This document shows, piece after piece, positions 1-48,561 of a DNA stretch of 48,561 bases. This stretch comes from Melioribacter roseus. Lineage in GTDB: Bacteria; Bacteroidota; Ignavibacteria; Ignavibacteriales; Melioribacteraceae. Position numbers and translations under genes: made by a program. Position 1 is the stretch's first letter. Each line of letters begins with the position of its first letter. The notes beneath the pieces are model-generated. The model was not told the origin of the DNA. It made no database searches and worked only from the letters and a program-made list of their open reading frames with translations. The stretch spans positions 1 through 48,561 of the forward strand of contig DYSW01000006.1 of assembly GCA_020726285.1 (NCBI GenBank), in the 5' to 3' direction.

Positions 1-104
1 CCGTCCCGCCGAAAAGTTTTGGGGGCGAAGTCGAAGCATGCGGGCAAAAAGGAAGAGGGCTGACTTACTTTTTTTGGTTTTGCTCAAAAAAATGTTCGAA
101 CATC
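1..104. other. GC-rich window edge, unidentified
   Basis: The first ~60 bases are much more GC-rich than the rest of the window, with runs such as gggggcg and gcgggc. They are followed by AT-rich sequence containing a perfect 12-bp palindrome ATGTTCGAACAT at 92-103. Plus-strand frame 1 is open from the edge to a TGA at about 61-63 and would encode a short Lys/Arg-rich tail, so this could be the last codons of a gene lying to the left. It could equally be a repeat or structured RNA. I do not recognise it. Confidence 0.3.
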
Positions 105-109
105 AATCA

Positions 110-146
110 AAAAATAAAAAAACCGCAAACTTTTGCTTGCGGTTTT
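110..146 (-). terminator. Rho-independent terminator downstream of tRNA-Ser
   Basis: On the minus strand the arms AACCGCAA (144-137) and TTGCGGTT (128-121) form an 8-bp stem, extendable by two A-T pairs, around an 8-nt loop. The stem runs into a T-rich tract (122-110 read in reverse). It begins only a few bases after the 3' end of the tRNA, so it ends the tRNA transcript and possibly the whole minus-strand operon upstream. Confidence 0.85.
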
Positions 147-147
147 G

Positions 148-236
148 CGGAGAGGGCGGGATTCGAACCCGCGATAGAGTTTAACCCCTACGACGGTTTA
201 GCAAACCGTTGGTTTCAGCCACTCACCCACCTCTCC
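148..236 (-). tRNA. tRNA-Ser (anticodon GCU)
   Basis: On the minus strand the acceptor arms GGAGAGG and CCTCTCC pair perfectly. The T arm is GCGGG-TTCGAAT-CCCGC. The anticodon stem ACGGT/ACCGT encloses loop TTGCTAA, giving anticodon GCU, which reads AGC/AGU serine codons. A long variable arm (class II) and discriminator G at 148 also fit serine. The 3' CCA is not encoded: the base pattern after the discriminator is CAAAA. It lies about 50 bases downstream of the patatin gene with no terminator between them, so co-transcription is possible. Confidence 0.96.
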
Positions 237-287
237 AAAACTTAAAAAATTGAGTTCAAATATAATTTATTTTATAGTTTGTACAAA

Positions 288-1112
288 TTATTTAGTTAAT
301 AATTTATCAAGTTTCCTTGTCAATTCCTTCTTAAATTCTGATGCTTGCTTCAAAACTTCGGCACTATTAATAAAATCCATCATTCTTACATTTTTAATTT
401 TTACTTGAATTAAAATGTTTGGTCTAGCAGTTTTTAATTTTGCAGAAAGAATAGAATTTTGCATTATCTGAAAAGATGAGAAAAAAGTTTCATAAAGTGG
501 AGGGTTATCGCCATCTTTGAATGGAAGGGAAGAAGAAACATCAATAGCGATTGTAAAATCACTATGATCAGTAATAATATCGTAAGGTAAAGGATTTACC
601 ATTCCACCATCGATATATAAATTATTATTAATTTTTACAGGAGGGAGCAACCCTGGTACTGCGTAGCTTGCTTTAATTGGTTGTAAAATTTCTCCTTCAT
701 CAAAAATTGATTGTTCGCGTGTATAATAATTTGTTGCTACAACCTTTAAAGGTATTTTAAGTTGGTTAAAATTCTCGACTCCAATTCTATTTTTGTAATA
801 CTCATAGAATTTATCACCTTTAAGTATTCCACCCTGGCCGATACCTAAATCTAAAAAATCTAACAATTTGAAATAGTCAAAATTCTTTGAAATATTCCAA
901 ATTTTACTACTTTCTGATTTTAAAATTTCATTCAAGCTTTCACGAATATCTCTTGTAGACAATCCGGCACAAAATGCACCGCCAACTAAAGCTCCCATAC
1001 TTGAACCAGAAATTATAGCGGGTGAAATTTGCAATTCTTCAAAAACTTCAAGTAAAACGATATGTGCAAGTCCACGAGCTCCACCAGAGCCAAGTGCGAT
1101 ACCAATTTTCAA
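288..1112 (-). CDS. Patatin-like phospholipase (RssA-type)
   Basis: Predicted serine acyl-hydrolase of the patatin family, 274 aa and cytoplasmic (no signal peptide). The N-terminal oxyanion-hole motif G-S-G-G-A-R-G (about residues 8-14), the nucleophile elbow G-S-S-M-G with Ser38, and the D-G-G of the catalytic dyad (Asp168) are all present and correctly spaced for a Ser-Asp dyad lipase. The start is TTG, placed directly after the TAG stop of the upstream small membrane gene (TAGTTG), and it gives the usual patatin opening M-K-I-G-I-A-L. It is the last protein gene of the minus-strand run that includes the citrate lyase genes. A functional link to them is not evident, and the substrate is unknown. 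Confidence 0.9.
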   Translation of the reverse strand: MKIGIALGSGGARGLAHIVLLEVFEELQISPAIISGSSMGALVGGAFCAGLSTRDIRESLNEILKSESSKIWNISKNFDYFKLLDFLDLGIGQGGILKGDKFYEYYKNRIGVENFNQLKIPLKVVATNYYTREQSIFDEGEILQPIKASYAVPGLLPPVKINNNLYIDGGMVNPLPYDIITDHSDFTIAIDVSSSLPFKDGDNPPLYETFFSSFQIMQNSILSAKLKTARPNILIQVKIKNVRMMDFINSAEVLKQASEFKKELTRKLDKLLTK

Positions 1113-1391
1113 CTAATTGTCTTTTGAAATTGATGTTTCTGAATTTTCTTTTTTGTGCTTCCTTTTTAATTGGTATAGAAAAATTGAAATATAAATATTC
1201 AATAAAAATGTAATTAAAAAGGGAATTAGACTGATTACAAGTAGCAGCCAATTCACATTTAATGAAAAAGATGTTTCATCATAAATAGTTTTAAGGATAA
1301 AAATATCAATTATCAACCAAGTTAATGATATAATTGAAAGAAGGAAAAGAACAAGGTTTAAACCAACGATTTTGGAAATTAATTTGTCCAT
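1113..1391 (-). CDS. Small two-helix membrane protein, unknown function
   Basis: A 92-aa protein I do not recognise. It has two strongly hydrophobic segments (about residues 8-33 and 40-72) separated by a short polar stretch, and a Lys/Glu/Ser-rich soluble C-terminal tail, so an inner-membrane hairpin is likely. I chose the ATG at 1391, 1 nt after the citF stop, with an AGAGA stretch just upstream. A longer reading from 1433 would overlap citF by 41 nt and add 14 poorly motivated residues. Its stop abuts the TTG of the patatin gene, so translation of the three genes is probably coupled. Confidence 0.7.
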   Translation of the reverse strand: MDKLISKIVGLNLVLFLLSIISLTWLIIDIFILKTIYDETSFSLNVNWLLLVISLIPFLITFLLNIYISIFLYQLKRKHKKENSETSISKDN

Positions 1392-1392
1392 T

Positions 1393-2946
1393 TTATTCTC
1401 TAATCTTGAAAATTGTGTCGAGAATAGTTCCATCTACCCATTTTACAATTGCAACTGGTTTGTTCAAATCGAAATTTGGTTTTTCTGGCTTGCCTGTAAT
1501 TTCAATAACTTCATCATAAATATCTTTTATTTTGCGAATTGGTAGATTTGAATTTTTAGTTGCTTGAATTAAATCCTTTCTTTTGGGATTTATTGCGATT
1601 CCACGCTCGGTGATAATTACATCAATCAAATCCGATGGACCAACTAAAGTTGTAACATTATCAACAATCACAGGAATTCTATCACGGAAAGAAGGAACGG
1701 CAAGAATTGTAACTTTTGAGAAAAGAGCATTTTGCCAACCACCAATTCCGTGTAGTAAATATCCATCAGAATGAGTTACAACATTTGCGTTAAAATTCAA
1801 GTCAACTTCAGTTGCACCAAGAACAGCGACATCAACAAGTTGAGCAAAATTGCCTTTTCCGTGATAATTGTAACTAGTAAATGGACTTGTATTTACATGT
1901 CCTGAATTTTCACGCATTGAGCGAACGCCTTCCAAATCAAAAGTTTGTCCATCAAGAATATAATCTGTTAAACCTTCTTCAAGCATTTCTACAAGATATT
2001 TTGTACTTCCACCACGAATAAATCTTGCTTTAATTCCTTTATTTTTCATCATTTCTTTCAGATAAATAGCAAATGCAAGATTTATTCCACCTGCACCAGC
2101 TTGAAATGAAAATCCATCTTTCAATAAACCAGCATCTTCAAAAAATTGAGCTATGTATTCTGCAATTAATAATCTATCTGGACTTTTAGTAACTTCTGTT
2201 GTACCTGAAACAATTTTTGAAGAATCTCCAAGATTGTCAACTTTCACAACAAAATCGACATTATTTCCTTGAATTTGCCAAGGAACGCAAGGGAATGGAA
2301 CTAAATTATTAGTTGCAACAATCACTCTATCAGCAAATTCACTATCAACTAAGGCAAAACCAAGTAAACCGCAAGCTGTATTTCCTCTGTCACCAGTTGC
2401 ATTCCCAAATTCATCTGCAGTTGGAGCGGCAATTACAGCAATATCAATATGAACTTCGCCATCTTGTACTGCTTGATAACGTCCACCGTGCGAGCGCAAA
2501 ACTCCAATTCCTTTCATTTTACCATTTGATGTGTATCTGCCAAGTGGTCCGTTCATCGAACCTTCGATGTGATGAATTGTTCCATCTTCAAGATACTGTA
2601 AAAGGTGTGAATGCACAGGAAATGATGCACTTGGAAACCAACGAATATTTTTAATACCAAGTTCTTTGATTGTATCGAAAAGTTGATTTGTTAAAGCATC
2701 TCCATCTCGGAAATGATGATGAGTTGAAATTGTCATGCCATCTTTTATTCCAGATTTGATTAATGCTTCCTTTAGATTTGCAACAATTTTATTTCCATCA
2801 GATGGATAATCAGCGCACGAACGAATAATTGGTTTTGCTTTAAAACCTTTTGGTTTGTGTTTTCCAATTCCTTTATAAGGAACTTGTGTTATTCCGTTTA
2901 TTTTATCAGGTACTAAACGTCCAGCATTATTTTTTGTTAATTTCAT
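1393..2946 (-). CDS. citF: Citrate lyase alpha subunit (citrate CoA-transferase)
   Basis: A 517-aa protein of the CitF family, the subunit that exchanges acetyl for citrate on the acyl-carrier protein of citrate lyase. The full length and several conserved blocks are present: the N-terminal V-P-D-K-I-N-G region, T-H-H-H-F-R-D-G-D, the E-G-S-M-N-G-P-L-G-R-Y block and the C-terminal D-x-T-x-L-D-x-I-F-K-I tail. It lies 15 nt downstream of the fused citD-citE gene, with an AGG-type ribosome site before the ATG. No holoenzyme maturation genes (citC, citG, citX) are in the window. Related complexes can act on citramalate, so substrate assignment is less certain than family assignment. Confidence 0.92.
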   Translation of the reverse strand: MKLTKNNAGRLVPDKINGITQVPYKGIGKHKPKGFKAKPIIRSCADYPSDGNKIVANLKEALIKSGIKDGMTISTHHHFRDGDALTNQLFDTIKELGIKNIRWFPSASFPVHSHLLQYLEDGTIHHIEGSMNGPLGRYTSNGKMKGIGVLRSHGGRYQAVQDGEVHIDIAVIAAPTADEFGNATGDRGNTACGLLGFALVDSEFADRVIVATNNLVPFPCVPWQIQGNNVDFVVKVDNLGDSSKIVSGTTEVTKSPDRLLIAEYIAQFFEDAGLLKDGFSFQAGAGGINLAFAIYLKEMMKNKGIKARFIRGGSTKYLVEMLEEGLTDYILDGQTFDLEGVRSMRENSGHVNTSPFTSYNYHGKGNFAQLVDVAVLGATEVDLNFNANVVTHSDGYLLHGIGGWQNALFSKVTILAVPSFRDRIPVIVDNVTTLVGPSDLIDVIITERGIAINPKRKDLIQATKNSNLPIRKIKDIYDEVIEITGKPEKPNFDLNKPVAIVKWVDGTILDTIFKIRE

Positions 2947-2961
2947 AATTTACCTAACCAA

Positions 2962-4131
2962 TTACCAATTACTATTTACAATTTTTAAAGCTCTTTTTAC
3001 TACAGGCGGGTCAATCATTTTATTTCCTAAAGAAACGACTCCAAGTCCTTTTGATTCAGCTTCTTTAAATGCGTCAACAATCTTTTGAGCTTTTTCAATC
3101 TCTTCAGGTTTTGGAGCAAATCCTCTGTGCACAACTTGAATTTGACGTGGATGAATACAGCCTTTTCCTTCGAAACCGAGCGATTTTGCTTCGAGAACAC
3201 TATTCATCAAACCTTCCATATCAGCAACATCACTAAAAACTGTATCGATTGCTTGAATTCCAGCAGCTTTTGCCGCATTTACAATTACACTTCTTGCGTA
3301 AAAGCTTTCTTTTCCTTCGTTTGTGCGTTCTGCACCGATATCGGCAGTGTAATCTTCGAGTCCAATTGCAAGAGAAGAAATAATTTGAGATGATTTCGCA
3401 ATTGAATATGCATTTCCAATTCCTTTAGCACTTTCAATTATTGGCATTATGTAAATTTCATCTTTAATGCTATGTATCTTTTTTAATTCATTTATTTTGT
3501 TCTCTATTGAATGAATTTCTTCTTCGGATTCAACTTTTGGTATCAGTATTAAATTAACTCTATTCGGAATAATTTCTTCTAAATCTGATAATGCAAGAGG
3601 AAGTTGATTAATTCTTACCATTCTTTCTGAATTGTAAAAATTTACAGTGCGAAGTGCATTTCGAACAAGAATACGTGCTGCATCTTTTTCTGAAGGAGAA
3701 ACACTATCTTCCAAATCAAGAATTATTCCGTCAGGTTTGTGCAAACCAGCATTAATAAATAATTTTGGAGAATTTCCCGGAAGATAAAGTCGGCTTCTTC
3801 TCAATTTTTCTTTGTTAGATTTTGTTTTAGAATGCTTGGAAAAAGGGAATAGAAATTTTTTATCTGAATTTGGGAAAATTCGTTTAAATGCTGTTTCAAA
3901 TCTTGAAGCTAAAACAAATGGCAAAGCACCATAATCATCAATAAGAATTTTTGCGTTTTCTATTTCAAAGAATTTAATTAATTCATTTACGAATTCTTTG
4001 TTTTGTCTCCCGAACATTGGTTCAACTTTGCTACTTATTTCAAGCTGAATTCCACCAGAATCTAAAATTTCGAGTTCAATGTAACAATCTGAACGATTGG
4101 ATTTGTCTTTTTTTCCTACTATTGCTTTCAT
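2962..4131 (-). CDS. Fused citrate lyase gamma (ACP) and beta (lyase) subunits, CitD-CitE
   Basis: A 389-aa two-domain protein. Residues 1-~88 resemble CitD, the acyl-carrier subunit. Ser14 in the R-S-D-C context matches the serine that carries the phosphoribosyl-dephospho-CoA group, and the later D-D-Y-G-A-L segment is typical. A basic linker (~95-112) leads to a full CitE/HpcH-type TIM barrel: L-Y-L-P-G-N at about 115, D-L-E-D-S metal site, V-R-I-N, I-I-E-S-A and the G-L-E-D-Y-T-A-D-I-G block. CitD and CitE are normally separate genes. Here one reading frame runs through both with no stop or internal start needed. It lies 12 nt after the prpD-like gene and 15 nt before citF. Confidence 0.87.
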   Translation of the reverse strand: MKAIVGKKDKSNRSDCYIELEILDSGGIQLEISSKVEPMFGRQNKEFVNELIKFFEIENAKILIDDYGALPFVLASRFETAFKRIFPNSDKKFLFPFSKHSKTKSNKEKLRRSRLYLPGNSPKLFINAGLHKPDGIILDLEDSVSPSEKDAARILVRNALRTVNFYNSERMVRINQLPLALSDLEEIIPNRVNLILIPKVESEEEIHSIENKINELKKIHSIKDEIYIMPIIESAKGIGNAYSIAKSSQIISSLAIGLEDYTADIGAERTNEGKESFYARSVIVNAAKAAGIQAIDTVFSDVADMEGLMNSVLEAKSLGFEGKGCIHPRQIQVVHRGFAPKPEEIEKAQKIVDAFKEAESKGLGVVSLGNKMIDPPVVKRALKIVNSNW

Positions 4132-4143
4132 AATAATCTACAA

Positions 4144-5577
4144 TTAAATAATCAATTTGTTCATAAATTCTTGTGCTGAGAAATTCTCACAATTAAAAAT
4201 CATTGATTTTATCTCAAGTTGTTTTTCTTCGCTTAAGAAATCAGAAGAAAGAGCTTTGAATTTATTATCTAAGTCTTCAATTGTCATTGGTTCTCGTGGA
4301 TCGCCTTTTGGATATTCGAGATATTCAGAGAAAACTCGTCCATCATTTGTTCTGATTGTGACTTTTGATGGTTGTTTTGCTGGAAACATTTTCTCAAATT
4401 CTTCGGATGCTTCACCTTTGATTTTGTCGATTACTTCCCAAATTCTTGGATCTTTTAGTTTTTCATCAGAGAAAGTTTCGGTTGTAATTTTTTTATCGAC
4501 AACTGCTGCTGCAATGCAATATGGAAGGGAATGATCTGCAGTTTCTCGTGATTCTGGGCGATATTTATGCGGATCAAATAGAATATCAATTGCGCGAGCA
4601 ATTGTTGTGATAGTAATTTCATTAATATCTGAATGATTTAAATTATTGTCTTTCATTACTTTAAGAGTTGCAGAAATGTGTGTGTGTGTTAAAGCTTCAG
4701 TTGGAAAGGCTTTCATTCCGCATTCTAAAATTTTGTAGGATTTACCAAGATTTCCAATTAGCGACTCAACATCCCATTGCCAATCTCCGAGTGAATCTCT
4801 TCCTTTCATTGCAATAGGTGAATTTGTTTCGTTTTTTGCATCCCAACCAAAGAAAGAATCCATAAAACCTTCTTTTCCTTCAAAAATCTTTTCGGTGCCT
4901 GAATAACCTTTTTGAGCTAAAAGTGCAGCAAAAACTCCAGATTGAACTGCCATTGGGTCAACAGTATTTTTCATCATTGTTAGAACTCCGGTTGTTGGAG
5001 CCCCAATTGTGTGGTTATGTGAACCGTTTATTCCAATTGCATTTACCATTTGGTCAACGGTTAAACCAAGAATTTTACCAGCAACAATTGGTGAAACAAA
5101 CTGAGTTAGCGTTGCGTGATGCCATTTTCGTTCGCGAATTCCAGGCTTGGCAAATTCACAAAGTCTTTGTTCAAATTCGTAAGCAAGAACAACGGCAACA
5201 ATTACTTCTTCCATCGAAGCGTTAAGCATTTCAGCAACTGAAAGTGCTGCGGGAATTAAATCTGATGGATGCGAAGGGTCATCTTTCCAATAAATATCAT
5301 TAAAATCAAGTGCACGTATTGCAAGGGAATTCACTAAAGTTGAGTTTACTGCGGGAATTTTATCTCCAAAACCGATTGTAGTTGATTCTGGCTTTCCTCC
5401 CATTTCTTTGTAAATATTGCGAATAATATTTACATCTTTTGTTTTGTATCCACCATAAGCACAACCAACTGAATCATAAATAAAATGTTTTGTTGTTTCT
5501 ATTACATTCTGTGGTAAGTCATTAAATTTTAAACTAACTGCAAATTCAGAAATAATTCTGGATATTGATTTACTCAT
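4144..5577 (-). CDS. MmgE/PrpD family protein (2-methylcitrate dehydratase-like)
   Basis: A 477-aa member of the MmgE/PrpD family, which includes 2-methylcitrate dehydratase and cis-aconitate decarboxylase. Family signatures are visible: D-S-V-G-C-A-Y-G-G near residue 35, the active-site stretch ending D-D-P-S-H-P-S-D near 100, the S-H-N-H-T-I-G block and the G-Y-S-G-x-x-x-I-F-E-G segment. The start is supported by an AGGA ribosome site 6-7 nt upstream. It is the first gene of the run with the citD-citE fusion and citF, which suggests that hydration, dehydration or decarboxylation of a tricarboxylate-like acid is coupled to its cleavage. The exact reaction cannot be read from sequence. Confidence 0.85.
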   Translation of the reverse strand: MSKSISRIISEFAVSLKFNDLPQNVIETTKHFIYDSVGCAYGGYKTKDVNIIRNIYKEMGGKPESTTIGFGDKIPAVNSTLVNSLAIRALDFNDIYWKDDPSHPSDLIPAALSVAEMLNASMEEVIVAVVLAYEFEQRLCEFAKPGIRERKWHHATLTQFVSPIVAGKILGLTVDQMVNAIGINGSHNHTIGAPTTGVLTMMKNTVDPMAVQSGVFAALLAQKGYSGTEKIFEGKEGFMDSFFGWDAKNETNSPIAMKGRDSLGDWQWDVESLIGNLGKSYKILECGMKAFPTEALTHTHISATLKVMKDNNLNHSDINEITITTIARAIDILFDPHKYRPESRETADHSLPYCIAAAVVDKKITTETFSDEKLKDPRIWEVIDKIKGEASEEFEKMFPAKQPSKVTIRTNDGRVFSEYLEYPKGDPREPMTIEDLDNKFKALSSDFLSEEKQLEIKSMIFNCENFSAQEFMNKLII

Positions 5578-5594
5578 ATATGTCCTATATTAAT

Positions 5595-5897
5595 TTATTT
5601 TTGTAATGCAAAAGTAAGAAAAAAAATCGAACCTAAATGTTTTTCGCTTTTAACTGAAATTGAAATATCGTTAATTTCACAATATTGTTTCACAACACTT
5701 AAACCAAGTCCGTTGCCAACAAATTTCCTTTTGTAACCTTCTTCTTCCTGAGTAAATGCTGTGAAAATGTGTGGTAAATAATCTGGATTCATTCCAATTC
5801 CAGTATCTTTTATGCTGACTGTTAAAAAGCTGCCTTTTTCCATTAAAGAGATTTTTATTTCACCTTCATTCGTGTATTTTATTGCGTTAATCAGCAG
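5595..5897 (-). pseudogene. Remnant of a histidine kinase ATPase domain
   Basis: The frame encodes only the C-terminal part of a GHKL ATPase domain: an N box (L-L-I-N-A-I-K-Y-T-N-E-G), G1 box D-T-G-I-G-M, F box F-T-A-F-T-Q-E-E-E and G2 box G-N-G-L-G-L. An in-frame TGA at 5898-5900 sits just before the N box. Upstream there is no dimerisation/phosphoacceptor (H box) sequence on this strand, and the space is occupied by the start region of a divergent gene. An 82-aa reading from the ATG at 5843 is possible but would lack the N box. I interpret this as the 3' end of a kinase gene truncated by deletion or rearrangement, with a junction near 5898. Confidence 0.8.
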
Positions 5898-6043
5898 TCA
5901 ATTGAACGTATAATTTGGTTATTAGTGCACAAAAATCACCAAATAATATCGATACAAAAATGAAATATATAATTAAACTAATAGAAGAAAAATTGAACAA
6001 AATGGGAAAATGTTCGTCAGAAAAGAAAAAATTTGAGAAAATT

Positions 6044-6712
6044 ATGCAAGCGTTCAATTTAGCAAAATCAATAGTTCTAGTTTTTATGATAGTTTTTGCA
6101 TCAACTTCTTGTAAATTAGTAGCTGTTCAGGGAAATGGGCAAATTTCTGAGATTGAGAAGAAAATATCAAATTTCAATAAAATAGATGCTTCAGGAGATT
6201 TTGATATTAATGTTAAATTAGGGAAGGAAGCTAAAATCAAAATAATTGCTGATAAAAATTTACATAAGCATATAACAGCAAAAGTTGTAAATAACACATT
6301 ATACCTTTCAACCAATAAAATTTTATCACCAACAAATGAAATTGAAATATTCTTAATAACTCCACAATTAGTTGCTGCAAATATTTCAGGTTCAAATGAT
6401 TTGAAAATACACAATTACCATGGACAAATTTTCAAATTAGAAATTAGTGGTGCGGGTACATTCTATGGAAGCGGAAAAGTAGATATTTTTGATGTTGAAA
6501 TAAGTGGAGCAGGCGAACTTAAATCGGAAAAGTTAGTAACGAAAGTTTCAAAAATTCAAATCAGTGGAGCTGGAGAAGGAATAATAAATGTTACTGACGA
6601 ATTGTATGCCGAAGTTTCAGGAGCTGGTGATTTGTTGTATATTGGTAACCCTAAAATAATTAAAACTGATATTTCAGGTGCAGGATCAATAAAAAAGAAA
6701 ATAAAGGACTAG
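6044..6712 (+). CDS. Putative lipoprotein with DUF2807 (head GIN) domain
   Basis: Predicted exported protein with the DUF2807 'head GIN' beta-helical fold: [15 protein letters not shown] opens the domain, and the S-G-A-G (once S-G-S-N) turn recurs six times. I prefer the ATG at 6044 because it gives a 22-residue signal peptide ending in a relaxed lipobox S-T-S-C (Cys23). The frame is open from a TTG at 5915, with further ATGs at 5960 and 6002, but the upstream residues are basic and low-complexity and would bury the signal. It ends 2 nt before purE. Its function is unknown. Confidence 0.75.
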
Positions 6713-6714
6713 TT

Positions 6715-7197
6715 ATGAAAAAATTAGTAGGAATTATAATGGGAAGTGATTCAGATATGCCGATTATGAATAAAGCCATTGAAGTTTTTCAAGAGTTTGA
6801 AATTGGTTTCGAAATTAAAATATTATCTGCACATCGAACTCCAGATGAACATAGTGATTACTCAAAAACAGCAGAACAACGTGGGTTGAAAGTGATTATC
6901 GCGGCAGCAGGAGGTGCGGCTCATCTACCTGGAGTTACAGCTGCTCATACTATTTTGCCAATTATTGGTGTTCCTATAAATTCAAAATTAAATGGAATAG
7001 ATTCGCTATTGTCTATTGTTCAAATGCCAAGTGGAATTCCGGTTGCAACAGTAGCAGTTGATGGAGCGAAAAACTCAGCATTGTTAGCGATAGAAATCTT
7101 GGCATTATCTGATAAAAAAATTAGAGAAAAATTGATTATTTTTCGCGAAAATCAAAGAAAAGAATCATATTCTAAAAATGAAAAACTGAACAAATAA
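6715..7197 (+). CDS. purE: 5-(carboxyamino)imidazole ribonucleotide mutase
   Basis: Class I PurE, 160 aa, which moves the carboxylate of N5-CAIR to C4 in de novo purine synthesis. The motifs are M-G-S-D-S-D-M-P near the N-terminus, S-A-H-R-T-P-D at about 40, [12 protein letters not shown] at about 63 and the V-A-T-V-A-V-D-G-A region. The start ATG lies 2 nt after the preceding lipoprotein stop. purK, its usual partner, is not nearby. Another purine gene, purA, is 2 kb away on the other strand. Confidence 0.96.
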
Positions 7198-7213
7198 TCT
7201 CACTTCATAAATT

Positions 7214-7777
7214 ATGAACTTTGAAATAAATAATGCTGTTTTTAACAAATTTCCTAAACTTGAATCGAAGAATTTATTATTCTCAGAAATAACAAATACA
7301 CACGCTGAAAGCTTTTTCAAAATGAGGTCGGATACAGAAGTTGTAAAATACATGGATACTTTTCCTCATAAATCTATTGAACAAACCATTAAATTAATTG
7401 AGCTCTACCAACAATCATTTTTAGAACATAATGCAATCAACTGGTTCATTCTGAAAAAAAATACAAAGGAATTTGTTGGGTATGTTGGTTTTTGGAGAAT
7501 GTTTCGAGAACATTGCCGAGCGGAAATTGGATACTCACTTGGTAGAGAATATTGGGGCAAGGGAATCATGCAGGAAGCACTTCCAATGATTATTGATTTT
7601 GGATTTAATTCTTTAAATTTACATTCAATTGAAGCAGCTGTTAATCCGTTGAATATAAAATCAATCAAATTACTAGGTAAATATGGTTTTATAAAGGAAG
7701 CTTATTATAAAGAAAATTTTCTTTTTGATAAGCAATATTTAGATACAGAAATCTACTCACTTCTCGAATCAAATTAA
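7214..7777 (+). CDS. GNAT family N-acetyltransferase (RimJ/RimL-like)
   Basis: A 187-aa acetyltransferase of the Acetyltransf_3 type. The acetyl-CoA-binding motif is recognisable as R-E-Y-W-G-K-G-I-M-Q-E-A followed by the helix to F-N-S-L-N-L-H-S-I-E-A, then the V-N-P-L-N-I-K-S-I-K-L-L-G-K-Y-G-F motif B region. Members acetylate ribosomal-protein N-termini, antibiotics or small molecules, and the substrate here cannot be told. It starts 16 nt after purE with no clear ribosome site and is probably the last gene of that short run. Confidence 0.85.
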   Translation: MNFEINNAVFNKFPKLESKNLLFSEITNTHAESFFKMRSDTEVVKYMDTFPHKSIEQTIKLIELYQQSFLEHNAINWFILKKNTKEFVGYVGFWRMFREHCRAEIGYSLGREYWGKGIMQEALPMIIDFGFNSLNLHSIEAAVNPLNIKSIKLLGKYGFIKEAYYKENFLFDKQYLDTEIYSLLESN

Positions 7778-7839
7778 ATCAACAAAAATTTACGAATTAT
7801 CTCAATTAATTGAATTCAGTAAACACTTATTAAATTATA

Positions 7840-7883
7840 TTTAAAATTAAAAGTCGCCAAGGCTGAGGGCGGACCTTGACGAC
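7840..7883 (-). terminator. Likely Rho-independent terminator of the STAS-purA-kinase operon
   Basis: Read on the minus strand, GTCGTCAAGG (7883-7874) and CCTTGGCGAC (7862-7853) form a 10-bp stem with one U-G wobble and an 11-nt GC-rich loop, followed immediately by TTTTAATTTT. It lies about 79 nt after the kinase stop. In plus orientation the same hairpin has a C-A mismatch and no T tract, so minus-strand use is favoured. Confidence 0.7.
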
Positions 7884-7961
7884 CGGAATGTATTTAGGGG
7901 GGTAAAATGAAAAACTTACATGCGAAAAGTAATAAAAATATTTGAGTTGTCAATAGAAAAA

Positions 7962-9172
7962 TTAGAAAATATTTATTGGTAGCACAATTGTGAAAGTTGA
8001 ACCAAGATTTGATGTCTCTTTTAAGAATAATTTTCCCTTATGATATTCATCTATAATCCGTCTTGATAGAGATAATCCAAGTCCCCAACCTCGAACTTTT
8101 GTTGAATAGCCCGGATTAAATACTTTTTTCTTCGATTTACTATCTATCCCTTTTCCATTATCGGATACATCAATAACAATATTTTTTAAGTTTTCTAAAA
8201 CTTTTATCCTTATTACACCATTTTTTGATTCAATTGCGTCACGTGCATTTTTAATTAAATTTTCAATTACCCATTCAAATAAATCAGGATTTACATTCGT
8301 AATTATCGACTTATCACAATCGACTAAAATTGAAATTTGCATTCCTGATTGAGGAAATCTTCTTTCGAAATATCGCTTTATTTCTTCTAATTTTTCTAAC
8401 AAATTTATTTTTTTAAGCTCAGGTTTGCTACCAATTTTTGAAAATCTGTTTGCAATTCTATTTAATCTGTTTAAATCGTTTGTAATTTCGTCAGAAATAT
8501 CAATTACTTTAACGGGATTTTCATAATTTAATTTGATTAATTCATTCCAACCTAATAAACTTGAAATCGGAGTTCCAAGTTGGTGAGCTGTTTCTTTAGA
8601 TAAACCAACCCAAATATTGCTTTCTTCGGATTTACGAAAATAATTAAATGTGAAATACGCAATTGTTAGAAAAATAATTGCAAAAGCAATTTGTGCATAC
8701 GGAAAGTAGTACAAAAGTAGAATAACATCCGAACTACCGTAATAAATCTTTCTCCAAACAACATCATGTGGATAGTAAACAAGAATTGGTTCGTTTTGCT
8801 TACTAAATTCTTTTACTTTATTATTAAGAAAAGTGAGTAATTGATCGTGCGTGTAAGTTGAGTCAAATTCAATATTTCGAAATCCAGTTCCAGTCGTTTC
8901 AACAATAGGAACCTCATTTGTATCGGTAATAATGAGAGGGAAGTCAATTTTTTGGACAATATTCTCAAAAATAAACGAAAAATCACCAGCTATTCCTTCT
9001 GAGTTAGCTAAATATGTTAAACTCTTTGCGTAGAGATTGGCGATTTCCGTTTCTTTTTCTTGAATTTTCTGTATTATCATTTGTGAAAAATATAATGAAG
9101 AAATTCCCAAAAAAGTAGCCACAAGCAGGAGTAATAGCTTAATTTTGCTTTTTAATGAAAAGGAGGAATTCA

Positions 9173-9173
<1 letters not shown>
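7962..9173 (-). CDS. Orphan membrane sensor histidine kinase
   Basis: A 403-aa two-component kinase. Hydrophobic segments at about residues 12-30 and 150-178 bracket a ~120-aa probably periplasmic sensor region. Directly after TM2 comes the H box A-H-Q-L-G-T-P with phosphoacceptor His197, with no HAMP or PAS domain between. The ATPase domain has an N box (N-L-I-K-N-A-R-D-A), G1 D-N-G-K-G-I-D and G2 W-G-L-G-L-S-L. No response regulator gene is adjacent. Its ATG overlaps the purA stop by one base (TAATG), so the two are translationally coupled. The signal it senses is unknown. Confidence 0.9.
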
Positions 9174-10794
<1,621 letters not shown>

Positions 10795-10950
10795 TGGTTT
10801 TACTCCATGTTTATTGTTCATTATGATAATGAAAATTAAAGAGTATAAATTTCATAATCAAATTATTTCTATTAAATTTATATAAGTGATTTATAAGACG
10901 TAAATAATTAAGAAAGTTCAAACCAATTCAGAAAACTAACGTCATAATTT
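10795..10950. promoter_or_regulatory. Divergent regulatory region between STAS gene and ECF sigma gene
   Basis: A very AT-rich 156-bp gap that must hold the promoters of two divergent transcripts. A possible ECF-type pair, GTTCAAA about 17 nt before CGTCATA (10940-10946), precedes the sigma gene and could mean autoregulation. It would put the transcript start almost at the TTG start codon, so I regard it as weak. Confidence 0.35.
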
Positions 10951-11535
10951 TTGGAAGAAATAAATAATAATATAGTTTTTGATGAAGAAACCGAAAAAGA
11001 CTTTGCACTAATTCGAGAATTTAATTCTGGGAAAGAGCGTTCTTTAAGCGATTTGATACTACGACATCGCGATAAAGTGAGAAATTTATGCTATATAACT
11101 CTTGGCGATTCGGATTATGTTGATGATGTTATGCAAGATGTTCTTGTAAACGTTTATCAGAATCTTAACACTTTTCGGTTCGAAGCAAAATTTTCAACTT
11201 GGCTTTACAGAATAACTATTAACAAATGCCGAGATTACCTCCGAAAAAAGAAGGTAAGAAAGATATTCATTGCACAAGAAGATGATTATAATTTTGTTTC
11301 AACCAACAGAAAACATTTTGAAAATTTTGACTTAGGTGTAATATTGAATAAGGCAATAGCTAAATTACCTGAAAAACTGAAAGAACCTTTAATTTTGCGT
11401 GATGTTGATGGTTATAGTTACAATGAAATTTCAGAAATGCTAAATGTTGAAATTGGGACAATTAAATCAAGAATTTTTAGAGCACGCGAAACACTTAAAG
11501 CTCTACTAAAACCTTACCAAGAAAACAGAATGTAG
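10951..11535 (+). CDS. ECF-type RNA polymerase sigma factor
   Basis: A 194-aa sigma-70 family protein with only regions 2 and 4. Region 2 (about 25-100) includes the D-D-V-M-Q-D-V-L core-binding helix and F-S-T-W-L-Y-R-I-T-I-N -10 recognition helix. Region 4 (about 130-188) has L-P-E-K-L-K-E-P-L-I-L-R and the helix-turn-helix Y-N-E-I-S-E-M-L-N-V-E-I-G-T-I-K-S-R. The start is a TTG at 10951; an in-frame TAA lies just upstream, so no earlier start exists. No zinc-finger or transmembrane anti-sigma gene follows. It is 3 nt from a SpoIIE-type phosphatase and a partner-switching set, which suggests control by that route instead. Confidence 0.92.
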   Translation: MEEINNNIVFDEETEKDFALIREFNSGKERSLSDLILRHRDKVRNLCYITLGDSDYVDDVMQDVLVNVYQNLNTFRFEAKFSTWLYRITINKCRDYLRKKKVRKIFIAQEDDYNFVSTNRKHFENFDLGVILNKAIAKLPEKLKEPLILRDVDGYSYNEISEMLNVEIGTIKSRIFRARETLKALLKPYQENRM

Positions 11536-11538
11536 AAT

Positions 11539-13623
11539 ATGCTTTTAGATAAAATAAAATACTTCTTTCAATCAAAATTGATGGAAAAAGCAATACTATT
11601 TTCTGTTACATTTTTTTTATATAAACTTTTCTTTCCTTATCAAGAGACATTTCTAACAACATTTATCACAGAATTTTTAGTAGTAAACTCACTTTATTTT
11701 TGGTTGGCTTTTCTACCAGATAAACTTACCGTTAAAAGAACAACAATTTTAACACTTTTTAGCACTTTACTACTCATTGGATTTGTTTTCCTTATAACTG
11801 AAGCAATAATTATTTCGCTCTTACCAGAGAAAGAATTTTTTAAACTTGGTTTTTTTTACAATTCGTTAGTTACTGTTCTTTCTATTGTTCTTGCAGGACT
11901 TTCAGTTTATATCTTTTCCATTTTTAAGAAATTATTCTTTCTAAAACAAAAATATAGTCCAACAAGTTATTTCAAAGTGATGGTAACATTTGCGTCACTT
12001 GTTGGTTTTTTATATTCATTTTCGCCATATCTTAAGCAATTTTTCGGTTTTAAGGATTATATTGAAGAAAATTACTTTTCAGTAATAATTTTTATTGAAT
12101 GGTTGACTGACATTGAATCGATTTTACAAATTGGATTAATAATAATTCTGATTTTTAATAGTTTTAGAGTTGCTTGGTTGGCATCTCTAAATAAATCTGA
12201 AAAACAAAAAATTATTCTTTTCAGCTTAATTTTGGTTGCAATAAACGGAAATGCACTTTACTTCCTTTTTGAAAATTCTACAATAACAAAATTGGCTTAT
12301 CTTTTTTCGCCTTTTCTATATATCTCAATAACTTCAATTATTCTTTATGCTGCAATTTACTCACTTGTAATTTTTTTTACCACACTTTTCCATTTGCCAA
12401 CAGCTGAAGAATCAGATAGAAAAACTGAAGAATTATCAACTTTACTAAATTTTGGAAAATTAATGACGCACATTCTCGATTTACGAGAATTGCTGGAATC
12501 AATTATGACAATGAGCCTCAGATTATCCAATTTTAACGCAGCATGGTTTTATTATCCAAACAATTTCGAGCAAAAAATTTTAACAACAAACATTCAGAAT
12601 TCTAAACTCGAACAGATTTCTAATAAACTACTTGAAAAAGTTGATGTTAAAACTTCACGGCAAACAATTTTATCAAAATATCAAAATATTTATCACGAAT
12701 TAAACTCGGAATATGCTTCAACTATAATCGTTAAATTCGAATTTGATAAAGAATCGGCATATTTATTCTTACTTCAAGAAAAGTATTCTGATGTAGAAGA
12801 AGAAGTATTCAATTCAATTCAAGGTTTTCGAGATTATGCTATTGTGGCATTGAAGAACGCAATTCTAGTCGTAAATTCAATCGAAAAGGAAAGAATGGAA
12901 AAAGAATTGGAACTTGCACGAGAAATCCAAGAAAGAATTAATCCGCAAATTCTACCGAAATTCCAACAATTCGATGTTTCCGCCAAATTTATTCCCGCTT
13001 TTGAAGTTGGCGGCGATTATTACGATTTTTTTACTATTGGTAATAAAACTGGTTTTGTGATTGCCGATGTTTCGGGAAAAGGAATGGAAGCATCATACAT
13101 AATGGCAGAAATGAAAGGAGTTTTCGAAACACTTTCAACAATTTACACTGATTTGAAAGATTTATTAATTCAAGCTAATAGAATCTTTCTTAAAAGATTA
13201 TCAAAAAAGAGTTTTATAACTGCAATTGTTGGAATTATTGACGACAAAGAAAGTAAAATTAATTATTTCAGAATCGGACATAATTTACCGCTAAAAATAG
13301 ATGAAGAAAGCAAATATCTTGAAAGCAAAGGTTTCCCATTTGGAATGGTTAATAATGAAATTTTTACCGAAAATTTAGAAGAAGTGGAAGTGATATTTTC
13401 AAAAGAAACAATGATGATTTTTTACACAGACGGAATTTCAGAAAGTATGAATGAAAATGATGAACTTTTTGGATACGAAAGATTACAAAAACTTGGAATT
13501 AATTTGGCAAATGAAAATGCCGAAACAATTTCTCAAGTTATTTTAACCGAAGTTGGTTTGTATTCCAAATCAACAATTCAAGATGATGATATTACAATCT
13601 TAATTTTTAAGAAAAGCACATGA
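11539..13623 (+). CDS. Membrane SpoIIE-type PP2C phosphatase 1
   Basis: A 694-aa protein. The first ~285 residues hold seven or eight transmembrane helices, followed by a ~150-residue cytoplasmic GAF-like or helical sensor region. The PPM/SpoIIE serine phosphatase domain spans ~450-694. Metal-binding acidic motifs are intact: G-G-D-Y-Y-D, A-D-V-S-G-K-G, F-Y-T-D-G-I-S-E and D-D-D-I-T. The L-A-R-E-I-Q-E-R linker helix before the domain is the usual signalling coil. It probably dephosphorylates one of the STAS antagonists. It starts 3 nt after the sigma gene stop. Confidence 0.9.
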   Translation: MLLDKIKYFFQSKLMEKAILFSVTFFLYKLFFPYQETFLTTFITEFLVVNSLYFWLAFLPDKLTVKRTTILTLFSTLLLIGFVFLITEAIIISLLPEKEFFKLGFFYNSLVTVLSIVLAGLSVYIFSIFKKLFFLKQKYSPTSYFKVMVTFASLVGFLYSFSPYLKQFFGFKDYIEENYFSVIIFIEWLTDIESILQIGLIIILIFNSFRVAWLASLNKSEKQKIILFSLILVAINGNALYFLFENSTITKLAYLFSPFLYISITSIILYAAIYSLVIFFTTLFHLPTAEESDRKTEELSTLLNFGKLMTHILDLRELLESIMTMSLRLSNFNAAWFYYPNNFEQKILTTNIQNSKLEQISNKLLEKVDVKTSRQTILSKYQNIYHELNSEYASTIIVKFEFDKESAYLFLLQEKYSDVEEEVFNSIQGFRDYAIVALKNAILVVNSIEKERMEKELELAREIQERINPQILPKFQQFDVSAKFIPAFEVGGDYYDFFTIGNKTGFVIADVSGKGMEASYIMAEMKGVFETLSTIYTDLKDLLIQANRIFLKRLSKKSFITAIVGIIDDKESKINYFRIGHNLPLKIDEESKYLESKGFPFGMVNNEIFTENLEEVEVIFSKETMMIFYTDGISESMNENDELFGYERLQKLGINLANENAETISQVILTEVGLYSKSTIQDDDITILIFKKST

Positions 13624-13633
13624 TGGAGATATA

Positions 13634-13984
13634 ATGCAAGATTTCAAAGTTGAACTTCTGCAAAAGGATAACGTACAAGTAGTAAAAATTGCCGGCATAT
13701 TGGACGCTCACACAACCGGAGAATTAGAAAAGTACTTTGATAAATTGGTTTTCGAAAAAAAATACCACGTTTTGGTAAATTTAACCGAATTAAACTATAT
13801 AAGCAGCGCCGGTCTTGGAGTTTTTATGGCGTATGTTGAGACAATGCGTGAAAATAATGGCGATATCAAATTTGCAGAATTGCAAGATAAAGTATTTCAC
13901 GTATTTGACTTACTTGGTTTTCCGATGTTGTACGAATTTTATAAAAAAGAAGATGAAGCACTTAAAAAATTTATCGAAGGTTAA
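13634..13984 (+). CDS. STAS domain anti-sigma factor antagonist (RsbV/SpoIIAA-like)
   Basis: A 116-aa STAS protein. The phosphorylation loop reads Y-I-S-S-A-G-L-G, which puts Ser58 at the position of the phosphorylated serine of SpoIIAA. The residue usually acidic before it is Ser. A GGAG site lies 6 nt before the ATG. It sits between phosphatase 1 and the RsbW-type kinase and is followed immediately by the kinase start (TAATTG), so stoichiometric expression of antagonist and kinase is likely. Confidence 0.92.
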   Translation: MQDFKVELLQKDNVQVVKIAGILDAHTTGELEKYFDKLVFEKKYHVLVNLTELNYISSAGLGVFMAYVETMRENNGDIKFAELQDKVFHVFDLLGFPMLYEFYKKEDEALKKFIEG

Positions 13985-14416
13985 TTGAAAACAAATATTA
14001 ATGAAATATCGATACAAAGCAAAACTGAGAATTTGCAGTTAATTCGCAACTTTGTGCAAGAAATTGCCAGCAATTGCGAACTCGATTCTTCCGTAATTGC
14101 CGATATTGTTCTTTCAGTTGATGAAGCTTGCACAAATGTAATCGAACACGCTTATTCCTCCGATACAAAAGGTGAAATAATTCTGAAAATAGAATGTGCT
14201 GATGATAAAATTTTGATTGAAATAACAGATTTTGGCGTAGAATTTAACCCAATTTCAGTACCAAAACCAAATATTGCCAAACATCTTGTCGAGAAAAAAG
14301 CTGGCGGTTTAGGAGTTTATATTATTAAGCAATTAATGGATGAAATAATTTATCAACGAAAAGACGAAAACACCAATAAACTTACTTTAATTAAATATAG
14401 AGATCAAATTGCTTGA
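13985..14416 (+). CDS. Anti-sigma regulatory kinase (RsbW/SpoIIAB-like)
   Basis: A 143-aa GHKL ATPase-only protein of the serine kinase/anti-sigma type. The N box V-D-E-A-C-T-N-V-I-E-H-A, G1-like I-T-D-F-G-V and G2 G-G-L-G-V-Y-I-I are present. In known systems this protein phosphorylates the STAS antagonist and otherwise sequesters a sigma factor or another partner. The start TTG directly follows the STAS stop. The next gene overlaps it by 8 nt. Whether its partner is the ECF sigma encoded 2.5 kb upstream is untested inference. Confidence 0.92.
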   Translation: MKTNINEISIQSKTENLQLIRNFVQEIASNCELDSSVIADIVLSVDEACTNVIEHAYSSDTKGEIILKIECADDKILIEITDFGVEFNPISVPKPNIAKHLVEKKAGGLGVYIIKQLMDEIIYQRKDENTNKLTLIKYRDQIA

Positions 14417-16064
14417 GAGTGAAAAAATATTAAAACGAAATATTTCAGCATTAATCGATTTTAGTAATAAAATCAATTCAAATTTGGATGTAGATTTTAC
14501 TCTCCGTAATCTTCTACTTACAATTTTCGCAAAGTTGTTTATCACAAAAGGAACAATTTTACTCTATAATTCTAAAAATTTACTCGAAAATAGATTTTCA
14601 AAGGGAATTTCAGAAACGTTCTCAGAAGAAATTAGCAACCTGAATGAAAATGATATTGAAAACCTCGAATATCTTTATCAAAAATATAATCTTAAATTCA
14701 TCTTCGAGATTAAACACAGTGAAAATAGATTAGGTTTTTTAATTTTGGGTAAAAGAATCAACAAAGAACAACTCTCGAATGATGATTTTGACTTTATCCA
14801 ATCAATCTTAAATATTGCTGCAACATCAATACAAAATAGCTTGATGTTCGAAAAAATTACGTCAATTAACCAACAATTGGATTTCAAAATAAATCAATTA
14901 AATTCACTTTTTGATTTAGCAAAGGAATTCTCTGGTGTTTTTGATGTAAAACTTGCTGCTAAAAAGTTTATTTATACGGTTTTAGGACAATTTCTAATTT
15001 CCAAGTATTCAATAATCAATTGCAGTACAAGCTATGAAATTATCGAATCGAAGTTTGATGAAAACACAATTAAGCAAATGTGCGAAGAAAATCGCGAAAT
15101 TCTTCAAAATCCCAATGTTTTATCAATTACGCATTCAAATCTTAAAAAAAATGGGATTGAAATTGCAATTCCAATGAAGATGAAAGATGAAATCAAAGGA
15201 ATTGTTTTTTTAGGAAAAAGAGTAAATGGAATGGAATTTTCAAAATCAGATATTGAATTCATTTCATCAGTAGCAAGTTTAGCCACAATTTCGATGGAAA
15301 ATGGAAGATTATTCAACGAATTTCTTGAAAAAAAGAAAATTGAAAAAGACTTAGATTTAGCTCGAACAATTCAACAGAATCTTATTCCAAGCAATTTGCC
15401 AAAATCAAATAATTTCGAAATCTCAGCAATCAACAAACCAGCAAAAAAAGTTAGTGGCGATTATTTTGATGTAATAAAATTAATTGGGAATAGAATTCTT
15501 GTTGTTATTGCTGATGTTTCGGGAAAAGGAATGCAAGCAGCTCTATTAATGGCAAATTTGCAAGCGTTTATCAAAAGTCTTGCAAGAAAATCTGATTTTA
15601 AAATTGCGGAATCAACAAATATTTTAAACGATTTAGTAAGTGAAAACACAATAAATGGCAGTTTTATTACTATGTTTTGGGGAATTTTAGATGACACAAA
15701 CAAAACATTTGAATTCGTAAATGCCGGACATAATCCTCCACTTCTGATTAGAAATGGAAATATTGAAAAATTAACAGTTGGCGGAATGATTCTTGGTGTA
15801 ATGGAAACATTAATTCCATATTCAAGTGGAATTGTTCAACTTAATCCCAACGATTTTTTGTATTTATTTACAGATGGAATTACGGAAGCAATGGATGAAA
15901 ATTTCATCGAATTTTCTAATGAAAAATTTGAACAAATTGCATCAGATTTTAATGGAAATACTTCTTTGGAAGCAAAAGAAAAAATTTTGGATGAAGTCTC
16001 TATTCACACAAAAAATGTTGTTCAATCAGATGATATTACTTTAATGATAATTAAAACGAAATAA
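14409..16064 (+). CDS. SpoIIE-type PP2C phosphatase 2 with GAF-like domains
   Basis: A 551-aa soluble protein with two GAF-like sensory domains (about 15-145 and 160-300; both contain the L-G-F/V-L-G-K-R strand) and a C-terminal SpoIIE phosphatase domain (~310-551). Catalytic motifs S-G-D-Y-F-D, A-D-V-S-G-K-G, F-T-D-G-I-T-E and D-D-I-T are complete. The TTG start at 14409 lies inside the end of the kinase gene (8-nt overlap). Unlike its two paralogues here it has no membrane segment, so it should report a cytoplasmic signal. Confidence 0.9.
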   Translation: MLESEKILKRNISALIDFSNKINSNLDVDFTLRNLLLTIFAKLFITKGTILLYNSKNLLENRFSKGISETFSEEISNLNENDIENLEYLYQKYNLKFIFEIKHSENRLGFLILGKRINKEQLSNDDFDFIQSILNIAATSIQNSLMFEKITSINQQLDFKINQLNSLFDLAKEFSGVFDVKLAAKKFIYTVLGQFLISKYSIINCSTSYEIIESKFDENTIKQMCEENREILQNPNVLSITHSNLKKNGIEIAIPMKMKDEIKGIVFLGKRVNGMEFSKSDIEFISSVASLATISMENGRLFNEFLEKKKIEKDLDLARTIQQNLIPSNLPKSNNFEISAINKPAKKVSGDYFDVIKLIGNRILVVIADVSGKGMQAALLMANLQAFIKSLARKSDFKIAESTNILNDLVSENTINGSFITMFWGILDDTNKTFEFVNAGHNPPLLIRNGNIEKLTVGGMILGVMETLIPYSSGIVQLNPNDFLYLFTDGITEAMDENFIEFSNEKFEQIASDFNGNTSLEAKEKILDEVSIHTKNVVQSDDITLMIIKTK

Positions 16065-16066
16065 AT

Positions 16067-18637
16067 ATGGAAAGATTAAATAAATTTTTGACAAAACTGA
16101 AATATTACATTTCGCCCGCTTTAACGGTTTTTCTTGTCATTTTTGGATTTATTCAAATTTACTTTGCACTTTTTGTAACTCCTCGCTCAAATGATGAATG
16201 TCTATGGATTGATAAAAAAGTATCGGAAGATAGTTCGTACATTTATTTCTACAAAGTAAAACAAAATGGCGTTACTTGGGAAGCTGGAATTCGCGATGGC
16301 GATATTTTTCAATCTATTAATGGGCAAAAAATTAAAGATACACGACAGGCATCTTACATTATTGATAGTTTAAAAAGTGGCGAAACAGCAAACTACACTT
16401 TTTCTCGTGAAGGAAAAGTTTACACATCAAAAGTGAGAATGAAGAAATTAATAAACTTTCCTAATCTCGCTTTGCAAGTGTATTCACTTTTATGGTTAAT
16501 TGTTGGTTTCATTGTGTATCATTCAAAACCAAATAGTGTTGTACAAAGTAAATTTTTTAATTTAGGTGTGTTTCTAGTTCTTTATGCCGGACTTTCGGTT
16601 TTAACTATAGCAAGTACAGTTCCAAACCCGATTATGAAAGAGCCAAAACTTATTATGATTATCGGTTTAACGGGAACATTTGCTTCTGCATTAATTCCAT
16701 CGGCAATTATTGAATTATTCTTGCTTTTCCCTTTAAAATTCAAAATAATTGAAAAGCGAATTACTACACTTCTCCTGAAATCTTTCTCAATTCTTTTAAT
16801 AGCAGTATATATTTCCTTGAAATTGTTTGTTAATCTTGAAAATTTTATTAGAATTGAAGGAATGCACTATTTAGCTGAATTAGTATTTTCGCGAATTGTT
16901 TTGCTAAGTTTCATTGCTTCACTTGTAATTGGGTTTGCTATTTTCACATATTCTTATTTTAAGATAAAAATAAAAGTCCAAAGAAAACCACTTACGATAA
17001 TTCTGTTTGCATATATAATTGGAATTTTTGGTTTATTCTATGTTTCTACTTTAGCCCAAGTTTTTGCTGAAACTGTATTCAATTCACCTGAACATTACAT
17101 GCCGATAATTTTAATAGCGTTAATTCCAATTTCATTTGGTTATTCAATTTTTAGATATTCCCTTATGGATGTTACAGAAGTTGTTAAGAATACAGTTTTA
17201 TATGTACTTACTTCAATTCTTTTGGCTGGAATTTACTTCTTTTTTATTATTTTCTTAGGGGCTTCAATAATTTCGGTTTTTGGTCCTGAATATCAAGGGT
17301 TAATAATTGGAATAGTCTTCATAATGTTTGTTATCCTATTTCAATCAACAAAAGAAAAAGCTGATGAATTCTTAACTAAAACATTCTTCCCGGGAAAATT
17401 AGCTTTTCGAGATGTACTTTTAAAGTTTGATAGCGAAATTTCTGGCATTCTGAATGTGAATGAAATATTATCCAAAACCGGAATTATTTTTAAGGAAAAA
17501 TTATCTATTTCAGCTTTTGGAATTGGTCTAGTTGAAAAAAATATTCTGAAATTCCCACTCATAAACGGTGAACAATTATTCGAAGGTGAAATTTCCATAG
17601 ATAATAATATTATTCAAGAAAAAGTGGCAAATCAAAGAAAAATGACTTCAAATACTGTAATTGAAAAAGTAGATTTTAGCACTATTTTCGGTAAATTTGG
17701 TGAAAATCTGATAGAAAATGGCATATATTCTGTATTTCCATTACAGACAAATAATGAGATTCTCGGCTTTCTTTTTCTTGGAACGAAGCAAAAGGGAAGT
17801 GGGTTTTCTGACAATGAAACTGAGATTTTAACTGCTGTGGTTAATCAAATATCAATTGCAATTAAAAACACGCAGTATTACGAAAATGAAAAAGAAACAT
17901 TGCTACTTAACATTGATTTAGAAAAAGCGAGAAATATTCAACAAAATTTATTACCTAATGAAATGCCAAAAATAGCTGGATTTGAAATTTTCGGGAAAAT
18001 GATTCCAGCAAAATGGGTTGGTGGCGATTATTTTGATATTATTAAAATATCAGAAACTAAATTCTATGTTGTAATTGGCGATGTTTCGGGAAAAGGATTT
18101 TCTGCTTCGTTTTATATGTCAAGATTGCAAACAATGGTTCAACTTTTAGCTTCGCAAGAAATATCACCAAAAGAAATGACCATTCAACTGAACAAATCAA
18201 TGTCTAAAATACTTGATAAAAGCTACTTTATTACTTGTTCAATTGCTCTTTTTGATTCAGAAAGTGGAAAAATAAAGTTTGTTCGAGCGGGGCATACTCC
18301 ATTAAAAGTAAATCTAAGTGGTGAAATAATTAATTATTTACCAAAAGGTTTAGCGATTGGACTAGAAAGAAATGATGAATTTCTTGAAAAGATTGAAGAA
18401 ATTGAAATTCCATTACAAAATAATTCAACCTTTTTCTTTTATTCTGACGGAATTGAAGAAGAGATGAATCAAGAAAACAAGAATATTGGGGAAGAATTTA
18501 TTGATGAAATTCTTCGTAGTGGACAAAATGAAAAAGTGGAAGAAATTTGGCAGAAAATTGAGACACAACTTTCGGATTTCAGACAAAAATCGCAACAACA
18601 TGATGATATTACAGCAGTAATCGTAAAATATCAATGA
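16067..18637 (+). CDS. Membrane SpoIIE-type PP2C phosphatase 3 with PDZ-like domain
   Basis: An 856-aa four-part protein. It has an N-terminal transmembrane helix (~15-37), then a probably periplasmic PDZ-like domain (~60-125, with A-G-I-R-D-G-D-I-F-Q-S-I-N-G-Q). A multi-helix membrane region (~130-430) follows, then a GAF-like domain (~460-610) and a SpoIIE phosphatase domain (~620-856). The phosphatase domain has G-G-D-Y-F-D, G-D-V-S-G-K-G, F-Y-S-D-G-I-E-E and H-D-D-I-T. The PDZ-like module is expected to bind peptide C-termini, which points to an envelope signal. It begins 2 nt after phosphatase 2 and is the last gene of the cluster. Confidence 0.9.
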   Translation: MERLNKFLTKLKYYISPALTVFLVIFGFIQIYFALFVTPRSNDECLWIDKKVSEDSSYIYFYKVKQNGVTWEAGIRDGDIFQSINGQKIKDTRQASYIIDSLKSGETANYTFSREGKVYTSKVRMKKLINFPNLALQVYSLLWLIVGFIVYHSKPNSVVQSKFFNLGVFLVLYAGLSVLTIASTVPNPIMKEPKLIMIIGLTGTFASALIPSAIIELFLLFPLKFKIIEKRITTLLLKSFSILLIAVYISLKLFVNLENFIRIEGMHYLAELVFSRIVLLSFIASLVIGFAIFTYSYFKIKIKVQRKPLTIILFAYIIGIFGLFYVSTLAQVFAETVFNSPEHYMPIILIALIPISFGYSIFRYSLMDVTEVVKNTVLYVLTSILLAGIYFFFIIFLGASIISVFGPEYQGLIIGIVFIMFVILFQSTKEKADEFLTKTFFPGKLAFRDVLLKFDSEISGILNVNEILSKTGIIFKEKLSISAFGIGLVEKNILKFPLINGEQLFEGEISIDNNIIQEKVANQRKMTSNTVIEKVDFSTIFGKFGENLIENGIYSVFPLQTNNEILGFLFLGTKQKGSGFSDNETEILTAVVNQISIAIKNTQYYENEKETLLLNIDLEKARNIQQNLLPNEMPKIAGFEIFGKMIPAKWVGGDYFDIIKISETKFYVVIGDVSGKGFSASFYMSRLQTMVQLLASQEISPKEMTIQLNKSMSKILDKSYFITCSIALFDSESGKIKFVRAGHTPLKVNLSGEIINYLPKGLAIGLERNDEFLEKIEEIEIPLQNNSTFFFYSDGIEEEMNQENKNIGEEFIDEILRSGQNEKVEEIWQKIETQLSDFRQKSQQHDDITAVIVKYQ

Positions 18638-18669
18638 GAAATATGAATCTGTAACAAATATTGGTGATT

Positions 18670-19275
18670 ATGAAAATAATTTTTGCAACTGGAAATCTTG
18701 GGAAATTGAGTGAAGTGAAAAGAATTTTTGAAGATTATGATGTCGAAATAATCTCGTTAAAAGAATTAGAGAATGTACCGGAAATCGATGAAAACGAGTT
18801 GACTTTTTCGGGAAATTCCTTCAAAAAATCGAGAGAAATATTTGAAGAATTTGGAATTCCGACAATTGCCGATGATTCTGGTTTGGCTGTAGAGCAACTT
18901 AACGGCAAACCCGGCGTTTTTTCTGCAAGATTTGCTGGTGAAAATTGTACTTACGAAGACAACAATAATAAATTATTGAATGAATTATCATTTTTTCCGC
19001 AACCTCATTTTGCCAAATTTGTTTGTTCTGCAACTTATTTTTCCGCAGAAAATCAATTTGAATTTAGCGGTGAACTGCTTGGTGAAATTATTGATGAATT
19101 CAGAGGAAATAATGGTTTTGGTTACGACCCAATTTTTGTCCCAGAAAATTATTCCAACACATTATCCGAATTAGGAATTGAAGTTAAAAATAAAATAAGT
19201 CATAGAGCAAAAGCATTTTACGGTTTAATTGATATTCTTACTAAGAAGGGAATTATCCACAAAAAAATAACTTAA
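18670..19275 (+). CDS. rdgB: Non-canonical purine NTP pyrophosphatase (XTP/dITP)
   Basis: A 201-aa HAM1/RdgB enzyme that removes XTP, ITP and dITP from the nucleotide pool. The motifs are F-A-T-G-N-L-G-K-L near the start, D-D-S-G-L-A-V, G-K-P-G-V-F-S-A-R-F-A-G, G-F-G-Y-D-P-I-F and the S-H-R-A-K-A tail. I prefer the ATG at 18670 because M-K-I-I-F-A-T-G-N is the normal N-terminus; the frame could also begin at TTG 18661. Its stop overlaps the stop of the convergent gene by 4 nt. Confidence 0.95.
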   Translation: MKIIFATGNLGKLSEVKRIFEDYDVEIISLKELENVPEIDENELTFSGNSFKKSREIFEEFGIPTIADDSGLAVEQLNGKPGVFSARFAGENCTYEDNNNKLLNELSFFPQPHFAKFVCSATYFSAENQFEFSGELLGEIIDEFRGNNGFGYDPIFVPENYSNTLSELGIEVKNKISHRAKAFYGLIDILTKKGIIHKKIT

Positions 19276-20948
19276 AAACGCAATTTTAACTTTTGGGAAG
19301 ATGATTTCCCCGTAAGAATTAGTTCGCCACTAGTAAAATTTGCCAATTTTAGACTAAAAATATTCCAACCAAAATTTGCTGAAATTACTGAAGATTCCTG
19401 TTTGTTTTCATTTTCTGAAATTGCAATTTCTTCATTATGTTTACTGAAAAAATGAATTTGAATAAAATCACCATTTTTTGTTGCAAAACTTATCGGTTTT
19501 GGTTCGTTGTCAAGAAAATATTTCAAAACTGGAATTTCAACTTCAACAAATCCAACAGAAGAATCACTTTCATTCCATAATTCATCAACTGTTAGAATTT
19601 GAAATTTATTTAAAATTTGTTTCGGTTTTGGCATTGTTAAACTGATCGAATTTGAATTTACAGGAAGCAAAGAAAGTAAAGTTTTTGACTTCAAATCAGA
19701 ATTATCTGAAATTTCATAAAATGAAAAATATTTAGCAGTTGTTGAGTCATCTTTTTCCCATAAAATTGTAAATGAATTGGGTTTATCATCTTCAAAATCC
19801 ACATGCAATTTTAAAATTGATGAAACAATTGAATTAGAAAGCCAAGGCATTGCAGTTGGATAAGAAAAATGGTCGAATTCATTAAAATGGAAATCCTTGA
19901 TAAAATTGTATCTAAAAAAGGAAACTCCACTTGCTCCAACTTTGCGCGAAATTTCTATCATTTCAGACATTCCCGAATAAACATCAGGCTTGTATGCCGC
20001 AATTCCAAGCACAATATTTTTTCTGTCGGAATTCTTTACCCAATCTTCAGCCAAAACATCAAAACGCGGATTTCTGTTAATATCCCAATAAATTTGTGGT
20101 GTAAGGTAATCTAACCAACCTTTTGCTATCCAATTTCTTGAATCTTGAAATACTGAAAAATATGATTCTGAACCGCGAGCTTCTTTAAGATTTTTATAAA
20201 TCCCAAATGGTGCGGCTCCGAGTTTAATTGTTTTATCAAACTGCCGTATATTTTCGCTTAATTGTTGTACAAATTTATTTAGATTTTCGCGTCTCCAATC
20301 TCCGAGTGATAATGAATCAGTTTTCATCAAAGAATATGTTTGTGAATCATCAAATTTTGTGTCGGGATAACGCAAAAAATCCATGTGAATACCATCAATG
20401 TCATATTTTTGAGCAATTTCAGAAATAACTTGAACCATGTAATTTCTTGCTTCTGGAATTCCAAAATTTAGCCAATAACTAATTTCATCTTCTTTTTCAC
20501 CAGTTTTCATTGCCCATTCTGGATGAATATTCGAAATATGTTTCGAATGACGAAAAATATTTTCTTCAGAACCGGAATAAATTCGAACAACATTAACCCA
20601 AGCGTGAATTTCTAAACCGTATTTACGTGCTAAATCGATTGCCAATTGTAGTGGATCGTAAGTTGTTGTGTCGCCAACAATTCCAGAAATATAAGGTGAA
20701 AAAGGTATTATTTCAGATTTATAAAGTGCAGTATTTTTTGATAAAACTTGAAAATAGACTGTATTAAAATTCTTTTTGTGTAAATCAATAAAAATTTCTT
20801 CTAATGCAGATTTTTGCTTTTCAGCATCAAATGTCTGTGGAGGCCAATCTAATCTAAAATTTGTAGTAAGCCAAACAGCTCTTGTTTCTCGATTTGATTG
20901 CGAAAAAATGTTTGTAAAAAGTAAGAAAAATAAGATGATTTTTTTCAT
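19272..20948 (-). CDS. Secreted GHL10-family (glycosyl hydrolase-like 10) protein
   Basis: A 558-aa protein with a signal peptide (~1-16) and a TIM-barrel glycosidase-like domain (~20-370). Visible motifs are the opening E-T-R-A-V-W-L-T-T, N-T-V-Y-F-Q-V, H-A-W-V-N, D-G-I-H-M-D-F-L-R-Y-P and L-T-P-Q-I-Y-W-D. The C-terminal ~180 residues look like a beta-rich Fn3-type module. Members act on cell-wall or extracellular polysaccharides, and the substrate is not deducible. The ATG overlaps the aroB stop (ATGA), which makes it the last gene of the six-gene operon. Confidence 0.85.
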   Translation of the reverse strand: MKKIILFFLLFTNIFSQSNRETRAVWLTTNFRLDWPPQTFDAEKQKSALEEIFIDLHKKNFNTVYFQVLSKNTALYKSEIIPFSPYISGIVGDTTTYDPLQLAIDLARKYGLEIHAWVNVVRIYSGSEENIFRHSKHISNIHPEWAMKTGEKEDEISYWLNFGIPEARNYMVQVISEIAQKYDIDGIHMDFLRYPDTKFDDSQTYSLMKTDSLSLGDWRRENLNKFVQQLSENIRQFDKTIKLGAAPFGIYKNLKEARGSESYFSVFQDSRNWIAKGWLDYLTPQIYWDINRNPRFDVLAEDWVKNSDRKNIVLGIAAYKPDVYSGMSEMIEISRKVGASGVSFFRYNFIKDFHFNEFDHFSYPTAMPWLSNSIVSSILKLHVDFEDDKPNSFTILWEKDDSTTAKYFSFYEISDNSDLKSKTLLSLLPVNSNSISLTMPKPKQILNKFQILTVDELWNESDSSVGFVEVEIPVLKYFLDNEPKPISFATKNGDFIQIHFFSKHNEEIAISENENKQESSVISANFGWNIFSLKLANFTSGELILTGKSSSQKLKLRF

Positions 20949-22042
20949 TTCTTTACCAAATTAAATGTTTCGTTAATTGCTAATTCAACGTTTGCTTGTT
21001 CTGATTCAAAACCAACCACAATTTCTCCGAAGTTTATGGGAAGTACAAATTTTATTTTTCCAGCACGATTTTTTTTGTCACGTAATAGAATTGCGAAGAT
21101 TTCATTCATTTCAATCTTGTGAGAAATTGTGCCAAAATCTACTTTCTGAATTATTCTTGCAATTTGAGATGACAATTTAATTTCTGCAATATTTTCAATT
21201 TCAGATAATCTGCTTGCTGAAAATAATCCTAAAAGAACAGCTTTTCCGTGAGTAATTTTATGATTTGTTGCAACTTCGTAAGCGTGAGCAAAAGTGTGTC
21301 CAAGATTTAGAATTTGTCGCATTCCACTTTCTTTTTCATCACTTTTCACAATACTAATTTTCATTTCAGCTGCTTTTTGAATTATTTTCTGCGGGATTTC
21401 TACGGAATTATCAATCAAAATTTTATTAAAAATGGTTTTAATCTTATTGAAATAACTTTTATCATTCAAAATGCCGTATTTAAACAATTCTCCCAATCCT
21501 GAAATAATTTCTTCTTTTGCAAGAGAATTTAGGAAATAAGTGTCAGAAAAAATGAATTCTGGGTGGTAAAATGTTCCAACAAGATTTTTAGTTTCTCCAA
21601 AATTAATACCAGTTTTTCCTCCGATAGAACTATCAACAATTGCCAATAAAGTTGTTGGAATATGTGTGAATTTAATTCCTCTCGCATAAATTGAAGCAAT
21701 AAATCCAGATAAATCGCCAACAATTCCTCCGCCAATTGCTACTAAAAATGTATCACGACCGTATGAATTTTTTATTAAATCTTGCAAAATTTCCTGTGCA
21801 GAATCAATTGATTTGTTTGATTCTTTAGATTTTAAAATAAATTTACTTGAATTTGGAAAATTTTGAAAGAGTTCGAGCAACTCATTTTTATAGAACTTAA
21901 ATACATTTTTATCGATTACAAAGTAAAATCTTTCTGTAATTTTGCGGGATTTTGTGTAATTGAAGAAATTTTCAAAAAAAGATGAAAATACTATATCGAT
22001 TTGATTTTCAGACTTAAGTGAATATTTAATATTTTTCATCAA
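20945..22042 (-). CDS. aroB: 3-dehydroquinate synthase
   Basis: A 365-aa NAD- and metal-dependent enzyme converting DAHP to 3-dehydroquinate in the shikimate pathway. The motifs are G-G-G-I-V-G-D-L-S-G-F, the S-S-I-G-G-K-T-G-I-N block, the metal-ligand E of G-L-G-E-L-F-K-Y-G, and L-N-L-G-H-T-F-A-H-A with its metal-ligand histidines. The start is one of two adjacent ATGs (22042 or 22039), overlapping the end of aroK by 17 nt, so translation is coupled with that shikimate gene. Confidence 0.95.
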   Translation of the reverse strand: MMKNIKYSLKSENQIDIVFSSFFENFFNYTKSRKITERFYFVIDKNVFKFYKNELLELFQNFPNSSKFILKSKESNKSIDSAQEILQDLIKNSYGRDTFLVAIGGGIVGDLSGFIASIYARGIKFTHIPTTLLAIVDSSIGGKTGINFGETKNLVGTFYHPEFIFSDTYFLNSLAKEEIISGLGELFKYGILNDKSYFNKIKTIFNKILIDNSVEIPQKIIQKAAEMKISIVKSDEKESGMRQILNLGHTFAHAYEVATNHKITHGKAVLLGLFSASRLSEIENIAEIKLSSQIARIIQKVDFGTISHKIEMNEIFAILLRDKKNRAGKIKFVLPINFGEIVVGFESEQANVELAINETFNLVKK

Positions 22043-22586
22043 TTCTCCGTTTAATTTTATTTACGATAATATCGATTGTTTTTCCAACTTGCTGTGTGTC
22101 AGATGGAATCTGAATTTCTGCGGATTTGTAAATTGGTTCTCTTTTTAAGAATAGTTCATTAATTTTTATCATGAAATCTTCTTTTGTTGCAACTCCGGAA
22201 AGAACCAAATCACGAATTAATGGACGGTCAATTTTTCGTTTTAGTCTCTGATATAAAATTTCCAACGAAACAGAAAGGTAAATTGAAAGCCCAATTTCTG
22301 ATATATTTTTTATAATATTGGCATTTTCAACTGTTCCGCCACCAAGCGAAATTACAATGAATTCCTTTTCACAAATCTCAAAAAATTTCTTTTCTTCTAA
22401 TTCACGGAAATACTTTTCACCTTTTTTTTCAAAGATTTGAGTTATTTTCAAATTTTCTGATTGTTCAATCACTTTATCTAAATCAGCAAAATCCCAGCCT
22501 AAAACATTTGCTAAAATTTTTCCAAGTGTAGATTTGCCACTTGTCATAAATCCCATCAAAAAAATTCTGCGGTTATTTATTTTCAT
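22026..22586 (-). CDS. aroK: Shikimate kinase
   Basis: A 186-aa P-loop kinase for shikimate 3-phosphorylation. The Walker A is G-F-M-T-S-G-K-S-T (12-20), followed by the D-L-D shikimate-binding residues, the G-E-x-x-F-R-E-L-E block, S-L-G-G-G-T and the R-P-L-I lid region. I use the ATG at 22586 because it places the P-loop at the usual distance. The longer open frame from 22637 adds 17 hydrophobic residues from within the neighbouring gene. It overlaps the NTPase gene by 14 nt and aroB by 17 nt. Confidence 0.95.
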   Translation of the reverse strand: MKINNRRIFLMGFMTSGKSTLGKILANVLGWDFADLDKVIEQSENLKITQIFEKKGEKYFRELEEKKFFEICEKEFIVISLGGGTVENANIIKNISEIGLSIYLSVSLEILYQRLKRKIDRPLIRDLVLSGVATKEDFMIKINELFLKREPIYKSAEIQIPSDTQQVGKTIDIIVNKIKRRIDEKY

Positions 22587-23103
22587 CAAAGAATAGTTTT
22601 TTATTAAGAAAAGGAACAAGTGCCATAACAATTCCACTTACGTACAAATCTTTTCGTTTGAAAATATTTTTGGTAAAATATCCAATTGCTCCGCCTTTGG
22701 TTTTGGTATTTATTTCGCCCGAACATTCATCAATAACATCACCTAATTCCATTCCATTTTTTAATTTTTCAATAATCTTGTCGGTTAATTGATAATGCGG
22801 AGAAGTTCCAAGTGCCAATTTTCCTTCGAAATTGAGAATTGCAATTACTCCAAACCCGAACCAAATATTATGAATTTTATCAACACCGCCTTCAATTCCA
22901 ACATAAAAATCGGCTGAATTACTTTTTGCGAGCGAAAAAGCTCTATTTTTTGCGCCAAGAAAAACATCTTCGCCAAAAGGTTGATGTGAAACCAATGAGT
23001 TTGTTGAAAGTCCTTCAACAGAAAAATCTTCAAAAAAATTGGAAAAAGCTTCGGCAGTTGCACTAATTTTCACAATATTTTCAGATGCGACAAGTATTCT
23101 CAT
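22573..23103 (-). CDS. Inosine/xanthosine triphosphatase (YjjX/DUF84)
   Basis: A 176-aa member of the YjjX family, which hydrolyses ITP and XTP. The opening V-A-S-E-N-x-V-K, Q-P-F-G-E-D-V-F-L-G-A-K-N-R-A, the G-I-E-G-G-V block and the G-G-A-I-G-Y-F-T end block are typical. It is the second house-cleaning nucleotide phosphatase in the window, with rdgB 3.3 kb away. The ATG overlaps the upstream stop by 4 nt (ATGA). Confidence 0.9.
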   Translation of the reverse strand: MRILVASENIVKISATAEAFSNFFEDFSVEGLSTNSLVSHQPFGEDVFLGAKNRAFSLAKSNSADFYVGIEGGVDKIHNIWFGFGVIAILNFEGKLALGTSPHYQLTDKIIEKLKNGMELGDVIDECSGEINTKTKGGAIGYFTKNIFKRKDLYVSGIVMALVPFLNKKLFFDENK

Positions 23104-23384
23104 TTTTTCGATAAATATTTTTTTCTCTGTTCAGTAAATTCCCACCACTTTTTGGATTTTCCACCTTCCATAAAATCTATTGCGGCAAGAAAAACATCAA
23201 TTACGCAATTATCTTGTTTTGAAGATGTTAATTTACAGAGATCCTCAAATAATTGATAAGCATTTTTTCCGATTAAATCTTTCGGTTCCAAAATTCCCAA
23301 CAGAAAAAAATCTGATTCAGTTGCTTTTCCAACATTTGGAATGTCTGTAAAATTTTGGACAAAAGATGAATTTTCTGCTTTCAT
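23100..23384 (-). CDS. Helix-hairpin-helix protein (Cdd1/'pathogenicity locus' type)
   Basis: A 94-aa protein with an HhH-like core I-P-N-V-G-K-A-T-E-S-D-F near residue 17, then a Leu-rich helix, an invariant-looking D-N-C-V-I-D-V-F and a terminal K-W-W-E-F. These match the Cdd1 family of small helix-hairpin-helix proteins of unproven function. The ATG shares one base with the tag stop (TAATG). Its place next to a DNA glycosylase would fit a nucleic-acid-binding role, but that is inference. Confidence 0.8.
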   Translation of the reverse strand: MKAENSSFVQNFTDIPNVGKATESDFFLLGILEPKDLIGKNAYQLFEDLCKLTSSKQDNCVIDVFLAAIDFMEGGKSKKWWEFTEQRKKYLSKK

Positions 23385-23965
23385 TAAACCTCGTTATAAC
23401 GAAAACAAGTTGTTAAATGGTCATTTATCATTCCAGCAGCTTGCATATAAGCATAACAAATTGTTGAGCCAACAAAATTAAATCCTCGTTTTTTAAGCGA
23501 TTTACTCATTGCCTCTGATTCTTGCGAACTTGCGGGTAGTTGTTTGATATTTTCCAATTTATTTACAATTGTTTTGTAATCTGTAAATTGCCAAATGAAT
23601 TTATCAAATGACCCAAATTCTTCATGAATTTTAAGAAAAGCTTTTGCATTCTGAATTGCACTTCTAACTTTAAGGTTGTTGCGTATTATTCCAGGATTTT
23701 GTAGCAATTGTTGGATTTCGGTTTCTCCAAAATTTGCAACTATTTCTGGATTGAAATTGGCGAATACTTTTCTATAATTTTCTCGTTTTTTTAACACCGT
23801 AAGCCAACTTAATCCAGCTTGAGCTGCATCGAGAATTAGAAATTCGAAATGCTTTTTGTCATCGTGAACAGGAACTCCCCATTCTTTATCGTGGTATTCA
23901 ATGTAAATTGGGTCGGATAAACACCATTGACATCGAGATATTTCTGTATGATTTATTGTTGTCAT
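23384..23965 (-). CDS. tag: DNA-3-methyladenine glycosylase I
   Basis: A 193-aa Tag enzyme that excises 3-methyladenine from alkylated DNA. The zinc-snap residues are present at both ends: C-x-W-C and Y-H-D-K-E-W-G near the N-terminus, and N-D-H-x-x-x-C at the C-terminus. The core Q-A-G-L-S-W-L-T-V-L-K-K-R-E block that forms the base pocket is intact. It is the first gene of the six-gene minus-strand operon, with its promoter in 23966-24056. Confidence 0.95.
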   Translation of the reverse strand: MTTINHTEISRCQWCLSDPIYIEYHDKEWGVPVHDDKKHFEFLILDAAQAGLSWLTVLKKRENYRKVFANFNPEIVANFGETEIQQLLQNPGIIRNNLKVRSAIQNAKAFLKIHEEFGSFDKFIWQFTDYKTIVNKLENIKQLPASSQESEAMSKSLKKRGFNFVGSTICYAYMQAAGMINDHLTTCFRYNEV

Positions 23966-24054
23966 AATTTTTTACAAATGATTTATTGTCCCAAAATATT
24001 GATTATTTATAAAATATAGAAGAATTATTTGCGAATTATTCTAAATATTTTAAA

Positions 24055-24093
24055 ATAAAAAAGGGAACTTCGGTTAAAAGTTCCCTTTTTTGT
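24055..24093. terminator. Bidirectional-type terminator after dnaK
   Basis: AAGGGAACTT (24061-24070) and AAGTTCCCTT (24078-24087) form a strong GC-containing stem with a short loop, flanked by A-run on the left and T-run on the right, so it can work on both strands. It lies 24 nt after the dnaK stop on the minus strand and insulates the tag operon from dnaK transcription. Confidence 0.9.
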
Positions 24094-24115
24094 AGGGATG
24101 TATATGGAAATTTAA

Positions 24116-26059
24116 CTATTTCGTGTCATCGTCCACAACTTCGTATGAAGCGTCTTCAACATCTTTTGCTTTATTTTGATTTGCTTGTTCATTCGCATTT
24201 TTAGCAGTTTCATTTGCATTAAAATTTGGGTCGAAACCAGCACCTTGTTGTTGTCCACCACCTTGTTGATAAAGTTTTGGAGCGATTTCATTCCAAACTT
24301 TATTCAAATCATCAGTAGCAGATTTAATACTTTCAGAATTATTTGAAGCAATTGCATCTTCAATTTTCTTAATTTCAGATTCCAAACGTGCTTTATCACC
24401 AGATTCAAGTTTATCTTTTAATTCTTCCATCTGCTTTTTGGTTTGAAATACTAAATTATCAGCATTGTTCTTAATTTCAATAGCTTCTTTTTTCTTTTTA
24501 TCTTCAGCCGCATTTTCTTTTGCTTGATTTTTCATTTTTTCAACTTCATCTTTTGACAAACCGCTTGAAGAAGTTATTCTAATACTTTGTTCTTTACCTG
24601 ATGCTTTATCTTTTGCAGCAACGTGCAAAATTCCGTTTGCATCAATATCAAAAGTAACTTCAACTTGTGGAACGCCGCGTGGTGCTGGTGGAATTCCATC
24701 AAGATGAAAACGACCTAAAGTTCTATTATCGGCTGCCATTGGTCGCTCACCTTGTATAATATGAATTTCCACAGAAGGTTGGTTATCAGATGCAGTTGAG
24801 AAAACTTCACTTTTCTTGGTAGGAATTGTTGTGTTTGCTTCTATTAATTTTGTCATAACTCCGCCAAGAGTTTCAATTCCAAGTGAAAGTGGAGTAACAT
24901 CAAGAAGCAGAACATCCTGAACATCGCCAGCAAGCACACCGCCTTGAATTGCAGCGCCAACTGCAACAACTTCATCTGGATTGACACCTCTGTGCGGTTC
25001 TTTTTTGAAAATTCTTTTTACAATTTCTTGTACCATTGGAACACGAGTTGAACCGCCCACAAGAATTACTTCGTTAATCTGAGAAACTGAAACACCAGCA
25101 TCACGAATTGCATTTTCGCAAGGAATTGCAGTTCGCTCAACCAAATCGTTAATCAATTGTTCAAATTTTGCTCGAGTAATTAAAATATTCATGTGCTTCG
25201 GACCATCTTGAGTTGCTGTGATAAAAGGTAAATTTACATCACTTTGCATTGCAGAAGAAAGTTCAATTTTAGTTCTTTCAGCCGCTTCTTTAAGTCTTTG
25301 AAGTGCCATCGGATCGTTTCGTAAATCTATTCCTTCTGTGCGTTTAAATTCGTCAGCTAGGAAATCAATTAATTTCTGATCAAAATCATCTCCGCCAAGA
25401 TGTGTGTCTCCGTTCGTTGATTTTACTTCAAAAACACCGTCTCCAAGTTGAAGAATAGAAACATCAAATGTACCACCGCCAAAATCGTAAACAGCTACAA
25501 GTTGCTCTTTATTTTTTTTGTCTAAACCATAAGCAAGTGCTGCGGCAGTAGGTTCATTAATAATCCTTCGGACAGTTAATCCTGCAATTTCGCCAGCATC
25601 TTTTGTAGCTTGACGTTGTGCATCATTAAAATAAGCAGGAACAGTAATTACAGCTTCTGTAACATCTTGTCCAAGATATTCTTCAGCCGTTTTTTTCATT
25701 TTTTGTAAAATCATTGCAGAAATTTCTGGAGGTGAATAAAGTCTATCATCAATCTTAATTCTTACCGAATCACCATCTCCACCAACAATTTTGTAAGGAA
25801 CTTCTTGTTGTTCGCGTGAGATTTCGTTCAATTTTCTTCCCATAAATCTTTTTACTGAAAAGATTGTATTGTGTGGATTTGTAACTGCTTGTCTTTTTGC
25901 AGGTTGGCCAACTAATCTTTCGCCGCTTTTAGTAAATGCCACGACAGAAGGCGTAGTTCTGCCACCTTCGGAATTTGGAATTACAACAGGCTCATTTCCT
26001 TCCATAACTGAAACGCATGAGTTTGTTGTGCCAAGATCGATACCAATTATTTTTCCCAT
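24116..26059 (-). CDS. dnaK: Molecular chaperone DnaK (Hsp70)
   Basis: A 647-aa Hsp70. The ATPase domain (1-~385) opens G-I-D-L-G-T-T-N-S and contains [10 protein letters not shown] and D-F-G-G-G-T-F-D. The [11 protein letters not shown] linker follows, then the substrate domain and a helical lid with an acidic tail. The start is the ATG at 26059, preceded by AGGAG with good spacing. The open frame reaches 26116, but that segment is the regulatory hairpin between hsp20 and dnaK. It is the second gene of a two-gene operon with hsp20; dnaJ and grpE are not adjacent. Confidence 0.97.
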
Positions 26060-26065
26060 ATTTTC

Positions 26066-26116
26066 TCCTATAATTTGTTGAAAGCCAGAAGTTATAGGAT
26101 TTCTTCCAGCTTTCAA
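26066..26116 (-). promoter_or_regulatory. 5'-leader hairpin of dnaK with loop complementary to its ribosome-binding region
   Basis: On the mRNA (minus strand) positions 26116-26103 pair with 26091-26078 to give a 14-bp stem; two of the pairs are U-G wobbles, and the outer arm is TTGAAAGC/GCTTTCAA. The 11-nt loop contains UCCUAUAA (26099-26092). The same eight bases are exactly complementary to UUAUAGGA (26073-26066), which includes the AGGA of the dnaK ribosome site. Two exclusive folds are thus possible: the long hairpin with a free ribosome site, or an 8-bp helix that hides it. The stem may also act as a processing or stabilising element between hsp20 and dnaK. The pairing is read directly; any function is inferred. 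Confidence 0.6.
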
Positions 26117-26131
26117 TGGGGTTAACCGTTG

Positions 26132-26542
26132 TTAATTAATTTTTATGTTTATTTCGTTTTTCTGTTCGGATTTTAGTTTGTTTAGTGAAATTGTAAGAAT
26201 TCCATTTGTAAATTCAGCTTGAATATTTGATTTATCAACATTTTCAGGCAATTCAAATTCACGATTGAAAATACCAAACAAACGTTCAGAATTTGTTAAT
26301 GTGTTTTCATTCCTAAAATTTTTCTTTTCACCTTCAATCCGCAAAGTGTTATCTTTCAGTGTAATCTTTACATCTTTTTTTTCGATTCCGGAAATTTCAA
26401 CATCTACAAAGTAATTTTCGGTATTTTCAGAAATATCTATTTTGGGTGAAAATTTATTTTCTTTAAAAATGTTTTCGAAGAGATTTGTAAAATTATTCAA
26501 GTTATTTTCATTTAAGATTTGTTCAAAATGTTTGTAATTCAT
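26132..26542 (-). CDS. Small heat shock protein, Hsp20/alpha-crystallin family
   Basis: A 136-aa holdase-type chaperone. The alpha-crystallin domain (~35-125) contains Y-F-V-D-V-E-I-S-G-I-E-K-K-D-V-K-I-T, L-R-I-E-G-E-K and the conserved F-x-N-G-I-L-T-I-S-L strand. Its C-terminal tail has an I-N-I-K-I variant of the I-x-I motif. The ATG at 26542 has AAGGA about 8 nt upstream. An earlier in-frame ATG at 26563 lies at or before the transcript start predicted from the sigma-54 promoter, so it cannot be used from that promoter. It heads an operon with dnaK, 72 nt downstream. Confidence 0.93.
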   Translation of the reverse strand: MNYKHFEQILNENNLNNFTNLFENIFKENKFSPKIDISENTENYFVDVEISGIEKKDVKITLKDNTLRIEGEKKNFRNENTLTNSERLFGIFNREFELPENVDKSNIQAEFTNGILTISLNKLKSEQKNEINIKIN

Positions 26543-26570
26543 TATTTTTCCTTTTTTGAGCATTTATTTA

Positions 26571-26588
26571 AGCAATTCACGTGCCAAG
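26571..26588 (-). promoter_or_regulatory. Sigma-54 (RpoN) promoter of hsp20-dnaK
   Basis: The minus strand reads TTGGCACG-TGAA-TTGCT, an exact match to the sigma-54 consensus TGGCACG-N4-TTGC, with the -24 GG and -12 GC dinucleotides separated by exactly 10 nt. The predicted transcript start is near 26560, leaving an 18-nt leader that contains the AAGGA ribosome site of hsp20. Sigma-54 promoters need an AAA+ activator bound upstream. None is encoded in the window. Confidence 0.85.
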
Positions 26589-26677
26589 AATTAATATTGT
26601 GGATAAGTTGTTATTTTGTAAGATATTAGAACGAATTTAGTTTAATTAAGAATTCAATGAAATTATTTTATTATAGA

Positions 26678-26691
26678 TTCGATTTGTCGAA
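26678..26691. promoter_or_regulatory. Inverted repeat, candidate activator site upstream of hsp20 (or birA operator)
   Basis: TTCGA-TTTG-TCGAA is a perfect 5-bp-arm inverted repeat. It lies about 118-131 nt upstream of the predicted sigma-54 transcript start, a usual distance for enhancer-binding activators. A second repeat, GTATAT-N8-ATATAC, is at 26708-26727 but is AT-only apart from its ends. Either could instead regulate the divergent birA gene. Confidence 0.4.
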
Positions 26692-26742
26692 AAGCTGTAA
26701 ATATGTCGTATATTATGAAAAATATACATAACGGAGGTTAGT

Positions 26743-27522
26743 TTGTTTAATTTAGAAAGTTTTGATATAAAATTAGATACTGAATATCTTGGAAGAGAAT
26801 TTATTTATTTCGATGAGGTTGATTCTACAAATAATGAGTTGATGAAATATCCAGAATTATTGCCCAATGGAACAGTTTTAATGGCTGAATCTCAAACAAA
26901 TGGCAAAGGAAGAATTGGTAGAACTTGGATTTCAAATTCAGACCAAAATCTAACTTTTTCAATTTTTTTGAACGAAGATTTGGATAAATATTCATTACCC
27001 TTACTAAATTTAACAACTGCACTTTCTGTTGGACAAGCTATAGAAAACTTATTTCAACTTGACATTAATCTGAAATGGCCTAATGATGTTTTGGTTAAAA
27101 ACAATAAAATTGCGGGAATTTTAGTTGAATCGAAAAGTAAAAGCAATTTGATAGAAAAAGTAATAATTGGAATTGGAATTAATGTAAATCAACCAATTTT
27201 TAAGGGAAATTTTGAAATTCAGCCAACTTCAGTTCTTAAAGAATTAAAAAGGGAAGTAAGTAGAGAACGCTTAATGAGTGAGTTTTTAAATATTTTCGAA
27301 GAAAATCTTGAAACGCTTGTTTACAATCCTAAAGAAATTTTACAAAATTGGAAGAATAAATGTAAAATGCTTGATGGAAAAATTAGGATTACAAATGGAG
27401 AAATTGTTAAAGTAGGTAAATTTATCGATGTAGATAACGAAGGATTTCTAGTTCTTAGAAAAATTGATAATTCACTCGAGACTATTGCTTTCGGAGATGT
27501 TTCTATTCGTGAACACGATTAA
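26743..27522 (+). CDS. birA: Biotin-[acetyl-CoA-carboxylase] ligase
   Basis: A 259-aa biotin protein ligase of the monofunctional (group I) type: the N-terminal DNA-binding helix-turn-helix is absent, so it should not be a repressor. The motifs are D-S-T-N-N-E, G-K-G-R-I-G-R-T-W (54-62, biotinyl-AMP loop), K-W-P-N-D-V-L-V (111-118) and K-I-A-G-I-L-V-E with the catalytic lysine. The start is TTG, with a clear GGAGG 5 nt upstream. Confidence 0.94.
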   Translation: MFNLESFDIKLDTEYLGREFIYFDEVDSTNNELMKYPELLPNGTVLMAESQTNGKGRIGRTWISNSDQNLTFSIFLNEDLDKYSLPLLNLTTALSVGQAIENLFQLDINLKWPNDVLVKNNKIAGILVESKSKSNLIEKVIIGIGINVNQPIFKGNFEIQPTSVLKELKREVSRERLMSEFLNIFEENLETLVYNPKEILQNWKNKCKMLDGKIRITNGEIVKVGKFIDVDNEGFLVLRKIDNSLETIAFGDVSIREHD

Positions 27523-27525
27523 AAA

Positions 27526-28770
27526 TCAGTTTACATTATATATAATTTCACCATTTTTTATGGTTTTTTCTACAATATTTTGCCCAATATTATAGAATAA
27601 ATCTGAATAATTTGGACTCTGAAGTACAACAAAATCAGCTTTTTTGCCAATTTCTAAACTTCCGATATTAACTTCCATATTTAGAGCTTTTGCGGCATTA
27701 ATAGTAGCTGCAGAAATAATTTCCTCAAACGACATTTTCATTCGCATTGCCGCAAGTTGCAAAATAAAATGAAAATTCAAAATATGTGATGAACCAGGAT
27801 TAAAATCAGTTGCAAGCGCCACGATTACGTTGTTATCAATTAATTTTCTTGCTGGAGCAAAATTATAATTTAAGAAGAAAGACACTCCAGGTAACAAAGT
27901 GGCAACCGTTGTGGAATTTGATAAAAGAGAAATACCATTTTGAGTTAATATTTCAAGATGATCAACACTAACTGCTTTATTTTTTAGAGCAATTTCCAAA
28001 CCACCGATTTCGTTAAATTGTTCGGTGTGTAATTTAAGTGAAAAACCAAGTTCATTAGCTTTTTGAAAAATATTATCAACTTCTGCAGGTGAAAAAGCAG
28101 TAGTTTCGCAAAAAGCATCTACAAATTCCGCTAAATTATTTTCTTTTATAAAAGGAAGCATTTCTTCTGTAATTAAAGAAATATATCTTGATTTATCATT
28201 TTGATATTCAGGCGGGAAAGTGTGTGCTCCAAGAAAAGTTGAGACAATATCAATTCTAAATTCATTTTTCAATTGCTTAATTACTTGCAACATTTTTATT
28301 TCATCTGAGAAACTTAATCCATAACCACTTTTAATTTCAAGCGTTGTAATTCCTTGCTCAATAAATCTTTGAATGCGTATTCTTGAATTTTGTACGAGTT
28401 CTTCGAGTGTTGAATTTCTAACTGATTTTACGGTATCCAAAATTCCACCACCGTTTTTTGCTATTTCTTCATATGAAATTCCACTTAATTTCAATTTAAA
28501 TTCATTTGAACGCGAACCAGAAAATACCAAATGAGTGTGCGATTCCACAAATCCAGGCAAAATACATTTATTTGTCAAATCGATTACATCGTTGTAATCT
28601 TCCAAAACAACTTCCGAATTTTTAGGAAATTCCAAAATAATGCCATTTTCAACCAAAATTGAATGATTTTCTAAGATTGAAATCTCATTCATTTCATTTC
28701 CTCTTAAAAAATATTTACCAGCTGTGTTTACTGTAACAATTTGTGATGGTTTATAAAATAGTCTCTTCAT
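27526..28770 (-). CDS. hutI: Imidazolonepropionase
   Basis: A 414-aa metal-dependent amidohydrolase that opens 4-imidazolone-5-propionate in histidine degradation. The family metal motif E-S-H-T-H-L-V-F is near residue 75, followed by the HutI-specific G-G-G-I-L-D-T-V block, S-G-Y-G-L-S, L-H-T-E-Q-F and A-T-D-F-N-P-G-S-S. The other hut genes are not in the window. It is convergent with birA (3-nt gap) and divergent from glgA, and an inverted repeat lies in the shared upstream region. Confidence 0.93.
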   Translation of the reverse strand: MKRLFYKPSQIVTVNTAGKYFLRGNEMNEISILENHSILVENGIILEFPKNSEVVLEDYNDVIDLTNKCILPGFVESHTHLVFSGSRSNEFKLKLSGISYEEIAKNGGGILDTVKSVRNSTLEELVQNSRIRIQRFIEQGITTLEIKSGYGLSFSDEIKMLQVIKQLKNEFRIDIVSTFLGAHTFPPEYQNDKSRYISLITEEMLPFIKENNLAEFVDAFCETTAFSPAEVDNIFQKANELGFSLKLHTEQFNEIGGLEIALKNKAVSVDHLEILTQNGISLLSNSTTVATLLPGVSFFLNYNFAPARKLIDNNVIVALATDFNPGSSHILNFHFILQLAAMRMKMSFEEIISAATINAAKALNMEVNIGSLEIGKKADFVVLQSPNYSDLFYNIGQNIVEKTIKNGEIIYNVN

Positions 28771-28810
28771 TTTTAGTCAACTTAATTTAATACTTAAATA
28801 TGCTACTATT

Positions 28811-28825
28811 TTGGCTCTGAGCCAA
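28811..28825. promoter_or_regulatory. Perfect inverted repeat in the hutI-glgA divergent promoter region
   Basis: TTGGCTC-T-GAGCCAA is a 15-bp perfect inverted repeat and the only GC-richer element in a 105-bp AT-rich intergenic region. It lies 41 nt upstream of the hutI start and 50 nt upstream of the glgA start, a plausible operator position. A lone half-site TTGGCT recurs at 28865-28870. The regulator is unknown. Confidence 0.5.
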
Positions 28826-28875
28826 GATTTACATATTTTTAAAGTCAGAATTTTAAAAAATAATTTGGCTAAAAA

Positions 28876-30369
28876 ATGGCACCAAAATCATTAAAAATAT
28901 TATTTGTAACTCCTGAAGTTATTCCGTTTACAAAAACGGGTGGTTTAGCAGATGTTTCTTCAGCTTTACCACAAAAATTGTTACAAAGTGGACATCAAAT
29001 CAGAATATTAACTCCAAAATATGGTGCGATAGACGAAAGAAAACACAAAATTCACGAAGTTGTGAGATTGAAAGATATTCCAACTCAAATTGCTGGCAAA
29101 GATATTACTTTTTCTTTACGCTCATCGTTTTTACCTGGGCAAAAAACACGTGTTCAATTATATTTTTTAGACAATCAAGAATATTTTGGTAGTCGATTTT
29201 CTCTTTATATGGATCCAATCTCTGGTGTTGATTTTCATGATAATGATGAAAGATTTATTCTTTTAGCTAAGTCTGTAATAGAATTGATAGACAGATTGGG
29301 CTGGTATCCTGATATTATTCACTGCAACGATTGGCAAACTGGACTTATTCCAGCATACGTTAAATTAGCAAGCCAAACAAAAGAAACATTCAAGAAAATT
29401 AAAACTTTATTTACAATTCATAATATTGCTATACAGGGAATATTTCCCAAAAGTACTTGCAAAAAGATTGAATTGCCTGTTGGCGATTGTGTCGATTCAA
29501 AAATAACTATTAAAGATAAACCAAACTTCTTGAAAGCTGGATTAGTATATGCCGATTCAATTAGTACCGTTAGCGAAAGTTTTGCGGAAGAAATTTCATC
29601 AAGTGCTGAAATGAGCTATGGATTAAATGATCTTTTGTTTTCGAGAAAAGAAAATTTATTTGGAATCTTGAACGGAATTGACCAATCAATATGGAATCCC
29701 GAAAAAGATAAATTAATTCCCAAAAAATATTCAATTGATAAATTGGAAAATAAATTAGTAAATAGACAATCATTAGCAGAAAAATTTAATATTGAAGTTG
29801 ATGAAAACACTCCAATTATTGGAAATATTTCCCGCTTATATGATTCAAAAGGCTTCGATTTAATTAAAAAATCTTTTAAACAGTTGATGAAATTACCAAT
29901 TAAATTGATAATTCTTGGTACAGGTGATAAAAAATACCACGAATTTTTTGATGAAATGGCATTTGAATTTCGCGATAAATTTACATTTTACCCAGGTTTT
30001 GATGATAATATTGCTCATTTAATAGAAGCTGGTTCTGATATTTACCTAATGCCCTCGAAATCTGAACCTTGCGGGTTGAATCAAATGTATAGTATGAATT
30101 ATGGAACAATTCCAATCGTTCATTCAACAGGCGGATTAAAAGATACTGTTACTCCTTTTAATATCGAAACAAGTAAAGGAACTGGTTTCCTTTTTAATAA
30201 TTACACTACTACCGATTTAATAAATACACTTGAAGCTGCCATTAATTTGTTTATTAATGATCGAAAAAATTGGAAAAAAATAATGATAAATGGAATGACA
30301 ACTGACTTTTCATGGGAAAATTCTGCCGAAAATTATGTGAATTTATATAAACAAATAATTACAAAATAA
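28876..30369 (+). CDS. glgA: Glycogen/starch synthase (GT5)
   Basis: A 497-aa GT-B glycosyltransferase that extends alpha-1,4-glucan from ADP-glucose (or UDP-glucose). The N-terminal K-T-G-G-L-A-D-V motif (Lys20) binds the sugar nucleotide. The H-N-I-A-I-Q-G block, N-G-I-D-x-x-x-W-N-P at mid-protein and the C-terminal P-S-K-S-E-P-C-G-L-N-Q catalytic glutamate region are all present. The start has no obvious ribosome site. gmhB follows 3 nt later. Confidence 0.94.
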   Translation: MAPKSLKILFVTPEVIPFTKTGGLADVSSALPQKLLQSGHQIRILTPKYGAIDERKHKIHEVVRLKDIPTQIAGKDITFSLRSSFLPGQKTRVQLYFLDNQEYFGSRFSLYMDPISGVDFHDNDERFILLAKSVIELIDRLGWYPDIIHCNDWQTGLIPAYVKLASQTKETFKKIKTLFTIHNIAIQGIFPKSTCKKIELPVGDCVDSKITIKDKPNFLKAGLVYADSISTVSESFAEEISSSAEMSYGLNDLLFSRKENLFGILNGIDQSIWNPEKDKLIPKKYSIDKLENKLVNRQSLAEKFNIEVDENTPIIGNISRLYDSKGFDLIKKSFKQLMKLPIKLIILGTGDKKYHEFFDEMAFEFRDKFTFYPGFDDNIAHLIEAGSDIYLMPSKSEPCGLNQMYSMNYGTIPIVHSTGGLKDTVTPFNIETSKGTGFLFNNYTTTDLINTLEAAINLFINDRKNWKKIMINGMTTDFSWENSAENYVNLYKQIITK

Positions 30370-30372
30370 TTA

Positions 30373-30954
30373 ATGATTCCATCAGCAATATTTTTTGATA
30401 GAGACGGAACGTTAAATTACGATTTCGGTTATGTAAGCGACCCTAATTTAATTAAACTGCTTCCTGGCGTTAACGAAGGTTTAACTTTACTTCGCAAGCA
30501 ATTCTCAAAAATTCCTTTTATTGTAATAACAAATCAAGCTGGAGTTGCACGCGGTTTGATGAGTATGGAACAAGTTGCAATAATTAATAGTACAATCAAC
30601 TCGCTAATTCAAGATGAAAACGCAAAAATTAATAAATTTTATTCTTGTCCATTTCATCCTGAATTAAGTGATAAATCTGATTTGAATTGTAGAAAGCCAA
30701 ATCCCTATTTTCTTCATCAAGCAAAAAAGGAATTTGAGATTGTTCTTGAAAAATCTTTTTTCATTGGAGATAGAAATCTTGATGTTCTTGCAGGCAAAAG
30801 TGTCGGCTGTAAAACAATTTTGCTGAAATCAGATGTTTATCCGAATGAAGAAGAAATATTAATAGAGTTGAATCAGTCGGCTGATTTTATAGCTGAAAAT
30901 TTTTTAGAAGCAATTAATTTTATAATAAATCAATCTCCAATGGAGGAAAATTGA
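30373..30954 (+). CDS. HAD-IIIA phosphatase, D,D-heptose 1,7-bisphosphate phosphatase-like
   Basis: A 193-aa HAD-superfamily enzyme closest in pattern to GmhB, which acts in ADP-heptose synthesis. The catalytic D-R-D-G-T (Asp9, Asp11), the T-N-Q-A-G-V-A-R-G loop, the C-R-K-P-N-P segment and the I-G-D-R metal site are present. The zinc-binding loop looks incomplete: C-P-F-H is followed by L-N-C-R-K-P, where GmhB usually has C-x-C-R-K-P, so one cysteine is replaced by Asn. It may have another phospho-sugar substrate. Its stop overlaps the next start (TTGA). Confidence 0.8.
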   Translation: MIPSAIFFDRDGTLNYDFGYVSDPNLIKLLPGVNEGLTLLRKQFSKIPFIVITNQAGVARGLMSMEQVAIINSTINSLIQDENAKINKFYSCPFHPELSDKSDLNCRKPNPYFLHQAKKEFEIVLEKSFFIGDRNLDVLAGKSVGCKTILLKSDVYPNEEEILIELNQSADFIAENFLEAINFIINQSPMEEN

Positions 30955-32123
30955 AGTTCAAATTATCTATCATCTTTTTGTTAATCCCTTTGTTTTTTGC
31001 TTGTTCTGAAGATCCAAACCAAATTGGTTTCGATGCAATTCCAGATTATGACAAACTAAACTTAAAAAGTTGGAACACTAACGAAAATCCAATTGAAATG
31101 GAATCAGCTACTTTGCAAGATTCGATTTCTACAAGTTATTCGAGCATAATTTTACTTGGTCAAACAAATAATGTAAAAAGTACATTATTGCTTAAATCAT
31201 TAATTTCACTTCCAGATTCAATTGAAAATGCACTTTCTGCTGATAGTTTAATTATTAGAAAAGCATATTTGAAAGCCTCAATTGTATATAAACAAGGAAT
31301 TGGTTCAAATCTAAATTTTTCTGTAAATAATATTTTACAATCATGGACTTCAACTACTTTTACAAAAGATAGTTTAGCATTACTTACTACAGACCCAGTA
31401 AATTTGTATCAGAGCCAAGTTATCACCGACTCAACTTTTCAATTTGATATTAATGTCGCTCCAGTTTACGATTGGTTTAATTCGTATATTGATTCAGATT
31501 CATTCTCAAATTACGGTTTGTTGTTAAATCCCACAAATACCGATTTAATTCTCGGTTTTCCTGCATTATCTGCATCATTAAGTGATGCACAATTTCATCT
31601 TTACACAATTGTCGAAAAACCAGGTGAATTTATTGATACATTGTCTTTTTATACATCGATAGATTTGCATCTTGTTGATCGAGCTTATCCTACAGATACT
31701 GAATCGCGGATAACTTTGCAAGCTGGAACTGGAGTTCGAGGTAAGCTTAAATTTGATTTGACAACATTTCCAACAAATTCAATAATAAATAAAGCAATTG
31801 TTAGAATTTTTTATGAAAAAACAGAAACTGATTTTGGCAGTAATCAATCAGATTCCATAATTGTTTATATGTTAAATTCCAATTCAGATGTTAATGTACG
31901 AAGCGATGTTGGAAAGTGGCTTTTAACTGGTGATTCATTAAAATATTCAGGAACAATTACTGAATATGTACAACATTGGATTGATTATCCCGACTCAAAT
32001 AATGGGATGCAACTTCGTCTACTTGATGAATATGATGCAACAAGTGAACTCAAATTATATCCAGCAAATTATGTAGATCAAACCAAACGTCCTTATCTCG
32101 AAATTATTTATACAAGGTTATAA
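30951..32123 (+). CDS. Predicted lipoprotein, unknown function
   Basis: A 390-aa protein with a lipoprotein signal peptide (Cys18 in the context F-F-A-C-S). The rest is beta-rich. A segment near residues 240-285 (K-L-K-F-D-L-T-T-F followed by an alternating strand) resembles the DNRLRE or DUF4270 type of cell-surface modules, but I cannot assign a family firmly. The TTG start is supported by GGAGG 4 nt upstream and overlaps the preceding stop. It is 2 nt upstream of a predicted outer-membrane protein, so the two may work together at the cell surface. Confidence 0.7.
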   Translation: MKFKLSIIFLLIPLFFACSEDPNQIGFDAIPDYDKLNLKSWNTNENPIEMESATLQDSISTSYSSIILLGQTNNVKSTLLLKSLISLPDSIENALSADSLIIRKAYLKASIVYKQGIGSNLNFSVNNILQSWTSTTFTKDSLALLTTDPVNLYQSQVITDSTFQFDINVAPVYDWFNSYIDSDSFSNYGLLLNPTNTDLILGFPALSASLSDAQFHLYTIVEKPGEFIDTLSFYTSIDLHLVDRAYPTDTESRITLQAGTGVRGKLKFDLTTFPTNSIINKAIVRIFYEKTETDFGSNQSDSIIVYMLNSNSDVNVRSDVGKWLLTGDSLKYSGTITEYVQHWIDYPDSNNGMQLRLLDEYDATSELKLYPANYVDQTKRPYLEIIYTRL

Positions 32124-32125
32124 AT

Positions 32126-33361
32126 ATGAAATTACTAATCAAAATAGTTTTAATATTAATTACTACTTCAGCTTTTGCACAAACAGGAAATGTTTATTCA
32201 AGATATGGAATTGGAGATGAATTAAGTTCGTATTCTGGTAGAATATTTGCACTTGGCGGAGCTTCATTGGCATTAGATGATTCGGAAAATCTTGCTTCAT
32301 CAAATCCAGCTGCATTACACAATTTGAATCTAACAAGATTTGAAGCTGGCGTAGCATTTCAACAAGCATTTCAAGAACAACACGGCTTGAAAAATCAGTC
32401 GTTTGATAACAGATTTATGGGAATAAAACTCGGTTTTCCCATTGATAAAGAATTAGGAATTGTATTTGCATTATACATCGAACCAGTTGCATCAGTTAAT
32501 TACAATGTTCAAAACACATTTTCTTTTGCAGATGAAGATGTTACTGAAAGATATGCTGGTGAAGGCGGAATTTCAAAAATCGGAATGGGAATTAGTTACA
32601 GACTTCCGATCGGTGTTTCACTTGGTTCTTCTTTCGATTATTATAGCGGTGAAACAAAATATATCTCAGAAATTATTTTTCCAATTTCTTCTGCATACAA
32701 CAATTCCTATCACGAAAAGCGATATCAACAACGAGCAATTGGTTTTAGTTTGGGAATTTTATCGAACAATCTTTCTGAACATTTTGGAATTTCAGCAATA
32801 AACGATTTTAAAATTGGAGCTACTTTTCGCCAAATTCCCAAAATGATAGTCGATACTTCACTTGTTCTTAAATCTGATTTTGAAGAAGTAACAAACGAAT
32901 CCGCAATTGTTTATTCCGAAATACCAAATCAAATTGCATTTGGTATGAAAATGGACATCAGCAGAAGGTTATTAATTTTAGCTGATTTCTCAACTACACC
33001 TTGGTCAAATTATTCATTTAACGACCGCCAAATGGCAAATTTTGTGGATGATGTTAAATATAATTTCGGCATAGAATATTTGGATAGAAATCCTCGTTCA
33101 AAAACTTTTCTTGAAGAAGTTACATACAGACTTGGATTTGAATATAAAAAGTTAAATTACACAATTGAAGATACTCAACTTCACCAATATGCTTGGAGTT
33201 TAGGTTTTGGTATTCCAATAAGCAATGATGATAATCTTGACTTTGGTGTTCAATATGGTTTCAGAGGAAATCCTGAAAATGATAATATCGTTCATGAAAA
33301 ATTTATAAAATTTACACTTTCTCTCTCTTTTGGTGAACAGTGGTTCTTAAGAAGAGATTAA
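32126..33361 (+). CDS. Predicted outer-membrane beta-barrel protein
   Basis: A 411-aa protein with a clear signal peptide (M-K-L-L-I-K-I-V-L-I ending A-F-A-Q, ~1-19). It has a V-Y-S-R-Y-G-I-G-D opening, an S-S-N-P-A-A motif and many alternating amphipathic strands. The terminal strand F-T-L-S-L-S-F-G is followed by a short tail. This pattern resembles FadL/PorV-like outer-membrane proteins common in Bacteroidota and relatives. The cargo or role is unknown. Confidence 0.72.
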   Translation: MKLLIKIVLILITTSAFAQTGNVYSRYGIGDELSSYSGRIFALGGASLALDDSENLASSNPAALHNLNLTRFEAGVAFQQAFQEQHGLKNQSFDNRFMGIKLGFPIDKELGIVFALYIEPVASVNYNVQNTFSFADEDVTERYAGEGGISKIGMGISYRLPIGVSLGSSFDYYSGETKYISEIIFPISSAYNNSYHEKRYQQRAIGFSLGILSNNLSEHFGISAINDFKIGATFRQIPKMIVDTSLVLKSDFEEVTNESAIVYSEIPNQIAFGMKMDISRRLLILADFSTTPWSNYSFNDRQMANFVDDVKYNFGIEYLDRNPRSKTFLEEVTYRLGFEYKKLNYTIEDTQLHQYAWSLGFGIPISNDDNLDFGVQYGFRGNPENDNIVHEKFIKFTLSLSFGEQWFLRRD

Positions 33362-33388
33362 CAAAAAGTAATTGAAATTATCGAGGAA

Positions 33389-34687
33389 ATGATGTTAAAT
33401 TTTTTACAAAAAGATGAAGAAATATTTAGAATTGCTAAATCTGAATTATCTCGACAAGAAAACTATCTTGAATTAATTGCATCAGAGAATTTTGTTTCAC
33501 CTGCAGTTTTAGCTGCTGCTGGTTCAGTTTTAACTAACAAATACGCAGAAGGTTATCCAGGTAAAAGATATTACGGCGGTTGTGAATTTGTTGACCAAGC
33601 TGAAGAATTAGCAAAAGATAGATTAAAAATGCTGTTTGGAGCAGAATACGTAAATGTTCAACCACATAGCGGTTCACAAGCAAATATGGCAGTTTACATG
33701 TCGTTACTTGAGCCAAGTGATAAAGTTCTTGGATTAAGCCTTGACCACGGCGGACATTTAACACACGGTTCACATGTTAATTTTTCGGGGAAAATATATA
33801 AATCAATCGGTTATTCATTAAATAAAGAAACTCAACGTTTGGATTACAATCTTATTGAAGATTTAGCTACAAAAGAAAAACCTAAAATGATTATAGCCGG
33901 AGCAAGTGCATATTCTCGCGATTGGGACTTTGAAAAATTTCGTCAGATTGCTGATAAAGTCGGAGCTTATTTAATGGCTGATATTGCTCATCCTGCAGGA
34001 TTAATTGCAAAAGGTTTCTTGAATAATCCTCTTCCATTTTGCGATGTTGTAACTTCTACAACTCATAAAACACTTCGCGGTCCGCGTGGTGGAATTATTA
34101 TGATGGGAAAAGATTACGAAAATAAAATGGGAATTAAAACTCTAAAAGGCGATAGATTGAAATTAATGTCCGAAATTTATGACGGAACTGTTATGCCTGG
34201 AATTCAAGGTGGACCTTTAATGCATATAATTATGGCAAAAGCTGTGGCATTTGGTGAAGCTTTGCAAGATTCATTCAAAGATTATATTCAACAAGTTATT
34301 CTTAATGCAAAAACATTATCCGATAAATTAATGGAATACGATTTTCAGATAATTTCTGGTGGAACTGATAACCATTTAATGCTTGTTGATTTATCAAACA
34401 AAGATATTAGTGGCAAGAAAACTGAAAAAATTCTTGAAGAAGCTGGAATTACATTAAACAAAAATATGGTTCCATTCGATACGCGCTCGCCATTTGTTAC
34501 AAGTGGAATTAGAATTGGAACTGCTGCAACTACAACAAGAGGTATGAAAGAAGCGGAAATGGAAAAAATTGCTGAATTTATTAATAGAGTTATTTCCAAT
34601 CCTGAAAATGAGAACGTAATTTCCCAAGTTAAAACTGAAATTCGCGAATTGACAAAACAATTCCCACTTTATCCAGAATTAGCTTAA
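33389..34687 (+). CDS. glyA: Serine hydroxymethyltransferase
   Basis: A 432-aa PLP enzyme interconverting serine and glycine with tetrahydrofolate. The motifs are [12 protein letters not shown] near residue 24, [14 protein letters not shown], and the PLP lysine of [13 protein letters not shown] (about Lys227). Two adjacent ATGs exist, at 33389 and 33392; the GAGG at 33383 is better spaced for the second. A strong terminator follows. Confidence 0.97.
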
Positions 34688-34695
34688 ATATTTAA

Positions 34696-34732
34696 GAGAA
34701 GTTCAAACTAATCTTGAACTTCTCAGTTTTTC
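34696..34732 (+). terminator. Rho-independent terminator after glyA
   Basis: GAGAAGTTCAA (34696-34706) and TTGAACTTCTC (34714-34724) form a perfect 11-bp stem with a 7-nt loop, followed by AGTTTTTC. It begins 9 nt after the glyA stop and ends the glgA-glyA operon. Confidence 0.92.
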
Positions 34733-34798
34733 ACAATCATTTTCTAATTTATTCTTCTGAAATGTTATTTTACACAATCTAAAAACTTGAGTTAATCA

Positions 34799-36037
34799 AT
34801 GAAAACAATTGTAATTTATGAAGATTCATTAATCGCAAATTTTTTGCCACTTGTGTATTTTCGTCCGATTTATGATTTATTCACAGGAATTGATTCCTTA
34901 CGAACCAAAATTTCACGACAGTTTGGTGAAAATATTATTTTACATTCTCGTAAATACCTTGAAAATTATCTTAAATCTGAAAACACTAATAATTTGGTTA
35001 ACCATTTTGAAGCTGAAAATCTTCTTTTTATTAACGGAAGAGTATTATTTTCTGAAAATGATTTTCAGATATTGAAAAATGTGGAAAATGAAACAATATT
35101 TTTAAGTGAAAATCAAATTGTTGCTGCGTTTTTATCTAAGAAAAATTATCAAAAAGTTGTAGAAAACTCAGATTTATTAGATTTCACAATATTAAATTCT
35201 GAAGTAGAAACTGCATTTCTTAATTCTAAAGTAATAAATTATGCTTGGGATTTGTTTTCAAACAATGGCGAACAAATTAACATTGATTTGAAATATCATA
35301 ATTATTCAAAATATGCAAACAATTATGATGGAGTTTTTGCTCGAAATTCTGAACAAGTATTTCTCGGAAAAAATGTAGATATTCATCCAAATTGTTTTCT
35401 TGATGCCACACACGGACCAATAATTCTTGATGATAATTCTACAATAATGTCTCAAACAACAATTCAAGGTCCAACTTATATTGGAAAAAATTCCACAATT
35501 AAAATTGGTTCCAAAATTTACCACGAAACAACAATTGGCAATTCTTGCAAAGTTGGTGGAGAAGTAGAAAATTCAATAATTCATGGTTTTGCCAATAAAC
35601 AACACGATGGATTTTTAGGACATTCATATATTTCAGAATGGTGTAATTTGGGTGCGGGTACAAATAATAGTGATCTGAAAAACAATTACGATAAAATTTC
35701 AGTTAAAATGAATGGTAAAAATGTTGATACCAATTTGCAATTTGTTGGTTTGATTATGGGCGATCATAGTAAAACTGCTATTGGAATGCAATTCAATACT
35801 GGAACTATTTGCGGAGTTTCAGCAAATATTTTCGGTGCTGGATTTCCATCACGTAATATTCCATCTTTTTCTTGGGGCGGAGCCGACTTGCTAAAATCCT
35901 ATCAATTAGAAAAAGCGAAGGAAGTTGCCAAAATTGTGATGAATCGAAGAAAAATCGAATTTTCAGAAGTTTACGAACAAATTTTTAATGAAGTTTATCG
36001 TATGTCAGAAATTGAACGTTTGGCAATAAGAAAATAA
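34799..36037 (+). CDS. Sugar nucleotidyltransferase, alternative GlmU-like
   Basis: A 412-aa protein of the NTP_transf_4 plus left-handed beta-helix type found in Bacteroidota and relatives in place of, or beside, GlmU. The N-terminal Rossmann-like domain (~1-180) has the family pattern L-P-L-V-Y-F-R-P-I-Y-D-L. The C-terminal ~200 residues carry hexapeptide-repeat turns (I-x-x-x-x-x-I-G-x-x-x-x-I pattern) and a G-A-G-T-N-N-S-D-L block. The likely role is UDP-GlcNAc or another sugar-nucleotide synthesis. It shares one base with rqcH (TAATG). Confidence 0.82.
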   Translation: MKTIVIYEDSLIANFLPLVYFRPIYDLFTGIDSLRTKISRQFGENIILHSRKYLENYLKSENTNNLVNHFEAENLLFINGRVLFSENDFQILKNVENETIFLSENQIVAAFLSKKNYQKVVENSDLLDFTILNSEVETAFLNSKVINYAWDLFSNNGEQINIDLKYHNYSKYANNYDGVFARNSEQVFLGKNVDIHPNCFLDATHGPIILDDNSTIMSQTTIQGPTYIGKNSTIKIGSKIYHETTIGNSCKVGGEVENSIIHGFANKQHDGFLGHSYISEWCNLGAGTNNSDLKNNYDKISVKMNGKNVDTNLQFVGLIMGDHSKTAIGMQFNTGTICGVSANIFGAGFPSRNIPSFSWGGADLLKSYQLEKAKEVAKIVMNRRKIEFSEVYEQIFNEVYRMSEIERLAIRK

Positions 36038-37650
36038 TGTTTCGAAATTACTTTTATTTGGGTAGAACTGCCTTCGAACTTACTTCTGAACTAAAAAATT
36101 TTGAAATTGTTGATATTTACACACAAGAAAAAGATATACTTTTCCTTGATGTTACTAATAGCGAAATTCAGAAAACGTTAGTAATTTCGACAAATCCACA
36201 AATCCCATATTATTATGTAAAAGAAAATCATAAAAAGGCAAAAAAGAATGTGATTTCTTACTTTCGCGACTCAATTCCTTCAAAAATTGATTCAATCTCA
36301 ATTTCAGATAAAGATAGAATTCTGAAGTTTGAAACAGAAGGATTTGATTTGTTTTTTACAATTCGCGGACCAAAAACAAACGTCTTATTTAAGTTTACAG
36401 ATTCAACAATAAGTAGCTTTAAGAAAACAGATGATGATTATTTGAGATCATTTTTTGTTGAAATATCCGAGCAGAAATTCCTAAGAAATAAAAATGATAT
36501 TCTCTTTAACTTATTTGATAATAAGACTTTAGAAGAAATTCAAAATGATAAAAGAATAAATAGAAGAATTTGGTTGGAGTATAAATCAAAGTTCAGAGAT
36601 GATGTTCAAATTACCCAAATCTTGCAAGTTGTTTCACAAATATTTGATTCAAAAATTCGGATTTTAGTTGACGATGAATTAGCAAAAGTTGATTTTCAGT
36701 TTGAAAATTGGGAAAGCGAAATTCATCAATCGCAAGTTTATGATTTTAACGAAAGTAACTTGGCAATTGCAAAATTCATTTCGCTACATCATAAATATTC
36801 AATTTACAGCAGAACGGAAAGCGATTTATCTAAAAAAATAGAAAAAGATTTAGCTTTTTGGAGTGAGAAATTGAATAATCTTAAAGCAAGAATTGAATTG
36901 GGTTCACAATCTGAAAAGTATTCACTTTGGGCAAATCTCTTGTTGGCAAATATTTATCAAATTAAAAAAGGAATGGGAAGTATTGTTGTTGAAGATTATT
37001 CAAATGGGGAAAGTATAGAAATTAAGCTAAATCCAAAAATTGAACCAAATAAAAATGTTGACCATTACTTTGAAAAATCACGAGATGAAAAAATCAATTT
37101 TGCTAAATCAATCGAAATATTCGAACAGAGTAAAGCTAAGTATTTGGAATTAAAAGATTTACAAAACGAAATTAACAAATCAGAAAGTTTGCAGAATTTG
37201 AATCAAATTGGTAAAAATCTTTTAGGAAACAAATCAAAAGAAAAAACTAAGATGGAAGATGAAAAAATAAAGTATAAAAAATATATAGTTGAGCAAAAAT
37301 ATAGTGTTTTTGTTGGCAAGGATTCTGAAAGTAATGATAGACTTACATTCAATTTTGCAAAGCAAAATGATTTGTGGTTTCATGCGCGAGGTTTGGCTGG
37401 TTCGCATACAGTTTTACGAATTGAAAACACAAAAGAAGTTATTCCAAAATCAGTAATTAAAAAAGCAGCTTCAATTGCAGCATTTTTCAGTAAAGGAAAA
37501 ACAGCATCACTTGTGCCGGTTTCGTATACTTTCCGAAAGTTTGTTAGAAAATCAAAAGGAATGCTTGCTGGACAAGTATTTATTACAAATGAAAGTGTTG
37601 TAATTGTTACGCCAGAAATACCAAAAGACGCAGAGGAAATTTATGAATAA
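36037..37650 (+). CDS. rqcH: Ribosome quality control protein RqcH (NFACT family)
   Basis: A 537-aa NFACT protein, the bacterial Rqc2/NEMF homologue that binds obstructed large ribosomal subunits and recruits tRNA-Ala for alanine tailing. The NFACT-N domain includes the D-R pair (Asp93-Arg94 in D-K-D-R-I-L-K-F), an internal HhH/coiled-coil region spans ~180-420, and the NFACT-R domain (~425-530) has D-L-W-F-H-A-R and the F-V-R-K-S-K-G-M-L-A-G-Q block. Older annotations call the family fibronectin-binding. The gene overlaps the preceding one by 1 nt and the next by 8 nt. Confidence 0.9.
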   Translation: MFRNYFYLGRTAFELTSELKNFEIVDIYTQEKDILFLDVTNSEIQKTLVISTNPQIPYYYVKENHKKAKKNVISYFRDSIPSKIDSISISDKDRILKFETEGFDLFFTIRGPKTNVLFKFTDSTISSFKKTDDDYLRSFFVEISEQKFLRNKNDILFNLFDNKTLEEIQNDKRINRRIWLEYKSKFRDDVQITQILQVVSQIFDSKIRILVDDELAKVDFQFENWESEIHQSQVYDFNESNLAIAKFISLHHKYSIYSRTESDLSKKIEKDLAFWSEKLNNLKARIELGSQSEKYSLWANLLLANIYQIKKGMGSIVVEDYSNGESIEIKLNPKIEPNKNVDHYFEKSRDEKINFAKSIEIFEQSKAKYLELKDLQNEINKSESLQNLNQIGKNLLGNKSKEKTKMEDEKIKYKKYIVEQKYSVFVGKDSESNDRLTFNFAKQNDLWFHARGLAGSHTVLRIENTKEVIPKSVIKKAASIAAFFSKGKTASLVPVSYTFRKFVRKSKGMLAGQVFITNESVVIVTPEIPKDAEEIYE

Positions 37651-37999
37651 TACAATTTTATTAAAATACACAACCGCAAAAGCAAATTGTGAAAATGAAT
37701 TATTTTTAGCGAAATTGGCATTAGAAGAGGGAAATCACGGAAAGGTTAGAACTTGCGTTCGTCGTGCAATTGGTTTTTTAACCGAAATTTACCTTTTAGA
37801 AAATCCAAATCCACAATACGGACATAGTTTTATGAACAATTTGCGTGGAATTATTGGCGATTTCGCAATCCCAGAAAATGTTCGAAATTCAACGAAAATT
37901 CTAATTACAAAAACATCAAATTATGAAGTTGACGGAAAAACGGCTCTTGAAAATGGAGAAATTGTGATTGAATACTTCAAAAAAATATTAAAAAATTAA
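37643..37999 (+). CDS. Small helical protein, unknown function
   Basis: A 118-aa protein I do not recognise. It looks all-helical (A-K-A-N-C-E-N-E-L-F-L-A-K-L-A-L-E-E-G, then R-R-A-I-G-F-L-T-E-I-Y-L-L), somewhat HEPN-like in layout but without a clear R-x4-6-H motif. I use the ATG at 37643: AGAGGAAA lies just upstream and it overlaps the end of rqcH by 8 nt. The longer frame from 37604 adds 13 residues inside rqcH. Its tight coupling to rqcH makes co-expression certain, but a shared function is not shown. Confidence 0.75.
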   Translation: MNNTILLKYTTAKANCENELFLAKLALEEGNHGKVRTCVRRAIGFLTEIYLLENPNPQYGHSFMNNLRGIIGDFAIPENVRNSTKILITKTSNYEVDGKTALENGEIVIEYFKKILKN

Positions 38000-38004
38000 A
38001 CAAT

Positions 38005-38622
38005 ATGGACTATTTACAAATTCTTGGATATGCAGCTTCTGGTTTAATTGCAATTTCATTAATGATGAAAAACATTGTGAAATTACGTTGGTTGAATCTT
38101 TTTGGAGCTTCATCTTTTGCAACTTATGGATTTTTAGTTGGTGCGATGCCAGTATTTTTCCTAAATTCATTTATTGCTTTGGTTGATATTTACTATTTAA
38201 TCACAATTTATAAAATTAAAGATGACTTTTCACTTGTAAATGCAAATGAAAACTCACCATTTCTTAAGCAATTTGCAGATTATTATTCGAAAGATTTGCT
38301 TCATTTTTTTCCAGATTTTGACTTGAGTAAAATTCAGCATTCCAAAGTATATTTTGTGTTAAGGAATTTGCTGCCCGTCGGTTTATTCATTTATCGTGAA
38401 TTGGATGAAAATAAAATTGAAATTATGGTTGATTATGCAATTCCCAATTACCGAGATTTGAATAACGCCAAATTTCTTTTCAAAGCTGGAAGGAGTTTTT
38501 TTATTGAACATAATTATCGAACAATTATTGCAACTGCCGAAAATCCTATTCATAGGAAATATTTAGAAAAAATAGGTTTTAGAAAATTATCTGAAAACGA
38601 ATTCGAATATTATCCTTCATGA
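38005..38622 (+). CDS. YgjV-like membrane protein with GNAT-like C-terminal region
   Basis: A 205-aa protein. The first ~75 residues hold three close membrane helices with the pattern G-Y-x-A-S-G-L-I-A-I-S-L-M-M-K and L-R-W-L-N-L-F-G-A typical of the YgjV inner-membrane family. The remaining ~130 residues resemble an acetyltransferase fold, ending N-P-I-H-R-K-Y-L-E-K-I-G-F-R-K-L, a typical GNAT C-terminal motif. It is 5 nt downstream of the small helical gene. Its function is unknown. Confidence 0.8.
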   Translation: MDYLQILGYAASGLIAISLMMKNIVKLRWLNLFGASSFATYGFLVGAMPVFFLNSFIALVDIYYLITIYKIKDDFSLVNANENSPFLKQFADYYSKDLLHFFPDFDLSKIQHSKVYFVLRNLLPVGLFIYRELDENKIEIMVDYAIPNYRDLNNAKFLFKAGRSFFIEHNYRTIIATAENPIHRKYLEKIGFRKLSENEFEYYPS

Positions 38623-38703
38623 GAATTACTTAATGGAAAATTTCAAAAAACATTACTAATTCCAATTATATACATTCCAAAACTGAATTTTTAGAATAAA
38701 TAT

Positions 38704-41172
38704 TCACATCGTGTTTGTTGGATCAATGTCAATCAGAATTTTAACATCACCAAAACGCGAGTTTTGATTGAATTCAATAAAAGAATTGAAAATAGCATCT
38801 CGCATTATTTTCCCATTTGGATCTTTATTTCTGCTACTTTTTAACACAATGTGAAATCGAAAATATCCTTTTAATTTGTGAATTGGAGCTTCAACTGGTG
38901 AATTTATTATAAGAACATTCTCATATTTTTTCAGAATTTTGTAAAAATCATTAATTGCACCATTCGCTTTGCCAGCAACTTCCGATTTACTTTCTACAAT
39001 TCCAAATTTTGTAAATGGTGGATAATTATTCTTCTTTCTAAGATTTATTTCCCTCTCAATAAATCCTTCATAATCGTTTTCTGAAACTTTGCGGAGAATA
39101 AAATTCTTTGGATTTTCAGTCTGAATTACAACTTCTCCCAAAATATTGCTTCTACCTGAACGACCTGCAACTTGAGTGAGAAGCTGGAAAGTTCGTTCAT
39201 CTGCTCGAAAATCTGGTAGCCAAAGCGTAGCCTCCGCCGAAATTACGCCAACAAGTGTAACATGTGGAATATCCAAACCTTTTGAAACCATTTGAGTTCC
39301 AACAAGAATATCAATCTGTTTTTCTCTGAATTTCTTTAACAGATTTCCCATTTTTCCTTTTTTGTTAATTACATCAGAATCTGCTCTTTCAATATTTGCA
39401 TTAGGAAAGTGAAAAGCAAGTTCATCTTCAACTTTTTGAATTCCAACGCCGTAAAAATTTAGTGAAATTGAGCCGCAATTTGTGCAAGCAATTGGAACGG
39501 GCTTTTTAAAACCACAATAATGGCATTTCAATTCATTATCGTAAATATGGTGTACAAGTGAAACCGAACAATTTGGGCAAGTTTCCACATTTTTACAATC
39601 TTGACAAAAAATATTTGTTGCGAATCCACGTCTATTTTGCAAAATAATTACACCTTCTTTCTTTTCAATTCTATCTCGAATTTTAGAAATTAATGTTGTA
39701 GATAAACTCCCTTCAAGTATTTTTTGTTTTCTTTCTTGCGATAAATCAACAAATTCAATTAGCGGAAGCGAAGCATTGTCTGCTCGCATTGTTAATTCCA
39801 AAAGTTTGAATTTACCGATTTGGGCGTTGTAAATTGTTTCGACAGAAGGAGTTGCGCTTCCAAGAATTACGGGAATATTTTCGATTTTTGCTTTCATAAT
39901 TGCTAAATCGCGAGCGTGATATTTCGGAACAATTTCGTTTTGTTTGTAACTAGAATCGTGTTCTTCATCTACAATTACAATTCCCAAATTGTTTAGCGGT
40001 GTAAATAATGCTGAGCGTGGACCAATTATCACAGAATATTTACCTTTTAGAACTCCTCGCCAAACATCGTAACGTTCGCCAACTGAAATGCGACTATGGA
40101 AAATTGCAACTTTTTCGCCGAATTCATTTATAAATCTGCTTGCTATTTGCGGAGTAAGAGAAATTTCTGGCACAAGAATTATTGCTGTTTTCCCATTTTT
40201 TATTACTGATTTTGTGAGTTCAATGTAAACTTGGGTTTTCCCACTTCCGGTAATTCCTTTGAGCAAAAAAGGTTGAAATTCACTTTCCAAAATGTATTTT
40301 TCTACTTCAGATATTACATTTACTTGTTCCGCATTTAGATTAATTGGCTTTGAATTTTCGCTATATGTTTCTATGTGCTTTCGCTCAACTTCTTTTTCAT
40401 AGATTTGGATAAAATTTTTCTCTTGAAGCGATTTGAGACTTTGCAAATTTGTTTGAGTTTTCTCGAGAATTTCTTTAACAGATTTTTCATTTTGTTGTGT
40501 AGCGATAAAAAGTAATAAAACTGCTTGTTTTGGCGATTTTTTTTCTAGTAGGGAAATTTCATCGCCAATATTTTCTTTTAGAATTAGACTTCGAACATAT
40601 TTTTCGGTTTTAGCTTTTACTTTTGGTTTTTCAATTTCATCAATTATCGAAATTGCTCCATCTTTTTCTAAAGTGCGTAAAATTCCGTAAATATTCTTTC
40701 TTTTTAGCCTTTTCTGTAACGTGGAAAGTGAGTGTACTTCTTTTTCAATTAGAATTTCGAGCAATTCTTGTCGGATTTTCGTTTTAATCTTTTGTTTCAG
40801 CAATTCTCTACAATAATCTTGAGAAACAACAATTTTCCTTTTTGTCTCAAAATCAGTTCCACCTGGGAAAGAATTTACAATCGCTTCTCCAAGTGAACTT
40901 ATATAATATTCTGAAATCCATTTGTAAAAATCCAATTGCTTTTGAGTGATAATTGGGACATCATCAAGAATATCAATTATTTTTTTTGGGGGTTTTTCAA
41001 GATTATGATTAGTTTCGATAGAAATAATAATTCCAGTAGTAGTTCTTTTTCCAAATGGAACAACAACTCGTTTGCCAAATTCTGCAATTTCTTCAAATTC
41101 TATTGGAATCTCGTAAGTAAATGCTTTTCGGGATGGATTAAAAAAAATTACTTTTGCAAACATTTCAGCCAA
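38704..41172 (-). CDS. priA: Primosomal protein N' (replication restart helicase)
   Basis: An 822-aa PriA, the 3'-5' helicase that reloads the replisome at stalled forks. It has an N-terminal 3'-BD (~1-105), a winged-helix region, Walker A G-I-T-G-S-G-K-T and D-E-E-H (helicase lobe 1), then eight zinc-binding cysteines in C-x2-C, C-x2-C, C-x2-C and C-x2-C pairs (~540-580). Lobe 2 with Q-V-A-G-R-S-G-R and the C-terminal domain follow. It overlaps recG by 8 nt, placing two fork-repair helicases in one transcript. Confidence 0.96.
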   Translation of the reverse strand: MAEMFAKVIFFNPSRKAFTYEIPIEFEEIAEFGKRVVVPFGKRTTTGIIISIETNHNLEKPPKKIIDILDDVPIITQKQLDFYKWISEYYISSLGEAIVNSFPGGTDFETKRKIVVSQDYCRELLKQKIKTKIRQELLEILIEKEVHSLSTLQKRLKRKNIYGILRTLEKDGAISIIDEIEKPKVKAKTEKYVRSLILKENIGDEISLLEKKSPKQAVLLLFIATQQNEKSVKEILEKTQTNLQSLKSLQEKNFIQIYEKEVERKHIETYSENSKPINLNAEQVNVISEVEKYILESEFQPFLLKGITGSGKTQVYIELTKSVIKNGKTAIILVPEISLTPQIASRFINEFGEKVAIFHSRISVGERYDVWRGVLKGKYSVIIGPRSALFTPLNNLGIVIVDEEHDSSYKQNEIVPKYHARDLAIMKAKIENIPVILGSATPSVETIYNAQIGKFKLLELTMRADNASLPLIEFVDLSQERKQKILEGSLSTTLISKIRDRIEKKEGVIILQNRRGFATNIFCQDCKNVETCPNCSVSLVHHIYDNELKCHYCGFKKPVPIACTNCGSISLNFYGVGIQKVEDELAFHFPNANIERADSDVINKKGKMGNLLKKFREKQIDILVGTQMVSKGLDIPHVTLVGVISAEATLWLPDFRADERTFQLLTQVAGRSGRSNILGEVVIQTENPKNFILRKVSENDYEGFIEREINLRKKNNYPPFTKFGIVESKSEVAGKANGAINDFYKILKKYENVLIINSPVEAPIHKLKGYFRFHIVLKSSRNKDPNGKIMRDAIFNSFIEFNQNSRFGDVKILIDIDPTNTM

Positions 41173-43330
41173 TTATTGGTTCGTCATTTTGTTGAATTAA
41201 TTGTACTAAATTACGATTTTCTTCTTTGGAAAGAGCAAAGTCATTTTCGATAACTGAAAAAGCTGATTTTCTGGCGTTTTCCAAAATCTGGAAATCACGA
41301 ATTAAATCAACATACTTTAAAATAGGTTCGCCACTTTGTCTGAAACCAAAAACATCACCTTGTCCGCGTATTTTAAGATCGATTTCTGCGAGCAAAAATC
41401 CGTCAGAATTATTAACAATTGCATCCAAACGAATTGCAGTTTTGTGCTTCTCTAATTCTGATTTCGAAAGAAATTCGAAATTGAAATTTTTTGCATTTGG
41501 CAAAATGTAATTTTCTTTTGTAATTAGAATACAAAATGCTTGTGATTTTCCACGTCCAACCCTGCCACGTAATTGATGCAACTGCGATAAGCCAAATCGA
41601 TTTGCTTCATTTATTAAAATTATATTAGCATTTGGAACGTCCATTCCAACTTCAATTACAGTTGTAGAAACTAAAATCTGAAACATTCCGTTTGCAAAAT
41701 CTTTCATAACTTGTTCTTTTTCAATCCAATTCATTTTACCGTGAATTAATCCGACAGAATATTCAGAAAAGTACTTAGTTTTTAAGATTTCAAATTGCTC
41801 AGTTGCAGCTTTTATTTCAATCTTTTCAGATTCATCTACAAGCGGATAAACAATGAAAACTTGAATATTTTCGTCGTTAATTTTTTGTTTTACAAAATCA
41901 TAAATTGAATCAAGTTTACTTTCATTTCGCAAAACGGTTGTAATTTCTTTTCTTCCTGGTGGTAAATTACGAATTGTTGAAATATCTAAATCGCCATAAA
42001 TAGTAAGTGAAAGTGTTCTTGGAATTGGCGTAGCAGACATTATTAGAATATTAGGTGAAATTCCTTTCTCGATCAATTGCAAACGTTGTCCAACGCCAAA
42101 TCGATGTTGTTCATCAATAATTACAAGTCCCAAGTTTTTGAAAATAATTTTTTCCTGGAAAACAGTGTGCGTGCCAATAATTAAATCAATTTCACCAGAA
42201 GCAATTTCGGATTGGATAATATTTCTCTCAGATTTAGTTTGACTTCCAAGTAAAAGAGCAATTTTCACCTCATTATTTTTGAATAAAGAAATGCTATTTA
42301 CAAAATGCTGATTCGCAAGAATTTCAGTCGGAACCATCAAAACTGCTTGCTTTCCAGATGAAATTGTCATCAAAGCTGAAAGAAAAGCCACAATCGTTTT
42401 TCCGCTTCCAACATCACCCTGTAACAATCGATTCATTGGAATTTGCGATTCCAAATCCATTCTAATTTCGTGCAAAACTTCAAGTTGATCTTCAGTTAAT
42501 TGAAAAGGCAAATTCTTTAGAAAAGTATTAATTTCATTGGTTTTGAAGGAAATTTTTGATTCAGGTTTTGCTTGCACCATTATTTTTTTCCGTTTGGCAA
42601 CACGCAATTCAAAAATGAGCAATTCTTCAAATTTCACACGATACCAAGCTTGTTCAAGATCTGTTTTACTTGTTGGAACGTGTATTTTGTTTATCATTTC
42701 AATTAACGGTAATAAATTATTCTCAGATAAAATTGATTGTGGAAGATATTCTTCTAATTTTGATGAAAATTCAAGAACGGTTTTTTTTACCAAATTTCGA
42801 AAATTTACGTCACCTATTTTCTTTTCTCTGAGGTCTTTGGGAATTCTATAATATGGAATAATTTTCCCAGTGTTTTTGAATTCATAAGATTCATTTGTAG
42901 TAAGTTTATCAAATTCGGGATGAATGAATTGAAGATGTCCGTATCGAGTAATTTTCGGTTTTGAAGAAATTGCAAAGAAAGCATTTTGTATGAAAATTGA
43001 AGAAAAGTGGCTAATTCCATTAAAAAAAATTGCTTCAAAAAGTCCTTCATTATCAGAAAATATGACTTTAAGCATTTTTTTTCTGAAAGAATTTATAATT
43101 TCAGTATTTTGAACTTTTCCAATCATTGTTACTTCGGAATCAAATCCATTTGCAACATAATAAGCAATTTTTTCGCTTGTTAGAATTGAAGTTCTATCGA
43201 GATATTGAGAAGGAAAATAGAATAGTAAGTCGCGAATAGTTACAATTCCATTTTTTTCGAAAACTTCAGACTTCTTTGGTGCAATTGTTTTCAAATCACG
43301 AATAGATGTTTCCAACCCCTTCAATTTCAA
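41165..43330 (-). CDS. recG: ATP-dependent DNA helicase RecG
   Basis: A 721-aa branch-migrating helicase acting on stalled forks and Holliday junctions. It has an N-terminal wedge (OB) domain (~60-160), Walker A G-D-V-G-S-G-K-T, D-E-Q-H-R-F-G and S-A-T-P-I-P-R-T-L motifs. Lobe 2 carries T-T-V-I-E-V-G-V/M-D-V-P-N-A and Q-L-R-G-R-V-G-R-G. It overlaps gpsA by 4 nt upstream and priA by 8 nt downstream. Confidence 0.96.
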   Translation of the reverse strand: MKLKGLETSIRDLKTIAPKKSEVFEKNGIVTIRDLLFYFPSQYLDRTSILTSEKIAYYVANGFDSEVTMIGKVQNTEIINSFRKKMLKVIFSDNEGLFEAIFFNGISHFSSIFIQNAFFAISSKPKITRYGHLQFIHPEFDKLTTNESYEFKNTGKIIPYYRIPKDLREKKIGDVNFRNLVKKTVLEFSSKLEEYLPQSILSENNLLPLIEMINKIHVPTSKTDLEQAWYRVKFEELLIFELRVAKRKKIMVQAKPESKISFKTNEINTFLKNLPFQLTEDQLEVLHEIRMDLESQIPMNRLLQGDVGSGKTIVAFLSALMTISSGKQAVLMVPTEILANQHFVNSISLFKNNEVKIALLLGSQTKSERNIIQSEIASGEIDLIIGTHTVFQEKIIFKNLGLVIIDEQHRFGVGQRLQLIEKGISPNILIMSATPIPRTLSLTIYGDLDISTIRNLPPGRKEITTVLRNESKLDSIYDFVKQKINDENIQVFIVYPLVDESEKIEIKAATEQFEILKTKYFSEYSVGLIHGKMNWIEKEQVMKDFANGMFQILVSTTVIEVGMDVPNANIILINEANRFGLSQLHQLRGRVGRGKSQAFCILITKENYILPNAKNFNFEFLSKSELEKHKTAIRLDAIVNNSDGFLLAEIDLKIRGQGDVFGFRQSGEPILKYVDLIRDFQILENARKSAFSVIENDFALSKEENRNLVQLIQQNDEPIIG

Positions 43331-44325
43331 TATTCCGGCTTTATTTCTCGTGTCATTAATTCATAAGTAACAAAAGCTGGGTCTGCGTCATTAAATAGAA
43401 TGTTGTAAACTGCACTTGAAATTGGAACATCAATTCCAACTTTTTTTGCTAATTCAATCACTGAACGAGAAGTTTCAACTCCTTCGGCAACCATCGACAT
43501 TTTTTTCAAAACATCTTTCAATTTTATTCCTTTTCCAACTTGTTCGCCGACAAATCTATTTCGGCTGTGTTTACTCATACAAGTTACAATCAAATCGCCC
43601 ATTCCTGAAAGACCTTTGAATGTTTCTTTTTTAGCACCAAAGACTAAACCCAATCTTGTTATTTCAGCAATAGCTCTTGTCATAATTGCTGCTTTTGTAT
43701 TATCGCCAAATCCAAGTCCATCTATAATTCCAGCACCAATTGCAATCACATTTTTGAAAGCAGCACCAAGTTCAACGCCTATTAAATCAGTAGAAGGATA
43801 AACACGAAAATATGTATTCATAAATGCCGCTCGAATAAGTTCGGCTGTATTTTCTGTTTCTGCAGCAGCAACTACAGCAGTTGGAATTTTGCGACTTACT
43901 TCTTCAGCATGGCTTGGACCAGAAAGAACACCGATATTTCCATTTGGAATATCTTTTAATACATTTCTGATAACTCCAGTTACTGTTAGTAGTGTGTCTC
44001 TTTCAATTCCTTTAGAAACACTAACCAAAATCGTATTTCTAAAATCATTTTTTCTCATTTTCTCAAGAACACTTCTTACAAATTGAGTTGGAACAGCCAT
44101 TACAAGCATTTGACGTTCATCTATTGCATCGTTAAGATTGTAGGTTATTCCAATTTCATCTGGAATTTTTACACCTGGAAGAAGAACAGAATTTTCTCTG
44201 TATTTATTTAATTTTTTTGCAATACTTTTATCATATTCCCATAGAATTACGTCATTTCCGTTATTAGCAAGTAATATTGCCAGAGTAGTTCCCCAACTTC
44301 CTGCTCCAATTACTGAAATTTTCAT
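43327..44325 (-). CDS. gpsA: Glycerol-3-phosphate dehydrogenase [NAD(P)+]
   Basis: A 332-aa enzyme reducing dihydroxyacetone phosphate to sn-glycerol 3-phosphate for phospholipid synthesis. The Rossmann motif G-A-G-S-W-G-T-T opens the protein. V-S-K-G-I-E, G-P-S-H-A-E-E-V, the catalytic-lysine region G-A-A-F-K-N-V and G-D-N-T-K-A-A follow. It lies directly downstream of plsY (4-nt overlap, ATGA), so two successive steps of phosphatidate synthesis are co-transcribed. Confidence 0.96.
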   Translation of the reverse strand: MKISVIGAGSWGTTLAILLANNGNDVILWEYDKSIAKKLNKYRENSVLLPGVKIPDEIGITYNLNDAIDERQMLVMAVPTQFVRSVLEKMRKNDFRNTILVSVSKGIERDTLLTVTGVIRNVLKDIPNGNIGVLSGPSHAEEVSRKIPTAVVAAAETENTAELIRAAFMNTYFRVYPSTDLIGVELGAAFKNVIAIGAGIIDGLGFGDNTKAAIMTRAIAEITRLGLVFGAKKETFKGLSGMGDLIVTCMSKHSRNRFVGEQVGKGIKLKDVLKKMSMVAEGVETSRSVIELAKKVGIDVPISSAVYNILFNDADPAFVTYELMTREIKPEY

Positions 44326-44984
44326 TTGTTTTTCTTCACTTTTATTTTTGTTTCATTTCCGTTAATTAAGCGAACAATATTTTTTTTATGAGTAAAAATT
44401 ACAATGGAAGAAATAAAAACTATAAATGGCAACAAAGTTGAATAACTTTGAATATTCACATTAAAAACATTCTCTCGAATAATCATTATAAATGGCAAAG
44501 AAAATGCAGCTATAATTGAACCAAGCGAAACATATTTTGATAGGAATACTACAAAAAAGAAAATTGCAGTGGCAAGAAGTACGTCAATTGTAACAATTCC
44601 TAAAAGAAAACCAAGTGCAGTTGCAACACCTTTTCCACCTTTAAAACCTGCGAAAATCGTCCAAACGTGACCTAAAACTGCTGAAATTCCAACAATAATT
44701 TGGACAACAGCAAAATCACTAAAAATTAATTCATTCTGAAAAAGAGAATCCGAGTGATAAATTCTTGAAATTACTAGAACGGCAAATGTCCCTTTTAATG
44801 CATCTATAACCATCACCAAAATACCATATTTCCAACCAAGAACACGTAAAGTATTTGTTCCGCCAGCATTTCCACTACCGTGATTTCGAATGTCAATTCC
44901 TTTTAATTTTTTTGCAATCATTATGCTTGTTGGTATTGAACCAACTAAATATGATAAAATAATGATAAGAAATAAGTTGAGCAT
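44322..44984 (-). CDS. plsY: Glycerol-3-phosphate acyltransferase PlsY
   Basis: A 220-aa integral membrane enzyme that transfers acyl from acyl-phosphate to glycerol 3-phosphate. It has about five transmembrane helices and the three family motifs: G-S-I-P-T-S, G-S-G-N-A-G-G-T-N-T-L-R and F-K-G-G-K-G-V-A-T. I use the ATG at 44984, with GAGG upstream, which gives the normal short N-terminus. An ATG at 44996 would add four residues. Confidence 0.94.
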   Translation of the reverse strand: MLNLFLIIILSYLVGSIPTSIMIAKKLKGIDIRNHGSGNAGGTNTLRVLGWKYGILVMVIDALKGTFAVLVISRIYHSDSLFQNELIFSDFAVVQIIVGISAVLGHVWTIFAGFKGGKGVATALGFLLGIVTIDVLLATAIFFFVVFLSKYVSLGSIIAAFSLPFIMIIRENVFNVNIQSYSTLLPFIVFISSIVIFTHKKNIVRLINGNETKIKVKKNK

Positions 44985-45140
44985 AAAACCTCGCATAATT
45001 TAGGTCTGAATATAAAGCAGGAAAATCAAATTACCAAATGTGATTGTATAGAAAATGTTCAATAAAATTGAATAATTTGTAATTCGAAAAGTGAAAATCT
45101 ATATTTGCTTACTTTTTTTTGAAAATTACTCGAAAGCAAA
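44985..45140. promoter_or_regulatory. Divergent promoter region between plsY and mutS
   Basis: An AT-rich 156-bp gap that must carry promoters for both directions. A small inverted repeat TTCAAT-AAA-ATTGAA lies at 45058-45072; in such AT-rich DNA it could be chance. No sigma-54 or other clear motif was seen. Confidence 0.35.
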
Positions 45141-47750
45141 ATGTCGCAAACGCCTTTAATGTCTCAATATTTTAAGATTAAATCTGATTATCCAGATACA
45201 GTAATACTTTTTCGTGTTGGCGATTTTTTTGAAACATTTGACGAAGATGCAAAAACAGCATCAAAAGCGTTAGGAATTACACTCACAAAACGTTCAAACG
45301 GAAAAGCAAGTTCCGTTCCGCTTGCAGGCTTTCCTCATCACGCAATTGATACTTACTTGCCAAAATTAATTCGAGCCGGTTTCCGGGTTGCTATTTGCGA
45401 GCAAGTTGAAAATCCAAAATTTGCAAAAGGTTTAGTTAAAAGAGAAGTGATTGAGCTTGTAACTCCGGGAGTTGTACTTTCTGATAAAATGCTTGAACAT
45501 AATAAAAATAATTTTTTGATGGCAATTTACTTTGGAGAAAAAAATGTTGGAATATCATTTGCTGATATTTCAACTGCGGAATTCTATTCGTACGAAGTTG
45601 AGTATGAAAAATTAGCCGATCAATTTTCATTAATAAATCCATCAGAAATTCTAATTTCGAAGGGACAGAAGGATGAGTTTGAAAAATTCTCAAAAATAAA
45701 ATATGATGGAATTAGAATAACAAGAATTGAAGATTGGTTTTTTGATTTTGACTTTGCAAATGATTTGCTGAAGCAACATTTTAATGTAAAAACACTAAAA
45801 GGATTTGGAATTGAAATCCAAAATGCTGGATTAATTGCTTCTGGAATTGTGTTAAATTATCTTAAAGAAACGCAAAAAGCCAATATTCCACATATTCGGA
45901 AAATATCCTCGTATAATCCTTCTAACTTTATGTCGCTTGATAATTCTACCAAACGGAATTTGGAAATTCTGTCGAGTATGCAAAATTCGCAAAAAGAAGG
46001 TTCACTAATAAATGTTTTGGATAAAACAAAAACTGCAATGGGCGGAAGATTACTGAAAAAATGGATAACTTCACCTTTAACAAATCTTCAAACGTTATTA
46101 ATTCGGCAAAACTCAATTTCTAATTTGTTCGAAAAATCAACTTTGCGAAGGAATTTACAAGAAGAATTAAAAGAAATTGCAGATTTAGAAAGACTAATTT
46201 CTCGAATAAGTACTTTACGTGCAACTCCACGAGAATTATTGAGTTTGAAATTATCTCTCAGAAAAATACCGCTTTTGAAGCAATTACTCGACCAAGTAAA
46301 AGACGAAAATCTGAAGCAAATTAATTTAGAATTAGATGAATTGCAGGAAACAACGGAATTGATTGAAAAATCAATAAGCGATTTTCCAGCACTTTCAATT
46401 GCAGATGGCGATGTAATAAGAAGTGGTTACAATTCTAAATTGGATGAATTACGCGATATTTCGAAAAATGCGAAAAAATGGATTTCTAATTTGCAGGAAA
46501 AAGAACGCCAAATTACTGAGATTTCTTCGCTAAAAGTAAGTTACAACAAAGTGTTCGGATATTATATTGAAATTTCAAACGCTCATAAAAATAAAATCCC
46601 AGAAAATTACATTAGAAAGCAAACACTTGTTAATGCTGAAAGATATATTACTCCCGATTTGAAAGAATGGGAAGAAAAGATTTTGAATTCACATGAAAAA
46701 ATTTTGGAATTGGAAACCGAGATATTTAATCAAATCAGAAAATCTGTAGCCGAACAAATCGAAATTATTCAAAATAATGGAAAGTTGATTTCAGAATTGG
46801 ATTGTTATCTTTCGTTAGCCGAAGTTGCTGAGGAATTTAATTATGTTCGTCCAAAATTGAGCGAAAATGACGAAATTATAATTAAAAATGGGCGACATCC
46901 GGTTGTAGAGCAAATTCTGAAAGAAGGTGAAAAGTTTATTTCAAACGATTGTCAATTAGATAATCAGAAAAATCAGATAATTATTCTAACAGGTCCAAAT
47001 ATGGCTGGAAAGTCAGTTTATCTTCGCCAAATCGGATTAATTGTTTTACTAGCACAAATTGGTTCGTTTGTACCAGCAGATTTTGCTGAAATTGGAATTG
47101 TGAATAGAATTTACACTCGCGTTGGTGCGAGTGATAACATTTCTGCTGGTGAATCTACTTTTCTTGTAGAAATGCAAGAAGCTGCAAATATCCTAAATAA
47201 TGCGACAAATAAAAGTCTGATTTTACTTGATGAAATTGGACGTGGAACAAGTACTTTTGATGGTATTTCAATAGCGTGGTCAATTACCGAGTTTTTGCAC
47301 GAAAATCCAAAAGTTTCGGCAAAAACACTTTTTGCAACTCATTATCACGAATTAAATGAAATGGCTGAAATTTTCCCGCGAATAAAGAATATGCGAGTTG
47401 AAGTGAGAGAACACGGCGATAAAGTGGTTTTTTTACATAAAGTATCTGAAGGAAGTGCCGACCATAGTTATGGAATTCAAGTTGCTCAAATGGCTGGTTT
47501 ACCGCAAATAGTTACAAACCGGGCAAAAGAAATTCTAAATAATCTTGAAAGTAAAGAACTTACGCCTTATGAAATCAAACAAAAAAAAATGTCAAAATAT
47601 CAGAATAACAATGATCAATACACACTTTTTGAATATCGAGATGATGATTTAAGGAAAGAGATTTCAGATTTGACAATTGAAAATTTAACTCCAATTCAGG
47701 CTCTGAATAAACTTAACGAACTTTATACTAAAGCAAAGGAAAACACATAA
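45141..47750 (+). CDS. mutS: DNA mismatch repair protein MutS
   Basis: An 869-aa mismatch sensor. The N-terminal mismatch-binding motif G-D-F-F-E-T-F (Phe-x-Glu wedge) is near residue 28. Connector, lever and clamp regions follow, and the ABC ATPase (~600-800) has Walker A G-P-N-M-A-G-K-S, signature S-T-F-L-V-E-M and D-E-I-G-R-G-T-S-T-F-D-G. A typical C-terminal helical tail is present. Its last codons carry the ribosome site of the next gene, and the stop TAA overlaps that gene's predicted AUA start. Confidence 0.97.
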   Translation: MSQTPLMSQYFKIKSDYPDTVILFRVGDFFETFDEDAKTASKALGITLTKRSNGKASSVPLAGFPHHAIDTYLPKLIRAGFRVAICEQVENPKFAKGLVKREVIELVTPGVVLSDKMLEHNKNNFLMAIYFGEKNVGISFADISTAEFYSYEVEYEKLADQFSLINPSEILISKGQKDEFEKFSKIKYDGIRITRIEDWFFDFDFANDLLKQHFNVKTLKGFGIEIQNAGLIASGIVLNYLKETQKANIPHIRKISSYNPSNFMSLDNSTKRNLEILSSMQNSQKEGSLINVLDKTKTAMGGRLLKKWITSPLTNLQTLLIRQNSISNLFEKSTLRRNLQEELKEIADLERLISRISTLRATPRELLSLKLSLRKIPLLKQLLDQVKDENLKQINLELDELQETTELIEKSISDFPALSIADGDVIRSGYNSKLDELRDISKNAKKWISNLQEKERQITEISSLKVSYNKVFGYYIEISNAHKNKIPENYIRKQTLVNAERYITPDLKEWEEKILNSHEKILELETEIFNQIRKSVAEQIEIIQNNGKLISELDCYLSLAEVAEEFNYVRPKLSENDEIIIKNGRHPVVEQILKEGEKFISNDCQLDNQKNQIIILTGPNMAGKSVYLRQIGLIVLLAQIGSFVPADFAEIGIVNRIYTRVGASDNISAGESTFLVEMQEAANILNNATNKSLILLDEIGRGTSTFDGISIAWSITEFLHENPKVSAKTLFATHYHELNEMAEIFPRIKNMRVEVREHGDKVVFLHKVSEGSADHSYGIQVAQMAGLPQIVTNRAKEILNNLESKELTPYEIKQKKMSKYQNNNDQYTLFEYRDDDLRKEISDLTIENLTPIQALNKLNELYTKAKENT

Positions 47751-48385
47751 AAAAGTTAGTAGTTTTATCAATTTTAACATTTTTATTTTTGGGAATTATC
47801 GGTTGCCAAAAATCATATACAAAAGACGAAAAACAATACATTGCCATTATTGAAAAAGAAAGAGTTGAAAAAGATAAATGGATGAAAGAAAATGAATATT
47901 CTCCATTTAATCACAAGAGAAAAATAGAGTTTCATCCACTAAAATATTATGATGTTGACCCAGAATTTATATTTAAGACGAAGTTGTTTGAATTTCCTAG
48001 AAAGGATAGTTTAACAATTTTTGGAACAAAGGGTGAACCACGACCAACAATCCGATTTGGTTATATCAAAATATATTATGGTGGGAAATATTACAAAATA
48101 AATGTTTATCAAAGCAAAAGTCGCCAAACTGATACAAGTGGGAATCCAATTACTTATTATAGTATTTGGTTTACTGATAGAACAACAAATAATGAAACTT
48201 ATGGAGTTGGCAGATATTTGGATTTTGAACGAGTTGAAGATAAAAATTTTATTTACATCGTAGATTTTAATAAAGCTTATAATCCATATTGTGCTTATAG
48301 TGCAGAATATTCATGTGCGATTCCTTCAAAAAAGGATTTTATCGATTTAGCAATTGAAGTAGGTGAGAAGAAATACCACGATTAA
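47747..48385 (+). CDS. DUF1684 lipoprotein, probably initiated at AUA
   Basis: A 212-aa predicted lipoprotein. The C-terminal half matches DUF1684: Y-L-D-F-E-R, D-F-N-K-A-Y-N-P-Y-C-A-Y-S and the paired cysteines before I-P-S. The first standard in-frame start, TTG at 47789, falls inside the signal peptide, leaving only five residues before the Cys. Reading back in frame to the ATA at 47747 gives K-K, a hydrophobic core and the lipobox I-I-G-C (Cys20), a complete signal peptide. AAGGA (47736-47740) lies exactly 6 nt before this ATA. No ATG, GTG or TTG exists at that position. Alternatives are a mutated ATG or a sequencing error. Confidence 0.75.
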   Translation: MKKLVVLSILTFLFLGIIGCQKSYTKDEKQYIAIIEKERVEKDKWMKENEYSPFNHKRKIEFHPLKYYDVDPEFIFKTKLFEFPRKDSLTIFGTKGEPRPTIRFGYIKIYYGGKYYKINVYQSKSRQTDTSGNPITYYSIWFTDRTTNNETYGVGRYLDFERVEDKNFIYIVDFNKAYNPYCAYSAEYSCAIPSKKDFIDLAIEVGEKKYHD

Positions 48386-48497
48386 GTTTTAGTCTAAAAG
48401 AAAATATAAACTAATTTCTAAAATCAGTGGCGAACTTGAGCGTTTTAATATGAATTTCTTTTAAATGTAGAAAAAAAATGATGTTGGGAGTGTTATT

Positions 48498-48561
48498 TTA
48501 TTCCCTTTTATCGTCTGGAATTTCCTCAAATTCAGCTTCGATAATATCTTCTTTATTGATT
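48498..48561 (-). CDS. C-terminal end of a probable second DnaK/Hsp70 (partial)
   Basis: The minus strand is open from the window edge to a TAA at 48500-48498 and encodes a 20-residue acidic tail containing E-D-I-I-E-A-E-F-E-E-I-P-D-D-K. This closely resembles the conserved C-terminal tail of DnaK proteins (D-V-V-D-A-E-F-E-E-V in E. coli). The complete dnaK at 24116-26059 ends with a different acidic tail, so this would be a paralogue. The evidence is a short motif only. Confidence 0.5.
   Translation of the reverse strand, partial: INKEDIIEAEFEEIPDDKRE

Follow-up and report, generated by a model that had tools for sequence, protein, structure and literature searches.

The window, as the whole analysed stretch of 48,561 nucleotides from Melioribacter roseus is called here (contig DYSW01000006.1; Melioribacteraceae, Ignavibacteriota, by kinship), carries on its minus strand the small heat-shock gene hsp20 followed by dnaK. 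A methyladenine glycosylase gene comes after dnaK, and a divergent biotin-protein-ligase-like gene lies upstream of hsp20. The features on which the following account depends are, in window coordinates:

24116..26059, minus strand: dnaK; no other full-length DnaK was found in the genome (PF00012; TIGR02350, 1003 bits, from a scan without the first residue)
26078..26116, minus strand: 14-bp hairpin between hsp20 and dnaK, with no T-run (z = -3.43 over 26052-26138)
26132..26542, minus strand: hsp20 (136 aa), its start moved from 26563 to the one that the congener also has (PF00011, E = 1.9e-24)
26549..26553, minus strand: AAGGA ribosome-binding site, from the sequence
26557..26560, minus strand: predicted transcription start region, the conserved C column being 26560
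26571..26586, minus strand: -24/-12 element TGGCACGTGAATTGCT, with GG at 26585-26584, GC at 26573-26572 and exact spacing
26604..26625, minus strand: possible degenerate copy of the proximal dyad (TATCTTAC ... AACTTA), 12/16, a score reached by 24% of controls
26685..26689, minus strand: CGACA half-site, candidate activator-binding element by GACA-type enrichment
26704..26708, minus strand: second CGACA half-site in the same orientation, 14 bp from the first, by the same enrichment

The open reading frame listed for hsp20 (143 aa, 26132-26563) begins at an in-frame ATG (26563-26561) that sits just ahead of the expected transcript start. The ATG at 26542 is preceded by AAGGA, yields a product of 136 aa and is the codon at which the frame of the closest relative also begins, so that the listed frame is probably seven codons too long; the choice of this ATG in the initial annotation, which excluded the upstream one, thus agrees with the coordinates and with the relative. 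The Hsp20 of the congener is 90% identical to that of the window. A search of the same genome with DnaK gave one further match, short and weak, which we guess to be MreB-like. The hairpin between the two genes is kept in the congener (z -2.35) and may set the hsp20:dnaK ratio. Among related loci, 16 of 37 intergenic regions fold at or below -9.8 kcal/mol by our reading and the rest are weak, these being raw energies without a shuffled control, and the folds differ in length and are unrelated in sequence. In many relatives (e.g., L083, L109, L120) a second hsp20 stands directly behind dnaK; tblastn found none after dnaK in the congener (L078).

On the minus strand the region around the element reads ...TTCTTGGCACGTGAATTGCTTAAATAAATGCTCAAAAAAGGAAAAATAATGAATTAC... 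and TTGGCACGTGAATTGCTTAAATAAATGCTCAAAAAAGGAAAAATAATG. TGGCACG-N4-TTGCT (26571-26586) agrees with the sigma-54 consensus TGGCACG-N4-TTGC(A/T) at 12 of 12 defined positions, with GG at -25/-24, the TTG of -12 at exact spacing and, in the window's species, the C at -12. A match to TGGCACGNNNNTTGCW with no mismatch occurs once in the window and nowhere else in the 2.06 Mb genome. Five more sites have one mismatch (three sites at one mismatch or fewer when the pattern is read backwards as a control), and all five lie within open frames of at least 255 codons, so that no second clear target is seen among them. The element had been described as perfect and exactly spaced, and both points stand for the window's species, where it is the sole perfect copy; the word perfect does not extend to most related loci, which are without the C of -12. 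Before the second hsp20 of the genome, TTGGCAC-N5-TTAG (9/12) with TAACTTA upstream can be picked out by eye, and it counts against this site that the top match of a consensus scan there (10/12) lies elsewhere.

The conservation of the element was followed in a collection scan of 57 loci and the window, from whose 58 upstream regions two duplicates and one with a short upstream were removed; dnaK is close behind hsp20 in 39 of the remaining 55. TGGCA-N6-TTG occurs within 250 bp upstream in 34 of these 39 dnaK-linked regions, compared with 0/39 for the reversed pattern, 0/39 for the opposite strand and a mean of 0.135 of 39 (maximum 2) in order-1 Markov sequences. The strict core is absent from five of the 39, which we count against the reading, each having a near version. 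L161, L162, L211-L213, L232, L233, L255, L257-L263 and a few others were left unused in the counts. An overlapping set with one hsp20 locus per genome gave the motif in 24 of 30 (19 of 21 where dnaK follows) with one control match in 30. Conservation in close relatives, on which the initial reading depended, holds for the motif (34/39 loci, and kept in the congener) and fails for one base, the -12 C, which is A in the congener. A chance match, in whose favour there is nothing but the small size of the motif, has a negligible probability and is already refuted by this conservation, with 34/39 set against 0/39 in both controls. In two further loci (L272, L277), where hsp20 was not found, the promoter lies directly ahead of dnaK, at a distance of about 43-60 nt, so that the element can be assigned to dnaK no less than to hsp20.

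Some genomes show no excess of the bare TTGGCAC-N5-TTG (e.g., G038, with 8 sites versus 17 in the control), which also counts against the reading. A wider pattern search gave, among the matches listed, 61 in 51 of 164 genomes versus 20 control matches by our count; of 30 such loci looked at, 16 have hsp20 and/or dnaK and 14 have neither. Some further sites can be described individually. In G022, four places (L218, L223, L228, L231) carry similar sites, TTGGCACACAATTTGC or TTGGCACACTATTTGC, with a C run behind them, perhaps a repeat or mobile element. In relatives, -24/-12 sites precede genes that by eye are nuoE-like and 2-oxoacid:ferredoxin oxidoreductase-like (L226, L238). One G033 site (L239) has, again by eye, a similar dyad, and no gene could be assigned downstream of it.

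In an alignment of 38 motif-bearing loci on -24, covering 70 bp on its upstream and 60 bp on its downstream side, more than 1 bit is reached solely by T, GG, C, A and C in the -24 box, by the TTG of -12 and by a C lying 13 nt on; these figures are conditional on the motif, and the column table left out seven of the 55 upstream regions. One of the seven, L082 (core GTGGCATAAGCATTGT, 83 bp before the ATG), where the scoring chose a different place, counts among the 34 strict-core loci and is absent from this set and from the half-site and dyad sets. The column 13 nt after the G of -13 is C in 35/38 loci and is followed by A in 29/38 (T in the window's species), a pyrimidine-purine step that, in our reading, has the look expected of a start site. 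The same alignment bears on whether hsp20-dnaK is under dual control, with a housekeeping promoter giving a basal transcript to which the sigma-54 promoter adds a stress input. DnaK is commonly needed at all times, and the AT-rich region holds sigma-70-like matches (e.g., 26690-26662 and 26749-26721 on the minus strand); however, such matches number 38 in 22000-30000 against a shuffle mean of 37.3, and no other column exceeds 1 bit in the aligned interval. Dual control is thus a possibility to which we give well below an even chance, though more than to any of the other alternatives. Should a second promoter act here, the operon would not depend wholly on RpoN, contrary to what the initial reading inferred.

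If the element is read by sigma-54, the genome should hold the factor and its activators. The rpoN called for in the initial annotation was found, in one copy, with the RpoN box ARRTVAKYRE, together with ten matches to PF00158, four of them above 200 bits, three of these four with a receiver domain and one without. Among the 39 genomes, rpoN was found in 36, the window's own included; a domain search gave no RpoN match in G002 (77% complete), G013 (86% complete) or G022. The last, 99% complete, keeps a motif, which counts against the sigma-54 reading, and a second RpoN domain was also not found there; it has 15 activator matches, for which reason an assembly gap is likelier than a loss of rpoN, the choice for G022 lying between such a gap and an unusual RpoN. 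Of the activators, an NtrX-like response regulator (L032) and the receiver-less enhancer-binding protein (EBP; L034) have best reciprocal matches in six of six relatives (57-95% and 58-95% identity, respectively), and the other two (E2, E4) in at least three of six each; in this search 13 of 82 loci were lost to the Walker pattern, and reciprocity was judged against the genome's own four only. The receiver-less EBP lies in a gene row with lptE and with two genes that by eye are amidase-like and cytochrome-like. These two proteins are the best candidates for the activator. The NtrX-like protein has GSFTSA in the window's species and the congener and GSFTGA or GAFTGA in five other relatives, and the receiver-less EBP has GSYTGA; since the genome's own NtrX-like protein carries GSFTSA in place of GAFTGA, the receiver-less EBP is slightly, and only weakly, favoured as the putative activator.

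Upstream of the element, GACA-type half-sites occur at 0.47 per 40 bp between 40 and 80 bp above -24 and at 0.82 per 40 bp between 80 and 120 bp, versus 0.127 in the control, and same-direction GACA pairs have gaps of 15, 7 and 14 bp among the commonest. Closer to the element, the inverted repeat TAACTTAT-N9-ATAAGTTA scores at least 13/16 in 22 of 38 relatives' loci (control 3.8%), beginning 38-42 bp above -24 in 21 of those 22. Both motifs were chosen on the very sequences that served for counting them, so that the controls cover base composition and not that choice; in the window's species the upstream elements are degenerate, which counts against the sigma-54 reading. The GACA half-sites could be the activator's site, and the proximal dyad could be an architectural or a regulator site. 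Two other candidates were set aside, namely a DnaA-box-like TTATCCACA (26598-26606, minus strand), whose first three bases overlap the AACTTA half-site of the possible dyad and which is present in the congener and, by eye, not kept at other related loci, and a TTCGACAAATCGAA inverted repeat (26678-26691), not kept in the congener.

The dyad also raises the question of whether the conserved block might be bound by another factor, such as an ECF sigma or a repressor, and resemble a -24/-12 promoter only by its sequence. The variable -12 C would suit such a factor, as would the inverted repeat, whose distance from the block hardly varies; by contrast, what stays invariant is the set of bases of the sigma-54 -24 box, spaced from TTG as sigma-54 promoters are, together with the start-site column, and rpoN and activators co-occur, which makes this reading very improbable. 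Comparison of the sequences establishes the element, its spacing, the start-site column, the operon order, the presence of rpoN and activators, and the distance from CIRCE (see below). Taken as a whole, they are best explained by a functional sigma-54 promoter of the hsp20-dnaK operon, which we consider very probable, and what is conserved here thus appears to be a real sigma-54-type promoter of a DnaK operon. From these observations we infer promoter activity, a stress signal and an activator. RpoN polymerase would bind the -24/-12 element as a closed complex, which an AAA+ activator, bound some 100-120 bp above -24 at the GACA repeats, would open under stress, perhaps with the assistance of DNA bending at the proximal dyad; transcription would begin near 26557-26560, and hsp20 and dnaK would be read together in one transcript.

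The base following TTG is the point at which the related loci depart from the consensus. Across the 34 strict-core loci it is T in 26, C in four (the window's included) and A in four, and in the 24 loci of the overlapping one-per-genome set it is T in 15 and C, A and G in three each, that is, other than C in 21; the TTGA of the congener and the TTGT of most related loci count against the sigma-54 reading. According to PMC4551910, 96% of sigma-54 promoters in bacteria have the C at -12, which holds basal transcription in check and is not strictly kept at promoters that bypass the activator; when sigma-54 is without its Region I, more bypass is reported at glnAp2 at 42 C. As a yardstick, 38 TTGGCAC-N5-TTG sites were taken from two relatives (18/18 of G022 and 20/29 of G033), of which 26 did not enter the count, being coding, repetitive or unclear; the 12 judged intergenic have C in seven and T in five. 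The contrast with the dnaK loci (26 T, 4 C) gives a Fisher p of 0.0056, with A left out, in a small hand-picked set and uncorrected. T is thus common at the intergenic sites too, so that either T at -12 is simply acceptable to the RpoN of this lineage or the dnaK promoters may be built to leak.

In the second case the sigma-54 promoter of most relatives would give basal DnaK without an activator, through its non-C -12 base, and the activator would add to it under stress. The base counts and the restraining role of the C (PMC4551910) fit this view, whereas the window's species has the canonical C, the published bypass used a sigma-54 lacking Region I, and T is also common at the yardstick sites, the contrast with which is small and hand-picked; we regard such leakage as unlikely. 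More doubtful still is the wider idea that across the Ignavibacteriota selection has removed the silencing C, so that the dnaK promoter leaks a low, temperature-favoured supply of DnaK without an activator beside an HrcA-controlled groESL.

Operons controlled by HrcA and CIRCE comprise the class I chaperone genes, while the sigma-32 heat-shock motif is CTTGAA/CCCCAT at -35/-10. Both HrcA and a CIRCE-like site (at most three mismatches) were found in 39 of 39 genomes, the backwards control for the site being also positive in many of them and not in the window's own. Around 40 hsp20 places, compared in 36 genomes, the nearest 3 kb are free of CIRCE-like sites, and there is none upstream of hsp20-dnaK in the window, which bears out the absence of CIRCE reported for this operon from the outset. 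Unlike in HrcA/CIRCE chaperone operons, the CIRCE-like site of the window's genome is not at hsp20-dnaK but just before groES, and 18 of the 20 CIRCE loci of relatives looked at carry groES; hrcA, grpE and dnaJ are grouped elsewhere in the genome. A -24/-12 match scores no higher than 7/12 in the 300 bp upstream of groES and 8/12 in those upstream of hrcA. With CIRCE at groES, none near hsp20 and a sigma-54 element at hsp20-dnaK, heat-shock control appears to be split, with HrcA governing groESL and sigma-54 governing hsp20-dnaK.

The placing of a dnaK operon under sigma-54 had been set against the usual control of such operons by sigma-32 or HrcA/CIRCE; it has a precedent in Flavobacterium psychrophilum, in which, as far as the cited part of the report goes, mapped starts with -24/-12 motifs precede dnaK, groESL, grpE-dnaJ, htpG, lon and clpB (PMC9723704). 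The locus shares with that sigma-54 (SM4) set the -24/-12 promoter before dnaK and differs in that groESL, which with grpE-dnaJ belongs to the sigma-54 set there, has CIRCE in the window's genome (PMC9723704). Likewise, a survey finds, in its portion drawn on here, IbpA (Hsp20 family), DnaK, GroEL and GrpE enriched behind predicted sigma-54 promoters in Bacteroidota and Planctomycetota, in clusters that, like the present one, place an Hsp20-family gene and DnaK behind such a promoter; the term 'Ignavibacteri' is absent from its main text (PMC12316311). E. coli ibpB, as cited in PMC4370416, is likewise a small heat-shock gene transcribed by sigma-54; in the portion of that account used here, ibpAB is read by sigma-32, and dnaK is unnamed. 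The cited passages on D. vulgaris describe stress operons and no heat-shock chaperone operon (PMC4641369), and those on the heat shock of Rhodopirellula report hsp20 and dnaK as induced and rpoN itself as not regulated (PMC2754498). A literature search, mostly outside subscription papers, gave none pairing Melioribacter with sigma-54 or, among the papers listed, sigma54 with Ignavibacteri. The general idea is therefore known, and the present locus adds the phylum (Ignavibacteriota), the presence of CIRCE alongside, the signals above the element and the distribution of the -12 base; judged on sequence, the hsp20-dnaK promoter is a variant of the arrangement known from flavobacteria.

The many dnaK promoters that have lost the -12 C form a natural series in which the role of that base could be studied in living cells. 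An activator-dependent sigma factor would here control the DnaK arm of the heat-shock response, although HrcA and CIRCE are still present in the lineage for GroESL, and this split may perhaps be a halfway stage towards the flavobacterial sigma-54 chaperone set.
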